From Eutreptiella sp. 'Long Island Sound 2002' (Eukaryota > Euglenozoa > Euglenophyceae > Eutreptiales > Eutreptiaceae): a stretch of 64,000 nt of DNA. The position numbers were made by a program, and so were the translations under genes. Shown in pieces: positions 1 to 64,000 of this stretch. The first letter of the stretch is position 1; every line of letters starts with the position of its first letter. The stretch spans positions 38,666,844 to 38,730,843 of the forward strand of contig OZ038384.1 in the NCBI GenBank assembly GCA_964036045.1, in the 5' to 3' direction. The notes beneath the pieces are model-generated. The model was not told the DNA's origin. It saw only the letters and a program-made list of their open reading frames with translations, and made no database searches.

Positions 1-448
1 CATTTGAAGGGAAATGGTCTGGCAAATCGACAGAAATCAGTAATGGAACAGCAGTTTCAGCAGAAAATGGCGCAAATTGAGCGGTGTGTCACTGGCTCTG
101 TCCATACGAAGGGCAGCGCACATCGCAGTCAATTAATCCCCGACAGCGGCATCCGCTTCGCTACTACTGACATGGCAGTGGTAAATTGCGCACTTGTTCC
201 AAAGCCCTGGAAGGAGACGGCCGTCTCAAATGATCATGTTTCCGTGACTGGTCAATATACGTGCCAGACTTTGATTCCATTGCATCCAGACCAAACACAC
301 CGAACAGAAAACAGTGCGACAGACAACAGACAACGGTGCGTGTGCAATGTGCAGCGAGGAAAGCAGGAACAATAGGAGGGAATGCTGGCACCAGCTACTC
401 ATGCAGACAAGCGTAACCCTACCCTATAGTTAGGCAGGGGGGGGGGGG
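1..448. other. No gene recognised
   Basis: I see no recognisable coding segment here. A run of 12 G starts near 437 and directly abuts the probable stop codon of the minus-strand gene to the right. A GCTGGCACCAGC palindrome near 382 resembles the palindromes repeated at 2.8-3.0 kb. Confidence 0.4.
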
Positions 449-2724
449 TTATTCTTGGAACACTGCCCCCTCCTCCTCGTCACTGGGAGGCAACCTAAAT
501 TCGTCTTCCTCTTGAAGCAAAACCAAGGGGGGGGGGGGCATCACTCATGGTATCCACATCAACTACCAGATGCCCCAGGGAGCCAAGGGAATTAGCACTG
601 GACATGGATATGTGGTCATCCTCTACCCCCACAAACCGATCTTGTGCATCAGCATCATCAGCATCAGGGGCACCCTTACCCTTGCCCTTCCCCCCCCCCT
701 TTCCCGCGCCTGTTCCGTGTGCGGAACCGTTCCATTAGGCTAGTGAGCTGTGCAACCTCCGCAGGGTCTCTCCTAAAATTGCATTGATCCAAGTACTCAG
801 TAAAACCTTCCGGAGGGGACCGGTTGGATAATAATAACAACACACTCCTGCGAAAAACCTTTCGCAGAGCAGCCTCATTAACAGAATCAGGGATGGGCTT
901 GGGAAACGTGTGTCCTTCACGTAGAAGGCCAACAAAAGCAGTGGTTTTAGCTGTAGTAAATGGGGCAAACAAAAGCTGGGGACTGGTACACCAGGCGATA
1001 AAGCGACGGAGGCGTGCTCGAAAAAGATCGCACAGACCAGTGCTTAGCTTGCCGCGAAGGGTTTTGGTGCCCATGCGCGGGTGTGGCATGCTGAGGAACT
1101 AGTCCATTAGAGCGGGTTGCGATAATGCAGTTGGATGGACCTTGACCCGGGCGGAGAGCCGGGACAACAGGGCCTCACCAATCTCTTCAGCAAAGAGACA
1201 ACCTAGGGTATTACTCATCCACTCCTGCCACACTGCAAGTGTGACACTCAAACTGCGAACGTATTCTGTTTTGGCGTCCCAATCGCCAGTAAGAAACAGA
1301 TGTAGCAACAGGCTCCATTCCAAAACTGTGTGGGCTGCCTGGCCAGTGCCTGGCTGTCGCCCTGACCAGTTGCAGTTGCGTACCTGTACGCCTAACGCAA
1401 AAAGCGCAGGGACATAACTAAACAGTAAGGACTGCAGTCCTTGCAACCAACGGGTAGCTGTATCCACTTGAACTGATGAGAGAGATGCTGGTGCCAGCTG
1501 CAACCATTCCAATTTGCGTTGAATATGTACACGTACAGAGTTACCTACAAGTAGTAGTGCTGCTACCACTTTCTCTATGTGGAGCAGCTTACGGTGGTGG
1601 TACACCATGGCATCCACTTGCAAATTACAGTTTTCCAACGCAGCAAAGATAGGAAAGAAGGCCTTGTATACCTCAAGGGCAGTGTGTTTGTAAGGGTGCC
1701 ACACATCGTACATACAAGGCAACATGGACAGATGCTCATGGAAATTGTACTGCACATATGACTCCCCGTACAAAAAACGCAGTAAATAAAAATGTATTTT
1801 CATATCAATTATTAGGGGCATGGGGCGCCGGGTGTGCCGCTGTATGTCCTGGATCTCTTGTAGAATGTGTGGCAAATCAAGGATCCCACCGGTAGTCGAA
1901 TCGGTCAACAACAGTGGCCGGAATTGTAGTGACCTAACGTTGTCCCGTTTAATATCGAGGGGAACACGAATAAACTCAGGCTCCGCATCAAGCGAAACCC
2001 GTGTAACATCGTTTAAAGAGTGAAGTGCAGTAGCAGTGGAATGCACAGCTGAGTCCAGCTGTCCCAACACGGTTACCAAAGACGGATGCCTAGGGAAGGG
2101 ACATAGGTCTGTAGTGTGCAACATTGCAAACACTGTCAGGTTCATGCTGGGATTGGGATGCTCTGCGTCAGTAGTAGACCTCTTCCACCACCAGTTATCA
2201 AACCACATAGGCATTTGATGGTTTGACATGGACGACCACAGTTGTTGTGCAGCCGAGGTAGCCTTGGCATTTAGTGGTACAGGGCGATTGGTAACAACAC
2301 CACATTTTGCTAAAACACGGCGAACACCCTGCGTCAAAGGTTGACCTGTAAGTGTGTCTTTCCGTGATACCTTACTAGTTGGACGTGCAGCCTTGTGCAG
2401 GACAGACCATAGCATATATAGCTGTTTCGTGAAAACGGACAGGCAACGAGGCTTCCTATTTTGCTTACTTGCAACAACAATTTGAGGTACAATCTTACGA
2501 GTACCACGGTTGCAACGGACCTGTGCCAATAGGTGCACTAACATCAGAACCCCCGGCTCGCCAGCATGGGCATCACGTAATAAAGAAGACCAATTTGAAT
2601 AATGTCCAGTACGTAGTAAATGCCGAACAAAGGAGTAGGAAAATTTCATTACAAAAGTCTGGTGATGCAAGTGAAATACACGATGCACATGGTGGCAAAA
2701 CACAGCACACTCCCTATCCTTCAA
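449..2724 (-). pseudogene. Broken large ORF of a mobile-element-like family
   Basis: The main open segment (2724-1099, 541 aa) is followed in the same frame by one TAG and then 137 more sense codons (1089-676), so the original product was near 680 aa or longer. Beyond 676 a different frame gives an acidic tail ending SDEEEGAVFQE with a TAA at 449-451; the frame changes fall at homopolymers near 695 and 527-538. Visible landmarks are WFDNWWWKR near residue 180, VPLDIKRDNVRSL, LIIDMKIHFYLLRFLYG and a conserved-looking VWHPYKHTALEVYKAFFP. These recall repetitive transposon-associated proteins I have seen in algal and dinoflagellate genomes, but I cannot name the family or assign a reaction. The lone TAG and two homopolymer frame changes could be decay or assembly errors. 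ATG at 2724 is the first Met of the open frame, and coding sequence may continue upstream as an exon near 3.0-3.2 kb. Confidence 0.5.
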
Positions 2725-2799
2725 TGAGATGCACGTACCTTATGAAGATAAACATCGGTGGAATGGATATGGGAATGGTACTAACCGGGTTGCTCACTG

Positions 2800-3010
2800 G
2801 AGTTGGTGCTGGTGCCAGCACTCATAGTCCGGAACATCATCTCAGAGACTCGATTGCGTTGAAAGGTGCTAGCACCAGCTACTTTGAGCCAAAAAGGGAT
2901 TCGAGAAGACCATTTGAGTCATCAGGTGCTGGCACCCGCACCTTTCTGCCAAAGAGAACCAAGGAAAGGTGAAATTGCTTGCAAAGGTGCTGGCCCCGGC
3001 TGCTTCAATG
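2800..3010. repeat. 60-bp degenerate tandem repeat with palindromic cores
   Basis: About four units at a spacing near 60 bp each carry a variant of the palindromic core GGTGCTGGCACC (near 2808, 2866, 2926 and 2985). Related cores occur near 382, 1490 and 3150. The array lies directly upstream of the start of the 541-aa ORF, so it may be subterminal repeats of a mobile element, or intronic. Confidence 0.55.
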
Positions 3011-3209
3011 ATAAACTTGATACCAAAGATACAAAGTAACAAGACATGTCCAATACGCGGTGACTATAGTAACGAACATGTGCACGATTGAATATCACCA
3101 ACAAATGTAATTGCGGGACATCCCACAAGTACTTTTCGTCAAGGAAGGTGATGGCCCCAGCTGCAATCATGGGAAACATACTTTTGAGATCAGCATTTTC
3201 AATCATCAT
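2922..3209 (-). CDS. Possible upstream exon of the broken gene
   Basis: This 95-codon frame has coding-like composition in its first 60 residues (MIENADLKSMFPMIAAGAIT, then EKYLWDVPQLHLLV). It lies upstream of, and on the same strand as, the broken 541-aa ORF. Its last 30 codons run into the 60-bp repeats that separate the two. It may be the preceding exon, with the repeats lying in an intron. I cannot identify splice sites with confidence. Confidence 0.25.
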   Translation of the reverse strand: MMIENADLKSMFPMIAAGAITFLDEKYLWDVPQLHLLVIFNRAHVRYYSHRVLDMSCYFVSLVSSLSLKQPGPAPLQAISPFLGSLWQKGAGAST

Positions 3210-3239
3210 GAAGTAGTAGTGTAGAAAGGGTGTTTTGAA

Positions 3240-5530
3240 CCCCTAACTTCATCGGCCGCGAAAATACACGTTCAAAAAAGGGGAGTTTTTTACACTGCTC
3301 TTTTTGGGTATAGAACGGGGCAAAAGTGGGCCACGGGGGTGGGCAGTTTGCGTGGCCTAAGGAAGAAGCAATGGGAAAAGGTCTTTGACGCTCGCCTACA
3401 GCACCGTAGAGTGTGGCAACATTAGGTAGCAGGGAAGCACTGGGAGTCGGTGTGCAAAATGTGGTGGGGGAGTTTCACACGTATTTGTGTTTTCGCGTGG
3501 CGGTCCGCATGCTTCACCGCGGCCATGTTGGGGCAGCTCCGGGGACATAGTGTAGCCATGGGCATTGCCCATAATGTGCTCCAATTGGACCAAACTCTGT
3601 GAGCACATCTTTCGATGGACCACAAGGCTATCGTCAATGGTGTGGTTGTCCACAACGACTTGCACCCCTAGGGTCCCCCGGAGCAAGCCAAGGCCCTCAA
3701 TCTTGCGCAGCATGCGCTTCGGCCTCCAGTGCCTCCCCTCCGTAGCAACACACGAGAACTTTGACAAGAGTCTCCACTTCTTGGCAAAAAAAATACATGG
3801 CACAGGGTTGTAATGCCACCAAGAGGGCACAACATGGGCAAGGGCCCATTAGTGTACAAAGGTACTTGAGCAGTACAAAAAGACGGCTTATAGCCGACAT
3901 GCAGCAACTTCGGACCTTAGAAAGGAGGTTCCGCTGCCGCAAGACAAGCATATGACGATGCATCATGTATCAGGACGAGGGGTGCCTCTGGGATGGGGTG
4001 CACGCAAGGGTAAACGGGGCACATCGTGGGGTGCTTTGGTAATGGTGGGGGTTGTTGTGAATGAAATACATCTGAGTTCGTACTGCATTGGTATGAAATT
4101 CCATGAAGTTTTTGTGGCTTTGGTACCAATTTGTCTAAATTCATACTCACATCCGCCATGCAGCAATGCCGGGTCTTGCTACTTTGGTTTTGGGCAACAT
4201 TTCGCCGTGGTGAGACCGTTTGGGGACTATTGCTGGATGATGTGGAGTGAAACTGGGGCATGTGTTTACCCCTGCACGTACCACATATGCAACCCAAAAT
4301 AGAGCTTTTTCGTAAAAAAAAAAACAAAGACATCCAAAATTGGGCAAACTTGCGTGAATTTGCGCACTCCATTCAAACAAATACTTAGCCCTTGTTGACA
4401 CATGGTACCAAAGAGCGAAGAAGAATTGATTGAGTACCGGCTTCACATTGCATGGAACGCGCCTATACCGCTCTGGCGGCATTCTTAGACCACCTCGGAG
4501 TGGCAGCTCAAACAAGACTGCTAGCCGAAGAACGCCCAAAAGCGAGGCGGTGGATTGACCCGTGGCTATTGGGAAGTAAAGATTTTGTGGAGCTGTTAGA
4601 AGCGGCCCTCCTTCAACACAGAGCAATGCAATCGGTTGTGCACGGGTGGAAGCGGAGAACGGATAATATCGCTAAAATTCAAAGAACCATGAACAGAGTG
4701 TGCCAATGTGAAGAGGTAGGGCTCTATCACCCCGTGACTGTGTATTTTCTCACGGAGCTCAAGCCACAAGGTGCCAAAGGTGGATTGGAAATATCCGCTT
4801 GAAAGGGCTTTGGGTGCAAGTACCATGATAAAAGGCTTGAAAACTTGTCGAAATGTTGGAACAAGAAGTGCGAACTGTTCGGCCTAAGCAATGTGCGCTC
4901 ACATTGTCGAAGCTGTTGGAAACAGCCAAAGACATGAAAGGAAAGCCCTTTGATTAGAAGCAATGCCATTTGGGCGATGATGACACAATTGCAAGAGAAA
5001 AAGATGTCACAGGGTTCAAGAAATGAAAGCCAGAGTGATTGTCATTGATAAATGCAGTGTCACAAATGAAACGACGAAGGTTAGGCAAGGTGTTATGAAG
5101 CATGACGAAGTGCCAACGGCAGAAGATTGCAGATGTTTTTTTGGTAAAGCCAAGATTTCCGGCCAAATGGAAGACGGCCGAACTATTGACGTGGCAACCA
5201 ATTAATCAAGACATAGTGGGGTTGGACCTCACGGACTCACCCGCTAGACAAGTGCCCGGTGGCATTATGCATCTTTTTTCTTAATATTTTGCACGTGTGT
5301 ATGTGCCATAGATGTTGCAAGTTTGGAGGAGCTACAAAATGGCCGATGAATGCCGCAAGCAAGGGTAGAGGGATGCTTGAGAATGCTCCCAAAGTGCCCA
5401 AGGGACCTCCGGCTTTACATGCAATGACCCATATGCATGTAGAACTCAATAATTCGCATTTGTCTGCAAAATACTATCCAATCTCTGATGCCACCAAATT
5501 ACATGGGCGGAGGTGTGGGTCAATCGGCAG
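3240..5530. other. No gene recognised
   Basis: Several short frames overlap here without recognisable domains. The best is plus-strand 4452-4802 (116 aa), which looks alpha-helical and charged and is followed in another frame by a Cys/His-rich stretch (CKYHDKR, then CWNKKCELF and HCRSCW) near 4815-4935. Together they could be a decayed gene with a zinc-binding end. I would not assign a function. Confidence 0.3.
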
Positions 5531-5734
5531 CGACACACTTGGTGCCGGTCGGAGCCCTCGCCCAGCCCCCGAGGGCCTCTCGGGGTTCGCCCCCGAGCCA
5601 GCCCGGCCCTTCCACGCCCCCCCTCACCAACTGCGGCCCAAAGGCCCGCCCGGTCTCCCCCGCGCCGGCCCACGACCTCCCGGGACCCGGGCCCCAGAGC
5701 CCCGGTACCCAGCCCCGCCCGCCCCCCGGGGGGG

Positions 5735-5985
5735 GGCGGCCGGGCCCGGTCATTGTATGCAACCCCCCCCCCCCCCCCCGGGTTTCGAGAGATAGTGGGC
5801 TGGGGACATGGCGCCAACGGCGCCCCCCTTTATTCCGCCTTGCGCCAACGGCGCCCCCTTTTCTAGTGTGAGCGCCAGGTTTAGTAAGACGAGGCGCTAT
5901 ACAAATGTCGTTTGTTGCGACGTGATTTTAGCGCGGATTGGCAAGACGGGGCGCTAGACAAATGGTGTGTTGCCACCTGAAGATC
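5735..5985 (+). repeat. Left inverted repeat of the short element
   Basis: It contains a C run of at least 17, two copies of GGCGCCAACGGCGCC-like sequence, and two copies of the AAGACG(A/G)GGCGCTA motif. It pairs with the reverse complement of about 7215-7440 with scattered mismatches and an extra insertion in the right copy. Confidence 0.55.
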
Positions 5986-6084
5986 CTGCATTCGGAGCAA
6001 AACCCCGGCCCGAGTGTAGCGCCAATTTCTTTCTGGGGCGAACACATTCGTTCAATCTTTCTTTCTCCTTCCCACGCTTTGTTG

Positions 6085-6577
6085 CCTGGCCCCTCGAGTT
6101 GGGGTTAGGGACTCACAATCCACGCTTCGGTGTGGCCCCTTGAGTTGGGGTTAGGGACTCACAATCCACGCTTCGATGTGGCCCCTCGGGTTGGGCTTAA
6201 GGACTCACAATCCACGCTTTTTGGCGTGGCCCCTCGAGTTGGGGTTAGGGACTCACAATCCACACTTCGGTGTGGCCCCTCGAGTTGGGGTTAGGGACTC
6301 ACAATCCACGATTTTTTGCGTGGCCCCTCGAGTTGGGGTTAGGGACTCACAATCCACGCTTTTTTGCGTGGCCCCTCGAGTTGGGGTTATGGACTCACAA
6401 TGCACGCTTTTTTGCGTGGCCCCTCGAGTTGGGGTTACGGACTCACAATCCACGCTTCGGTGTGGCACCTCGAGTTGGGGTTAGGGAGTCACAATCCACG
6501 CTTTTTTGCGTGGCCCCTCGAGTTGGGGTTAGGGACTCACAATCCACGCTTTTCTGCATGGCCCCTCGAGTTGGGGT
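6085..6577. repeat. 48-bp minisatellite, about 10 copies
   Basis: Tandem units of 47-49 bp carry the core CCCCTCGAGTTGGGGTTAGG followed by GACTCACAATCCACGC. Units differ mainly in the linker (TTCGGTG versus TTTTTTGCG). Open frames across it are repeat artefacts and are not annotated as genes. Confidence 0.9.
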
Positions 6578-7214
6578 TATACCGCGGAACAAAATAAATT
6601 AGGCGTGTTGCTGTCTCGAGACATTATGAACGCATTTGACTCCATCTCACAGTCTCACATGCCTTTGTGGAGCAGCTGCTATGCAGAGGGAGGCGGGGTG
6701 GGAAAAAATGCGCACATCGAAAAAACTTGCGTAACAGCAGCAAATGACCCGGAGACGTAGGGAACTGCTCGCCCCCCAGCCATCAATGACAAGTGTATAG
6801 GAGTGGTCCCATTGGGTATTCCCAATGCCAATGCCCTGCGTAGCAAACACCTTGTGATGCGGCATGCATATGAGAAGGTCCACTGGAGGTAAGTGGATGG
6901 CATGGGCATCGTGTCATTGGACACCCTATTACCGGATAGGCACTAGCGAGAAATTGCCTTGCGACCCGTGGTATGCGTTGCCACGGAATTAAACGCCGTT
7001 CAAATGGATGCGTGAGGAGCGCAACACTGATTCTAGCAAGGAACATTTCAAACTGGGATTCCTCAACTTGGCGAAGCGGCCAAACGCGCATCGTGCTGAT
7101 CAGAACACTGCAATCGAAGCACTTTGCCTTGACTCGGGTGTTTGCAAGACTTTAGCGCAAAAGTGCAATGCACATCGGCGCTATTCATGCCAACAAGGTA
7201 TGGAGGCATGTATG

Positions 7215-7440
7215 TGATAATAGCGACTACACTTGTATAGTGCCCCGTCTAGCTAATCCGCCGCTCAAAGCATGGATGGTTGGATGAAAGGATGGAAAAT
7301 TGAGCGCCGTTGGCGCCATGCCCCCACACCCACAATCTCTCAAAACCGGCCATGAGGCAACGGATACTGGCAACGGATCTCAAAACCGGGGGGGGGGGGG
7401 GTCGCATACCAGGACCGGGTGTGTTGCCGCCCCCCCCCCT
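7215..7440 (-). repeat. Right inverted repeat of the short element
   Basis: This is the reverse-complement partner of the left end at 5735-5985. It holds a run of about 14 G, the GCGCCGTTGGCGCC motif, and TAGACGGGGCACTATACAA when read on the minus strand. Confidence 0.55.
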
Positions 7441-7683
7441 TGCCCGTGCCTCTAGTTTAGTGAAATATGTATCGGTCTCTTGTGAAGAACCTCATCATGT
7501 CGGGATATTCTGACAACTCATGAAGCCCTTTCCAAATGCTCCACACGGGTAGTGCTGTTTTGTAGTGATTCTCCAAGAGTTTTCACCCTCCCATGTTTGA
7601 CCATCATCACATGGGTGTAGTTTGCAATCGATTTGATGAGGAGGCGCAACATGTTACGTATATTTTTGTTAAAACCCATTCAC

Positions 7684-8153
7684 TTACTTGGTGCACAAGC
7701 TAAATGGCTGTATTGACGTATCTCTCAAATGGTCGGCTGGCATGAAAAATCTCGGAATAAAGCCCCGTTTGTTCCATTGATTGACAAGATTCAAAACGAT
7801 ATTGCGCTTCTTTGAGATAAGGGTTTTCATTTCCCTCGTGTTCCACAACCATTGAAATTTTGTTGGACAATGCCAAGGATGTATTGTGTTCATGGGTCCC
7901 AGGTATTGTCACGCAATCCATGAACCAACATATGGCAGAGCAATTTCGAATGTAGGATGAGGATATCAATATCACCATGCACATCCTTGATAATGCCACA
8001 TTGGTCCTTCAAAAACCCCAAATTATTGTGTACCACCTCACTAGCTTCATTCAATCTTTGGGGATCTATCTTGGGGGATCTAGCCCTTGTTGGATTTCGG
8101 CGTCCGTGGCCGCGAACACTCGCCCCTCTTCGTCTTGCCAACAAAGGGAACAA
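7684..8153 (-). pseudogene. Unrecognised coding relic in two frames
   Basis: A frame from 8153 to 7890 (87 aa) ends in a TGA that overlaps an ATG (ATGA at 7893-7890), and a second frame continues to 7684 (69 aa). The two read like one protein with a frame change. Examples are EASEVVHNNLGFLKDQCG in the first and FQWLWNTREMKTLISKK in the second. I do not recognise the family. It may be a decayed gene, two exons or a real overlap. Confidence 0.3.
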
Positions 8154-8159
8154 ATTTCC

Positions 8160-11100
8160 CCATTACCAAAACCAGAATCTAACATCTGTACAGCGCCACT
8201 AGAATCAACTTGCTGCTAGTGGACAATTATGTCCTATTTAGTATGGCAAATAGGGCCTTTGATCCGGAGCATTGATGATGACAACGGCTCCATAACCAAT
8301 GAATACTTAGTAACCAACGGTAAAGCAAAATGAGCCAACCAAGGAAAAATGATCTGCCAAAAATGTTGCAATGATACAATGTCAAAGATGTCCAACACGG
8401 GTACTCGTACAATAGTGCCTAAATGCTACCGTGTACTAGCCCAAGATGTCCTCTTTTGACAATCATTGAAAATCCCAAATAGATAGCATTGAGAGGAACA
8501 CCGATGCAAGGGCAAGGCACCTTGGAATCTTGCAGTGACAGGTCCAACAATTTCATTTGCACTAATTGTGTTAGGCAATGCATAGAAGTTTGTGATCAAT
8601 GCCTTCTTAACCCTAATTTATTGCCGGCCGTCACCGCCACATTTGCACTCTTTGGTGGCGGTTTTCTTGTTGTTGTTGCCTTTCCTGTGTTGCATCCTTG
8701 GAAATTTTGCTACATTTGTTATAAAATAGCGCAATTGGCCATTTTTCTGTGTATCTTGTCAGATTTGATAGAATCCGTCATGCGGGATGGCTTCGTCAGC
8801 TCAGCGGCCTTTGACGCCGCCGCGTTACACATCTTGTGTTGCTTTTGGGCCTATTTTTGGATTTCATTCACGTCATTTGAGTGATTTGGGAGTATCTGTG
8901 CCACACACGCGCCGTGCACTACTTTTACAGCAGGTTACCCGGAATGGGTTGGCTGTTAACCCCCTCTCAAAATGCCCGCTAAGGAGAGCAAACCCATGGG
9001 TACAAAACCTCGGCAAACCTCTCTCCGTCTTGCCCCCCCCCCCCCGAGGTGAAAGTAGGGAGCAACCGACACCCTAGTTTGGGGCCTGCTTGCGAGATTG
9101 TCGATTTTCCCTCCCCTAGTCCAAACATCGTAGGGAAATTATAGCTCCCGGTCTAGCCACCAGTTAATCTACGGCTGCTTGTTCGGGTTTACCCAGCTAA
9201 ATATCCGGCGCACGCACGCCGCTGCAAGTGCTCCCCTATTTGAGCTATCATTGCCCTTTTTGAGATTTTGAAGATTTTGCCGCCACTGGGTGCATGATGC
9301 CTCACGTTACTCACGTTTGTACTGAACCCTCACCCTCTTCAACCCTTATGCCCCCTCCCCCCCTACCATGTACCACTGACATTCAAGCTAAACAATGAGC
9401 CCGTGTCTGATGCACTAGAAAAATGGACAAAGACACTGATGAAGACCGGCCACTACCACTGCTGTCTAATTCCCCAAGCCTGAGCATCTCCTCCAGCCCC
9501 AATTCGTCCCACCATGCCTCCAACAGCGGCCTCTTAGGCAGTGAAGACACACACTGTTTAAATGCATCTCAGGCCCATACTCCGCCACTACATCTGCACC
9601 CTAGTTGCCCTCAACCCCTAGGTGTGACCGTACCCAACGAATCTGTACCAGCTCCCCCACATATTCTGTTTCCCACAGTATTCATTCTCACAGGTCCATG
9701 GCCCACCTGCCCTGCCACTGTTCGCCACTGATGTTGCCGCCATTTTGGCGACCACTCCATTCTTTTCTTGTACATGTGCTCTCTGAATTCATTACTGCGC
9801 CAACTTCTCTTGCGGCCCTAGGTGAAGCAGAGCATGCACCCCTTGTAACCCTCCCCAACTCACACTTTACAGAAATTTCATGGGGAGGAGTCACCACACC
9901 ACACCACACCACACCACACCACACCCCACAACATTCTCCACCTGCATCGACCCATGCAGCTTTTTGTGAATGCATGCGCCACCATCCACCCTGAGTTAGC
10001 AAGCCGCGCTAGCTCGTGCAAGGCTAGATCCCTGTACGGTCCCCACTTCTCTTGGTTCTGCACCAGCTTGGCTACCTGTTTGGCTGTTTGTGTTGTGGTG
10101 GGCTTTTGCGGCACCTCTTGCAACATGTTGGGCATGTTTGGATTTGAGAACCACCTCTGCGAGGGCCCAAGAATCTCTGTAGGTTTGTCCTCGGACAGGA
10201 CGCGTCCCTAGCCCACCACCACCGCTGCAGAGTGGTTGCCCAACTTGCAATCCCTAGCCCACCACCACCGCTGCAGAGTGGTTGCCCAACTTGCAATAAA
10301 CGCTTCAAGCACTGGCACCACACATTGATACTTGCCTGCACAACGCAAGTTCCCCTGATTTCAACGCCGCCCAAGGCAATAAGCCTATGCATTACAAAGC
10401 CGACAAATGCCACGAATGCCACCATCCCACCATCCCAAGCCAGTGTTTCAGAGGTGGCAGCACTTCTCCCCCCATTCTCCCCCCATTCTTCAATTCCAAT
10501 AGGCCAGGGTTCCCCAAAAGATAGCAAGCAGGAAGCAGGCACTGGAGGGGGAGGCACTGCATGGTGAGTCCAAGGACTCCCAAGGGTCAAGGTGCACCTC
10601 TGGTTGCGATAGAGAAAACAGGGGTCGTCCTTCTCCTGTGACATTGTGAGGCAGTGATTGTGTGGCCCTCTCCTCACACCCTGTCCCTCTCTGCTCTTGC
10701 AGTGGCCTAAAGGACTGCCAGAGTGAGCCACAACCTCATAACCCACACGCCCGGGTGTCCCCTAGGGGGGACCGTGTGTCCAGCTGATGCCCGGAGGTGG
10801 GACGGGGGGGCGGTGGGACAAAAAGGCAAATCAAGCAACGCCAACAGGTAGACTTGGTGGAAGGCAAAATTGCGTTTGTACAGACAGGATACAGGACTGC
10901 AAAATTTTGAGTTAGTGTGGACAGAATCTCCAAAACACTGGCTCGGTTTGGGGTGCCATTCCCAGGAGCTACTAGCACCAGCAAACGAGGCACACAAATG
11001 TCATGAGTTACTTTTTGTTTCTTTTCCAGCGAAGGAGGCAAGGGACTGAAGAGGGTGAGGGGTACTCGGGCTGAACGCAGACGTTCGGGAATGTGATTGC

Positions 11101-12830
11101 CCACATGCAAACCTTTGGATGTTCAGAGCGCTGCACCGATTGTTAGAGGCACCTGTTTTGGAATAAATTTTAGGCAAAATCCTTTTCACCTTGTTTTCTT
11201 GGTGTCTACTAGATGCCTTCTCTGACCGCACAGGAACCCTGTTGGACCACAGCAGCTTACAGGGAATGTGGGGCTCCTTTACTTCTCTGCTATAGGGGGA
11301 TTCTGCAACCACCCACAGCGACGCAAACGTTTGGACCTCATTTCATCCACTCATTAACTCACCAGGCCCTCCACAGTCAAAGGTCTTCCTTCTGAACGCT
11401 CCCGTCTGGTCTCATGCTCTTTTCTGGTGTTAGTGTCTGTAGCCACATTTTTTTGTTTATGAAGCCCGGCGCTTCCCAACACAGAGAGGAGGGGGCACCA
11501 TCGCTGGAGTAGGTTTGCCAGCTGATACTTCCGGTTGACTGCACTCAGTTGTGCTGTGGAGGTGTGCCTCCAGGCTGTCAACGGCCGATTTGTGAGGGTG
11601 CAATGCTTCCGCTGCTTGCCATCACCAAATTAAGAGGACAGTGGAGGGAGGAGGAGGGCAGTACCTGTGTGCCGCGGCCTGCTAGCCTCCCATCCCTCCT
11701 GTGGGCCGCACCTCAGAATGCCCAAAAGGAACTTTGTTCACACCTACAAGGAATAGAACTCCTGCCTGCAGGCGCTACAATCGCCATCTACAGACCATGA
11801 CCACCGAGCTTCCACGGCAGCGGACTGTGATCCCCCATCCAACGCCTATGTTACTATTCCCACATTGATATTGGACACTCCAAACTTCACGGTCTGGGAA
11901 TGACTAATTGTCAAGCCTTTCAGCGCTGGCAAGAGGGTGGATTCCAAGAGCAGAACACTGCGATCATGAGCAGTGGGGGAATATACTCCACTCCCACTCA
12001 AACCTGGACCCCACCCCACACTCCCCTCCCACAAATGACCTCAACCAAGAAAAGCAGGTCATACAAAAGACGTACCACTGGACACCAATTGTACTGCATC
12101 CCCCATTTGCTACCAGCAATCCATTGGTGCATAGATCTGTAGAGTTGGGAATCCCTGTGAGTGTCCCTTCCCCCCCCCCACCAGCCAGAAAGCAGAATTT
12201 AAAAATGTCCTGCATGCCGCCCCTGTAGTGGTCGTTGTGCAGGTGGCTCTTGGGCTGAGGCCAACAACGGTGTCATTCAATTCTGACATCTGATCTAACC
12301 CGCCTTCGAGCACTTGCCACTCTCTACACTATTCACCAATGTTCAAAAAAAGAAATGTTCCCTGGGGCACTTCAGGTACCGAAAGCGACCCAATGAGTCT
12401 GGACTCTGAAGGTCACTGGGGGCCACAGTGCATCGATGGCCGGATGCAACTACCAAAGCCAAAGCCCCACATGTGAAGGACAAGTTGCATCTCAAAAAAA
12501 AAAAAAAAGCACACGGGTACCTGGAAAGACGAAGGCATACCAGATGCGCAAGAGAGATGGCAGCGAGGAAGCAGCAGCACGCAGGGATCGCAGTGAATGA
12601 AGTGCAACAAACAGCATCATGGTTGACGACACCCACGAGCTGGAAAGGTCCCTGTGCAAGAGCTACTAGGCTATGGAACTGTCAACAGCCTGGCCCAAGT
12701 CTGCATCAAGTGCATGTGCAGTACAACAACTATCAGGCCTTTCGGGCCCAAGCACCGGCCTTTTGGAGCAGGCCAGAGCAGAAAAAAAGCCACCATCACA
12801 TGTAAATATATCTGCCGCACATCCCCCACA
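8160..12830. other. No gene recognised; simple repeats
   Basis: No domain is recognisable on either strand. A plus-strand frame at 8489-8884 encodes a Cys-rich, partly hydrophobic 131-aa peptide that could span a membrane, but nothing else supports it. A (CCACA)n tract lies near 9894-9925, a C run of 13 near 9036, and an A run of 15 near 12493. An exact 46-bp tandem duplication is listed separately. Confidence 0.3.
10205..10296. repeat. Exact 46-bp tandem duplication
   Basis: Two identical 46-bp units (10205-10250 and 10251-10296) begin TCCCTAGCCCACCACCACCG. Perfect identity indicates a very recent duplication or a collapsed or expanded assembly artefact. Confidence 0.9.
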
Positions 12831-12836
12831 GTCCCC

Positions 12837-14339
12837 TCATTCCTTGTTCCTGGGCCTATCATCACTGTCCTCTGCCGCCTGCCGCGCCTGGCTCCGCAGC
12901 TGCTGCCACCGCAACCGCTGCTGGTCCCGTGCAGCCGCTATCTGCTGCTGCTCATCCAGTGTCGCCCATGGGTCCGCTATGGCACTGGACAGCACCTCTG
13001 GGTCCTTCCAGAACGGGGACTCAGTGTACGCGGAGGTCACGCGACGCGAGGCCGGGTTGGTGGGCTGTAAGGACTGGGCTGAGTCTCGGGCAGCGGTGTT
13101 CAGGGGCTGCCCGAGGACCGTGACTGAGGAGAGGGTGCAGGCTGGTGAAGAAACAGGGGATGACGCCGGGCCCGAGGCGGAGCTTTGGGGGGGCGCAGCC
13201 GCACTGGGGAGGGCAAACGGGACAAGGGGGTCCGGCCCCTCACTCACGTCGTGCGCAGCCGTGGTCAGCCCTACCCATCGTTTTTGCGCGGCATCGAGGG
13301 CGGCTTTGGCATCCCCAAAAATGCGCAAGTAGAACTTTTCCCGGGAGCCCTTCTCCATCCGTGGGCGAGCAGCCCCACGGAGGCTCTTGTCAGTGGCAGC
13401 GAGTCGCGCATGCATAGCTGGAGTGCAGAGCATGAACACCTCGTTGCTGCCCTCAGGGCTGAGGAACACTCCAATCCCGGGTCCTTGCAGAACCGCGGCT
13501 GTTGCCGCAGGGCCATTGTTTTGGGAGAGGAGCGTGCTGCCAGAGGCTGACGAAGTGCCCGGGCGACCTGCCGACACGCTAAACCGGGGCCGTCCAGCAC
13601 TGGCCTGGGCTGCAATAGATGCCGCGAGTGGAGAAGGACCAGACAGCAGCGGGCTGTCCCCAGCACTGCCAGGTGGTTCATCCGCAAGCACCGCAATGTC
13701 TGCACCTGACACTGCCGATGCACCTCCCTTGCTGCACCCCTCTGGTCCCTGCTTCTGGGATAGAGCAGGAGCACTCTCTTGCAGAGGTTTGCTTGAGCCT
13801 GACGGGCTGCAAATTGGCTGTTGCCCCTGCCCCTGCTGTTCCTGCGGTTGCGGCTGCCGTTGCTTCTGCTGCTTCTGCTGCTTCTGCTGCTGCTTCTGCT
13901 GCTGGTGTTGCTGCTGCTGCTGTTGCCTGTGCTGTTGCTGCTGTTGCTGAAGCCCGTTTGGTGCTCCTTTTGCATTCTGCTGATGAATGCCCCTTTTCCG
14001 GTCGGTCTCCTCGGCGTTGTACATGCGCACTTCTTGTGCCGTTGCCAGGCGAGCCCACTGCACCCTGAATGGATTAATGGGGTCCTGTGTGTACCTTACC
14101 ACAGTGCCCAGAGCTAGCGCCCCTCGGCTCAGGTTGGATGCACGCAGCACGTTGTTCGGAATGTAAAGGGACTCCCCTGCCAGGTCCCAGGCCGTGGTGT
14201 TCTGGATGCAGATCAGATCAAATGAGACTTTGGCCTTGTCACAGGCAACCACTGCACCCAGATGCTGCATTGCACAGGGTCTGGCGACCTTCCGCTGACG
14301 GGCCCTGCTACCATGCAACGCTGGGTCAACAAGTGCCAT
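12837..14339 (-). CDS. Gln-rich protein of unknown function, 500 aa
   Basis: An uninterrupted 500-codon frame starts with ATG at 14339 and ends in TGA. The first 100 residues form a compact segment (VSFDLICIQNTTAWDLAG, then ESLYIPNNVLRASNLSRG and GTVVRYTQD) that might be a small beta-barrel fold, though I cannot establish it. A polyglutamine tract follows at about 130-165, then a Ser/Ala/Pro-rich linker. A second compact segment lies at about 285-355 (FLSPEGSNEVFMLCTPAM, then KFYLRIFGDAKAALDAAQK). The C terminus (about 455-500) is Gln/Arg-rich and probably helical. It could be a retroelement ORF1 or a host gene. It is on the same strand as the LINE to its right but lies beyond the LINE's apparent 3' end. 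Confidence 0.5.
   Translation of the reverse strand: MALVDPALHGSRARQRKVARPCAMQHLGAVVACDKAKVSFDLICIQNTTAWDLAGESLYIPNNVLRASNLSRGALALGTVVRYTQDPINPFRVQWARLATAQEVRMYNAEETDRKRGIHQQNAKGAPNGLQQQQQQHRQQQQQQHQQQKQQQKQQKQQKQRQPQPQEQQGQGQQPICSPSGSSKPLQESAPALSQKQGPEGCSKGGASAVSGADIAVLADEPPGSAGDSPLLSGPSPLAASIAAQASAGRPRFSVSAGRPGTSSASGSTLLSQNNGPAATAAVLQGPGIGVFLSPEGSNEVFMLCTPAMHARLAATDKSLRGAARPRMEKGSREKFYLRIFGDAKAALDAAQKRWVGLTTAAHDVSEGPDPLVPFALPSAAAPPQSSASGPASSPVSSPACTLSSVTVLGQPLNTAARDSAQSLQPTNPASRRVTSAYTESPFWKDPEVLSSAIADPWATLDEQQQIAAARDQQRLRWQQLRSQARQAAEDSDDRPRNKE
13855..13955. repeat. CTG/CAG repeat in coding sequence
   Basis: Interrupted CTG/TTG-type triplets on the plus strand encode the polyglutamine tract of the minus-strand ORF. 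The Gln codons are CAG and CAA. Confidence 0.85.
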
Positions 14340-16240
14340 TCACATGCAGTGCCATGCAAGGGCCTGACGCTGTGGGTGAAAGAGGGGTGCAGCAGAAAAG
14401 GGACATGCCTACAAGAAAATTGCACAACTGACCAATTGAGCGATTCGGCACTGTCGAGGACCCTAAAAGTCCCCAGTGCAGTGTTAGGGTTACATTGTTC
14501 CAGACACTTTTTTACTGTTGGTCACTGCCCACCACTGGCGTTTCCGACTGATCAGCTTTCAGCCAATGCCTACAATAGGGTGTGTTGATGATACATAAAT
14601 TTGGCAAAATCCACAGATGCCCATGTGCAAATGTTTTTGTCCACAGATGCTGTGTTTGCATAAAAAATGCAACCAGAAATGTTTTTTTTTCCCTCCAGTA
14701 AGCACAGTCCGGCAGCTGCAAAGGTGAGTCTACTGGTTGCTATGTTACATATTGGGTGCTCTGCCTGATTTATATAGCATTTTTACAAAAGGCCTACCCC
14801 TCACAAAGAGAGGGGACACTGTTTTCTCCTACGACGCCACAAAGTATGCCGCCTAGCAGCGGCCACGCCTTGAAACCGAAGACTAAGCCAGGTGAGCGAA
14901 ATGGATACACACTGGTAGGTCCGTACTGATTTTGCATGCAGGTACCACATCATCACGCGTCGCACGTGGACGGCAATTCCTCATATCATGCCCTGGTGGT
15001 GGTACCCTCAGATCCTGGTATGCAACATGCACGCAACCCCCTGTTCTATGCACATGAACAATGAACGACTTGGTATACTCAGATCCCGGCACACAAGTGT
15101 AAGCTTTGTGTGTGATTCAAGTGTCAAAGTGTGTGGCAACCCCAACGACAAGCTGCGCGGCCCTGCCTATGGCCCGATGTCCCTGGCGGTGGCATGTAAT
15201 TACCCACGCGGGTATACCGTCTGCTGCCCCAAGAGCAGCGTAGGACGCTGCCGGGTGACCACCCTTAAGCATGCCGGATGGTAGCGTAGCATAGCCGCCT
15301 GATTAATGTGAGGAAGTAGGGTGGCCCAGGGGTACCCCTGTCAAGCCGTTGGTAACCATGGTATGGGGAGCAAGGAGGACGGGATGAGGGTGGGAAGGGT
15401 AGAACGTGACAGCCGGCACTGGGTATATCACATCCGGGGACAAGGCGTTTGGCCCATTTGCAGTGGGCTGGCTGGCGGCGGCCGCTGAAGCCGAACGCGC
15501 TCACCGGGGTCAGGGCGCCACTTAAGATACTTGAGTGTAGCCACCGGTCGGGGATGTGGCGAGAAGGAGTGCCCCCTCGTGGCTTGGTGGTGGCGTCATT
15601 GCGGGGGCTACACGCCCCCATATCGTAGATCCAGCGGTGGACTTTCGCCAGGCAGGACTTGGTATGCCACGGACACCAAGTGTCCAAACAGTCAAGTCAA
15701 ATAAGGAAGTCAACACAAGTTCCCATTTGGTCAAGGTTTGCGGCCACGTGTTTTTTATCGTCTCTCTGCAAGTTCCCACCACACCATGTCATAGTTTGCC
15801 GGCGCACCTGCCATCTACAACGGTATATTTTTTCACCCCATCAAGCACCAACGGTGTCCCTGCACATCTATAGGCCATCCGACACCCTTCTGACCACCGT
15901 TCACAGTCATACTCCCGGTGTACCCTTGGTAGGCCATAAAGGTGGTTTGCTGAAACGTACAGACGTCCACCACCGCCTGTCGTACATCCATAAGTTCATC
16001 ACGTCAGTGCGTGCATGTGCAGTTCATTCACACAGGCTCCATGTGTCCCCTTCTTGGTTGGGGTGCTCCACTATCTATGTACATAGCCGTGACCAGCCAC
16101 AGTGACAGTGTCACCAGCATGTGTGTGAGGGGTCGAAGGCCCAACCTCCGGTGCATGTGCACGGAACAGTCAAAACATTCAAGGGTGTTTGGGTGTCTGA
16201 CAGACGACTCCCTCGGGGGTGGGGAAACACATCCCAAATC
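14340..16240. other. No gene recognised
   Basis: This spacer between the Gln-rich ORF and the LINE contains short overlapping frames only. A weak internal similarity exists between about 15000-15025 and 15071-15095 (GG TA, CTCAGATCC motifs). I see nothing else. Confidence 0.3.
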
Positions 16241-16332
16241 AGGTCTACAACCTTCGCACCCTGGTAGTACTGACGTCTGAGCTGAACTCGACGTCCTGTA
16301 CATGATCGTGACCGGGCACAATCGTCGAACAG

Positions 16333-16387
16333 GCCAATGTCTCCGTGCCGCAGTGCATCCACTGGCACCGGAGCCAAATTGGACTTT
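16333..16387. repeat. 55-bp hairpin-bearing segment, copy 1
   Basis: About 91% identical to 25133-25187 in the same orientation. On the minus strand it contains GTGCCAGTGGATGCACT and then GCGGCAC, which can fold into a stem with arms GTGC/GCAC and AGTG/CACT. It lies about 170 bp downstream of the RT ORF stop. Confidence 0.75.
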
Positions 16388-16551
16388 GCTTAAGGTCTCC
16401 CGGGGGGGGGACCTCTTGGGGGCATGGGGTGGACCTCAATCAAGGGCATAGCGTGACGGGGTACAGAGACAATCAGACCCTATCGTCACCACGAATTCAA
16501 TTGCGGATCAGGTGCTTTCTTGCTTGTTCATTCAGACATGGGAGAAGGCCC

Positions 16552-19500
16552 CTACATCTCAAAACAGCCAGAGTCCGGGGTGGTGGGTGACTCTGGTGGG
16601 GAGTGCCCTGAGCAATCAGTGTCACATATTGAGCAGTGCCAGAAATTGGGCGTGTCTGGCGCCAGAGGCGATGCGGGTTGCCGTGGCGAGTATACAGGCT
16701 GTCTGTTGGAACGCGCCGGCATGCTGGGTGAGTACATGGTTGTTCCGTGTGAGTGTATTTCCACTGAGGCGGGGCTTGATGGCACCGGGCTAGGCGTGTT
16801 GAAATGCCTTCGTTTGGTTGGCCGTGGGACCGAATGGTTTTCACTCCCTGATGCCGTGAGTAGACTGTCCTGCGAAGCCTGAGACTGAATGTAATCCTCT
16901 GTGGAGGCGAAAGACACGGTGGTCTCTGAGAGGGAGCCACTCTGACGACTTACAGGTTCATCCATGAGGCATAAATCCAGATCATTCAAAAGCAGGCGGG
17001 CGGGTGTATCTCTGCACAATGGGGAGGCACTGACCGGTACTCTAATAGGTGTCACGAGGGGTGTCACCATGTTGTGTGTATCTGACTGTGTGCCAGACAT
17101 GGGAGCGGACGGTGTCGCACACGGCGGTGTCGAGGGTTCTTGCACCACTGGGGGTGGGGGTGAACCTGCATGTACTGCGGGCTCGGGGGGGGATGGGTGC
17201 TTGTGTGAAAAAATGATCACTTTGCTGTGGTTCGCTTGCGTGCCTGCCCTGCCCTCCTCTCTGTCCCCGGGGGGTTCTGGGTATAGCGGGTTTTGCTGCC
17301 GTCCCCATTCTGCCAAATCATTGGCACGTTCATTACCCTCTATCTGCACATGTGATGGGACCTTGTACCAACTCAGTATACCTTGGTGGTCCGCGATGAG
17401 CTGTAGAAGCTCTTCCCATAGTTCGGGGTGTAGTATGGGGCCGTGTGATCCGTGCCAGCCACGGATTTTCCAGATTCGCGCTGCGCCGGTGGCCCCCAGG
17501 TAGACCAAGGCAGAGTCTGTCATCAGGGCCAAGTTTGCTTGTGGAAAATTTTTTAGTCCCTGAGTCACTGCGTACACCTCAGTGGCATTATTTGTTTGAG
17601 GTAGGTGTGCTGGCATAGGTGCCCCTAGATCCAGTGTGTTCGGCACATGTACTCCGTATCCACCAATATACCCTATGGGCAGGACCCTTTCTGATGAGCC
17701 GTCCGTATATATCTGAGTCAGCCCTTGTGCCACGATTCCCTCCAGTTGGGAGGCAAACTCTTGCTTTGCAGCTAGTTTCCTGGCCATCTTGGCGTTATTG
17801 CCCGTGCGTCGTGGCCTCGGCAAATTAGCAGAACAGGAGAGGTTGGGGTGAACCAGCTTACCCTCTTCTAAAAGCTGCAGGACGCAGTCCGTGAATATAC
17901 TTAGCTCAGCAGTGGACAGCCACCTCAGAGGGTATTGTTGCCAAGTGGCTAGTTTTTTCACCCAGCCAGTCAGGAAGCTTTCCCACGTGACGGTGAAACC
18001 CTTAATCCGGGCTGATGTTCGCAGACCCCAGTTGACCACGATGGCCGACCAGGCCAGAAGTCCTGGTGCAGTACTCAAGCTAAGGGAGGGGGTATCCCAG
18101 ACCAATGCGGACACAGAAGAGATGGGGTTACCTTCAATCACAATGGGCGCATACGCCTTGTTGATGCAGTCAAATGCAATTTTCAAAAAGCGGCAGTCCG
18201 TGCAGAGATGCTTGTGGGTTTCAGGCACCCCATCAATAGGGCAGTTGATCTGTCGCGGGTATATTCTTGCTTGGCGTTGTCCCGTCGGGAGTTTACGCCA
18301 TAATGCCCTGTATAGGAAATGCCTGTCCGTGTCTGGTAACTGTAGGGCCATGAGGGCCTTCCATGTGTCCCTGGATTGTCTGGTGCAGAAATTGTTCGGC
18401 TTGGCTAGCTCCCTGGACACAGCCGAGGATTGCCAATGGAACCAAAAGCTCGGCACATGATGTACTGCAGGGGGGGAACTGCGCAGTGATAACAGCTTTC
18501 GCTTGTGTAATCGATACACAGATTTCCACGTGTGTGGTAGTGCTTCGCACAGTTCCGGACTCTGGACGATGTCTCTAAGAAATAGCACATTTTTACGAAT
18601 CAGCGATGGGGAGTAGTAGGTCCTGCCTGACGACTTCGCAAACAAGCGATTGTGCCACAGCGGTAGCAGGGCCGGTTCTATTGCTGGCAGAGTGGGTGAA
18701 GCCAAATTCATGGTGACTGAGTATGCCTTGGCGGCAAAGGCCATGGTAGGCATGGTGCTGTAAGGAACAGGTCCCATGCTGAAGAAAGGAAGGGTTGCCG
18801 AGGTGCAGTGCACTCCGTATCTCTGGGCCCAGTGCTTGAAGGGCACGGCTAGGATGTTGGAAATTGTCGCTGGTTCTTCGACGTACTGCAAAAATATGGA
18901 GGCGTGTTGCCACATCAGAAAGGATTTCGGGGGCATCAGTGAGAAACCCCCTTCTGATACAGGTAGCCCCAGGATGGGGAGAGTGATGCCCCATGGGTTC
19001 AATTTGAGTGCAATGCGGTACACGTCCGCCAGTTGCGCACAAATCGCCTTTGTGGGGAAGATGACGCGTGCTAGTACCGTCAGTACAGGCAATACCCATT
19101 GCTTGAGTAGTTCTATGCGTTGTTGGAGTGTCAGTCCCCATTCTTGCATGCGCACCGCTCGGTGGAGAGCCTTCTGCAGTGCCGGAGCAAATGACTCTTC
19201 GGGTGTCGCATTGCCTAACAGTACCCCAAGGTATTTAGCGGATGGTTTGATGGCAATCGGGAGAGCGTTGATGAGTGATTTGTGATGCAGGCTCCATGTT
19301 CCTTTCAACAGAATTGCCGACTTGTCGAAATTGACCCTGAGCCCCGTGATCCTGGTGAAGAGGGCAAGCTCGTGCAGAACTCCATGAATCAATTTCACAC
19401 AGAGATGCTGGGGAAAGGGTAGAATAATCAGTAAATCGTCTGCATACAGAAGTGAGCGGATGTCGTGGTTCAGTGAGCGCAAATGGGCAATTATTGGTGA

Positions 19501-22040
19501 AATGAGCATCGAGAACAAGATGGGTGAGAGAGGGCAGCCCTGCCTGACTCCTGAGGTGGGGGAATATCCATGCAGATGCATGATTCCTTGTGGTAGGAGG
19601 AGTTTGATTGGCGCTTGAAACAGATGAAGCAGCGCAGGAACATATCCCTGTGGCAGTCCCATCATTTGAAAGAAGACAGAGCAATATGTGTGCGTAACGC
19701 TGTCAAAAGCTTTGGAAACGTCTATGGGGAGAAAGGTTGCTTCTGGGTAGTGCCTCCAGGAACCGAAAGATTCATACAAATGATCAAACATGTATCTACC
19801 GCGAATAAAGCCCTTTTGCTCAAGAGGGGTTAAATAGATGATGAGGTCTTTGAGATGCAAAGAGATAGATGCTGCCAACCATTTCAGTGCCACATTCTGG
19901 AGTACTAGCGGTCGTAAATAACCTGCTGTGGGCACACCTGAGCCCTTGGGGATGGGATTGAGTAGTGCTGTGGTCCACTGCTGCGGCAGTGTGCCATCAA
20001 CCAAAAATTGTGTGACAATGCGCAACATGACAGGCGCAAATTCATGCAGAAAGGAACGGTACACTTGTGCCGTAAAACCGTCTTCTCCTGGGGAAGACGT
20101 GGGATGCAAAGACAATAGGGCTGCCTGAATCAGGTCTAGATCTATCGGTTTCGTGAGCATGCGGAATAGTGACTGTGTGTTTTTGCCATGAAAGAAGGGG
20201 TGCAGATATTGCCGGCATGCATCCTCAGAGGCACCAGTGGCCTGCATGGTAGACTTCAGTTTGCTGGTGATTTCGTGGGCGATTGCGTCAGCCGAGTGTA
20301 AGGACTGGCCGGTGGTTGTCCGCAAGCATGAGAGCTTTCGTTTTATTTTGAGTTGTTGGAGGAGTCTCCAAAGCTCTCTTGACTTATCCTTTGCCGTGTT
20401 GGCTGTGTCAAGACTTTCTTTCAGCTGTCGCTGTACCTGTTCCCTGGCCTGTTCACCCTCTGACTGAGCCTGTAACATCACCAACATAGAATAGGCAGAA
20501 GATGGGTCTGGTGGGTGGCAGCCCAGGTCGTTCAGATGATCCCATGCCAGTGGTGAGATATGTGTAGTGGAGCACTCCATGACGAGTGCCTGTATGTTGG
20601 TGAAACCCGAGGGGTTGTGATGCTTCTCGTAGTCGATGGCTGTGCGCATGATGATGTGTTGTGCGTCCTTCCACCAACAGAAGCCCTCTGAGCGTAGCCC
20701 CATCACCTCTGCTTTCAGTGTGTCGACCAGTTCTTGATTATGCAAAAAATTTGTCGGGCAGCGGGTGCGCTTTGCAGTGTTTGATTGCGGTGGTGGGTCC
20801 ATCGTCATTAAGACACATTTGTGGTCGGAGGCGCCTAAGAATAGAGGATAGCATCCTGTAACATACTCAGAGAGTTCTGTCGGGAAGTGGATTCTGTCAA
20901 TTCGCCTTCTGCGGTCCTTTATTGTTGTGCCGTGTGTGTGGTTGGCTGGTGGCGTCGCCGTGGTCCTGTGCTGTTTTGGGGGTGGTTTTACTTGTGGTGC
21001 GTCTTGTGTCGTGTGACTGTGTTTGCGTTTTTTCCCGGCTGGTGGTTTGTTTGGTGTTGCCGCAGGGAAGCCCCAAGTCCATCCTTCCAAATGTGACGAC
21101 ACCGATTTGGCTTCATGCACAAATGGATAGGCGTCCATCAGTTCATTGGTGGCTAGGAATTGGGTCTCGACTGTTCTAGCTGCAGTCACCTCAGAATCAA
21201 TGGATTGTGGGGGGCAGGCTACATCTCTGTGGGGCAGGATGAAAGAATTATGGTCTGCCAATAGTATAATCCTGTCATGTCTGTGGACAAAGAATTGATG
21301 TAGGGCTGCCCATTGCGCTTGCCTCAATTTGGCCTCATGGTGGAAGTGGGCCACCAAAATCGGGTAGCAGGCCACGAAGGGGGAAAGTAACTTGACCAAC
21401 ATCATTCTTGACTGCAGCTCAGGGTGTGTAGGGATGGGGATGGGCTCTGGGGGTGATGGCATGGACCAATCCTGCCTGAAGGCTACGCTTGCACCACCTC
21501 TTTTTTTTTTTTTAACTCGTGACCGAAGTTCCACCAAGTGTCCATTGAGAGTACACATAGCAGGTCATGGGTCAGTGACAGGGCCGACTTTGGGTATGGG
21601 TTTGGTATGACCTACCCTCACCAAGACGGCTGCGGCGGGGTGGCGGGAGGAACGAGTCTTGCGCCTTGCCCCACCCCTGTCGCCCCGTTTGCACGGGTAT
21701 GCGCGTCCTCCCGGACCTCTCGGTTGCACCCGGTTACGCTTGCACCACCTCTTCCCTGTGGGGAGAGTTGAGCATAAAAATGAAAGTTGAAAGCTTTGAA
21801 GTGTTCCTGCAAACGGATCAGATCTTCGGGCGTACTGAGGTGGTGCTCCAGTATCCCCATGACGGAGACCTCTTTTTGTACTAAGAATTTTGTGATGAAG
21901 TCCACGCGTCGCTTCCGTTGACCAGAAGGGGTTACTTCTGCGCAGATTCCATTGGCATTGAACACCGCAATGCGTGTTTTTGATGCAGGTGGGAGCAGTT
22001 TTATCTTATTCAAGGGAGCAGTTTGTTGGGTCGGATTCAT
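16552..22040 (-). CDS. LINE endonuclease-RT-zinc finger-RNase H ORF, split by insertion
   Basis: This is the replication protein of the LINE. It would nick target DNA with an APE-type endonuclease and copy the element RNA in situ. The N-terminal endonuclease part (22040-21735) shows FNANGI and MGILEHHLS. After the insertion the frame resumes (ATG-downstream frame 21558-16552, 1668 aa) with ADHNSF and HRD near residue 103, IDRI and SDHK (endonuclease C terminus), and RT motifs SSPGEDGFTAQVY, DVSKAFDSV, GVRQGCPLSPILF and YADD at 705-708. A CX(n)H/C zinc motif lies at 1106-1122 (CPIDG, ETHKHLC, DC). RNase H follows it, with YTDGS at 1284, TEVYA near 1326, MTDSA near 1346 and SHVQIEGNERAND near 1402. 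A Ser/Pro-rich tail of about 240 aa ends in TAG. Both sides of the insertion encode RGGASV in matching frames, so without the insertion the ORF would be 1745 aa and uninterrupted. Confidence 0.93.
21484..21502. repeat. Target-site duplication, left copy
   Basis: TACGCTTGCACCACCTCTT is repeated exactly at 21735-21753. It flanks the SINE-like insertion and encodes RGGASV on the minus strand. Confidence 0.95.
21503..21734 (-). mobile_element. SINE-like retroposed insertion, 232 bp
   Basis: On the minus strand the insert begins CCGGGTGCAACCGAGAGG and ends in an A run of 11 (T run at 21503-21513 on the plus strand). It is bounded by an exact 19-bp target duplication. The short length, poly(A) tail and long duplication are the marks of LINE-mediated retroposition. 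I do not see convincing tRNA-type A and B boxes, so the source RNA is unknown. It has no coding capacity. It interrupts the LINE endonuclease domain. Confidence 0.88.
21735..21753. repeat. Target-site duplication, right copy
   Basis: Exact 19-bp match to 21484-21502. Confidence 0.95.
22037..22040 (-). other. ATGA stop/start overlap before the RT ORF
   Basis: TGA of the small ORF and ATG of the endonuclease-RT ORF share bases. Such overlaps allow termination-reinitiation by the same ribosome. Confidence 0.85.
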
Positions 22041-22634
22041 TTTCCTGGCTCATCCCTTTTCCGCTTAGAAAAGGAGATACTCACTGTGGGTGTGTTGGGT
22101 TGCTGTTGTGGTGTTCTAGCCGCCGCTGCCGACTTCCCTCGGGCCATGCGTTTTTTGGACTGGAAATCCTCGTTGCTGATAACCGTCAGGTGCCTGCGGC
22201 CGTCCTTGGTTTTGAACACGGTTCCGATAAGATCATCTGCCGTTGGTGTTTGAATTCTCCAAGTGGCTAGGTGCATCTCACCGGCATTAAATGCAGACCT
22301 GTGCAGCACCATTTCTTGCTTGTGCTTGCCGCCTAGAACTTCCTTGACCTGGATATCCCTCCAATAGGCGGGTACCCCGATCAGATACACCGTGGCTATT
22401 GTCGACCATGAGGCAGTGACTGTGGAGCTTGTTCCGTCAGAGTCATACCCATTCAGCAGATCTCCAGCGGTTCTTTTTTTTTTATTTTATCAAAAAGGCC
22501 AGTTCATAAGTGCCAGGGGCCACAGTGGACCAAGTTCGAAGTAAGATACAGATTTCGGCGAAGCCAGGGTATGCATACGGGCTGCAGCTCGTGACTGTGC
22601 CCCCATGGTTTCCCATTGAGGTTGGTGTAGTCAT
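22037..22634 (-). CDS. LINE small ORF with a frame change at an A tract
   Basis: ATG at 22634-22632 overlaps the stop of the preceding ORF (ATGA). The first frame gives 50 codons (MTTPTSMGNHGG, then EICILLRTWSTVAPGTYEL) and stops at TAA 22484-22482, at the edge of a 10-A tract. A +1 shift there continues KKKRTAGDLLNGYDSDG and runs to TGA at 22037, giving about 198 aa in total. The second part shows IQTPTADDLIGTVFKT and then RRHLTVISNEDF. The product is basic near its C terminus (SKKRMARGK, SKRKRDE). The function is unknown; it may bind nucleic acid. The frame change may be programmed, an indel or an assembly error. Its TGA overlaps the ATG of the endonuclease-RT ORF (ATGA at 22040-22037). Confidence 0.6.
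22631..22634 (-). other. ATGA stop/start overlap after the Gln/His-rich ORF
   Basis: TGA of the 322-aa ORF and ATG of the next small ORF share bases, the second of three such junctions in the same LINE. Confidence 0.8.
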
Positions 22635-23599
22635 GTCATTGGTACTTCCCACTCATTCGGGTCCCAGTGCGTTTTGTGGCGTTTCGGTAGCGGTTGCAAC
22701 GGGACTTCCCACAAGGTGGGGTCCCAGTGCTCCCGCAGCCGCTTCCGTATCAGGTATATTGTCTGTCGGGCTGGTCGGGCTGTTTGCCAGTATTGTGTTG
22801 TCTTGTGTTTGCACGCGTCTTGGTAGTACTGTGCCATGGCAGTCAGGTGTGTCTGCTGCTGCCACATGTAGGTCGCTTGTTGATGGTGCAGGTCAAGTAG
22901 CTTGTCAGTGCCTGCGCTCAGCCTCCAGTATCGGTCGTTGACCATCAGTAGCAGTTTTGCGTCAGCGTACCACATCCTTGTGTCGTCCTTCGCTTGTTCG
23001 TACCATTGCCTACGTATTTGGTATAGGTGTGCATGTGTGTCGTGCAGTCGTTGTGTTTGTCTCTGTTGGTCGACTAGTTTTGTGACAAGCCTGTGGTAGT
23101 CTGTTTTAGCCGTCAGTGCGTTGGTGTAGCCCATGTGTAGGGTGTGCAGGTGTTGTCTCGCCATCGCCTCCATGTGTGCTTTGTGGTATATGTCCCGTGC
23201 TTGCTGAGCGTGTTCATTTGCCAGCCTGTCTGTGGTCGTCTTGTACTGTTCCCACCGCTGTGTGTCAACGTTGAGGCGCTGACGTTTCTTTATGTGGTCG
23301 TCTGCCCCTGTGGTAGTTGCTCGTGCGACGAACCATGCCACTGCCTCACTATCGCCCGCGTTGCGTGCATCTTGTAACCATTGGCCGGGATCGATCGGGT
23401 CAGCCGTTGCGACCTCGGCCTTACGTTTGCGTTTCGCGCCGCACCACGTGGGCGCCCCGACGTGGTTCCGTAGGTTTCGGGGCGTTTCTCGCGGTGGAAG
23501 TGCCTGTGCCATGTATTTGGTGAGCCACAGGGGCGACGGTGGTTGTTGTGGTGTTGGGTCGGCGTACTTCCGTCTTAGTGTTTGGACGGACTGTATCAT
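22631..23599 (-). CDS. LINE Gln/His/Trp-rich coiled ORF, 322 aa
   Basis: I chose the ATG at 23599-23597 because it overlaps the TGA of the 604-aa ORF. The N terminus is Pro-rich (QQPPSPLWLTKYMAQ) with a basic patch (GAKRKRKAEV). A long helical, Gln/His/Tyr/Trp-rich region follows (about 110-290, e.g. HQQATYMWQQQTHLTAMAQY). The C terminus carries two copies of a WDP-x3-WEVP motif (HWDPTLWEVPLQ and HWDPNEWEVPMT). It may be a coiled-coil RNA-binding or assembly protein like other LINE ORF1 products, which is an inference from composition and position only. A related, broken copy ending in ADWDPDAGEPWEV lies at 26831-27538. Confidence 0.65.
   Translation of the reverse strand: MIQSVQTLRRKYADPTPQQPPSPLWLTKYMAQALPPRETPRNLRNHVGAPTWCGAKRKRKAEVATADPIDPGQWLQDARNAGDSEAVAWFVARATTTGADDHIKKRQRLNVDTQRWEQYKTTTDRLANEHAQQARDIYHKAHMEAMARQHLHTLHMGYTNALTAKTDYHRLVTKLVDQQRQTQRLHDTHAHLYQIRRQWYEQAKDDTRMWYADAKLLLMVNDRYWRLSAGTDKLLDLHHQQATYMWQQQTHLTAMAQYYQDACKHKTTQYWQTARPARQTIYLIRKRLREHWDPTLWEVPLQPLPKRHKTHWDPNEWEVPMT
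23596..23599 (-). other. ATGA stop/start overlap after the 604-aa ORF
   Basis: TGA of the 604-aa ORF and ATG of the 322-aa ORF share bases, the first of three such junctions. Confidence 0.8.
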
Positions 23600-25410
23600 G
23601 CGAAACTGGAACAGGCCCACCTCCGTTCACAGCTGTGTCGTTCCGCAGTGGGTATGGCGTCGACGAGGGATAGTGGTATGAGCAGCCTGACACAGAGCCA
23701 TAGTTCTTGGTTGTCGGCCGCTTGCAGCCATTGGTGCGTGTATGGGGCCCAATCAGTCCAGCTCTTGCGCCACAGGTCCCAGAAGTCGCTCCAGGCAGGA
23801 CAGTAAGCCAATTTTGACTGCACCGATGCTCCGTGTTGGTGGCCACACTGGGAGCAGAGGCGGGGTGTCCGTTCCCAGGGGGCGCCCATTCCCCACCAAC
23901 GCACTTGCCCCCACAACCAGGGTGTCCACGCGTTCCGTCTGTAGTGCTTCATGGGGAGCCAGCTCACCCAGTGTTCTCCAGTCAGTTCTTCCTTCAGAGT
24001 GATACCCGCCTTCTCAAATGATTTGAGTTGCGCACACACTTTTTTCTTCATGTCGGTGGTAACACCCATGCGCAACTTTGAGGCATTGAGGTACTGCAGC
24101 ATGATACCGGAGTCTGGTTTGAGGCAGGAACCATCTTCCCAGAAGGGAGCAATTATAGTGGCAAACAGATGTGGACCCAGTTGTTTACGTTTGTCCTTGG
24201 TGGTAAAGATTTCCAATACGTGGTGCATTTTCCCCAAATCATCAGCCTCCAGCCATGGAATGGACATTATTGCAAAGTGTGGCTGCGATCCGACCTTGTC
24301 CACTACCTCATTCAGTATCATAGAGTCCACGTTGGCGAAGAAGAGGCGTGTGTCTTTTCCATCTTTCCCAGAACTTTCACAAGCGGTGTGCTTGTTGAGT
24401 TTGAGCAGATCATACGCCGACTCGATCCACGACTTATGTGCGTGAATTGCATAGAGATCTTCCGGCATTTCTGGTTCGTGGAAAAGCTGATCGTTTGGGC
24501 TTCTGCCTGGCGTTTGTAGTCCCAGTGACTTGAAGCGGGGTTGTCGGTTACAGTGCCTGCTGATGTGTGTGGAGAATAGGATCCATGCAAACCATTGCTT
24601 GTTTAATCCCGTGGCGACGGAGCTGATTTTTCTGTCGGTGAGAAGTATCCTGTCCAGATTCCAGGGCAGCTTCTCTGCTAGCTTCAAACCGTCATATACT
24701 AGTTGCTTTGGTTCGAGATCAAACACCACGTACGCTAGCGTTCCAAGGGTGGGCAGCATGCGAATCACGTGCTCACCTGGTGCGATGGCGTCGTCCAAGT
24801 TGATGAGCTCTGTTGCAATGACAATGTACGGCTTTTCTCCTTTGAATACCCCTGTAGCGTTTTCCACTGAGTCCAGTTTTTGGGCGGAATTCAGCAGCAT
24901 GGAGGGCGTGCTCGGGTCCAAACCACTGTGGATGTATCTTTTAGACTTTAGAATGAAATCTGCATTTTCCAAGTCGGCGTAGGCGCAAATTTGCTTTGAT
25001 TCGTATGTCATGAGCGCTTCGTCATTGGGTGTGGCATTAGCGCGGATGAAGTCCCGTGCACTCATTCGGTTGTGGGACATCGATTGGCAATAGAAAGCAA
25101 ATAGCTGATGCAGCGAAGTGAAAGAAAGCGGTGCCAATGTCTCCGTGCCGCAGAGCAACCACTGGCACGGGAGCCGAATTGGACTTCGCGTTTTCGGGAG
25201 GGCCGCTGCATTCGGTTCTCCCGTCTGGGGTGGGCAGAAGCGTGTCGCGAGGGGCGGTGGTGTCGATACTGACCGTCCCTTGCTGTTGCTTGGTGGCTGC
25301 TGAGGCAGCTCTATCGAGGGGTGTGAGGAAGAAGGAGGGAGGTGTCTGGGCTTCCTGAGGTGGGCCCTTTGAGGAGTTGATGTATTCGACCTGCCATCAG
25401 TACCAGACAT
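23596..25410 (-). CDS. LINE-associated 604-aa ORF of unknown function
   Basis: ATG at 25410 lies 7 nt after the TAA of the preceding ORF, and the frame is uninterrupted to TGA. The N-terminal 85 residues are Pro/Ser-rich and low complexity. Residues about 75-95 are encoded by the 55-bp segment also found downstream of the RT ORF (PCQWLLCGTETLAP). The middle (about 110-470) is well folded in composition, with KPYIVIATELINLDDAI, VYDGLKLAEKLPWNLDRIL, MSIPWLEADDLG and KLRMGVTTDMKKKVCAQL. The C-terminal 130 residues are Trp-rich with a possible zinc-binding CSQCGHQH followed by AYC. It could be a Gag-like or nucleic-acid-handling protein. I do not recognise the family. Confidence 0.6.
   Translation of the reverse strand: MSGTDGRSNTSTPQRAHLRKPRHLPPSSSHPSIELPQQPPSNSKGRSVSTPPPLATRFCPPQTGEPNAAALPKTRSPIRLPCQWLLCGTETLAPLSFTSLHQLFAFYCQSMSHNRMSARDFIRANATPNDEALMTYESKQICAYADLENADFILKSKRYIHSGLDPSTPSMLLNSAQKLDSVENATGVFKGEKPYIVIATELINLDDAIAPGEHVIRMLPTLGTLAYVVFDLEPKQLVYDGLKLAEKLPWNLDRILLTDRKISSVATGLNKQWFAWILFSTHISRHCNRQPRFKSLGLQTPGRSPNDQLFHEPEMPEDLYAIHAHKSWIESAYDLLKLNKHTACESSGKDGKDTRLFFANVDSMILNEVVDKVGSQPHFAIMSIPWLEADDLGKMHHVLEIFTTKDKRKQLGPHLFATIIAPFWEDGSCLKPDSGIMLQYLNASKLRMGVTTDMKKKVCAQLKSFEKAGITLKEELTGEHWVSWLPMKHYRRNAWTPWLWGQVRWWGMGAPWERTPRLCSQCGHQHGASVQSKLAYCPAWSDFWDLWRKSWTDWAPYTHQWLQAADNQELWLCVRLLIPLSLVDAIPTAERHSCERRWACSSFA
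25133..25187. repeat. 55-bp hairpin-bearing segment, copy 2
   Basis: About 91% identical to 16333-16387. Here it lies inside the 5' coding part of the 604-aa ORF, 8.8 kb from the other copy and in the same orientation. Confidence 0.75.
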
Positions 25411-25417
25411 GAGCCTT

Positions 25418-26119
25418 TTAGTATTCGAAATCCATTTCCTCTGTGTCTTCCAGTGGGGGCAGTGACTCGTCGTTGCGAAAGGAATGGTTTTGTGCCTCCA
25501 GGATTGGGTGGAAGTGTCGAAAGGCGCACTGTGCTAGGGCTTCTTGGAACATGTGGCCTTTGTACTCTTTCGGGAGCAGCACTATACCCATGTGGTAGTG
25601 GTGGAAACCGATTTTCTGTACCCCGGCGAATGCCATAACGATCCATATGGGTTGGAAGTCTCTTTTCATTTCTTCGTGCTTTCCCATGCAGAAATCAATA
25701 GATCTATTCTCACGATTCCGTTGGAACATGAGTAGGCTTTCGCTGCAGGCGCTGTCCGTGGACATTTCCAAGTGGTTTGCTTGTTCGTCCTCAGGTGGGC
25801 GTTCATGTTGGACGTCGCTTGCATCTGCCATCATGTCGTACAGTTCGTCTGGGGAGGCCGTAACAGCCAGTCTCCAGAAAATGTAATGATCCAGGGGCAA
25901 GAAAAGTTGGTACAGGGAGTGTTTGAGTTGAAATTTGATCGCAGTTGATGATGGCAGTAGGAAATCCGTTATTGTGAACACGGGGCGGAAGGCAACGAGT
26001 AGGCTGTTGTCGAAGAAGAGTCGATTGCCGTGACCTCTGGGGGGGTAACCCTCGTGTGGTGTTTGCGACATCAACAATGCAAGGCCATTAGGCCGGGCAG
26101 GCATGGCAAAGAAAGGCAT
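25418..26119 (-). CDS. LINE-associated 234-aa ORF of unknown function
   Basis: The open frame begins at 26152, but the first ATG is at 26119-26117 (MPFFAMPARPNGLALLM), so I start there. It stops at TAA 25418. The sequence looks globular: FDNSLLVAFRPVFTITDFLL, YQLFLPLDHYIFWRLAV, IDFCMGKHEEMKRDFQPIW and HYHMGIVLLPKEYKGHMFQE. The C terminus is acidic (PPLEDTEEMDFEY). It lies between the RanBP2 ORF and the 604-aa ORF and is 7 nt from the latter. Upstream, a 17-nt sequence with an A8 run is tandemly duplicated (about 26120-26153). I do not recognise the family. Confidence 0.55.
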   Translation of the reverse strand: MPFFAMPARPNGLALLMSQTPHEGYPPRGHGNRLFFDNSLLVAFRPVFTITDFLLPSSTAIKFQLKHSLYQLFLPLDHYIFWRLAVTASPDELYDMMADASDVQHERPPEDEQANHLEMSTDSACSESLLMFQRNRENRSIDFCMGKHEEMKRDFQPIWIVMAFAGVQKIGFHHYHMGIVLLPKEYKGHMFQEALAQCAFRHFHPILEAQNHSFRNDESLPPLEDTEEMDFEY

Positions 26120-26152
26120 CGAAAAAAAATAGACACGAAAAAAAATAGACAC

Positions 26153-26635
26153 TCAGAAAGTGCCCTTGGTAGGTGCCCACCTTCGCGGGTAGGACTTGGC
26201 ATGCATCATTCTCTTTGCATTGGTGCCTCGTGCGCCCTGGTCGTCATCTTGCTTCACGGCCATTGCTTGATGCGGTTGCCAGTGCTCCACTTTGCCCGTC
26301 TCCGACTGGGGATAGGGAATGATCTTGTCTTTTGTGAGTGGGTGGTGGGTCATCTTTTGGCGCTTTTGGGGCCTCTCGGGTCCCTCACAGTACGTTGAGT
26401 GTCTCGTTGCTGAGCTTTTTGGTGCGGGCACGTACTGCACGGTTGGCACAATCTGCTCAGTCTGCATCGCCACCCTCGTGTCGCCTGTCACCGGTTCCAC
26501 GGCTGCCAACCGCCGCGGATGCCCATACTCTTAGCACGTTGCTGTTGGGCGTGGAAGCTAACATCGGTTGCAGCGTGTTCGCCGTGCCCAGTTGGAATTG
26601 TCGCAGCGTGGGCACAGCCAATCCCTAGGGGCCAT
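26153..26635 (-). pseudogene. RanBP2-type zinc-finger ORF with two in-frame stops
   Basis: From the Met at 26635 the frame encodes MAPRDWLCPRCDNSNWARRT and then RCNRC, matching the RanBP2 zinc finger (W-x-C-x2-C-x3-N-x6-C-x2-C), at 26561-26623. This is followed by TAG (26558-26560), nine codons, TAA (26531-26533), and then the same frame stays open to TGA at 26153. The second half is basic and Pro/Gln-rich with PERPQKRQKM, which resembles a nuclear localisation signal. RanBP2 fingers bind single-stranded RNA or ubiquitin in known proteins, so RNA binding by a LINE ORF1-like product is a fair inference. The two stops may be decay, or an intron may remove them. Confidence 0.6.
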
Positions 26636-26830
26636 GGTCGTTGTGTTGGCCGCCCCGACACGCCGAGCATCTGGTCTGGTGGGCATAGTTGTAGTAGTTG
26701 CACACCCAGTCTCCAGGGTGGGGTCGGCTATGCTATCGCGTTTTTGCCATGTCACGTGTATCAAAGACTGTCTAAGTGGAGGACAGTGAGTGCTGGGCAC
26801 CATGGGATAACATGCACGCAAAACACACTC

Positions 26831-27538
26831 TCACAACGAGTGCCTAGGGGATCCAGTTAGCTGAACTTCCCAAGGTTCCCCAGCGTCTGGGTCCCAGTCG
26901 GCACTAGCACACATGGCCCCCATCATGTGTCGTGCGGCGACGTTTTTGGCGTGTCGCCGGAGAGAGGTTGTCATACTGTGTCGCCCACGTTTCCTACTGG
27001 ATAGCAGTGCTCTCCATTCTTGCTGCATGGCCTCCAGCCACTCTGCATGTGAGTGAGACCATTCATCCGCCCGGAGTACCGTCCCCGTTTGCCATTTACA
27101 CGATACCCTGTGGCAGTTCACTCAGTTGAGTTGAAGCATGTCACACATGGTCGCCGTGAACCATCGCTCCTTGTCTCGCAGGCGGTACACAACCATCGCC
27201 GCCCGCGTGCAGTATCTTTGGTGCACCAATTGGAGATGACTGAGGTGCGCACCCGCGATGGTCGCCGTTAGTGCCGCAAAGCTCCTGTAAATGGACTCTA
27301 GGGCCCCGATGTTGGCCAATACCGTGTGGCACAACCGGCGCATGACGGACATCCTGACCGTTCGCGACCTTTGCTGCACACGGTGCGCAGCATACAATCT
27401 TAGGCGGATGGTATTGAAGAACCACAATTGCACACTGGTCTGGGCGAGCGTTCTATCACACCAACTCAAAAACGGGTCCCATGAGCAGCCTACGGCTATA
27501 GTGTGTCCTCTCATGGTCCGTACTTCTAAGAGCGCCAA
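26831..27538 (-). pseudogene. Broken relative of the Gln/His/Trp-rich LINE ORF
   Basis: A frame from 27538 runs to an in-frame TGA at 27122 and continues open to about 26831. The end, SADWDPDAGEPWEVQLT, resembles the duplicated WDP/WEVP C-terminal motif of the 322-aa ORF at 22631-23599. The rest is similarly rich in His, Arg, Trp and Gln (RADEWSHSHAEWLEAMQQEW). It lies directly 3' of the decayed LINE RT/RNase H region and directly 5' of the RanBP2 ORF, so which element it belongs to is unclear. Confidence 0.45.
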
Positions 27539-27860
27539 GGATCATGATCTTTGCTGTCCGCAAGAGACAACTTGGTGTCACGTACAGATCCCCCGTCACC
27601 GGAAGCCACACCTTTTCCATTGCCTAGGACGACGTGAACAGCATCCCTCCATCCAAAAACTTCTCTGCCAAGGTCATTTGTGTCGGGGGCAAATCCGTTG
27701 GCACCTTGATGATGGACAGGCCCGCTGCTTCGTGTACGGTTGTAGCAGCACCCGGTCACCCGTCGTTGTTCCTCTAGCCGTGTGTCGCGTTTTGGCTTCG
27801 ACTTGTTCCTAGGGGTTGGTCCGTGGCTGCGTTTTTCGGGGTTGTAGTGGCATTGCTGGA

Positions 27861-30800
27861 CTAGGTGTTATTCCGTGGGAGCCAGCTTCTGCACTCGCCG
27901 ATGAAAGGCCGTGCACCATACAACCGTAGCACCAGCCGGATTCTGCGGTGTCGTGGACAGCTCGTGCGGCATAGGGAGGTTGTGACGCAAGTCCGCCGCC
28001 CAGTGAATGCAGTGATAATGATGCCATGCCACTGTATATCGGAAGTCGGGCTTCGCATCCTTGGGGGTGTCTCTACCAAAGATTCCGGGCCACGCGGTAC
28101 AATTCTTGGGCCGTTGCTGTGGCCAGCCACATTTTTGCCATCCCCTCCCATAGCCGCCACGTCTTTGCCCACTCCACCAAAAAGGTGGGGGTCCACATTG
28201 GGCATTGGACCATATGTGCGCGTTGCCTGTGCGGCTCCCGTCCGTGTACAAGGTTTTACCCGTGGGCCGTTTTTGGTTCGTGTATACTTGGTACCACGTA
28301 CCCGCGTTTTGTGATACCCTTCGGAGACCGCGCCCCCTTCCAGGGCATGCCACCGTGGCTTGGTGACACCATACCTCCTGGAGACTTCTTCTTGTCGCAC
28401 CGGGGCCATTTGTTGTTGTATCAGCCTCCAATCGTCAGTGTCCTCACCGCCAATCACGTTGGGGCCGGTAGGGCGCCGCGAGTGGTGGAGGAAAATCCCA
28501 GCAAGGGCCCTCATGGTGGACACCACCGTCCTGCAGGCGAGGAACGGGTTTGCCTTCTATCTATTGGTTGATCCGAAGTGGAAGGATGTCGCCTGGTGTC
28601 GCAGGGTGTGCTGCATGATGGTCACACACCTGCGTTGGTATGCCCAATAGAGTTGGTGCATCCCCATCCCTCCCTCTGCGATGGGTGTATTAAGTAGGGT
28701 CCCACTCCGACCGGGAACCATCCCTTTGGGTTGTTGGACGAAGGTCGCGCAAAGCTTATGCACCTCTCGATACCACCTATCAGGCGCCATGAGCACCGCC
28801 CTGTGCAACCATCTCGGCAAGAGGACGGAGTTCACCACTTGCTTGTGTTCCCACCTGTCAATGGGAGTGTGCGCATATTGTGCAAAGTCCGAGCTGATGA
28901 GGTCGAGGTAGTCAGCCTGCGCCTTGTGCGCCCATTGTGGGGGGGCCATGGTATCTCCCACGTAGTTGAGGATCGGCGGCTTCACTGTAGTCACTTGCCT
29001 TGCCCAAAGAATGTTCTCTTGGCAAAGGAGATATTGGGCACCCCTCCTCTGCGCTGTCGATACGTGTGTGGTTCCCCGTCTACGCGGTAGTAGCATTTTG
29101 CGGCTTGACACACTTGTTGCATAATGGATATGAACCTGTCCGGCACCCCTACTGGCTGCATGACCGCCCACATAAGAGGATGCGGGGTGTTGGGGTAGGC
29201 CTTGGCAATGTCCAACAGGACTATGTATGGTGCCACCATGTTCAACGCCGAGGACAACAATTTCACCCCCTGCAACTAAATAGTGTGGCCCTTTCGTCCA
29301 CCGGCTTGGTGCGCCGACAACGTCTCCGTCAACGGTGCTTTGAGGTGGCGGAGGATGCGTCTTGTCGTGATCCGATACATGCATGTGGATCAAGCGGCCG
29401 GTAATTGGCCGCGACCTGCGGATCTCCCTTCTTATACAAGAGGGATATGCACGTTTGTGTCCACTCATCCGGCATACAGCCATGATCCCATGCCTCTCAT
29501 ACTTGCCGGTATAATACCCACTTGACATTTTCCAGCATTCACTATATCATGTGGGGCACGACGCCATCCAGCCCCATCGCCTTCTTCCGGGGTTAGCGTG
29601 CAGCCCCCTTTGAATTCTTGCCACTTTGGGGTGCACTAAGGTATCGGAGTTTCAGGCGTCTTGAGTAGTGTTGGCATACTAAAAGCGTGTTCCGGATCCC
29701 ACGGAGGGCTCCCTGCGAAGTTTCCGGCTTGCCAATTGCAAGGTGAGAGCCACGGATGACACATGGGAAGGTTTTACCAACCACAATGCCCAATCCGCAA
29801 AGAAAGTAGCCGTCTTTCCCACCGTTGATATCCGGAAGCGACATAGCTTCTTCATGACTTCAATGTGGCACTTCCGCGGCATGCACTCTCCCCATTGTTT
29901 CAATGCTACTTGGTCGTTGGGGTTCTTTGCGACGGCGCTGCCAACTCAACTTGGGCTTTGTCCGGACGCAAGGCCGGCTTTTTGTGTGTCCTCACGCACC
30001 AAGGCACGTCCTCTAGGATGGTGCACTCGCGAATGCAACATCCGCATCTCTCTTGGTAGACATCTTTACCACCGTGCCATATGCGCTCTGAAGCGCTTCA
30101 GGTCCCTCTCAAACAAATCACGGATGCTTATGACATCGGGGTCGAGGCCTGAAGCTGTAGCAGGTTGATCGTGGTATGCCTTTCCCCAGCCGCATGGTCG
30201 CCGGCAGAGGGAAACATCCTTGTGCGGTAGGCCACAAGGGTCAAAGAGTTCCACATTGCCTTGGTCAGTAGCATCTGAGGAGCATGTGACCTGAGCATGG
30301 CGTAGAGGCGCTTGCCTCCCCGCATGTGGCTGGGGCCTACGGGTTGTGGGTTATTTTGGTATAGTGGGTCGAATAAGTGACCCCGGTCCAGCCAATCATG
30401 CCATACCCGGCACTTTTGTGGGCTGGCAATCCAAATACCGTCATCGAAGTCGCCCCCGATGCCAACGTTGGGCACGGCTTGCATTCAGGCATCTAGGGCT
30501 TCCCTCTCCTTGGCTGTGAACGGGCCATGCTGGTTGATGAACGTAAACTTAGGGATGCCCGGCATTCTAATGCGTAGGGCAATGGCATGTGGTGATGCCA
30601 CATGCCATCGCCATAGTGGTGTGCTAGGGGCGTGCAGTACTTATAGACACGCTCATGTACCGGGAAGTACAAGGCACGTTGTTTGTCGTTGTGAGCTAGA
30701 GGTAGGTAGTTAGGGCGGGCTTTCGCGGTGTAAGCTAGATGTGGCTCCCCGGTCTTGAACGGCACTTCTTGCATCGCAACAATGTGTGGAGAGGACGATG

Positions 30801-31044
30801 CAGAAGCCATCCCCACCACCGGCGGCTGAGGCGCCCCCCCCCTACATTCAAGGTCGGCATGTGTAGTGCTTGTGGCGGCGGTGGCCCCGGATGTGGGTGA
30901 ACATTTTGGGATAGGGTGACAATCTCTTTCCTCCACCGGGACCAAGTAAGCACTACTGGCACGTGCCCTAGGTTCCATAGACCAATGCGGGGGTTTGGTG
31001 GGACATCCAAGGACAAAGCAATCAGGGGGCCCGCCCTCTCCCAC
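27861..31044 (-). pseudogene. Decayed LINE: endonuclease, RT and RNase H relics
   Basis: Fragments in several minus-strand frames follow normal LINE order. The endonuclease N-terminal part is at 31044-30493 (HIVAMQEVPFKTGEP), and its C-terminal part at 30484-30128 (GIGGDFDDG, then WHDWLDRGHLFDPLYQ). The RT palm is at 29275-28991 (YIVLLDIAKAYPNTPHPLMW and VGVPDRFISIMQQV). The RT thumb/connection is at about 29000-28557 (SVLLPRWLHRAVLMAPDRWY, then TPIAEGGMGMHQL). RNase H is near 28243-28260 (TLYTDGSRTG). Frameshifts and stops throughout show an old copy. Sequence between these islands is probably part of the same element but unreadable. Confidence 0.75.
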
Positions 31045-31049
31045 TGATC

Positions 31050-33000
31050 TCTTCCTTCGGGGGGGCTTCCGCTTTCACCGACTGACTGTGATCACCTCTA
31101 GAGTTTCAGGTTGAGTGCCACTACCCTTTTGGTGGGCCCATGTACCCCCATACTCCCAGGGAGACCCGTCAATACTAGGGCACATTCGTGATGTGCTGCA
31201 CAGTCATCGGCAGTTTGCAGGTCTTTGTGGGGGCGCACCACGCCTTCTTGTTTGCGCGCATCCCCGGGCAGTGGGTGTGAAATGCAATTGTAGTGCCACT
31301 TAGCATCCCCGCAAGGTCACAACCATGTGGAGCCACCATCGTGGCGTTTTGCGCTAATGTGTACTAAGGCGAATGTGACATAAGGCCATCCCATACCATT
31401 CCTCGGCCCCCTGCATCAACGTGGTGTGCGCAGTGGCTGTATTGCGGTTTTGTGTGTCTTTGTCATTGTTTTGTGGCGCGTGTTGTGTGCCCTCCCTCGT
31501 GTCTCCGTTGGGAGCCAATCTTGCATGGTTTCCAGATTGTCCACCGTCAATTGTGTCGCTTTGCTGGCGTTGGGATGTGGGGAGGTCCCATGGAGGAAGG
31601 CACTAAGGGGGTCTCCAAAGGACCCATCCTAGAAGGTCAATCGTTGGTGACAGCTCCCTCAAGACTGTCTGAGGTGAATGGGCGCAATTGCATGGCCCTT
31701 TTTGGCATGATCACATCGGTGGCCCCTCAAGGGGCTGCACCCATACTGGGGCACACTGAGTATGTGGTGACGCACAGCAAAAAGGAGAGTGCCGTAATCA
31801 GCCACGGCACCACACTAGACTCCACTCTCGGGGAAGTGAACATTGAGTGTGAGTGCTCCGAAGATGCCTTGGTAGCTATCAAGAAGGACTTCCCGAACAA
31901 AGCTAGGCACACAAAACAGTGAACGATCGGTGGAAGACGGAAATGGGTAAACTCCTTGGGGCCGAGATTGCCACCACCAACCTTATGCGGCGGTATATGG
32001 TCAGCCATTTTAGCACTAGCCTGCTGTTTGCCACATGTGGTGTGCCACTTCCGATAGGTGGTCCTTGTTGGCAAGGGTGGCAATGCGTTGGTAGCGAAGG
32101 TGCGGCACCCCAGTGGCAAACACATGTGTCAGAAACGGCAGTCGTCGCAACACACACTCACTATCCAGTTTTGTGTCTGAGGCCGCCGCCAATTCCACCG
32201 CTAGATCCTCTGCTGACCGAATGTCTTGCGCTCCTTCTTTCCCGTTGCTTGGCTTTGCCGGCAATACCATGTACCGTCTCTCGTAGTTCGTAAGATCCAG
32301 CCACTGCACACGGGTGTCTGGGTGGTTCAAGAAGGCTTGCATTGTGTCTTGCAACGCTTGCCGAACCTCGTACTCCCACAAGTAGCTCTGCTCATGTGGG
32401 GTAGGAATACGGGACGCTCCTTGCCATTGGCACGTCGGGTTTCGCCACCAACGATGCCTCTTCCGTGGACGCGTGTATGAACCGATAGAGGTAGGTAGGT
32501 AGGTATGCTCGATCGCTGGGGAGGCAACCTTGGTCCCCTAGTGTCGCCCTTGTGACAAACAAGAAGAGGGTCCACTGCGGTAACTAGCTCAAGAGGGGGT
32601 AAGACTTCTCGTGAGGTCGCGCTCCAGCTCCCTTCCCACGGGATCGGAAGACGAGAACCCAAAAAAGCGGCTCCCCAAGCATGGGAAAGGGTGTGACCGC
32701 CGGTGTGGTTCGGAGTCCGACATCCGGGAGGGTGTGCCCCCGGACAAACATGTGGTTCGTGTATCTCGTGCCTTTGGGTGGAGCCTCTAGAGGCTTAGCG
32801 AACACTAGGTGTATCACTTCCCCGGGGGCTTCTGGTACCCCCGGTAATGAAGTTGCAAAGGGGAGTGGTTGTTGCCCCTTCTGCCGTGTGTCCCAAGTAG
32901 CGCACGCTGCATCGGTTTACCCCCAGGCTCCGGGACCCGTTTGCGTGGGTCCCCGCTGACGCCCTAGCTGCCTCGGTTCTCCTATTCCGGGCTTCCTAGT
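31050..33000. other. Mostly unrecognised; one possible coding fragment
   Basis: The only coding-like stretch is minus-strand 32381-32016 (121 aa, e.g. EVRQALQDTMQAFLNHPDTR and DTKLDSECVLRRLPFLTHVF). It sits upstream of and on the same strand as the decayed LINE and could be part of its 5' ORF. Nothing else is recognisable. A C run of 8 lies near 30835. Confidence 0.3.
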
Positions 33001-33840
33001 GCTCTTGTGTCGGCAGGGTACGCCAGTGTAGTGTTGCGCTGTGCGGTGGTCGGCTTGGTACACCGGTGCTGTGTTGTGTTTTGTTGTGATGTGCCGCGGT
33101 CGGCTTGGTACGCCGGTGCTGTGCGGTGGTTGGCTTGGTACGCCGCTGCGGTGTCCTGGTGGTGTTGTGTCACGCTGCGGCCGGCTTGGTACGCCGGTGT
33201 GGTGTTTAGTTCTCTTGTCGTCGGCTTGGTACGCCGGTGCTGTGTTGTGTTGTGCCGCGTTGCGCTCTTCGCGCTCTATCGGTGCCCCCTTCTAGTTGGT
33301 CTGTGGCCTGTGGTCTCTTGTGATCCCGCGTTCTCCGTCCCTCTTCTGGCGTCAGCTCCCCTTCTTGCCCGTCCTCTTGGCTGGGGTGTGTGCTGCGCGT
33401 CCCTTGGGCCACCGCTCTTGGCTGGTTCTCGCGGCCCGTGGGGTGTGTGTTCCTTTGCTCAGAGCCCCCTCTCTGCCCCCTCTGCGCGCGATGTGTGTGT
33501 GTTTTCGTCCCGCGTGCGTTGCGCGTTCGTTGTCGCTCTCGTGGTGTTGTGGCGGTGTTGTGTGATGCCGGTGCTGTGTGTGGCGTGTCGGCTTGGTGCG
33601 CCGGTGCTGTGGTTGTGGTGTTGTTGTGTGGTGGTTGTGGGTGTGTGGTGTGTCGGCATGTCGGCTTGGTACGCCAGTGACGTGGCTATGGTGCTGTGGT
33701 GCAGTGGTTGTGGGTGTGTGGTGTGTGATGTGTCGTGTTGGTACGCCGGTGCTATGGTTGTGTTCTGCGGTGGTTGCGGGCCTGTGGTGTGGAGTGTGCC
33801 GGCTTGGCGCGTTGGTGTTGTGTTGTGTTTGAACAAACCA
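33000..33840. repeat. Degenerate GGCTTGGTACGCC-type repeat region
   Basis: The motif TCGGCTTGGTACGCCGGTGC recurs irregularly (near 33049, 33101, 33132, 33184, 33224, 33589, 33660 and 33738), in GT-rich surroundings. The long plus-strand open frame across it (33007-34050) has extreme Cys/Val/Trp composition and is best explained by the repeat. Confidence 0.7.
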
Positions 33841-33891
33841 CTCGACCTTGTAAGGTACAACTATGCAAGGGCATGCAAGATGCACACATAT

Positions 33892-35475
33892 TTAGGTGGC
33901 AACTGCCACACTCACATATATCACCGGGACAGTGGCCACACAATTGGCAACAAACACCATCATCCTTTTCCTCCTCCTCAATGGTTGCCTCCTCCTGTGC
34001 CCACACAGACTCAGACACATGAGGCCAAGGTCCATAGGGTTGATACCTAGTCTGCCTGCGAATACAAAACATAGTAAGGGAAGAGAACCAAGGGAGAAAT
34101 CGGGGTACAAGGGGTAGCTGTTCTTCGAAAAATCAAGAAGGGCCCTACGGAATTCATTGAGAAAGAGGACCCGCTCGAGGGGTTGACATTTTCGGACACT
34201 CATGAGTGGGGGCGGGGTGGAGGGCCACCGGTCCTTGTACTGATTTAAGATCGCCACCTCCTTAGCGTGTGTGGCCTTCAACTTACTCTTCACCACATCA
34301 CGGTACTGAATGCTTGCATGTACTTCAACAGAACCTCCTCCATGCTTTGACTTGTCCTCGTCCTTCTTTTTCCCCACTCGTGCTTTGCAACTACTCTTGA
34401 ATCCGCTTTTCCAAGCCCTACGGCACACAAAATGAATGCTACGTAGTGCACGAGACAAGCCGAGGGTCGTGGCATCCCATCCACCCCATGCACCCCATTC
34501 ACCATACCGATAACGAACTTGGGCTTCGCTACCGGAACCCCCCTGCTTGTCACCGACTGGGCGACCAACCGATCATAGACCTCCTCCCACTCTTCCTCCG
34601 TGAGCCAGATGTCAATCTCTTTTCCCTGGTTTTGGGGCACATCTAAAGGGGAATGGGGAACAAAGAGCCACACGAAAACGGGAAGTGGTACGTGAACATT
34701 GCCATTCACATGTAGAGCCGCGGAACATGGAAACATGGCAACACATGTGCGAACCTTGTCATCGGTGTCTGCTTGCTTCGAGTGTTTCGGTGCCCGTGGC
34801 TTCGCTCTTGGAGGCGGCGATGAGGTGTCCCTTGACTCGAAGCGCGGGAAACCCGTTGTCCGTGGTCTCTTGGGTGATGGCGACTGCGAATCGGGTGAAG
34901 GTGAGGGCAGTGGTGATGCTCAGCGTGGACGCGACACACTTGTTGATGGCGAGCGAGGACAGCGATGTGGTGGGGAAGAAGGCCATACGACAAACTGCTC
35001 AAGGTTCGCGGGGATTGACATGTGTATTCGGCAAACAAAGCACAAAATACAGTAGTTCCGCAGCAGACACCCTGAAGTTGTATCACCACACACCAGGCTC
35101 AGAGTGCCCGTTTGACATTTCGCAACAAACATGGGAGAGGCATGAATGCAGAGAAAGGGGCTCTGTTACAACTGTAACACCGACTGTAGGAAAGATTGGC
35201 CTGGTTTCCTCAATAGCACTGGAAGGTTGAGTCGAAGACAAAGGACAGTTAGGTTCCCCGTAGGTACTGAAATCACCGAAGTAGAGCTCAAGGCAGGCTT
35301 GGGTTCCCCGAAGGTACTTCCTTAGCACTTGCCCCCAGAAGCGATCAACGTAGATGCTCCGGCTTACTTTGTCACTCAACATGGCTACATCACACCTGCC
35401 GTCTCGGGGGCCCACTTGTGGGCGGAATAGCTTCACCCCTGCCTTCTCGGGGTCCCCACAGTGCGGGGAAATCAA
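33892..35475 (-). pseudogene. Unrecognised gene or relic in several frames
   Basis: Coding-like stretches succeed one another on the minus strand in changing frames. These are 35400-35083 (SDKVSRSIYVDRFWGQVLRK, then YGEPNC), 34986-34759 (INKCVASTLSITTALTFTRF), 34736-34290 (EIDIWLTEEEWEEVYDRLVA and PVAKPKFVIGMVNG) and 34458-33892 (QYRDVVKSKLKATHAKEVAI and RVLFLNEFRRALLDFSKNSY). They may be exons or a frameshifted relic. I recognise no family. Confidence 0.35.
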
Positions 35476-35680
35476 TATGGCTACATCGGCCCTGCCTTCT
35501 GGGGGTCCCCATCGTGGGGGAAAATCAATATGGCTACATCACCCCTGCCTTCTCGGGGTCACCATAATGGGGAGAAATCAATATGGCTACATCAACCCCG
35601 CCTTCTCGGGGTCCCCATAGTGGGAAGAAATTCAATATGGCTACACCACCCCTGCCTTCTCGGGGTCCCCATAGTCCAAG
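35386..35680. repeat. Minisatellite of about 57-60 bp, 5-6 copies
   Basis: Each unit has the core ATATGGCTACATCACCCCTG followed by CCTTCTCGGGGTCCCCATAG and TGGGGAGAAATCA. The part GGCTAC(A/C)TCACCCCTGCC is shared with the 85-bp minisatellite at 50.4-51.05 kb. Confidence 0.85.
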
Positions 35681-35737
35681 TATTTGCTGACATCCAAACC
35701 TTCGCATTGCGTGCGCACTGCGTGCACGGCATTCCCA

Positions 35738-36520
35738 AAGCCCCAAGTACAAGCTAACTACATGATGTGGTTTCGAAAGGATTCCTGACACCAGCATAAG
35801 AATCTCGGCCTCGAAAGTGTGCTTGACTCTCTGCCCCGACTCACAAGCCATTCAGCTCGATTTTTATCAACCAAGTGCTCTATGCAAAGCCCTAAGTATA
35901 GGCTAACTACAGCATCTTGTTTTGAAATGATTGCTCACAGCATCAAAGAGAGATGGGCCTGCAAAGTGCACTCAACTATCTGCCTGGATCACAGAAAATG
36001 TGGCTCAATTTTTATCAACCAAGAGCACCATGCAAGGGGGCGTTTTCACACAGCGCGCGCACAGCGCGGGCACAGCGCCAATTATTACGGTGATTATCCA
36101 GGTAACAACCCTGAAAACCACCGACCTACAGAATCATGCACAATTAATTCAAAACTCAAAAATTCAAACATCTGATGCTTGCCATGGGTCCCAGGGACCT
36201 AAATTCTGCCCCCTATAGCCCCGTCCAGTGCAACAGCCATTCAATGACGTCCTTTCAATCTTCTGAACTTACCGAACTCCCGGTGGTGGAGAACAGCCAA
36301 CTTTTCGCACAGCGCGCGCACAGCGCGTGCACAGCGCGCGCACAGCGCACGGTACGCCCCCCAAGACCCCGAGTACGGGCTAGCTCTAGATGTGGTTTTC
36401 CAAGAAATGGTCACAGCACCACAGAGATCTAAGCCTCTAAAATGTGCTCGACTTGCCGCCCAGACTCACAACAGACAACCTACAGGATCGACTTTTGGAT
36501 GAATTTTTCAACTTGTATGT
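35738..36520. repeat. Three diverged copies of a ~150-bp repeat
   Basis: Copies start near 35738, 35889 and 36357. Each runs AG(C)CCC(T/C)AAGTA.(A/G)GGCTA.CT, then a TGTTTTGAAA-like segment, then GTGC(T/A)C(G/A)ACT and a final TTTTTATCAACCAAG-like segment. CACAGCGCGC-type short repeats lie between copies (36045-36085 and 36305-36350). No coding potential is convincing. Confidence 0.6.
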
Positions 36521-38270
36521 CCCATGGCACCTGGTTGGGTCATAAATTCAAACCCCACTCTGGACGTCGGGTGTGGAAAAACCAACAGTGGGAGTTACAG
36601 ATCAAATGGATGACATGCCACTGCACCGTGCACTTGCTACCAAATCAAGCAAATTTCCTTGCAGTCCAGGATGATGGTACATATGCAGAGATGGAAATAG
36701 ACAGCAGCATGTGCAGCAGACAACTTGCAGGAGCACCAAAACTGATATGCCGTGATACAGCACAACAATGTCAATGTGATGCATGAATGTCGAGACAGGG
36801 TGGGAGGTAGGGAACCGGTCAGCCTGTGGCCTGAATGAGCAACTGTACTCCCTGCAGCTTGGCTGCCCCTTCCACCCCAGCGCCAGCACCAGTTGAAGTA
36901 ACCGACGGCGGCTGAGACACTTATTGATGAGGGCCAGAGGATGCCAGACGCCGGTTGAAGGCTAGTTGACGGCTGACTTCCCTTACTGCGTGTCCTGTTC
37001 TGACATGCTCAGTGTGGCCTGTTCACTAATGACGCAAATCCATCACCCTGTGGCCCTTGCTACCGCCCTTCTGATGTATGGGGGTTTCTATTGATGAGCA
37101 TTGAGGCCCTCATTAGACGCGCATGCACAAACAACTGAAATCTATCAACCCTCCTTCCAGTTGTCAACCCTCAAATGCAAGCCCCCCAACTGGGGCACCA
37201 AACATACAGCAGGGGTTCTTCCATCTTCAGCAAGCAGCAACAGGCTGGAGGGCGTGCCTGCCCTGCGCCCGCCAGGTGTGCGGGCGACAGCAGTAGTAAT
37301 CATCCCCATCAGACTTGGGGCATTGGTCAGGCTCCACCATGTGCATGCCTCAGATTCAATTTGAGGTAAGAGACACTCTCTCTTGCGCAAACTGGCCCTT
37401 TAGGGTCCATTTTGCTTTGCAGGCGTCACTGTTATGCGAGACGCTCCATCTGGGCCGTCCTGTAGCATTGTGCACATTCATGGCGTTTTGGAGACAGCAC
37501 TTTGCCGCCAATTCTGACTGCAACATGCAGCCCGTTCAGACTGACTAAACAAATGCATGGCGGCAGCCCAAACGAGGGCTTAACAATGAGATACCAAAGG
37601 CAGTAACCCTTTCGCCACTTCCCCGGCCTCAGATTCACAGGAGAGCGAGGGCGGTTCAGCTGGGGGTCAGTGGGCGGTGTCGGCGGGGCCTCCAGAAGAC
37701 CGGCGTTGTTCGTCCAAAAAAGAGCCCCATGACACATGGTTCCTTCAGGGGGTACAAAGACAGGCCGTGATGGGCACAGCAAGGGCTGGACCATGCCTCC
37801 TTCGTATGTGGTGGTGGGTGTGTGGTTGTTGAGGTGGAAACAGCAAATCACAGGGGTTGCCAGACCCAGGTGGCGTTGTGCTGGGGATGGGATGCTGCAA
37901 TGGTGCCCGGTGGTAACATCGTGCCACTCAAACATCAGAAGGCGCAGAGCACCGACATAAACAAAGAAATAAGAGAACCGAAGCAGCTGAGTGCGGAGGA
38001 CAAAGCAGTGGGTGACGCGGCGAGGCCGTATTGTACAGTATGGACATAGCATGCACGTCGCAAAGGGGGGGGGGGGCGACAGGCCTCAATTTCCTTGTGC
38101 CACTCCCCTCAGCACAGCATATTGCCCCTACAGCATCCCTTCCCCTCCTAGCGTCAGAAAAGAGTACCAAACCATCACAAGTGCTGGCATCGATGATTCT
38201 CACCACCACCAGCATCATCGGTCAATCTCAACTCACCCTTGCATTGCTGCGTCAAAAAAATGCCCAATTC
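36520..38270. other. No gene recognised
   Basis: Short frames only. A G run of 12 lies near 38067. Nothing recognisable is seen on either strand. Confidence 0.3.
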
Positions 38271-38690
38271 TAAAATGTCCTGGTGCCGCTGGTGGTGGTG
38301 CTGTAGCTGGTGGTGCTGGTAGTGCCATTGGTGCTGGTGCTGGTGCTGTGGTGCTGCTGGTGCTGCTGGTGCTGCTGGTGCTGCTGGTGCTGCTGGTTCT
38401 ACTGCTCTGCTGGTGCTGGTGCTGGTGCTGGCCTGCTAGTGCTGGTGCTAGTACTGGTCTTTTTGCTGCTGGCGCCACTGGTGCTGATACCAGTCCTGGT
38501 GGTGGTGGTGGTGATGCTGGTGCTGGTGCTATGGTGGTGATACTGGTGTGGATGGTGCTGGTGCTAGTGAAAGTGCTGGTGCTGGTGCGGGTGGTGCTGG
38601 TGCGGCTGATGCTGGAGGATGTGTTGATGGCGCTGCTGCTGGTGCTGCTGGTGGTGGTGGGTGGTGGTGGTGGTGGTGGGTTGGAAGGGG
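38270..38690. repeat. GGTGCT-type microsatellite
   Basis: Long interrupted array of GGT, GCT and GGTGCT units, ending in GGT repeats. Open frames across it are low complexity. Confidence 0.9.
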
Positions 38691-39065
38691 AAAAAATTGT
38701 GCACGGGGGGGGGGGGGGTTGTTGGAGCCCCTTTTCCAGAACCCCCCCTTTCAGGGCTCACATGAAGGGGACCCCCCACTGGCCGACGGAGGAGGTTGGG
38801 GGGGGGGGGGTGTCCAGAGGTACCCCAACATATATGGCTCAAAGTGGTCCGCACGATGCGCTGAATGTATGATAGGGGAAATTTTTTAACAAAAAAACTC
38901 TTCTGGGCCCCTTCGTGGCGCAGGTGGTGAGTCATCAATGGAATTTCTGGACTAGCCTCTTTGGACTGGCCTGTCACGAGAGCCCCTTTCCCAGACCCCC
39001 CCCCCCCCCCCGCTCCTTCAGGGGGCTGGAACGACACCCCCTCCTGTGCACAAACCTTTTTTCGC
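38690..39065. repeat. Small inverted repeat between two microsatellites
   Basis: The segment 38690-38780 (GGGGAAAAAATTGTGCAC, a G run, then GTTGGAGCCCC) is similar to the reverse complement of about 38979-39065 (GCGAAAAAAGGTTTGTGCAC, then GTTCCAGCCCC). The arms are about 80-90 bp with a spacer of about 200 bp. It could be a small foldback element. Confidence 0.4.
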
Positions 39066-39200
39066 CCTCCCTGCTGCTGGTGGTGCCACTGCTTGTGGTG
39101 CTGTTGCTGGTGCTGCTGGTGCGAGTGATGCTGGTGCTGCTGGTGATTTTGCTGCTTGTGGTGCTGTTGCGCTTGTGCTGGTGCTTGTATTCGCAGCTGA
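39065..39200. repeat. Second GGTGCT-type microsatellite
   Basis: Same composition and orientation as 38270-38690, lying on the other side of the small inverted repeat. Confidence 0.85.
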
Positions 39201-41477
39201 CATGGGCAATACTACTTTGATATTTCCACAACTTTTCCTCGAGTGCACTCGACCTCCCTTTTTCTAAAGGACAGCAGGAGCCAAGATGTTGACAGAACCA
39301 ACCCCTGAGTGTTGTGTAGACATGAAGACTGTTTGGACAAATGTGGAGAGGTGCCAAGCCTCCCTCTCCAGGTTCTAGGAATTTTGGAGAAAAGGGTAGT
39401 ACAGAAGTGCGCAAGCGTGTCCACAAACAGTGAGGATCAGGCGACTTCAAAATCTGCAATTTTCTGCCCAACATCCTCAATGAGTCGGCAAAACCACAAG
39501 TGATCTTCAGGTGCAGAGGAAGGGCCCTGCTTTGCAAGCGGGCACACGCACGCGTCGTAAATGACAGATATCTCAGCCACCGTTTATCAGCCACATCAAA
39601 GCCCCTGGGGGGCGATTCGGGGCCTGGCCAACAGAGAATCCCTCATCGCTATTGCAAACAGTAACGAGCCCCCTTTCGCCCGTTGTGGTCTGTGCTTCTG
39701 TCAGTGTGTTGCTTATTATTTTTTTTGGGGGGGAGACGTTCAAAGAGGGCCTAATTTCCACAAGGCGCACGCACACCCACGCACATGCACACCCACACAC
39801 ATACACGCATGCTCGTATTCCAACGCACGCATGCACTGCACACACGTACCCACACAGCATACAACAACACACAACAACGCCGGGTTTACCACTCCACACG
39901 CTTTCCCACACTCGCATGCATTCCCAGCCACACATCCCCACCTGGCCAAGCGGACTCAAGCAGCTGCTGAAAAAATGGCAGTGTAACACTTGCAGCGTTG
40001 CGCTTTCAGCATGGTCTTACGGCTGCTGGTGGGAATTGCACTCGGACATTTTGAGCGGTTCCGCGGCAAAAGGGATTGCATGCAGAACAAATCAGATATC
40101 TCAAACATCATTGCCAAACATCAGATGACTCTGCACAAGCGAACTCCTCTGGAGCACAGAGGAGGGCAAGGTGCAGGACAGGGGAACCAGTATGAAAATC
40201 AGAAGCCAGGCAACGAAGCTTCACCAATTTCTCGGGAGCGTGGCGGTGTTGTGTTTCAAGTCCTTATAAGTGGCAAAATCCTGAGCACCACCATCCGTGT
40301 GTCAGACGGAAGGCGTTGATCACCCCATTTAGAAGGCAGCCACCCGAGCATCTGGCCCGCCAGCAGGAATATGATGGTAGGTGAATGCTCAGGGCATTGA
40401 CATCACGTATAGCCACTCCACATCCGCATTCTGTGATCCAATTTCATGTTCAAAACATGATACAAGGGCCATACGACTTCGTCTTCAACACATGATACAG
40501 GGGGAATACCACTACATATCATACAAAGGTTTTGCTACAGCTCAAAAACCAACGCATACGTGAACATGGGCCTGATGATCAGGCCAAATTTGGCGTGGCG
40601 GACAAACTGAATGAGGAAATGAAAAATCCCATGTGGCCTTAGAGGAAGACAGCAGGGGGCGACCCAGGGTCCGCTGGCTGGATTGCCAGAGGACAGGGCC
40701 AACGGCAGGTTTTGTGACTAATTCACACGCACCTCTGTGGCCCTAGGATTTTTCTATGGGCGGGAGCAAGTGCTGGCTGGCCATAGTCCTACAGGCACAA
40801 ATAGAGGACCAAGAGTGCAGGGATCAGGAGGACCACAGCAGCAGTGGTAACGATCCATGCAGAGATTACATTCGTTTTACTCAACTTTCCTGTCTTGGAC
40901 AGGCTGGACATCGTGGCTTTACACGGGAGTGTAAGGGACCTTGGACCAGGATTTGGCATGTGTGATAAACGAATCCAGTGGCTGCGAACCAATCCGCAGC
41001 TGTCGCTGGGGCTTTTCGTTGTTAGCCAGCGATTCTGTAGTGCTAGGCACTTCCACAAGCGGCCCACCATGCACAGTGCGCACTTTGTACAAAAACTCGG
41101 ATCCCCCCTGCCCCTTTGCGTGAACAAGCGTGTTGTTTCCACAACTTTTGTAACCATGGATTTTCTGGTCCCAGTTTCTGATTGCAATAGAAATGGTCTG
41201 TTTGCTGTGGTTTGGCAATGGTTTGCTGATTGAGAACGGGATTTGTTGGCTGTGCTGTACATTTTGGTTGTCTAAATGCCTGTGGTATGCTGCAGCGATT
41301 CCCAAAGAGTCTGTTTTTGGGGACCACACTCTGAGCAGGTGTGGCATACCGTCATGGCACAAGGGCCAGTCCTACTGAATCATACAGCTTTTGGTGGGTG
41401 ATGGTCAGGATTGTTCAGTGGCGTGTGACATGGCGGTGGTTCCTGTTGAGGGCACGTTCTTAGCCAAAGTTTGGAGG
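39200..41477. other. No gene recognised
   Basis: Short frames without domains. A CACA/CACGCA-rich microsatellite occupies about 39765-39860. Confidence 0.3.
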
Positions 41478-42404
41478 TCAGGGTGGCTTCAGCTCAGGGA
41501 CGTGGATTTGGTTTTGCTCTTTCTTGAAACTGCACCTTGGACTTGTTATTGGGCTTCTAACAGGTGAGGCTGTCGAAGCTGAAGGTCTGACACTTACGGT
41601 AGCAGCTCTTGTGCTGGGAGATGGTGCTCTCACAATTGGTGACCCAGCAGTGCGGCTGGGAGAGAAGGACTGGACGGTGCTAGGGTGACAGCTTTTGCGA
41701 GCAGGTGGAGAGGCTTGGGAAACTGGGTGGGAAAGTTTGCGCAGGCTCGGGGAGGGATCTTTGGATGGGGTGCTGCGCGGAGGGGACCCCGATTGGTCAG
41801 TTCCAGAAAATTTGCGTATTGGAGAGGCAGAGTGGTCATTCGTAGCCGCTTTGCGATAAAGAGACGAGTGGCGGTCGTTGGGGTAGGAAGATTTGCGGCC
41901 GGTGGAGGCCCTGCGGGCGGGAGAGGAGCCTACATCGTTGAACGAGGCTTTGCGGAGAGATGAGGCAGGTGCCATGGGTCGGGTGGCGGAAAGACCCTTG
42001 GTTAGGCGGGTTAGAGGTGGCGAGGCCTCTCTGTTGCCTGGGGACGGCGTTCTGGTGCAACAGGACGCGGCCCCGGCAGCGGTTGGTGGGGAAAAGAGCA
42101 TGGAGGGTCTGCCAGCTGCCTTGGTTGGGGTGGTGGAGGCCTTGGCAGGGGTGGGGCCTGCTTTCATGAAGGAGGTGGTGGTCCTGATGGCGGGGGACGA
42201 GGCTCTGTTGCTGGGGGAACAAAGGGGGTGCCGCAGGCCTAAATGCGGCGTCCTATCATAGTCACACGCCAACCCTTCCAGCAGGTCCCACACCGAAAAC
42301 TCGTCCTTGATGTGCACTATGGCATCGGCAACAATCGCACAGATCTCCAACTGCCCACATAGATTCTGAGAAGGCAAACAGGGGACAATTGGGACATCCA
42401 CCAC
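41478..42404 (-). CDS. Ser/Pro/Arg-rich, probably disordered protein
   Basis: A 308-codon frame is open from ATG at 42404. The first 50 residues look folded (LEICAIVADAIVHIKDEFSV, then WDLLEGLACDYD). The rest is a low-complexity basic Ser/Pro region with many SP and SPxRK/SxRK patterns (e.g. SASPIRKFSG, PSPSLRKLS, ASPPARKS), typical of disordered, phosphorylated or microtubule- or nucleic-acid-binding tails. It may be an exon of a host gene, since no mobile-element motif is visible. I do not recognise the family. Confidence 0.45.
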   Translation of the reverse strand: MVDVPIVPCLPSQNLCGQLEICAIVADAIVHIKDEFSVWDLLEGLACDYDRTPHLGLRHPLCSPSNRASSPAIRTTTSFMKAGPTPAKASTTPTKAAGRPSMLFSPPTAAGAASCCTRTPSPGNREASPPLTRLTKGLSATRPMAPASSLRKASFNDVGSSPARRASTGRKSSYPNDRHSSLYRKAATNDHSASPIRKFSGTDQSGSPPRSTPSKDPSPSLRKLSHPVSQASPPARKSCHPSTVQSFSPSRTAGSPIVRAPSPSTRAATVSVRPSASTASPVRSPITSPRCSFKKEQNQIHVPELKPP

Positions 42405-42627
42405 TCAAAGCAACGCCAGCCACCAGGCCGCCAAGTACCGCCCTGTGCTAGTGGGAAACGTGGAAAACGTGAGGCAGACTGGGGACTGCAGGGGTGCACA
42501 ACAGGAGGACGGTCACAATGTCTACCAAAGCATGTGCATGGCAGGTACATGGTCCAAAGCCAGCGAATGGGGCAGGAGCCTCAAAGGGGTGTGAAGGGGG
42601 ATGAGCTGGGAGTAGAGTGATGGCTGG

Positions 42628-43340
42628 GATAGGGTGATGACCAGCTTTTAATATCCTTGACGCGCTGTACTATTAACAAGGGCAGGCACCTTTTGTAATC
42701 CTGGACGCTCTTGGGTCGGAAGGGGCCTGTGGGTTAGGGTTACCTATGCCCTATCCCCTCAGTCCCATCCCCCTTCGTGATCCAGCACGACAGAAGGACT
42801 AGGCCACCGAGGTCAGTTGTCCTCCCCCTCTGCCCTCCCGTGGCCCTGCCTTGGGCCATTGGTCCCACTGTGGACGCCGGTGCTGCCCCCTGGCCCCTGT
42901 GAGCCCCCCCTCTCCATTCCTTGGGGGGCACGTGAGGCATGTCCCCACCGTCTCGAAGACCGTGTCTTGCCGCAGCTGCCCCCAAAACGCCTGCCGTGGG
43001 CGCCCCTGCCCCCTAACCACTGGCCCCCTACTAGGTGCACCTCATGATGGCAGAAGCAGCAATGCCGCACCCCCCTGTGCTCCTTTCATGACACCCCCAG
43101 GGCGTGGTGGTGGTCATGGTGGTGATAGTTGGGTGTGTCGTGTGGAGCACAAGGCAGGGGTGTTTCCCACGGGAGTGTCTTCCCTAGGATGTGGTGGCGG
43201 TGGTGGTGGCGGTGGTGGAGTTTGCCATGGGGAGCACGGGGTGGGGGTGCTTTCAACGAGGGTGTCACCCCCAGGGTATAGTGGCGATGATGGTGGTGGT
43301 GGTGGTGGTGGAGCGTGCCGTGTGGAGCTTGGGGCGGGGG
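42628..43340. repeat. Long direct repeat R, left copy (713 bp)
   Basis: It starts GATAGGGTGATGACCAGC and ends GGAGCTTGGGGCGGGGG. It is about 98% identical to 58024-58761 outside a GGT microsatellite, which is shorter here. It ends exactly where the YR retrotransposon begins on the left. It has no convincing gene. Confidence 0.9.
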
Positions 43341-43359
43341 CTTGCTCCTTCACTGGCGC
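43340..43359. repeat. YR element terminal repeat B2
   Basis: GCTTGCTCCTTCACTGGCGC, identical to 43613-43632. In element orientation (minus strand) it is the 3' terminus. Confidence 0.8.
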
Positions 43360-43466
43360 TGGTAGACTCGTGTGCCGTGGCTCTATGATACACTTCTCCA
43401 TGATTGTCATCAATGGTGTCACTGAAGTGTGCGTAAAGTGTCTGGGCGGGTGGGCGGGCCCAAAAC

Positions 43467-43551
43467 TCTTTAAAAGATTCTATAGGGAAAGAGCATATCA
43501 GTGGCATTATGGGGTGAATCCTGTGATTCGCCTAAAGGCGAATCCCTTGAT
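43467..43551. repeat. YR element repeat A2 (85 bp)
   Basis: Matches A1 at 57942-58026 with one mismatch (G at 43486 versus T at 57961). Confidence 0.93.
43525..43544. promoter_or_regulatory. Putative recombinase core site, internal copy
   Basis: GATTCGCCTAAAGGCGAATC is a perfect inverted repeat with 8-bp arms and a 4-bp spacer, like tyrosine-recombinase core sites. A second overlapping inverted pair, GAATCCTGTGATTC, precedes it. Confidence 0.55.
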
Positions 43552-43612
43552 TCCCCCCTTACCTCTTGACATCCACAGCTCGTACATACACAAACACAAA
43601 ACCAACACTGAT

Positions 43613-43632
43613 GCTTGCTCCTTCACTGGCGC
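43613..43632. repeat. YR element repeat B1
   Basis: Exact 20-bp match to the element terminus at 43340-43359, placed 62 bp from A2. Confidence 0.8.
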
Positions 43633-43928
43633 GCCAGGCCCGAAGGGCACCGTAGTTCATCTCTGACTCCCCACACCAAGCTGAGGCTCTCGTGGCGACA
43701 ATATAAGTGGGCGTGCTCGTTCTCTGCAACATGACGCTGCTGTCTCATCCATCGCACTTGCGAGGGGAGCTCCCTTTTATATACCCTGGGCATAATCATG
43801 CTCTGTCAGCACACATGCGTCCCTCCCCCCCTCCCCCCTCCCGCAGCATTACTCCTTCCTTACTCTGACTCTGGAATGCCATGGAAGGCCTGTGCAGGAG
43901 TGACAGTCATCCCCTTGCCAGCCTCGCA

Positions 43929-44453
43929 TCAGTCGGAGTCCTCCTGTTCCAGATCGTCCTTCACAAGCTTGAAAACATCCTTTATGAGGTCAGCTTTGCC
44001 GTTGACGGTGACTCTTTGCACGGCTGTGGCATTGTGGGTGAAGGACACCGTCAGCCTGACTCCCGGCGCCAGTCGCAGCTCGTGGCGGAAGAGGTAAAGG
44101 TGACGTTGGGTTTGGTCTTTGCCCTTCTCAGCAGGCTCGACTCGTGCCATTGCATACCGCGCCCGGGCGCGGCACGTGATCCAACCACAGAAGGTCTGCC
44201 AGGCGTTGTGGAGGTCCCGTTCTGGCACTGGGTGGCACAGCACTATCTCGAAGGACTGCTCGGTCATCGTCCCCAGACGGTATCTGGGCTTTGCTGCATT
44301 GAGGTGTCCTTCCGCTCTCTCCGCCCTCCGTTGCAGCGTGCGCGCCTTCTGCGCCAATTTGCCCTCTGGGCCTCGTGATCCTCGTGGGCGCTTCGATCCC
44401 ACCTTCTCCTCGTCATGGAACTCCTCCTCATTTTGGTCTTCCCACTCAGACAT
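43929..44453 (-). CDS. Small ORF downstream of RNase H in the YR element
   Basis: The frame opens at 44585, overlapping the end of the RT-RNase H ORF. The likely start is the ATG at 44453 (MSEWEDQNEEEFHDEEKVG), giving 174 aa. An acidic N terminus is followed by a basic helical segment (KLAQKARTLQRRAERAEGHL) and a folded-looking C-terminal half (TEQSFEIVLCHPVP, WQTFCGWITCRARARY, LRLAPGVRLTVSFTHNATAV). DIRS-type elements often have extra ORFs here, but I see no methyltransferase motif. Function unknown. Confidence 0.55.
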   Translation of the reverse strand: MSEWEDQNEEEFHDEEKVGSKRPRGSRGPEGKLAQKARTLQRRAERAEGHLNAAKPRYRLGTMTEQSFEIVLCHPVPERDLHNAWQTFCGWITCRARARYAMARVEPAEKGKDQTQRHLYLFRHELRLAPGVRLTVSFTHNATAVQRVTVNGKADLIKDVFKLVKDDLEQEDSD

Positions 44454-44524
44454 GTTGCCAGGGCCTGCTATAGCAAAAGAGGGGACACGCAAGCCATCGC
44501 CCATGCGAGGATTGTTTCCCCCTT

Positions 44525-45472
44525 CTACAGACGAACTGACCCAAAGCTCTGCACAAGGTGCAGCCCCCCGCACAACGCACTCCACTTGTTTGCCGTCTCA
44601 ACCTTTGCCCTGGTAATGCTTGCGGGTGTCAGATCTGGCAATCGGGATACAACGTCAGCAGGCATGCGCGCAGTATCAACCCAGACAACATTCAAGACCA
44701 TGCCCGTGTGCCACAACAAGTTCCAAAGAGCACGAAGTATCTTCACTTGCGTACATGCTCTCGTCGACGCCCTCACATTGGACGCATTGTAGCAGGCCGC
44801 CGTATTGTCCACAAACAAGGAGACCCTGTGCCACTTCTGCGTTACCGCAAACCTACAGGCATGTAGGACACCGATGAGCTCTACCTGTTGTTGGTTCTTG
44901 GCTGGGACCTTTCGCGTTCGTATGACTCCATTTCGTCCAGAGATACCCAGGCGGTACCCTCTAGTAGCTTCCGCTGCATCCACCGACAGGAATGGTGCAA
45001 ATCCAAAGTGCCCAGGCATGGGGTCAACCGTGGCTGGTAGATATGAGATTGCCAGCGCATCGAACAGCGCCGATATCAGGGCCAGGCTCGGGCGGTGCTG
45101 AAAGCGATGATGTCCCCATTGGAACCGATGCCAGCCTTGTAGGAATAGGGTGACCACCTTTCGTGGTCCAAACGCCCATTGCATTTTTCCCGTGACCCGT
45201 TCCGCCACCTTTGGGGATATAGGCGAGCAGGCCGTTTTTATGGCAATCCCCAAGCACTTGGTGAGCATCTTGTCGGTGTTTTGCACCTCCCCCTTAGCCA
45301 CGTCGAACACTTTTCCCAGCCACAGGACATTCTGATGTGGCTTGAGGCAAGATTTGGTAGAGATACGCAGACCCTTCGCCGTCAAGAATGCCGCCAGTTG
45401 TGGACCCAGACTGTCCATACACTCCTTGTCACGTGACAAGATCAGGACATCATCGGAATTGTGGAAACGATG
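44525..45472 (-). pseudogene. YR element RT (3' part) and RNase H
   Basis: Sequence resumes right after the left target duplication as HRFHNSDDVLILSRD (RT motif C, with NSDD where YxDD is usual). It continues through GLRISTKSCL and NVLWLGKVFD (motifs D/E). RNase H follows, with FLSVDAAEATRGYRLG, VELIGVLHA, VSLFVDNTAACYN and VWVDTARMPADVVSRL, the last being typical of DIRS-class RNase H. It ends in TAG at 44525. The RT fingers and the rest of the palm lie 9 kb away at 54500-55249; the two parts are in the same frame when the insertion is ignored. Confidence 0.88.
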
Positions 45473-45477
45473 GATGT
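45473..45477. repeat. 5-bp target duplication, left copy
   Basis: GATGT, matched at 54500-54504. The two copies flank the foldback element. With one copy and the element removed (9,027 bp, divisible by 3), the RT frame reads through as LDI followed by HRFHNSDD. Confidence 0.75.
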
Positions 45478-45670
45478 ACCTGCGGCTCACTGGTGGCTAA
45501 GTGGAAATGTGAAGTTGGGGCTCATTTGGGGCTCAGTTGTGCATTGTGATGTCTTTGTGCTTGTTTGTTGTGCGTTCTGCATGCTAGGTAATGTGCATTT
45601 AATGTTTTAAGAAGTTTTAGATACTCACTTGGTCAAGGTTCAAGGGGGGGGGGGTACTTTTTTTGGCGAC

Positions 45671-45823
45671 GGCTCAGTTGACTGAGCGCCCGACTGAGCC
45701 GTCACAGAGCCGTCACTGAGCCGGCTCACTGAGCGCTCACTGAGCGCGCCAAATGGCTCAGTGAGCTCTCAGTGAGCGCTCACTGAGAGCTAATTGGGGG
45801 CTCACTCAGGGCTCACTCAGGAG
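45671..45823. repeat. GCTCACTGAGC palindrome array, outer left
   Basis: Tandem GCTCACTGAGC-type units, each a small inverted repeat (GCTCA-C-TGAGC). The mirror copy is at 54141-54299. Confidence 0.85.
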
Positions 45824-47399
45824 TTTCTCCCCCTTTCCGCCCTCTCTTCCCACCCTTGGTGGCCCACACTTCACCCTTTTCACACCAACATTGGTCCGCA
45901 GTTCTCACCACGTCTTTTCTCCAAGAACTTGAGCGTGCATGCACACATACATACTTACATACATGTACCCGTGGCGACAAACACACAAACATCCAAACAC
46001 ACACACTTCGTCAGGGACACAAATATCCAAACACATACACACACATACACCATACACACGTCCACACGCACATGCACATGCACAAATTGATAACCACATT
46101 CATTCGTGTGTGCAATTATCTTGCGTGTACATAAACACATGGCCACATTGAACCATGTGAAGTGAAGGGCTAGGCAGAGATGGTTACGGTGTTGGGGTTC
46201 GGAGATATGAACCTAACCATTTGCAAGGGTGTTCCTTGTTGCCTCATGACAATGGCACCCACCCACCCCACCACACACGGGCGCGCGCGCCATGAAGCAC
46301 AAATAGGGCACAGAGGATATTGCTCGCTTTTGTGAGGTTCATCACACAACCATCTTGACCTACACCATGACACAGCCATTCCCCTCCCTCCTTATCCCCT
46401 CCCGTCCCCTTTTGCCATGCCTGATCCCCCCGCTTACCCCATGCCAAGCCCTTCTCTTATCTTGCCTGTCGCGTCCCCTTGCCCTGCCCTTGCCATGCCT
46501 TCCCTATTTGCTGGCCATGGCATCGAGTGCATGATGGTGGCGGCAATGACGATGACCTTTGCAGGTATGTTGTGCTATTGTTTGTGTTTGTGGGTGTGTG
46601 CTTGTGCCCATGCGCATGTGCACAAGTGTGGATGGTTTGTTCGTTCTTGGTTTCTCTCATTTAGTGTGTTTGTATGTATGTTTGTGTGTGAGTCGGGGGG
46701 GGGGCTTGCTTGGATTGATGCGTGGGTGAAGGTGTCCTTGTGCGTCACTGTGAGTGTGTGACTGCATTCTTTGGTTTCTGGTTGTCTAGGTTTGTGTGCG
46801 TATGTGGATTCGTGACTGTGTGTACGCGCAGGTGTGTGTGTGTGTGTGTGCCAATGTGTGTGTGTGTGTGTGTGTTGCAGCTTTTGCAGCTGTTGTTTTG
46901 GATGCGGTTGTTGGTTTTGGTGTTGTGTGGCATAGGCTTTGATTGTGTGCGCATAACATTGTGTTTGTGGCTGCAGATGCAGGTATGGTTGTGTTTGTGG
47001 TTGTGGCTAGGTTCTGGGCTTGCGTGAGGTTGTTGCCATGGCTGTTGTGGTAGCTGTCGTTCTTGGTGTGGTTATGGTAGTGGCTGTGGTTGCGGCTTTG
47101 GTTGTGGGTGTGGGTGTGGGTGTGGGTGTGGGTGTGGGTGTGGGTGTGGGTGTGGGTGTGGGTGTGGGTGTGGGTGTGTGTCTGCAAGCTGCGTTGTGTG
47201 TGGATTTGGTTGTGCTTGTGTCAGTGTGTGTGGCCCTGGCTGTGGCGAAGGCTGCAGTTGCAGCTTTCACTGTGGCTGCAGCTGTTCTTTGGGTTCTGGC
47301 TGTAGCATTGGGGGGGGGGGGGGGATGCGCGGTAAAGGACTGCAAAGAGGGGGGCTCAAATCACCATCCACCCCCTCACAAAAAAGACCGCACCAAGTT

Positions 47400-47770
47400 T
47401 ACAGTGACAGTGTACAGTGACAGTGTACAATGACAGTGTACAGTGAGAGCATACAGTGAGTGTAGAGTGACAGTGTAGAGTGCTAGTATAGAGACTTGGG
47501 CGTTGTGGCGGACGTACTGTGTGTGGGGATACATTCTATGAGACCTTGGGGAGTACAGTGTACAGAGTACAGTGTACAGTGTACAGTGTACAGTGACAAT
47601 GTACAGTGATAGTGTATAGTGACAGTGTGCAGTGGCAGTGTGCAGTGTGCAGTGACAGCGTACAGTGCCAGAGTACAGTGTACCATGTACAGTGACAGTA
47701 GACAGTGACACCATTGACAGCCTACATGGATAGTGTACAGTGACAGTGTACATGTACAGCGTACAGTGAC
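47400..47770. repeat. ACAGTG/GTACAGT satellite, left arm
   Basis: Interrupted tandem ACAGTGTACAGTGAC units. The mirror copy is at about 52230-52620. Confidence 0.85.
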
Positions 47771-47778
47771 AGTGAACC

Positions 47779-47925
47779 ATGAGTGAGCCCTCACTGAGCG
47801 CTCACTGAGCCATTTGGCGCGCTCAGTGAGCGCTCACTGCATTTGGCGTGCTCACTGAGCGCTCAGTGGGCGCGCCAAATGGCTCGATGAGCGCTCAGTG
47901 AGGGCTCACTCATGGTTCACTGTCA
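47779..47925. repeat. Inner GAGC palindrome, left arm
   Basis: A local perfect-looking palindrome centred near 47850: ATGAGTGAGCCCTCACTGAG on one side and its reverse complement on the other, with GGCGCGC/GCGCGCC cores. The mirror structure is at 52045-52240. Confidence 0.8.
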
Positions 47926-47929
47926 CTGT

Positions 47930-48515
47930 ACACTGTCATTGTACACTATGTATTGCACACTGCACACTGCACACTGTGTAGTGCACACTGCACACTGCAT
48001 ACTGCGTATTGCACACTGCACACTGCACAATGTGTGTTACAAATTGCACACTGCACACTGTAATGCACACTGCACATGTAATGCACACTGCACACCCTGT
48101 AATGCACATTGCGCACTGTGTATTGCACGCTGCACATTGCACAGTGCACCGTGTGCACTGTGCAGTGTGCAATGCCCAGTGTGCACTGTGCAGTGTGCAA
48201 TACACAGTGTGCAGTGTGCATTACGCAGTGTGTAGTGCGCAGTGTACAGTGCGCACTGCACACTGTGTGCTGCACACTCCACACTGCACACCGTAATGCA
48301 CACTGCACACTATGTATTGCACACTGCACACTGTAATGCACACTGCACACTGTGTCATGCCCACTGCAAACTGTGCCTTACAAACTGCACACTTCACGTT
48401 GTCATGCACACTGCACACTGTGTATTGCACACTGCACACTGCACACCGTGTGTTACAAATTGCACACTGCACACTGCAATGCACACTGCACACGGTGTAT
48501 TGCACACTGCACGGG
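47930..48515. repeat. CACACTGCA satellite, left arm
   Basis: Short units (GCACACTGCACACTGTGTAT, TGCACACTGTAATGCACACT) repeated with variation. The mirror region is 51235-52040. Confidence 0.9.
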
Positions 48516-48534
48516 CATTTGGTGAAACCTAGTA

Positions 48535-48770
48535 TGCACGTAGCAAAACCTAGTAAAATGTAGCAAAACCTAGTAAAATGTAGCAAAACCTAGTAAAAAG
48601 ATTTTTTTTTAAAAAAAAATTTTTTAAAAAAATTTTTTTAAAAAAAAATGTTTTTACTAGGTAAAAAAAGCAAAAATTTTAAAAAAAATTTTAAATTTTT
48701 TTTTTCTACTAGGTAAAAAAAGCAAAAAATTTAAAAAAATTTCCCTTACTAGGTTACTAGGTAGTGACAA
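48535..48770. repeat. CCTAGTAAAA hairpin cluster, left
   Basis: CCTAGTAAAA repeats on one side and TTTTACTAGG repeats on the other surround long A and T runs, so the region can fold into AT-rich hairpins. It separates the left arm from the central gene module. A G run of 12 follows near 48810. Confidence 0.8.
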
Positions 48771-49015
48771 ATTTGGACTTGAATTTGAACAAAAAAAACC
48801 AAGTTTATGGGGGGGGGGGGGTCAACGGTAGGTGGTATTTATGTTTAAGGGCATGGTGCCCCCTGGTCTATTCCAGGCCACTTGTGTAAGTGGCGCCCCA
48901 CCCGGGCCAAACCGTGTATTGCAAGGTCAGCAAAAATAAAATGAGGCTCAAGAAAAGAAGGAGCTTTTATATGATAAATATATATATACATATATGAGGT
49001 GCACACACGCGTGCT

Positions 49016-50089
49016 TTATATGAAGTCGCAAAACACGCGCTTGTAGATGAGGTCCGACTTCTTGTCTTTGTAGGTGGGTTGTGCAGAGGGAGGGTTGTGC
49101 TTGCACATGTTACGAATCACGCCCGTGGTCTTTTCTTCCAACTCTTTGATTAGATTTTTGTCATACTCCAATCTCCCAGAGCCATCTTTGGGGTAATGCT
49201 CTGGAACAAAAAATTCTTCACCAGGGATCACCACCTTTGGACGGACCTCATCTACAGAAGGCGGCTTGTCAACCACAAGCCGGTCACCCAAGGCGAATGC
49301 CAACACAATGCATGCCAGTGTGGCAGTAAATTGCAAATTCCATTTGCGCAATGCCACACATATCTCCGTGGAACAGAAACCGGAAGCATGCAGGGCACAC
49401 TGATAAACTCCACATTCAGGGCACGTGATGTGGGCTGTGTCGTCGCAAAAAAAGCACGACGAACGGCTGGGTGAACAATAGGGCGTAGCATACATCCGTG
49501 CCAAGGTGCAACTGGGTGTGGTCTCAATAGGGGGGGCAGGCGGAGAACTGCGATAGTGCAAAGCTGCCTGTGCAATCTCACGCCACAACCACAATATGTC
49601 TTGTGGAAGTTGGATGCTACCGTTGACAACACGCCTAGACAAAAGGCAATGTAGCATCATAAGGCAGGCAGGATGGCAGCTCACACCGTCGTCCTGATGT
49701 AGGAAGGTGGAGCAGAGGGGGGCTATAGCAAAAGCTACACTGCCGAACTCACCCAAAAACTTGTCCCACCTCTTCAGCGCCCTTGCCTTAATGCCTTCTT
49801 GTTCGGCAATGAGGTTCACTATTGCCAACTCCTCGGTGTTTGCACCCGCTATGTACGGCTTGTAACACAGCGGATCAAACACGAGGCACAAGAAAGTACA
49901 TGTTGGGGAAACCAAAAACAAGCGCAGCACCCAATGTGCATTGCGCTTATTACAAATCTGCGCCACGAGCAAGGGGGGCGCAAAGATCATATCAATGGAC
50001 GCCGCGTTCAAAGTACGCCGCGCCCATGACTCAGCCAACACCTCCCTACGACCCAACGGTAAAGCCGACACATTCCACAATTTACCCAT
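49016..50089 (-). CDS. Ulp1-like (C48) cysteine protease with Cys/His segment
   Basis: 357 aa, ATG at 50089, TAA at 49016. Ulp1-family proteases cleave SUMO-like or polyprotein substrates using a His-Asp-Gln-Cys tetrad. Here these are NAHWVLRL (His52), VFDPL (Asp72) and LHQDDGVSCHP (Gln132 and Cys138, with the usual six-residue spacing). The part before His52 is shorter than in typical domains, so an upstream exon may be missing. Residues 212-239 form a Cys/His zinc-binding pattern (C-x2-C-x7-C-x2-C-x4-C-x2-H-x4-C: CFFC, CPECGVYQCALH, FC) that resembles C-terminal fingers of some transposases. A hydrophobic stretch near 253-270 (TATLACIVLAFALG) might be membrane-associated. The C terminus is charged. 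Ulp1-like proteases are known in several eukaryotic DNA transposons. This is the only credible gene in the foldback element. AT-rich sequence follows its stop. Confidence 0.8.
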   Translation of the reverse strand: MGKLWNVSALPLGRREVLAESWARRTLNAASIDMIFAPPLLVAQICNKRNAHWVLRLFLVSPTCTFLCLVFDPLCYKPYIAGANTEELAIVNLIAEQEGIKARALKRWDKFLGEFGSVAFAIAPLCSTFLHQDDGVSCHPACLMMLHCLLSRRVVNGSIQLPQDILWLWREIAQAALHYRSSPPAPPIETTPSCTLARMYATPYCSPSRSSCFFCDDTAHITCPECGVYQCALHASGFCSTEICVALRKWNLQFTATLACIVLAFALGDRLVVDKPPSVDEVRPKVVIPGEEFFVPEHYPKDGSGRLEYDKNLIKELEEKTTGVIRNMCKHNPPSAQPTYKDKKSDLIYKRVFCDFI

Positions 50090-50304
50090 GAATGATGAGT
50101 AAGCTCCTTCATCAGATCAATGGTAAAGTGTCACAAACAACCAAGCAATAAAAGTACACTGCATGCGTATTATAAGGGTGTCATCCGTGCCCACGGGACT
50201 CATTGTCGCCGATTTCTTCGTGCCTGCCTCAGTGCCTTCCGCAGAGCTTTGCTTGGAGGACATTGTTGCAAACACGAAGGGCAAAAGGAAAAAGGGGAGG
50301 CCCG

Positions 50305-50390
50305 GTAACCTAGTAAAAAAAAAACTTTTGTTTTCACTAGGTTCTAAAACCTAGTAAAAACAAAAACTTTTTTTTTACTAGGTTCCGAAA
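50305..50390. repeat. CCTAGTAAAA hairpins, right of the protease gene
   Basis: Two inverted CCTAGTAAAA/TTTTACTAGG pairs with A/T-rich loops lie between the gene module and the 85-bp minisatellite. Confidence 0.8.
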
Positions 50391-50392
50391 CC

Positions 50393-51050
50393 CCCACCGC
50401 TGCAGAGCGGGGAGCAAAATCAGAAGTGGCCCACAAGTGGGCAAAGTGGCTACCTCACCCCTGTCGTATCGGGGAGCCCCACCGCTGCAGAGCGGGGGGC
50501 AAAATCAGAAGTGGCCCACAAGTGGGCAAAGTCGCTACCTCACCCCTGCCGTATCGGGGAGCCCCACCGCTGCAGAGCGGGGGGCAAAATCAGAAGTGGC
50601 CCACAAGTGGGCGAAGTGGCTACCTCACCCCTGCCGTATCGGGGAGCCCCACTGCTTCAGAGCGGGGGGCAAAATCAGAAGTGGCCCACAAGTGGGCAAA
50701 GTGGCTACCTCACCCCTGCCGTATCGGGGATCCCCACCGCTGCAGAGCGGGGGGCAGAATCAGAAGTGGCCCACAAGTGGGCAAATTGGCTACCTCACCC
50801 CTGCCGTATCGGGGATCCCCTCCGCTTCAGAGCGGGGGGCAAAATCAGAAGTGGCCCACAAGTGGGCAAAGTGGCTACCTCACCTCTGCCGTATTGGGGA
50901 TCCCCTCCGTTGCAGAGCGGGGGGCAAAATCAGAAGTGGCCCACAAGTGGGCAAAGTGGCTACCTCACCCCTGCCGTATCGGGGAGCCCCTCCGTTGCAG
51001 AGCGGGGGGCAAAATCAGAAGTGGCCCACAAGTGGGCAAGGTGGCTACCC
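50393..51050. repeat. 85-bp minisatellite, 7.7 copies
   Basis: Each unit contains CTGCAGAGCGGGG, AAAATCAGAAGTGGCCCACA, AGTGGGCAAAGTGGCTACCT and CACCCCTGCCGTATCGGGGA. Because 85 is not a multiple of 3 and no unit contains a plus-strand stop, all three plus-strand frames are open for about 200 codons. These frames are not evidence of a gene. Confidence 0.95.
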
Positions 51051-51052
51051 AG

Positions 51053-51228
51053 TAACCTAGTAATAAAAAAAATTTTTGTTTTAACTAGGTTCTGAAACCT
51101 AGTAAAAACAAAAACTTTTTTTTTTACTAGGTTCCCAATACCTAGTAAAAAAACGTGTTACCTAGTAAACTGTTACCTAGTAAAAAAAAAACTTTTGAAA
51201 AAAAAATTTTTTACTAGGTTTCACTACA
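51053..51228. repeat. CCTAGTAAAA hairpins, right of the minisatellite
   Basis: Several inverted CCTAGTAAAA/TTTTACTAGG pairs with A and T runs precede the right arm, echoing 48535-48770 and 50305-50390. Confidence 0.8.
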
Positions 51229-51229
51229 G

Positions 51230-54200
51230 ACCTTCACTGCACACTGTACACTGTGTATTGCACAGTGCACACTGCATACTGTGTATTGCACACTGCACAC
51301 TGCACACTGTGTGTTACGAATTGCACACTGCACACTGTAATGCACACTGCACACTGTGTAATACACTCTGCACACTGTGTATTGCGCACTGCATACTGCA
51401 CACTGTGTATTGCACACTGCACACTGCACACTGTGTGTAGTGTGCACTACACAGGGTGTAGTATGCCTTGTGTGATGTAATCCACACGGCACACCGTGTA
51501 ATGCACACTGCACACTGTGTCATGCACACTACACCCTGCACCCTGTGTATTGCACATTGGGTATTGCACAGTGCACCGTGTGCAGTGTGCAATACCCAGT
51601 GTGCATTACGCAGGGTCCGGTGTGTAGTGTGCAATACACAGTGTGCAGTGTGCATTACAGTGTGCAGTGTGCAATTTGTAATGCACAGTGTGCAGTGTGC
51701 AGTGTGCAATACACAATGTGCAGTGTGCATTACAGTGTGCCGTGTGCAATACACAATGTGCAGTGTGCAATACACAGTGTGCAGTGTGCAGTGTGCAGTA
51801 CACAGTGTGCAGTGCGCAGTGTACATTGCGCACTACACACTGTGTACTGCACACTGCACAATGTGTCATGCACACTGCACACCGTACAGTGCAAGCGTTC
51901 GGGCGCTCAGTGTGTAGTGTGCAATACACAGTGTGCGGTGTGCATTACAGTGTGCAGTGTGCATTGCAGTGTGCAGTGTGCAATTTGTAACACACAGTGT
52001 GCAGTGTGCAGTGTGCAATACACAGTGTGCAGTGACAGTGTACAGTGACAGTGAACCATGAGTGAGCCCTCTCTGAGCACTCACTGAGCCATTTGGCGCG
52101 CTCACTGAGCGCTCACTGCGCCGTTTCGCGCGCTCAGTGAGCGCTCAGTGAGCGCGCCAAATGGCGCAGTGAGCGCTCACTGAGCGCGCCAAATGGCTCA
52201 GTGAGCGCTCAGTGAGGGCTCACTCATGGTTCGCTGTCACTGTACACTGTTCATGTACACTGTACACTGTACACTGTCCATGTACACTGTCAATGGTGTC
52301 ACTGTCTACTATCACTGTACATGGTACACTGTATTCTGGCACTGTACGCTGTCACTGCACACTGCACACTGTCACTATACACTGTCACTGTACATTGTCA
52401 CTGTACACTGTACACTGTACACTGTACACTGTACACTGTACTCTGTACACTGTACTCCCCAAGGTCTCATAGAATGTATCCCCACACACAGTATGTCCGC
52501 CACAACGCCCAAGTCTCTATACTAGCACTCTACACTGTCACTCTACACTCACTGTATGCTCTCACTGTACACTGTCATTGTACACTGTCACTGTACACTG
52601 TCACTGTAAACTTGGTGCGGTCTTTTTTGGGAGGGGGTGGATGGTGATTTGAGCCCCCCTCTTTGCAGTCCTTTACCCCGCACCCCCCCCCCCCCCGCAC
52701 AGCTACAGCCAGAACCCAAAGAACAGCTGCAGCCACAGTGAAAGCTGCAACTGCAGCCTTCGCCACAGCCATCGCCACACACACTGACACAACCACAACC
52801 AAATCCACATACAACGCAGCTTGCAGACACACACCCACACCCATACCCACACCCACACCCACACCCACACCCACAACCAAAGCCGCAACCACAGCCACTA
52901 CCATAACCACACCAAGAACGAGAGCTACCACAACAGCCATGGCAACAACCGTACACAAGCCCAGAACCACGGCCACAACCACAAACACAACCATACCTGC
53001 GTCTGCAGCCACAAACATAATGTTACGCGCACAAAATCAAAGCCTATGCCACACAACACCAAAACCAACAACAACATCCAAAACAATAGCTGCAACACAC
53101 ACACACACGCACACACCTGCACGTACACACATTCACGAATCCACATACACACACGAACCTAGGCAACTAGAAACCAAAGAATGCAGTCACACACTCACAA
53201 CCATTCACGCACAAAGACACCTTCACTCACGCATCGATCCATGCAACCCCCCCCCCCCCCACACACACAAGCAGACATACAAACACACTAAATGAGAGAA
53301 ACCAAGAACGAACAAACCATCTACAGTTGCACACATGCGCACATGCGCATGGGCACAACTACACACGCACGCAAGCACGCACACACACACCCACACACAT
53401 AATAGCACAACATACCTGCAAAGGTCATCTTCCTTGCCGCCACCATCACGCACGTGATGCCATGGCCAAAAAATAGGAAAGGTAGGACAAAGGGGGCGGG
53501 ACAGGCAAGAGAACAGAAGGGCTACGCACAAGGGAAGCGGGGGAACACAGCATAGCGAAAGGGGAGGGGAGTGGATAAGGAGGGAGGGGGATCAATGTGT
53601 CATGGTGTAGGTCAAGATGGTTGTATGATCAACCTCACAAAAGCGAGCAATGTCCTTTGTGCCCTACTTGTGCTTCATGGTGTGTGTGTGTGTATGGGGT
53701 GGGTGGGTGCCATTGTCATGAGGCAACAATAAACACCCTTGCAAATGGTTAGGTTCATATCCCGGAACCCCAACCCCGTAACCATCTCTCCCTAGCCCTT
53801 CACTTCACATGGTTCAATGTGGCCATGTGTTTATGTACACGCAAGATAATTGCACACACGAATGAATGTGGTTGTCAATTTGTGCATGTGCATGTGCGTG
53901 TGGACGTGTGTATGGTGTATGTGTGTGTATGTGTTTGGATATTTGTGTCCCTGACGAAGTGTGTGTGTTTGGATGTTTGTGTGTTTGTCGCCACGGGTAC
54001 ATGTATGTAAGTATGTATGTGTGCATGCACGCTCAAGTTCTTGGAGAAAAGATGTGGTGAGAACTGCGGACCAATGTTGGTGTGAAAAGGGTGAAGTGTG
54101 GGCCAGCAAGGCCGGGAAGAGAGGGCGGAAAGGGGGACAAACTCCTGAGTGAGCCCTGAGTGAGCCCCTAATTAGCTCTCGGTGAGCGCTCACTGAGCCA

Positions 54201-54499
54201 TTTGGCCCGCTCAGTGAGTGCTCAGTGAGCGCTCAGTGAGCCGGCTCAGTGACGGCTCTGTGACGGCTCAGTCGGGGTGCTCAGTCAACTGAGCCGTCGA
54301 AAAAAAGAAACCCCCCTCGGTCAAATCCTCTTGGCCTAGGGATTGGTGTCCCTTTGGGGATATTCCAAAACCCCAAGCCACCCCCGAAAGCCACAACTTT
54401 TCACATTAAACCCCTTGAAGGACACCACTTAGCCCCAAATGAGCCGTTTTAGCCCCAGCTGAGCCCCAAGTTCACATTTCCAAGTGAGCCGCAGGTACA
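51230..54499 (-). repeat. Right arm of the foldback element
   Basis: Reverse complement of the left arm in the same order. It contains a CACACTGCA satellite (51235-52040), a GAGC palindrome (52045-52240), a GTACACTGT satellite (52240-52620), a CACCCA array (52830-52880), CACA/TGTG-rich sequence and the outer GAGC array (54141-54299). Confidence 0.85.
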
Positions 54500-54504
54500 G
54501 ATGT
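54500..54504. repeat. 5-bp target duplication, right copy
   Basis: GATGT, matching 45473-45477. Confidence 0.75.
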
Positions 54505-55249
54505 CGAGCCCCAGCGCGTGGTTGTCAAAGAACTCCCTCAACAACGCCGCCAAGGTGTCCTGTGCCAGTACCGGGGAAAATTTCCACCCAAACGGGAGGC
54601 AGTGGAAGTGCGCCCCTTGTATGCGAAATAGTCCCCTATGCTCAACCGGGATTTGCAAGCTCCAGTAGAAGTTGGATATGTCCAAGGTGATGCCCCATAA
54701 TGGTGCCCCTTGGTGTATCTCCCTTTGGATGGTCTGAAGGACCGTATGAATGGACGGAAGCTTGACCTTGCGCAACGGTACCTTCGACTAGTCATTCAGA
54801 TTTCGCATGTCAATGATGAACGAGCACTTCACATCATTTTTGGGTTTAACGAACGCCGACACATTGTCCGTGAGGTCTTCCCACTCAGGGGCTCCCAAAC
54901 ACCCGGGGTCACGACACAGGAACCCATCATCCACCAGCACTCCAATCATGCGCCTAGTGTGTAAAGACGGTTGCCACACATCGAATCTCCCACAATCCGG
55001 CCCCGACTTCCAACTCCGTATATCCCAGATGAGGCGCTTCGGGATGTTCGCGTTCCATACATCCAAGGGGATATCCAGGCTGCCCCTCTTTCCAAGGCCC
55101 GTAGCAATCATTCCTTCTGAGATGCCTCCTGACAGGCCATCTCCATCATATCCGTCGTAAATCCTGGCCCAGTAAGTCCCAGATAAGGTTATGCAGAGCA
55201 TCCATGTGACTGAAGATTCTTTCCAGGTGCGCCTGCCAACCTTCCACAT
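54500..55249 (-). pseudogene. YR element RT, N-terminal part
   Basis: The frame from 55249 shows KPKNDVKCSFIIDMRNLND (RT motif 1), then one in-frame TAG (54788-54790), then VPLRKVKLPSIHTVLQTI, motif A ITLDISNFYWSLQIP (Asp near 54682) and motif B CLPFGWKFSPVLAQ (near 54598), ending LGLDI at the insertion point. Upstream coding continues in another frame (55400-55146, e.g. IPWNELFQATLAVILRARER), so a frame change lies near 55150-55190. The protein is continued at 44525-45472. Confidence 0.85.
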
Positions 55250-55533
55250 CTCTGAGGCGCTCCCGCGCTCGGAGGATTACCGCAAGCGTGGCCTGGAAAA
55301 GCTCATTCCACGGGATATCAGAAACCTGCTCAACCCGTCTCGATGCCGACCACGCACATGACCGCGCCCGTTTATATGTTACCCACGCTCTTGCTACACG
55401 CCCTCCTCCAACACCCATGAGCGATTTCATCCTTCTTGGTTTGTGTTGTCCATCTACCTTATTGCCGGGTAATACATGCACCGACTCCTTGCCCTCCCCC
55501 ACTGCCCCATAGCCCGTCCGGCCATCTGCCTCT

Positions 55534-56633
55534 TCACGTGCTGCGTCTCCTCTTACCCCTCCTGCCGTCGGTCTTCCGAGGTGAGGGGCTGTCCGAGGAT
55601 GACCCAGTGCATGTGGAATCCCCAGAGTCGCTCTCCGGGGTGTCCCCCTCAGGGATATCATAGGCCTCAGGTGCCCAGAATTCCGTGCATCGCCTGGTTG
55701 CCGTTCCCGCAATCCATGGTTTCCCCTTGAGGTAACTGGGGGGGGTAGGTGCCTTGAACGGGTGTCGGATGCGCCCTGGGTGCGGGCAGTAGATGTAGGC
55801 CATTGCCGTCCTTGTGCTCCTCCACCTCAACCATGCCTTGATGCTTGGGAGCTTGCCCCCAGCCTTGTACATGGTCGCTGGACCCAAGCGTCGCCATGCA
55901 TGCCATCTGAGATCCTTCCACTTGGATCCACGCAAGAGGTTTGCCATGACGTTTTGCAGTTTGTCCTCAGAGACCAGCCGCTGGAACTTGTCGAGGTTCC
56001 AGCATCTTTGCGCAATCCAGGCGCACAACTGCAACCATTTGAGGGCCACTCGTGAACCGTACGGGTAATCCAAGCCGTGTGGACTTTGCGGTCATGGAAC
56101 TCCGCCGTTCCTGCCAGAACCCCCAACCTGTGGAAGCTGATGCTGGCCGCCTCGCCGACTCTGAGGCCCAACATCGTTGAAAGTACCGCGAGTCCCACCA
56201 CACACCACTCCAGCTCTGAATCCGCCTGGTGTGCCATGATCTGCAGTGCCTCAAAACTGCCCCACTCCTGTGTGGACTTCTCTTCTAGTCGTTGTGCCGC
56301 CTTGAATGCACTCCACAGTCTTTTTGGAACCGGTTCGCCGACCATCCCCATTGTGTATGCCATGGCAGCTGCATTGAGGATTGTGTTGACTGAGCTGCTG
56401 CCTTTTCCCTCTCGAATGGCATCACACACGACTTGTTCCACGATCTTATATGGTCCCCACTCCGGCCTGCCATATGCGTCTGTCGGAGTTTTCGCATGCC
56501 TGTCATGTACGCACCCAGCGATGCTGTGCCACAGGAGCTTGCAAGGAATGGCTAATTGCTTCCCAGGATGCCGTCCTTGTTGTCCGCTTGGGCTCGACAC
56601 AATGCAGCATATGCCCGTATGTATGCAGGCCAC
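55534..56633 (-). pseudogene. YR element tyrosine recombinase, frameshifted
   Basis: This enzyme would integrate the circular DNA form of the element. The first frame (56633 to about 56080) contains box I with the catalytic Arg, VLSTMLGLRVGEAASISFHR (Arg near 56160). The second frame (56073-55534) contains box II, WHAWRRLGPATMYKAGG (His near 55902 and the following Arg), then WLRWRSTRTAMAYIY with the nucleophile Tyr near 55795 or 55789. The position often held by a third His/Trp is Trp. A Ser/Asp-rich basic tail follows. The frames change near 56040-56080. A TGA lies just upstream in the second frame, so this is an indel or a recoding site. Confidence 0.82.
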
Positions 56634-56746
56634 TCCTTGGGAATCTCGTCCTCTTCACTTCCCACCTCCACTTCTCCTTCATCCCCAACGAACCGGTTCG
56701 GGGTGCCTTCTGCCTTGCCCCCCCCTCCCCCCCCTTCCGGGGGGAG

Positions 56747-57178
56747 TCAGCTTTCGCAGTCCCATATACAGTGGTTGTCGCCACATTCTCCACAAGGTCC
56801 CGGGGGGCCCTTTGCCACGTCATACGCGTTGTCGCCTCTCGCAGTGCAGTAGTAGGTGATGTTCTCCCATTCCGCGAACCTGAATCTTCCTTTTCGGGTC
56901 GCTTCAATCCACGTTCGGGCTCCAAATCTTTCCAACTCCTTGACAGATCTTGCCATAACTCGGGATTGGGGTTGTTTCCCGGTGCCCTTGTGTGAGCCTC
57001 CAGTCACACTGTGGCCCCCGCTGGTTATATCTCCTTGTAGCTGTCCTTGGAGACCAGCATCACCTCCCACAGTTCCTTTGCCAGCGTTTCCCCTTTGTCC
57101 CCCGCGTTGGACTCCAGCAACTTCTTCAGAGAGCAATCGCTTCACGCATCCATTTGGCATTTCCCGGGGCTTCAACAA
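56747..57178 (-). CDS. YR element Gag C-terminal zinc knuckle
   Basis: The frame overlaps the end of the Gag ORF by about 50 nt. It contains a helical segment (VMARSVKELERFGARTWIEA, then FRFAEWENITYY) and ends with CGECGDNHCIWDC, a C-x2-C-x3-H-x4-C zinc knuckle one residue shorter than the usual CCHC form. It is probably the nucleocapsid part of Gag, reached by a frame change from the upstream frame. Confidence 0.65.
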   Translation of the reverse strand: MLKPREMPNGCVKRLLSEEVAGVQRGGQRGNAGKGTVGGDAGLQGQLQGDITSGGHSVTGGSHKGTGKQPQSRVMARSVKELERFGARTWIEATRKGRFRFAEWENITYYCTARGDNAYDVAKGPPGPCGECGDNHCIWDCES

Positions 57179-57893
57179 ACTCGTCCAGCGCTGCAGGGGT
57201 CATGGGGCGCACGATTTTTGCCTTCCGCTTGTGCTCCAGTCTCACTTTGAGTGCTTCCATCTGTTTTGAGATCTCCTGCTCCTCTGGGTCCACAGGTGCG
57301 TCTAGTTTCGCGCCATCTGATGCATCGGCCGTCACCAGGTTCAGCTTGTGGCCTTCTCGAATGATGATCCACTTGAAGTTGTCGAAGAGGGCCAGCGCCC
57401 CCATTGCCCTGAGCACGAATTCAGGGTCCTCCGCCCTCAGCAAGCTCTCCGATGGCCAGGCGGTGCCTTGCTGCCAGGTGTCCAGTGCCATGCCTGCCTT
57501 CGCGATTTCAGCGCTGGAGCACAGTTTTTCAAAAGTGGTCCATTGGGATTCAAAAAACGGCTTGATGTGCGCCCTGATCTCCTCGCTAACTGCCAGCTCC
57601 GTCGCCTTTTTCGCTTTGAATTCTCCTGTTTGGACTTCAATTGTGCATCGACAGTAGCTCTCATAACGAGCAATGGCGTGGAGGAGTTTGAGCGGATCTT
57701 CTTCCCAGCCAGAGACCACCTTGAGGTCCTGCAGCCATTTGTCGTGGTCCACACCCGCTTCTCTAATGCGCTGCATGATTGCCACCGCCGCTCTCGCCAA
57801 GTGGTCCGCGGGGAGGGTGCTCTTGTAGACCTCGAACTGGCCCTTAGAGACGAAGTCTTTGAAGGTGGCGGACTCCATGCTGATAGCGGACAT
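57126..57893 (-). CDS. YR element Gag-like ORF, 255 aa
   Basis: ATG at 57893 lies 48 bp downstream of repeat A1. The protein is mostly helical and charged: FKDFVSKGQFEVYKSTLPAD, VKVVSGWEEDPLKLLHAIAR-like segment in the middle, EEIRAHIKPFFESQWTTFEK and ALALFDNFKWIIIREGHKL. A basic coil near the end includes KVRLEHKRKAKIVRPM. Its first-ORF position and the overlapping zinc-knuckle frame support a Gag role. It ends in TGA at 57126. Confidence 0.65.
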   Translation of the reverse strand: MSAISMESATFKDFVSKGQFEVYKSTLPADHLARAAVAIMQRIREAGVDHDKWLQDLKVVSGWEEDPLKLLHAIARYESYCRCTIEVQTGEFKAKKATELAVSEEIRAHIKPFFESQWTTFEKLCSSAEIAKAGMALDTWQQGTAWPSESLLRAEDPEFVLRAMGALALFDNFKWIIIREGHKLNLVTADASDGAKLDAPVDPEEQEISKQMEALKVRLEHKRKAKIVRPMTPAALDEFVEAPGNAKWMREAIAL

Positions 57894-57941
57894 TTTGAAT
57901 GGATCTCCCTACGTGGCCTGACGGGCCTCAGAAGCCAAAAA

Positions 57942-58026
57942 TCTTTAAAAGATTCTATAGTGAAAGAGCATATCAGTGGCATTATGGGGTGAATCCTGTG
58001 ATTCGCCTAAAGGCGAATCCCTTGAT
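57942..58026. repeat. YR element repeat A1 (85 bp, terminal)
   Basis: The 5' terminus of the element in minus-strand orientation. It matches A2 with one mismatch. Its last three bases, GAT, are also the first three of repeat R. Confidence 0.93.
58000..58019. promoter_or_regulatory. Putative recombinase core site, terminal copy
   Basis: GATTCGCCTAAAGGCGAATC, identical to 43525-43544, lying 7 bp inside the element end. Confidence 0.55.
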
Positions 58027-58761
58027 AGGGTGATGACCAGCTTTTAATATCCTTGACGCGCTGTACTATTAACAAGGGCAGGCACCTTTTGTAATCCTGG
58101 ACGCTCTTGGGTCGGAAGGGGCCTGTGGGTTAGGGTTACCTATGCCCTATCCCCTCAGTCCCATCCCCCTTCGTGATCCAGCACGACAGAAGGACTGGGC
58201 CACCGAGGTGAGTTGTCCTCCCCCTCTACCTTCCCGTGGCCCTGCCTTGGGCCATTGGTCCCACTGTGGACGCCGGTGCTGCCCCCTGGCCCCTGTGAGC
58301 CCCCCCTCTCCATTCCTTGGGGGGCATGTGAGGCATGTCCCCACCGTCTCGAAGACCGTGTCTTGCCGCAGCTGCCCCCAAAACGCCTGCCGTGGGCGCC
58401 CCTGCCCCCTAACCACTGGGCCCCCTACTGGGTGCACCTCATGATGGCAGAAGCAGCAATGCCGCACCCCCCTGTGCTCCTTTCATGACACCCCCAGGGC
58501 GTGGTGGTGGTGGTGGTGGTGGTGGTGGTGGTCGTGGTGGTGATAGTTGGGTGTGTCGTGTGGAGCACAAGGCGGGGGTGTTTCCCACGGGAGTGTCTTC
58601 CCTAGGATGTGGTGGCGGTGGTGGTGGCGGTGGTGGAGTTTGCCATGGGGAGCACGGGGTGGGGGTGCTTTCAACGGGGGTGTCACCCCCAGGGTATAGT
58701 GGCGATGATGGTGGTGGTGGTGGTGGTGGTGGAGCGTGCTGTGTGGAGCTTGGGGCGGGGG
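58024..58761. repeat. Long direct repeat R, right copy (738 bp)
   Basis: It begins exactly at the right end of the YR element. It is about 98% identical to 42628-43340 except for an expanded GGT microsatellite (58502-58540). Confidence 0.9.
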
Positions 58762-60430
58762 TCGTCGCCAGGATATGGTGGTGTTGGTGGTGTTGGTGGC
58801 GGGGTGTGCCCTTAGGGTCACGGGGCGGGGTGTTTCCAACAAGAGTGTTGTCCCCAAGGTCTGTTGGTGGCGCAGATTGCACAACGTCTCCATTGGACGC
58901 GGTTCGCGTGACGGCTGCTCCACACTGTGGCCTCCCACATGCAACTCCTGTGAAGGGGGCAGTGGTTGGCTGGAATTGGCGAGGGCTACTGCCATCCCTG
59001 CAATGTCGGTGTCCATTGCATCCCACATGTTGGACATGCCCGCCCCCCCCCCTTTCCATTGCCTCCGGTGGGGGCTGGGGCAGGGGTTGGCGAAGGAGGA
59101 AGCGGTGAGGAGTGAGAATGTTCCCCCCGCTCAGCCAGGGATGCTGCACGGGTGGCTGAAATGTGACGGAACACGTCTGCCATCATCCCCCCCCCCCAGG
59201 GGTGGGGGCTGGTAGGGGGGGGGGGGCTGCGGGGGAGATATCCCCTGCCCCTCCCGATGTCAGTGCCAGGGGGAGGGGGGGGGGTGTGAGGCACGCCCAC
59301 GCTTGCAGCAGGCTATCTGAAAGCCCCTCCTCCGGTGGCTGCGGTCGCAAAGACAGCACGTGCTGCCACAGCCCCGATGGCATTGGGCCTCCCTCCGGCG
59401 CCAGCCTCGGTAGTGCCTTGGACGTCAGCTACCCACGGCTGTGCAGGTTGTTGCCATGCCTGCATTGCGCCCAGCCGATACCCCTTGTGGGCACATTTGC
59501 AAGTACGCTGCGCCCCTGTGCCTTGCACGCAGCGCAAGGCGGGGCTTGATGCCTTGCTTGCAGCACCACCCACAGCTGTGCATTGCCGCCATCGCCGCCC
59601 TATCGGGCCCGTGGCCGCTCACGCCTCACCTGTCTATGCGGCATGCACTCATAGGGGCGCGTAGCAGCGACATTCCCAGGCCGGCCGGCGCCAAATAGTC
59701 AAGCAAGAAGTAATCCGTCAGTTGTCGCATCCACGGCGGGGCATTGCATCTCCAGTTGGCACATCTAAAAAAGCATGGCCGCAAGAAATAAGGGCGCTAC
59801 ATGCGCCCAACATAGCGAAAATCCCCCATGGGGAGCCGAGATTTGGCCATCCAAATATCCTTTCCTGCAAGAGATCTCCTGTCTACAAGTGGGGTTGCAG
59901 CTTGTCAAGGGCCTACTTTAGCACTTGCCCCTAGTGCATAGGGGTAGGGTTGTGACCCGCAGATGGTGGTCGCTTAGCGTAGGCAAGGCTCTGCCTTAAT
60001 GGGCCTCAAAGTCCAGAGCAGCTCGACGTACGTCAAGTGGCATCGCCCGAGCAGCCGCATGAGCTCGGCTGCTGGGCGGAGGAGTGCCTCGAGGGGCGCC
60101 TCCCCAGGCCACGGTGGTGGCAGACCCACTGGTGACCAGCGGCCGCCGCCGTTGGTGCTCTTGCCAACGGCCTTTCGCCAAGCCGTCCCCAGGGGCAGCC
60201 CTACCATGCGTCGGGAAGCCTTCAGCGCGACTGCGCAAAAACCAACGGGCCCGCGCTTGTGTGCCGCACTATGACCTCTGCTGCCGTGCGGGCTAACAAT
60301 ACAAATACACGCTGCAGAGGCGGTTCATCAACCGGCTCACCTAGTCCATCTCTAGCAGGCTGGTGAGTGCTACCGGCAGCACGCCCGTTGCCCGTATGCA
60401 CACCGGCCACGCCGAGGGTGTTGCCAACCA
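58762..60430. other. No gene recognised; GC-rich spacer
   Basis: Low-complexity GC-rich sequence with G runs near 59215 and 59272 and C runs near 59041 and 59190. Several overlapping frames have Ala/Gly/Pro-rich composition and no domain. Confidence 0.35.
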
Positions 60431-61340
60431 TGGTAGCTACGCTACGCCTTATGTGCACCTCTGTTCCTGCCACAGCGGGCAGTCCCAAAACACATGGACC
60501 TCTATTTCTTCGGGGATCTTGCAGTACGGGCACGCTACCCGGGCAATGATGTTGTGCACCGTCGCACGCTCGCCCGTCCTCGTGATGCCGGCTTGCAGCG
60601 CGCGAAGGAGTGAGAATTCCGTCTCAAAAGCTAGCCATTGTGGGGTTGTGGGTGCACATTGGCGTGCACACCACTACCGCCAGTTCCCCAAAGTTGGCCG
60701 GGCACCGCAACTTTAGTGCCGCCAAGGCCATGTACCCGCACCCCGTGGCACACACAACCCCCCATCTTCGAGCACCAGGTGCAATTCTTTGTGCGGTGCC
60801 GGGATGCAAAGGAGCCAACAACCCTGGCTGGTGCCGCTTGTAGGACACTCCCTACCCACCACAGCCCTATAGGGCCTGTGGTTGGTGGGAGTCGGGCCAC
60901 CTCCGAGACCGCTTGGCACTTGTTGGGCACCTAGCGTGCCCACCAAGCATGCTACCCACATCAGCCGGGAATATTGGGTGTGCTAGACCGGTGACACAAT
61001 GTGTCCCTGCGATGGACAGCCCACAGCAACTCCTTTGCCCAAGAGGTGCGCATGGGACCCCATAGGGCCCGGGCGGGGGACGTCTCCAAGCGCCAAGTCC
61101 CCGTCGCCCAAATTGGCCAACTCTAGCCCATAGAGGAGCTTGGTGAAGGCCAAGGTGCCCATGGCCACCTCCTGCATGCAAAAGGTGGGTAGTCAACCCA
61201 CACGTCGGAGCTCGACTCCCCATGCGCCAAGCACCCCTTGAGCATTGGGCCGGTGCCCAGCTTGGCATCCAACCTAATGCCGACGTTCAGCTGCTTCAAT
61301 TCTGCAGTCAGAGGAATCAGGGACGACCGTAGGGTCACTA
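60430..61340 (-). pseudogene. LINE 3'-end relic
   Basis: Reading the minus strand, 60640-60440 gives FETEFSLLRALQAGITRTGE and then ACPYCKIPEEIEVHVFWDCP, the C-x2-C...H-x4-C zinc motif that follows RT in LINE proteins, preceded by the usual helix. Upstream fragments (61338-60983, e.g. MGTLAFTKLLYGLELANL) may be RT thumb remains. Stops and frame changes are frequent. It differs clearly from the zinc motif of the LINE at 16-22 kb. Confidence 0.6.
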
Positions 61341-61740
61341 GGGGCTCAAGTCAGTTGCTCAATTGCAACAAATTGCATGGACATTCCATGGACTTCGCAG
61401 CATTGGCCGGTGTCCACCAACCACACCACCGTGCCGTCCATGGCTGCTTGAGCGCCTAACTCCCCCGGCACCACCTCTTGCAGCCTGGGCGTGACGGCTT
61501 GGGTATCGTTTGTGTCTCCGAACGGGCACACAATCTCCCGCCTGAGGCCCTACATTGTGCCATCAGTGCATCATGCGGTACAACTAGATGTTTCTTTTGT
61601 GAAAGTTTTGATGCAAGATGTGGCAACCTTAGGCGTGGCGGCAGCGGGCGTAGCACCAACATTGCCTCCGGCCACTCACAAAGCGGTGGCAGTGCGGCTG
61701 ACGTCACTACCACATGCCACTGCATCCTAGTTCCACACTG

Positions 61741-62090
61741 TGGTTAGGAGATTGATTAAGATGATGCTAGGGGGCAACCTTGCAGGATGGAGTTGGTGGC
61801 TTGCCACTAGGACCCGGCTCCCCAACGAGGCGGAAAGCGCCAATACATGGCCACGAGCGCACATCACGCCCTCATTCATGCCCAGCCCACGGGCGATCCT
61901 GAGGACTGCTATGTGTGGTTAAGAGATTGATTAAGATGATGCTAGGGGGCAACCTTGCAGGATGGAGTTGGTGGCTTGCCACTAGGACCCGGCTCCCCAA
62001 CGAGGCGGAAAGCGCCAATACATGGCCACGAGCGCACATCACGCCCTCATTCATGCCCAGCCCACGGGCGATCCTGAGGACTGCTGTGTG
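61741..62090. repeat. 175-bp tandem duplication
   Basis: Units 61741-61915 and 61916-62090 are almost identical (e.g. TGGTTAGGAG versus TGGTTAAGAG). This is a recent duplication with no clear gene. Confidence 0.93.
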
Positions 62091-62960
62091 TGGGATGAGG
62101 CCAAAGCACTTGACATAGTCTTAGGCCACACAAACTACCCACCCCCCGCCCCCGCCCTGGGCTCCGAGGTGCCATATTGGCCCACTAGGCAACACCCAAA
62201 AAAGGGGTGTGAATTTTGCACCTAGTGGACCCCTTGCACCCGGTGAGGGAAAATGGAGTGTTGTATATTTCAAAAATATTATTCTTATGCAAGCATATCC
62301 AAGGGAATGTCACTCAATAACCATGCATGCATATTGTAAGAGCCTTCTCTCAAACCCAATTTTTGTGATACATCAGCCATTTCCAGTGTGACACACATAT
62401 GGATCATGCACCACTGCACCGCAATACAACAAACAACATGGCACACCCATAACATTCACTCATCCACCATGTGAGTGCACAACAATTTTCGACTCATAGT
62501 CACTCGAATCCAGTCAATATACACGAAGTTTCTATTTGCCAATGTAAAGACCCTAGACAAAATATCTACCAGACCTTGCAAAAATACGAAAATACACAAT
62601 AGATTGTTCAAAACACCAAAGCTCGACGAAATTTGTGCCAGCTCAAGTGAGAGCAAAAATCACGTTTGAAAACATCAACGACACTTGCAAAGATAGCGCA
62701 GGACGCAGGAGAGGACTTGATAACTTCAATACACACATCATACAGGCCAGAATAGGCAAAACAAACAATCTACCGCTTCTTGCGCAAGCCAATGGGCCTC
62801 TGCTCAACAGGCCGTGGTCCACCCTTCCCTCCATTGGCCTATGTTGCCTGTTGGACATCCACATTGGGTTTGGCAGCAGCAGCGGCACTGGATGCGTGTG
62901 TCTCTTATGAGAGGACGAAATGGGCTGCAAAAGCACTCATTGCCTTGTTGGCTGCGGGTC
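62091..62960. other. No gene recognised
   Basis: AT-richer sequence (62240-62700) than the surroundings, with short frames only. Confidence 0.3.
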
Positions 62961-62970
62961 TCGCTGTGGG

Positions 62971-63745
62971 CTAGGGATGGCCTGTGTGGGAGCGCCATGA
63001 CCACTGGGCTTTGGTTTTTTGGACTTGGCAAGTGTGCCCCCCCCCCCACACGGTACGAGATGCCCGGGGGGGGGGGGGGGGCTTCTGGGTGTCATTTTCC
63101 TTTTCCTCTTGTTCGGGGACTCTTGCTCTATACACCTCATTTCGGTACAATACATTGACGTCCTCAAGGTTCTCACACGCCCTATCCCAGTTGATGGGCG
63201 CCAACGAGTCGCAGTTCGACACAGCAGCGCTCAAATCAGTAACAAAGGCTTCTGGGACCGCTTTGTCTTTAGACAGGTACCGCACAGCAATGTTAACAGG
63301 GAACATACTGTGCACTGACAATACAGCAGCAGAAGCAGGTTGCTGAGTGGCAACCATGATCCACGTGTTGTTGTGCTTGACCAAATCCCGGTGACACATC
63401 AAAAAACATACCATTTCAACAGGAAGGGCACTTGACGGTGTACCCGGTGTAAACGACACATATCGGGGCAAACGCGAACTGAACTTGTGCAAACTGCAAA
63501 GGGCCACTGTAGATTGTCCCATGTTGTACCATGCAGAGGCCGGTTGGACAGGTTGTAGATACAAAAATTGACATGGAAAAATTCCTCCGAACACGCAAGC
63601 TTCAGGTTGCCAACGCATGCACACAAATCTGCAGTTTCGCTAGTTGCAGCAATCAGAACACCATTCAGCAAAAACTGAGCCACGTTGTTGTGGACTGCCA
63701 GGGTCCACATACGTGGGTTCTCAATCAAACAGCACACCAGTGACG
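62971..63745 (-). pseudogene. Unrecognised gene with a frame change
   Basis: One frame (about 63745-63480) reads VHNNVAQFLLNGVLIAATSE and then LACSEEFFHVNFCIYNLSNR. Another (about 63560-63060) reads SLHKFSSRLPRYVSFTPGT, MVCFLMCHRDLVKHNNTWIM and INWDRACENLEDVNVLYRNE. Together they look like one protein with a frame change near 63480-63550. The 3' part runs into a 15-G homopolymer near 63066. I recognise no family. It may be a host gene exon pair or a mobile-element gene. Confidence 0.4.
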
Positions 63746-64000
63746 GATGTAATTGGGGGGGTGGGTGTCCCTCCCTCCCCCCCCCCCCCTGTTGTGACGA
63801 GGCGTCACAATACGCGTCACAAAAAAACCCGGTCACAGATTGAGCCACGCAGGGTACCAGGAGGCAAGTAGGACAACCCTTCCAGAGAGGCATGTGTGTG
63901 CAGCAGGGTACAGGCAACAACAAACAGTTTTTTTTTGTTTCTGGGTAGTCCAGCAGGGTTTTTATTCACTGTCACTGTGCAGCAGGGTTCTCATTCACTG
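63746..64000. other. No gene recognised
   Basis: C run near 63777, T run near 63930, and a short direct repeat CAGCAGGGTT...TTCACTG at the very end of the window. Confidence 0.3.

Follow-up and report, generated by a model that had tools for sequence, protein, structure and literature searches.

The 64,000-nucleotide stretch of Eutreptiella sp. 'Long Island Sound 2002' DNA analyzed here (the window) carries an RT frame whose two halves are separated by a long, repeat-rich palindrome with a protein-coding frame near its center (Table 1). This 357-aa frame is, by eye, the sole ORF of at least 100 aa in the unit once satellite-coded and overlapping frames are set aside, which agrees with the sequence-only reading of a single gene. 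The same reading had placed the insertion within a coding RT domain, and this is borne out both by the frame halves on either side and by the RT relatives: 11 of 18 span the insertion site and none of these 11 is interrupted there.

Table 1. Positions of the annotated features in the window
Feature	Position	Strand	Remarks
Interrupted RT frame, downstream half (IHRFHNSDDVLIL... to end)	44525..45474	-	
Outer 2-bp target duplication (GA), left copy	45473..45474	.	Ends compared across copies
Outer foldback element	45475..54499	.	9,025 bp including nested insertion; termini TGTACCTGCGG...CCGCAGGTACA
Left foldback arm	45475..48512	+	Layered tandem repeats
Inner 8-bp target duplication CACTGCAC, left copy	48505..48512	.	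Empty site in C7 foldback copy
Inner element	48513..51234	-	Internal-deletion derivative of MULE-Ulp1 transposon, 2.7 kb
357-aa ORF, C-terminal fusion part (Ulp1-like core, Cys/His finger, tail)	49016..50089	-	95% identical to P0001 residues 222-575
Parent 5' leader remnant	50081..50293	-	87% identical to L009 949-1160, upstream of long ORF
85-bp minisatellite of inner element	50392..51049	-	Also 5' of ORF in L009 (1-827)
Right foldback arm	51235..54499	-	Reverse complement of left arm
Inner 8-bp target duplication CACTGCAC, right copy	51235..51242	.	
Outer 2-bp target duplication (GA), right copy	54500..54501	.	
Interrupted RT frame, upstream half (...NHALGLDI)	54500..54775	-	RVT_1 E 6.2e-5, below cut-off

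The outer element belongs to a satellite-filled foldback family

The palindrome has inverted arms composed of tandem repeats, with a copy of the target duplication on either side, an arrangement that places the outer element in the foldback structural class. The repeat units of the left arm include an 11-bp unit (ACTGAGCGCTC), a GT-rich unit, GGTGTG, GTACAGT, and TGCACAC. Inverted arms of about 3 kb had been described from the sequence alone, and indeed 45648-48439 and 51620-54316 are collinear with 86% identity over 2.85 kb; when the arms are compared in 23 steps of 150 columns each, identity reaches at least 0.90 in 16 of them and drops in the two outermost steps and on approaching the inner end. 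Within the parts that were read, no gene belonging to the foldback itself was seen.

Comparison across copies fixed the ends of the element. The family terminus TGTACCTG lies beside flanks that differ between copies at 27 of the 30 loci read (window included), with one mismatch in the other three, and it shifts the left end from the 45478 proposed earlier to 45475. The target duplication had likewise been given as 5 bp (GATGT), which assigns TGT to the target as well as to the terminus, while the actual duplication is 2 bp (GA). A duplication of at least 2 bp is present in 16 of the 17 copies with both ends compared (11/11, 2/2, and 2/3, judged by eye, plus the window copy), the single mismatch over 2 bp being the copy on C15. 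As the sequence-only reading had suggested checking, the arm sequence does occur elsewhere: the 2.28-Gb genome contains the arm end in 39 copies or more. All 40 scored arm matches (window included; 1,850 candidates) are at least 95% identical and 39 of them begin at the first query base, which lies eight bases in from the element end; two of the 40 come from opposite ends of a single element on C15. The right end was absent at 6.0-6.8 kb in 9 of 20 foldback copies searched; three of these nine were read for 2 kb from +2.9 kb, which revealed two shorter elements (4,661 and 3,567 bp) and one stretch of arm sequence that ends before any right end.

A second transposon is nested within the palindrome

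A 6.4-kb foldback copy on C7 lacks 48513-51234, precisely the gene-bearing center, and its sequence continues through the join, thereby providing an empty site. The boundary is also apparent from the inner family. Its terminus GGGCATTTGGTGAAACC is found at the 3' end of the element (plus-strand reading), 39 of 40 scored matches (1,669 candidates) start at 48513, the inner end adjoins unrelated DNA in all 18 flanks read among 39 other copies, and 10 of 10 long-frame loci terminate at a matching ACCAAATACCC. The ends are now fixed for two high-copy transposon families in this genome. The 5' end of the inner element was read in the window copy alone, where the right terminus AAGGTCTGTAGTGAAACC is no more than an imperfect match to the left terminus; TGAAACCTAGTA occurs near both ends, with the outermost ten or so bases diverged. 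The 8-bp duplication CACTGCAC is documented in one copy and lies inside satellite; there, cut points paired at random agree over at least 8 bp in 3.6% of cases.

From these results, we consider it very likely that the 9-kb unit comprises two nested DNA transposons, a MULE-Ulp1 derivative inside a non-autonomous foldback. The sequence-only reading had seen one mobile unit, a foldback transposon with the protease as its own gene, and the symmetrical flanking of the ORF by the arms would suit this. However, the C7 copy without such a center rules out a single unit, unless that copy were an excision product, and the unrelated DNA beside the inner terminus in 18/18 copies read speaks against it as well, as does the fact that the ORF encodes just the C-terminal end of a longer MULE fusion protein; a single foldback is therefore scarcely credible. 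The ORF is housed in a separate MULE derivative, nested in the foldback, which has a terminus and a probable 8-bp duplication of its own. Thus, an apparent new class, the protease-carrying foldback, resolves into two nested elements.

The nested gene is the remnant of a probable MULE-Ulp1 fusion

The 357-aa ORF covers the final, C-terminal quarter of a protein in which a MULE transposase, an Ulp1-like domain, and a Cys/His finger are fused. Accordingly, the protease is not foldback cargo and a transposase belongs with it, whereas a transposase had previously been thought to be missing from the unit. Relatives with a transposase next to the protease had been proposed as a check, and locus L009 supplies one: its uninterrupted 1,425-codon frame covers both the MULE and Ulp1-like regions. 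In the L009 ORF, residues 407-495 match the MULE model PF10551 with E 1.6e-4 and 22.4 bits, compared to a Pfam cut-off of 27.6, while P0107 has a PF10551 match of E 2.9e-5 and 24.9 bits (cut-off 27.6) and also covers some of the Ulp1-like region. P0096 and P0108 overlap both regions; the profile search gave no MULE match for P0096 or P0108-P0111. The MULE C..H motif was read by eye in a longer relative. L009 lacks ~170 residues present in P0109, and therefore no complete parent is among the loci found; the parent would encode one protein of an estimated ~1,550 aa. Between two subfamilies, dN is 0.42-0.44 and dS 1.27-1.43.

The inner element is derived from a Mutator-like (MULE) transposon by internal deletion. 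Its leader remnant runs straight into the C-terminal coding sequence at the equivalent of L009 base 5388, which marks the deletion junction. Some 4.2 kb or more has been lost, in a stretch that begins in the leader, takes in the MULE domain, and reaches a point within the Ulp1-like region, perhaps through abortive gap repair as in Ds or dMu deletions.

The assignment of the protease-like domain depends upon conserved residues. The catalytic order His-Asp-Gln-Cys is present (H52, D72, Q132, and C138), and among sequences with a residue at the respective position these are conserved in 79/84, 77/87, 85/93, and 84/98. Ulp1 proteases have the Gln six residues before the Cys, and the family of the 357-aa protein has the same spacing. 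Conversely, Peptidase_C48 (PF02902) matched neither the 357-aa ORF nor any of 50 members with the E limit set at 10, a search in which the HMMER filters discard most matches above ~0.1. Of the C48-type protease proposed previously, the catalytic order therefore stands, while the profile search that had been named as its possible refutation gave no support in either the window ORF or the 50 members. We accordingly speak of a predicted, Ulp1-like protease, an assignment based only upon the H-D-Q-C order. The alternative, that this is an unrelated zinc-finger protein outside the Ulp1/C48 group, would fit the silent profile, the lack of a convincing PDB sequence relative, and a poor structure model (pLDDT 49.8) that yielded no useful structural match for a papain-like fold. 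We regard it as unlikely, since the four residues are largely conserved in Ulp1 order, even the poor model places strand-strand-strand-helix around H, D, Q, and C, and Ulp1-bearing MULE proteins are already described in PMC2836005.

Origin and affiliation of the outer element

In the proposed sequence of events, a foldback of ~6.3 kb (ends TGTACC...GGTACA) inserted into the RT gene of a repeated retroelement, producing the 2-bp duplication observed there. Its mobility was presumably supplied in trans, by a cut-and-paste transposase that acts upon TGT..ACA ends and staggers its cuts by 2 bp, with PlavakaA as the closest published match, and its arms may have grown by tandem-repeat expansion. 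The 2.7-kb MULE-Ulp1 derivative inserted later near the center of the palindrome, as the empty site shows, probably with an 8-bp duplication. The protease-like part of the parent protein probably has SUMO-like or ubiquitin-like conjugates as its substrates, judging from its family, and might thereby aid transposition or escape from silencing. The fusion frame also provides an example from a protist in which to study why SUMO-type proteases are recruited by transposases.

Which transposase mobilized the foldback is less certain. A non-autonomous PlavakaA-like (CMCT clade) foldback is a plausible but tentative reading that we would put a little below an even chance. According to PMC12730594, PlavakaA families end in 5'-TGT..ACA-3' and duplicate 2 bp of their target, and the outer element has TGT..ACA termini and 2-bp duplications in 16/17 copies, C15 being mismatched. 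However, these are just two short features, and 2-bp duplications are also produced by other groups, including Harbinger relatives (PMC12730594) and Mariner/Tc1 (PMC3706591). The Plavaka model PF18759 found no match in this genome, but it was equally silent in the control genomes, so that its silence here is uninformative. The abundance of the MULE-Ulp1 family in the same genome raises the alternative that its transposase mobilized the outer foldback as a MULE-superfamily element like Tm1 or FARE, and MULE foldbacks have been published (PMC3169594). This is very improbable: the 2-bp duplications in 16/17 copies differ from the mostly 9 (8-10) bp reported for Tm1 in PMC3169594, no 8-11 bp duplication was found in the outer copies, and the outer termini read TGTACC versus GGG(C/T)ATTTGGT of the MULE-Ulp1 family. 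Returning to the PlavakaA-like reading, we advance with somewhat more reserve its wider form, in which a PlavakaA-like transposase that cuts with a 2-bp stagger would mobilize a numerous foldback family, and the arms of this family would act as satellite factories spread through the genome. If true, several layered tandem repeat types would have been dispersed genome-wide inside a mobile palindrome. We know of no foldbacks from the PlavakaA-type transposase group.

Comparison with known systems

The outer element shares long composite repeat arms, often with no coding capacity, with the foldbacks Tm1 and FARE (MULE), Galileo (P), and Drosophila FB, but is distinguished by its 2-bp duplication and TGT..ACA ends. 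Galileo has a 7-bp duplication and FB a 9-bp duplication. For Tm1, 8-10 bp is given in PMC3169594. The 2-bp duplication thus sets the outer foldback apart from the named MULE and P foldbacks and provides a handle for finding its transposase. PlavakaA has the 2-bp duplication and TGT..ACA termini in common with it, but is described from fungi in PMC12730594, in passages that say nothing of foldback arms, and no transposase of the outer element was found here. A search of the Euglena transposon literature found nothing on these two transposon families.

MULE-Ulp1 fusions themselves are already known. The same pairing of MULE with an Ulp1-type cysteine protease occurs in KAONASHI/KI-MULE and in Mutators of hydra, lancelet, and plants; PMC2836005 names Mutators with Ulp1 and, in a figure legend, aligns the Ulp1 and PHD finger of Mutator proteins, while PMC2528002 describes KI-MULE as a MULE with an Ulp1 domain in reverse orientation. 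Unlike that of KI-MULE, the Ulp1-like domain here occupies the C-terminal part of the same frame. Its sequence has also diverged too far for Pfam to match. The window copy further differs from known MULE-Ulp1 elements in being a deletion derivative. Ds and dMu internal-deletion derivatives keep their termini and lose the internal coding part; the inner element resembles them in both respects, but its C-terminal protease-like ORF stays open.

Two elements, one nested within the other

The sequence-only reading had described a single 9-kb foldback unit in which a C48 protease gene, the only gene present, was the cargo. The foldback arms and the existence of genomic copies were upheld, but the single unit was not, as the window contains two elements, one inside the other. 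A 6.4-kb foldback copy on contig C7 of the same assembly (44098235-44104631) lacks the gene region; its sequence matches the two stretches of the window that border the inner element and is continuous through the join (an empty site). CACTGCAC is single at this join and present on both sides of the insert in the window, which constitutes an 8-bp duplication; because 3.6% of random cut-point pairs in that satellite match equally long, this duplication is weak by itself and the argument is the empty site. In the C7 copy, analyzed beyond its first 0.77 kb, each of the six longest ORFs is encoded by satellite repeats. Independently of the C7 evidence, the inner end at 48513 is the terminus of a separate family: it is the start of 39 of the 40 scored matches to inner 3' DNA (1,669 candidates), unrelated DNA flanked this end in 18/18 fetched out of 39 other copies, and its counterpart, ACCAAATACCC, terminates all ten loci picked for long frames. 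The protease gene therefore does not belong to the foldback.

Coordinates of features in the window
Feature	Position	Strand	Remark
Outer foldback element	45475-54499
Left arm	45475-48512		aligned part 45648-48439
Right arm	51235-54499		aligned part 51620-54316
Inner element	48513-51234	minus
357-aa ORF	49016-50089	minus
Interrupted RT frame	54500-54775 + 44525-45474	minus
Direct repeat	42628-43340 / 58024-58761		~0.74 kb, 95% identical
LINE-like frame	16552-21558		1,668 aa
Parent-like segment	50081-50293		matches locus L009 949-1160
85-bp minisatellite	50392-51049		L009 1-827
Second tandem array	6072-6579		unit ~48 bp (spacing of self-matches)

The outer foldback family and its target

Aligned by BLAST with the reverse complement of the region, the arms, which are tandem repeats in layers, match over 2.85 kb at 86% identity. 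No inverted match in the window is longer (low-complexity filter on, E up to 1e-20), the runner-up being 518 bases within the right arm. Identity is ≥0.90 in 16 of 23 steps of 150 alignment columns, and 0.52 and 0.74 at the two outermost. Arm copies do occur elsewhere in the genome: 801 bases of the left arm, searched against the assembly that contains the window (2.28 Gb, 2,205 contigs), gave 40 scored matches among 1,850 candidates, all (window included) ≥95% identical and 39 beginning at query base 1. Since two of these are both ends of one element on contig C15, at least 39 outer elements, including the window's, are represented. The terminus TGTACCTG is present in 27 of the 30 loci supplied (window included) and carries one mismatch in the other three (L022, L025, and L048), while the outside flanks differ between loci; therefore, the outer ends were placed at 45475 and 54499.

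The target duplication, previously read as 5 bp (GATGT) because TGT belongs to both terminus and target, is actually 2 bp, GA in the window. Among 20 copies fetched at the expected far end of a 6.4-kb element, 11 had the right terminus in place, all with flanks agreeing over at least 2 bp (exactly 2 bp in nine, GTC in one, and CCCC in one). Three of the remaining nine were partly read, two of which end on the right at 4,661 bp (duplication AT) and 3,567 bp (duplication TC), and three more copies compared by eye gave CA, CA, and one mismatch (TA vs TT, C15). Overall, the flanks match over at least 2 bp in 16 of 17 outer copies, including the window's GA.

Insertion within an RT domain was borne out, as, among 18 sequences related to the interrupted frame, 11 span the site, all without an insertion (e.g., GLDI-HRFHYLDDVLIL in protein relative P0114). 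This RT family is multi-copy, with clusters of up to 46 members. The direct repeat flanks the RT gene on both sides and is possibly the terminal repeats of the retroelement struck by the foldback. Elsewhere in the window, a stop-free frame (RVT_1 E 5.6e-23, RNase_H E 6.8e-17) is that of a LINE-like retroelement. A 21-base pattern of the Euglena spliced leader had 3,569 occurrences and its reversed control 0; the host was taken as probably a Euglena.

The inner element encodes the remnant of a MULE-Ulp1-like fusion

A search with the 357-aa ORF yielded 107 relatives (E ≤ 0.1), every one from the source 'ena'; the longest measure 550-584 aa. Q132 and C138 are invariant among 22 aligned sequences and H52 and D72 nearly so; across all relatives plus the window, the counts are H52 79/84, D72 77/87, Q132 85/93, and C138 84/98 of the sequences having a residue at that position. 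This arrangement is the Ulp1 order. Peptidase_C48 was absent from the Pfam matches of the window ORF and 50 family members (E ≤ 10) and of 10 relatives (E ≤ 1), and the sole structure model is poor (mean pLDDT 49.8). Therefore, we label the domain Ulp1-like, which it quite probably is.

The earlier view that no transposase is involved was not supported, as a MULE region is fused to the same protein in longer relatives. In P0107, part of the Ulp1-like domain is joined to a MULE match (E 2.9e-5, 24.9 bits; cut-off 27.6), and P0096 and P0108 show BLAST overlap with each of the two halves, with no Pfam MULE match in P0096, P0108, or P0109-P0111. L009 contains one open frame of 1,425 codons (1,384 from the first matching Met) with a MULE region (residues 407-495, E 1.6e-4, 22.4 bits; cut-off 27.6) and an Ulp1-like C-terminus, while the gene-holding frames of the nine other long-frame loci span 790-1,074 codons. 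Thus, the window protein is a transposase fusion reduced to its C-terminal quarter. A complete parent was not found, as L009 lacks 170 residues that precede the MULE region in P0109; by addition, the parent would be about 1,550 aa.

The parent-like segment, which lies upstream of the long ORF in L009, directly adjoins coding sequence equivalent to L009 base 5388 in the window, and ~4.2 kb of an L009-like parent, MULE region included, is absent at this junction. Other loci, such as L013 and L016, have different junctions. This anatomy reads as that of an internal-deletion derivative. A comparison of the two subfamilies gave dN 0.42-0.44 and dS 1.27-1.43, which suggests that purifying selection acted on the protein before deletion. 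This comparison used 16 of the 18 loci, without L014 and L018; as L005 and L010 coincide in position, these amount to 15 copies. The 85-bp minisatellite adjoins the MULE-Ulp1 gene and can be read without stops in several frames; in the relatives P0003, P0052, P0099, and P0107 it joins the gene at varying points. Satellite-coded residues may therefore stand at the start of predicted proteins in this family. The second tandem array matches the satellite-coded part of relative P0105.

Comparison with known systems

The class of protease-cargo foldbacks dissolves; two things still merit interest, a foldback family of many copies that makes a 2-bp duplication, and a MULE-Ulp1 fusion family in a protist. 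PMC2836005 describes Ulp1 domains in hydra, lancelet, and plant Mutator transposons, and PMC3169594 presents Tm1 as a MULE foldback whose duplications measure 8-10 bp. A Plavaka model search gave no match in this genome, nor in any control genome. PlavakaA elements, according to PMC12730594, have 2-bp duplications and TGT..ACA ends, and the outer element, which may be a member, has both of these features.
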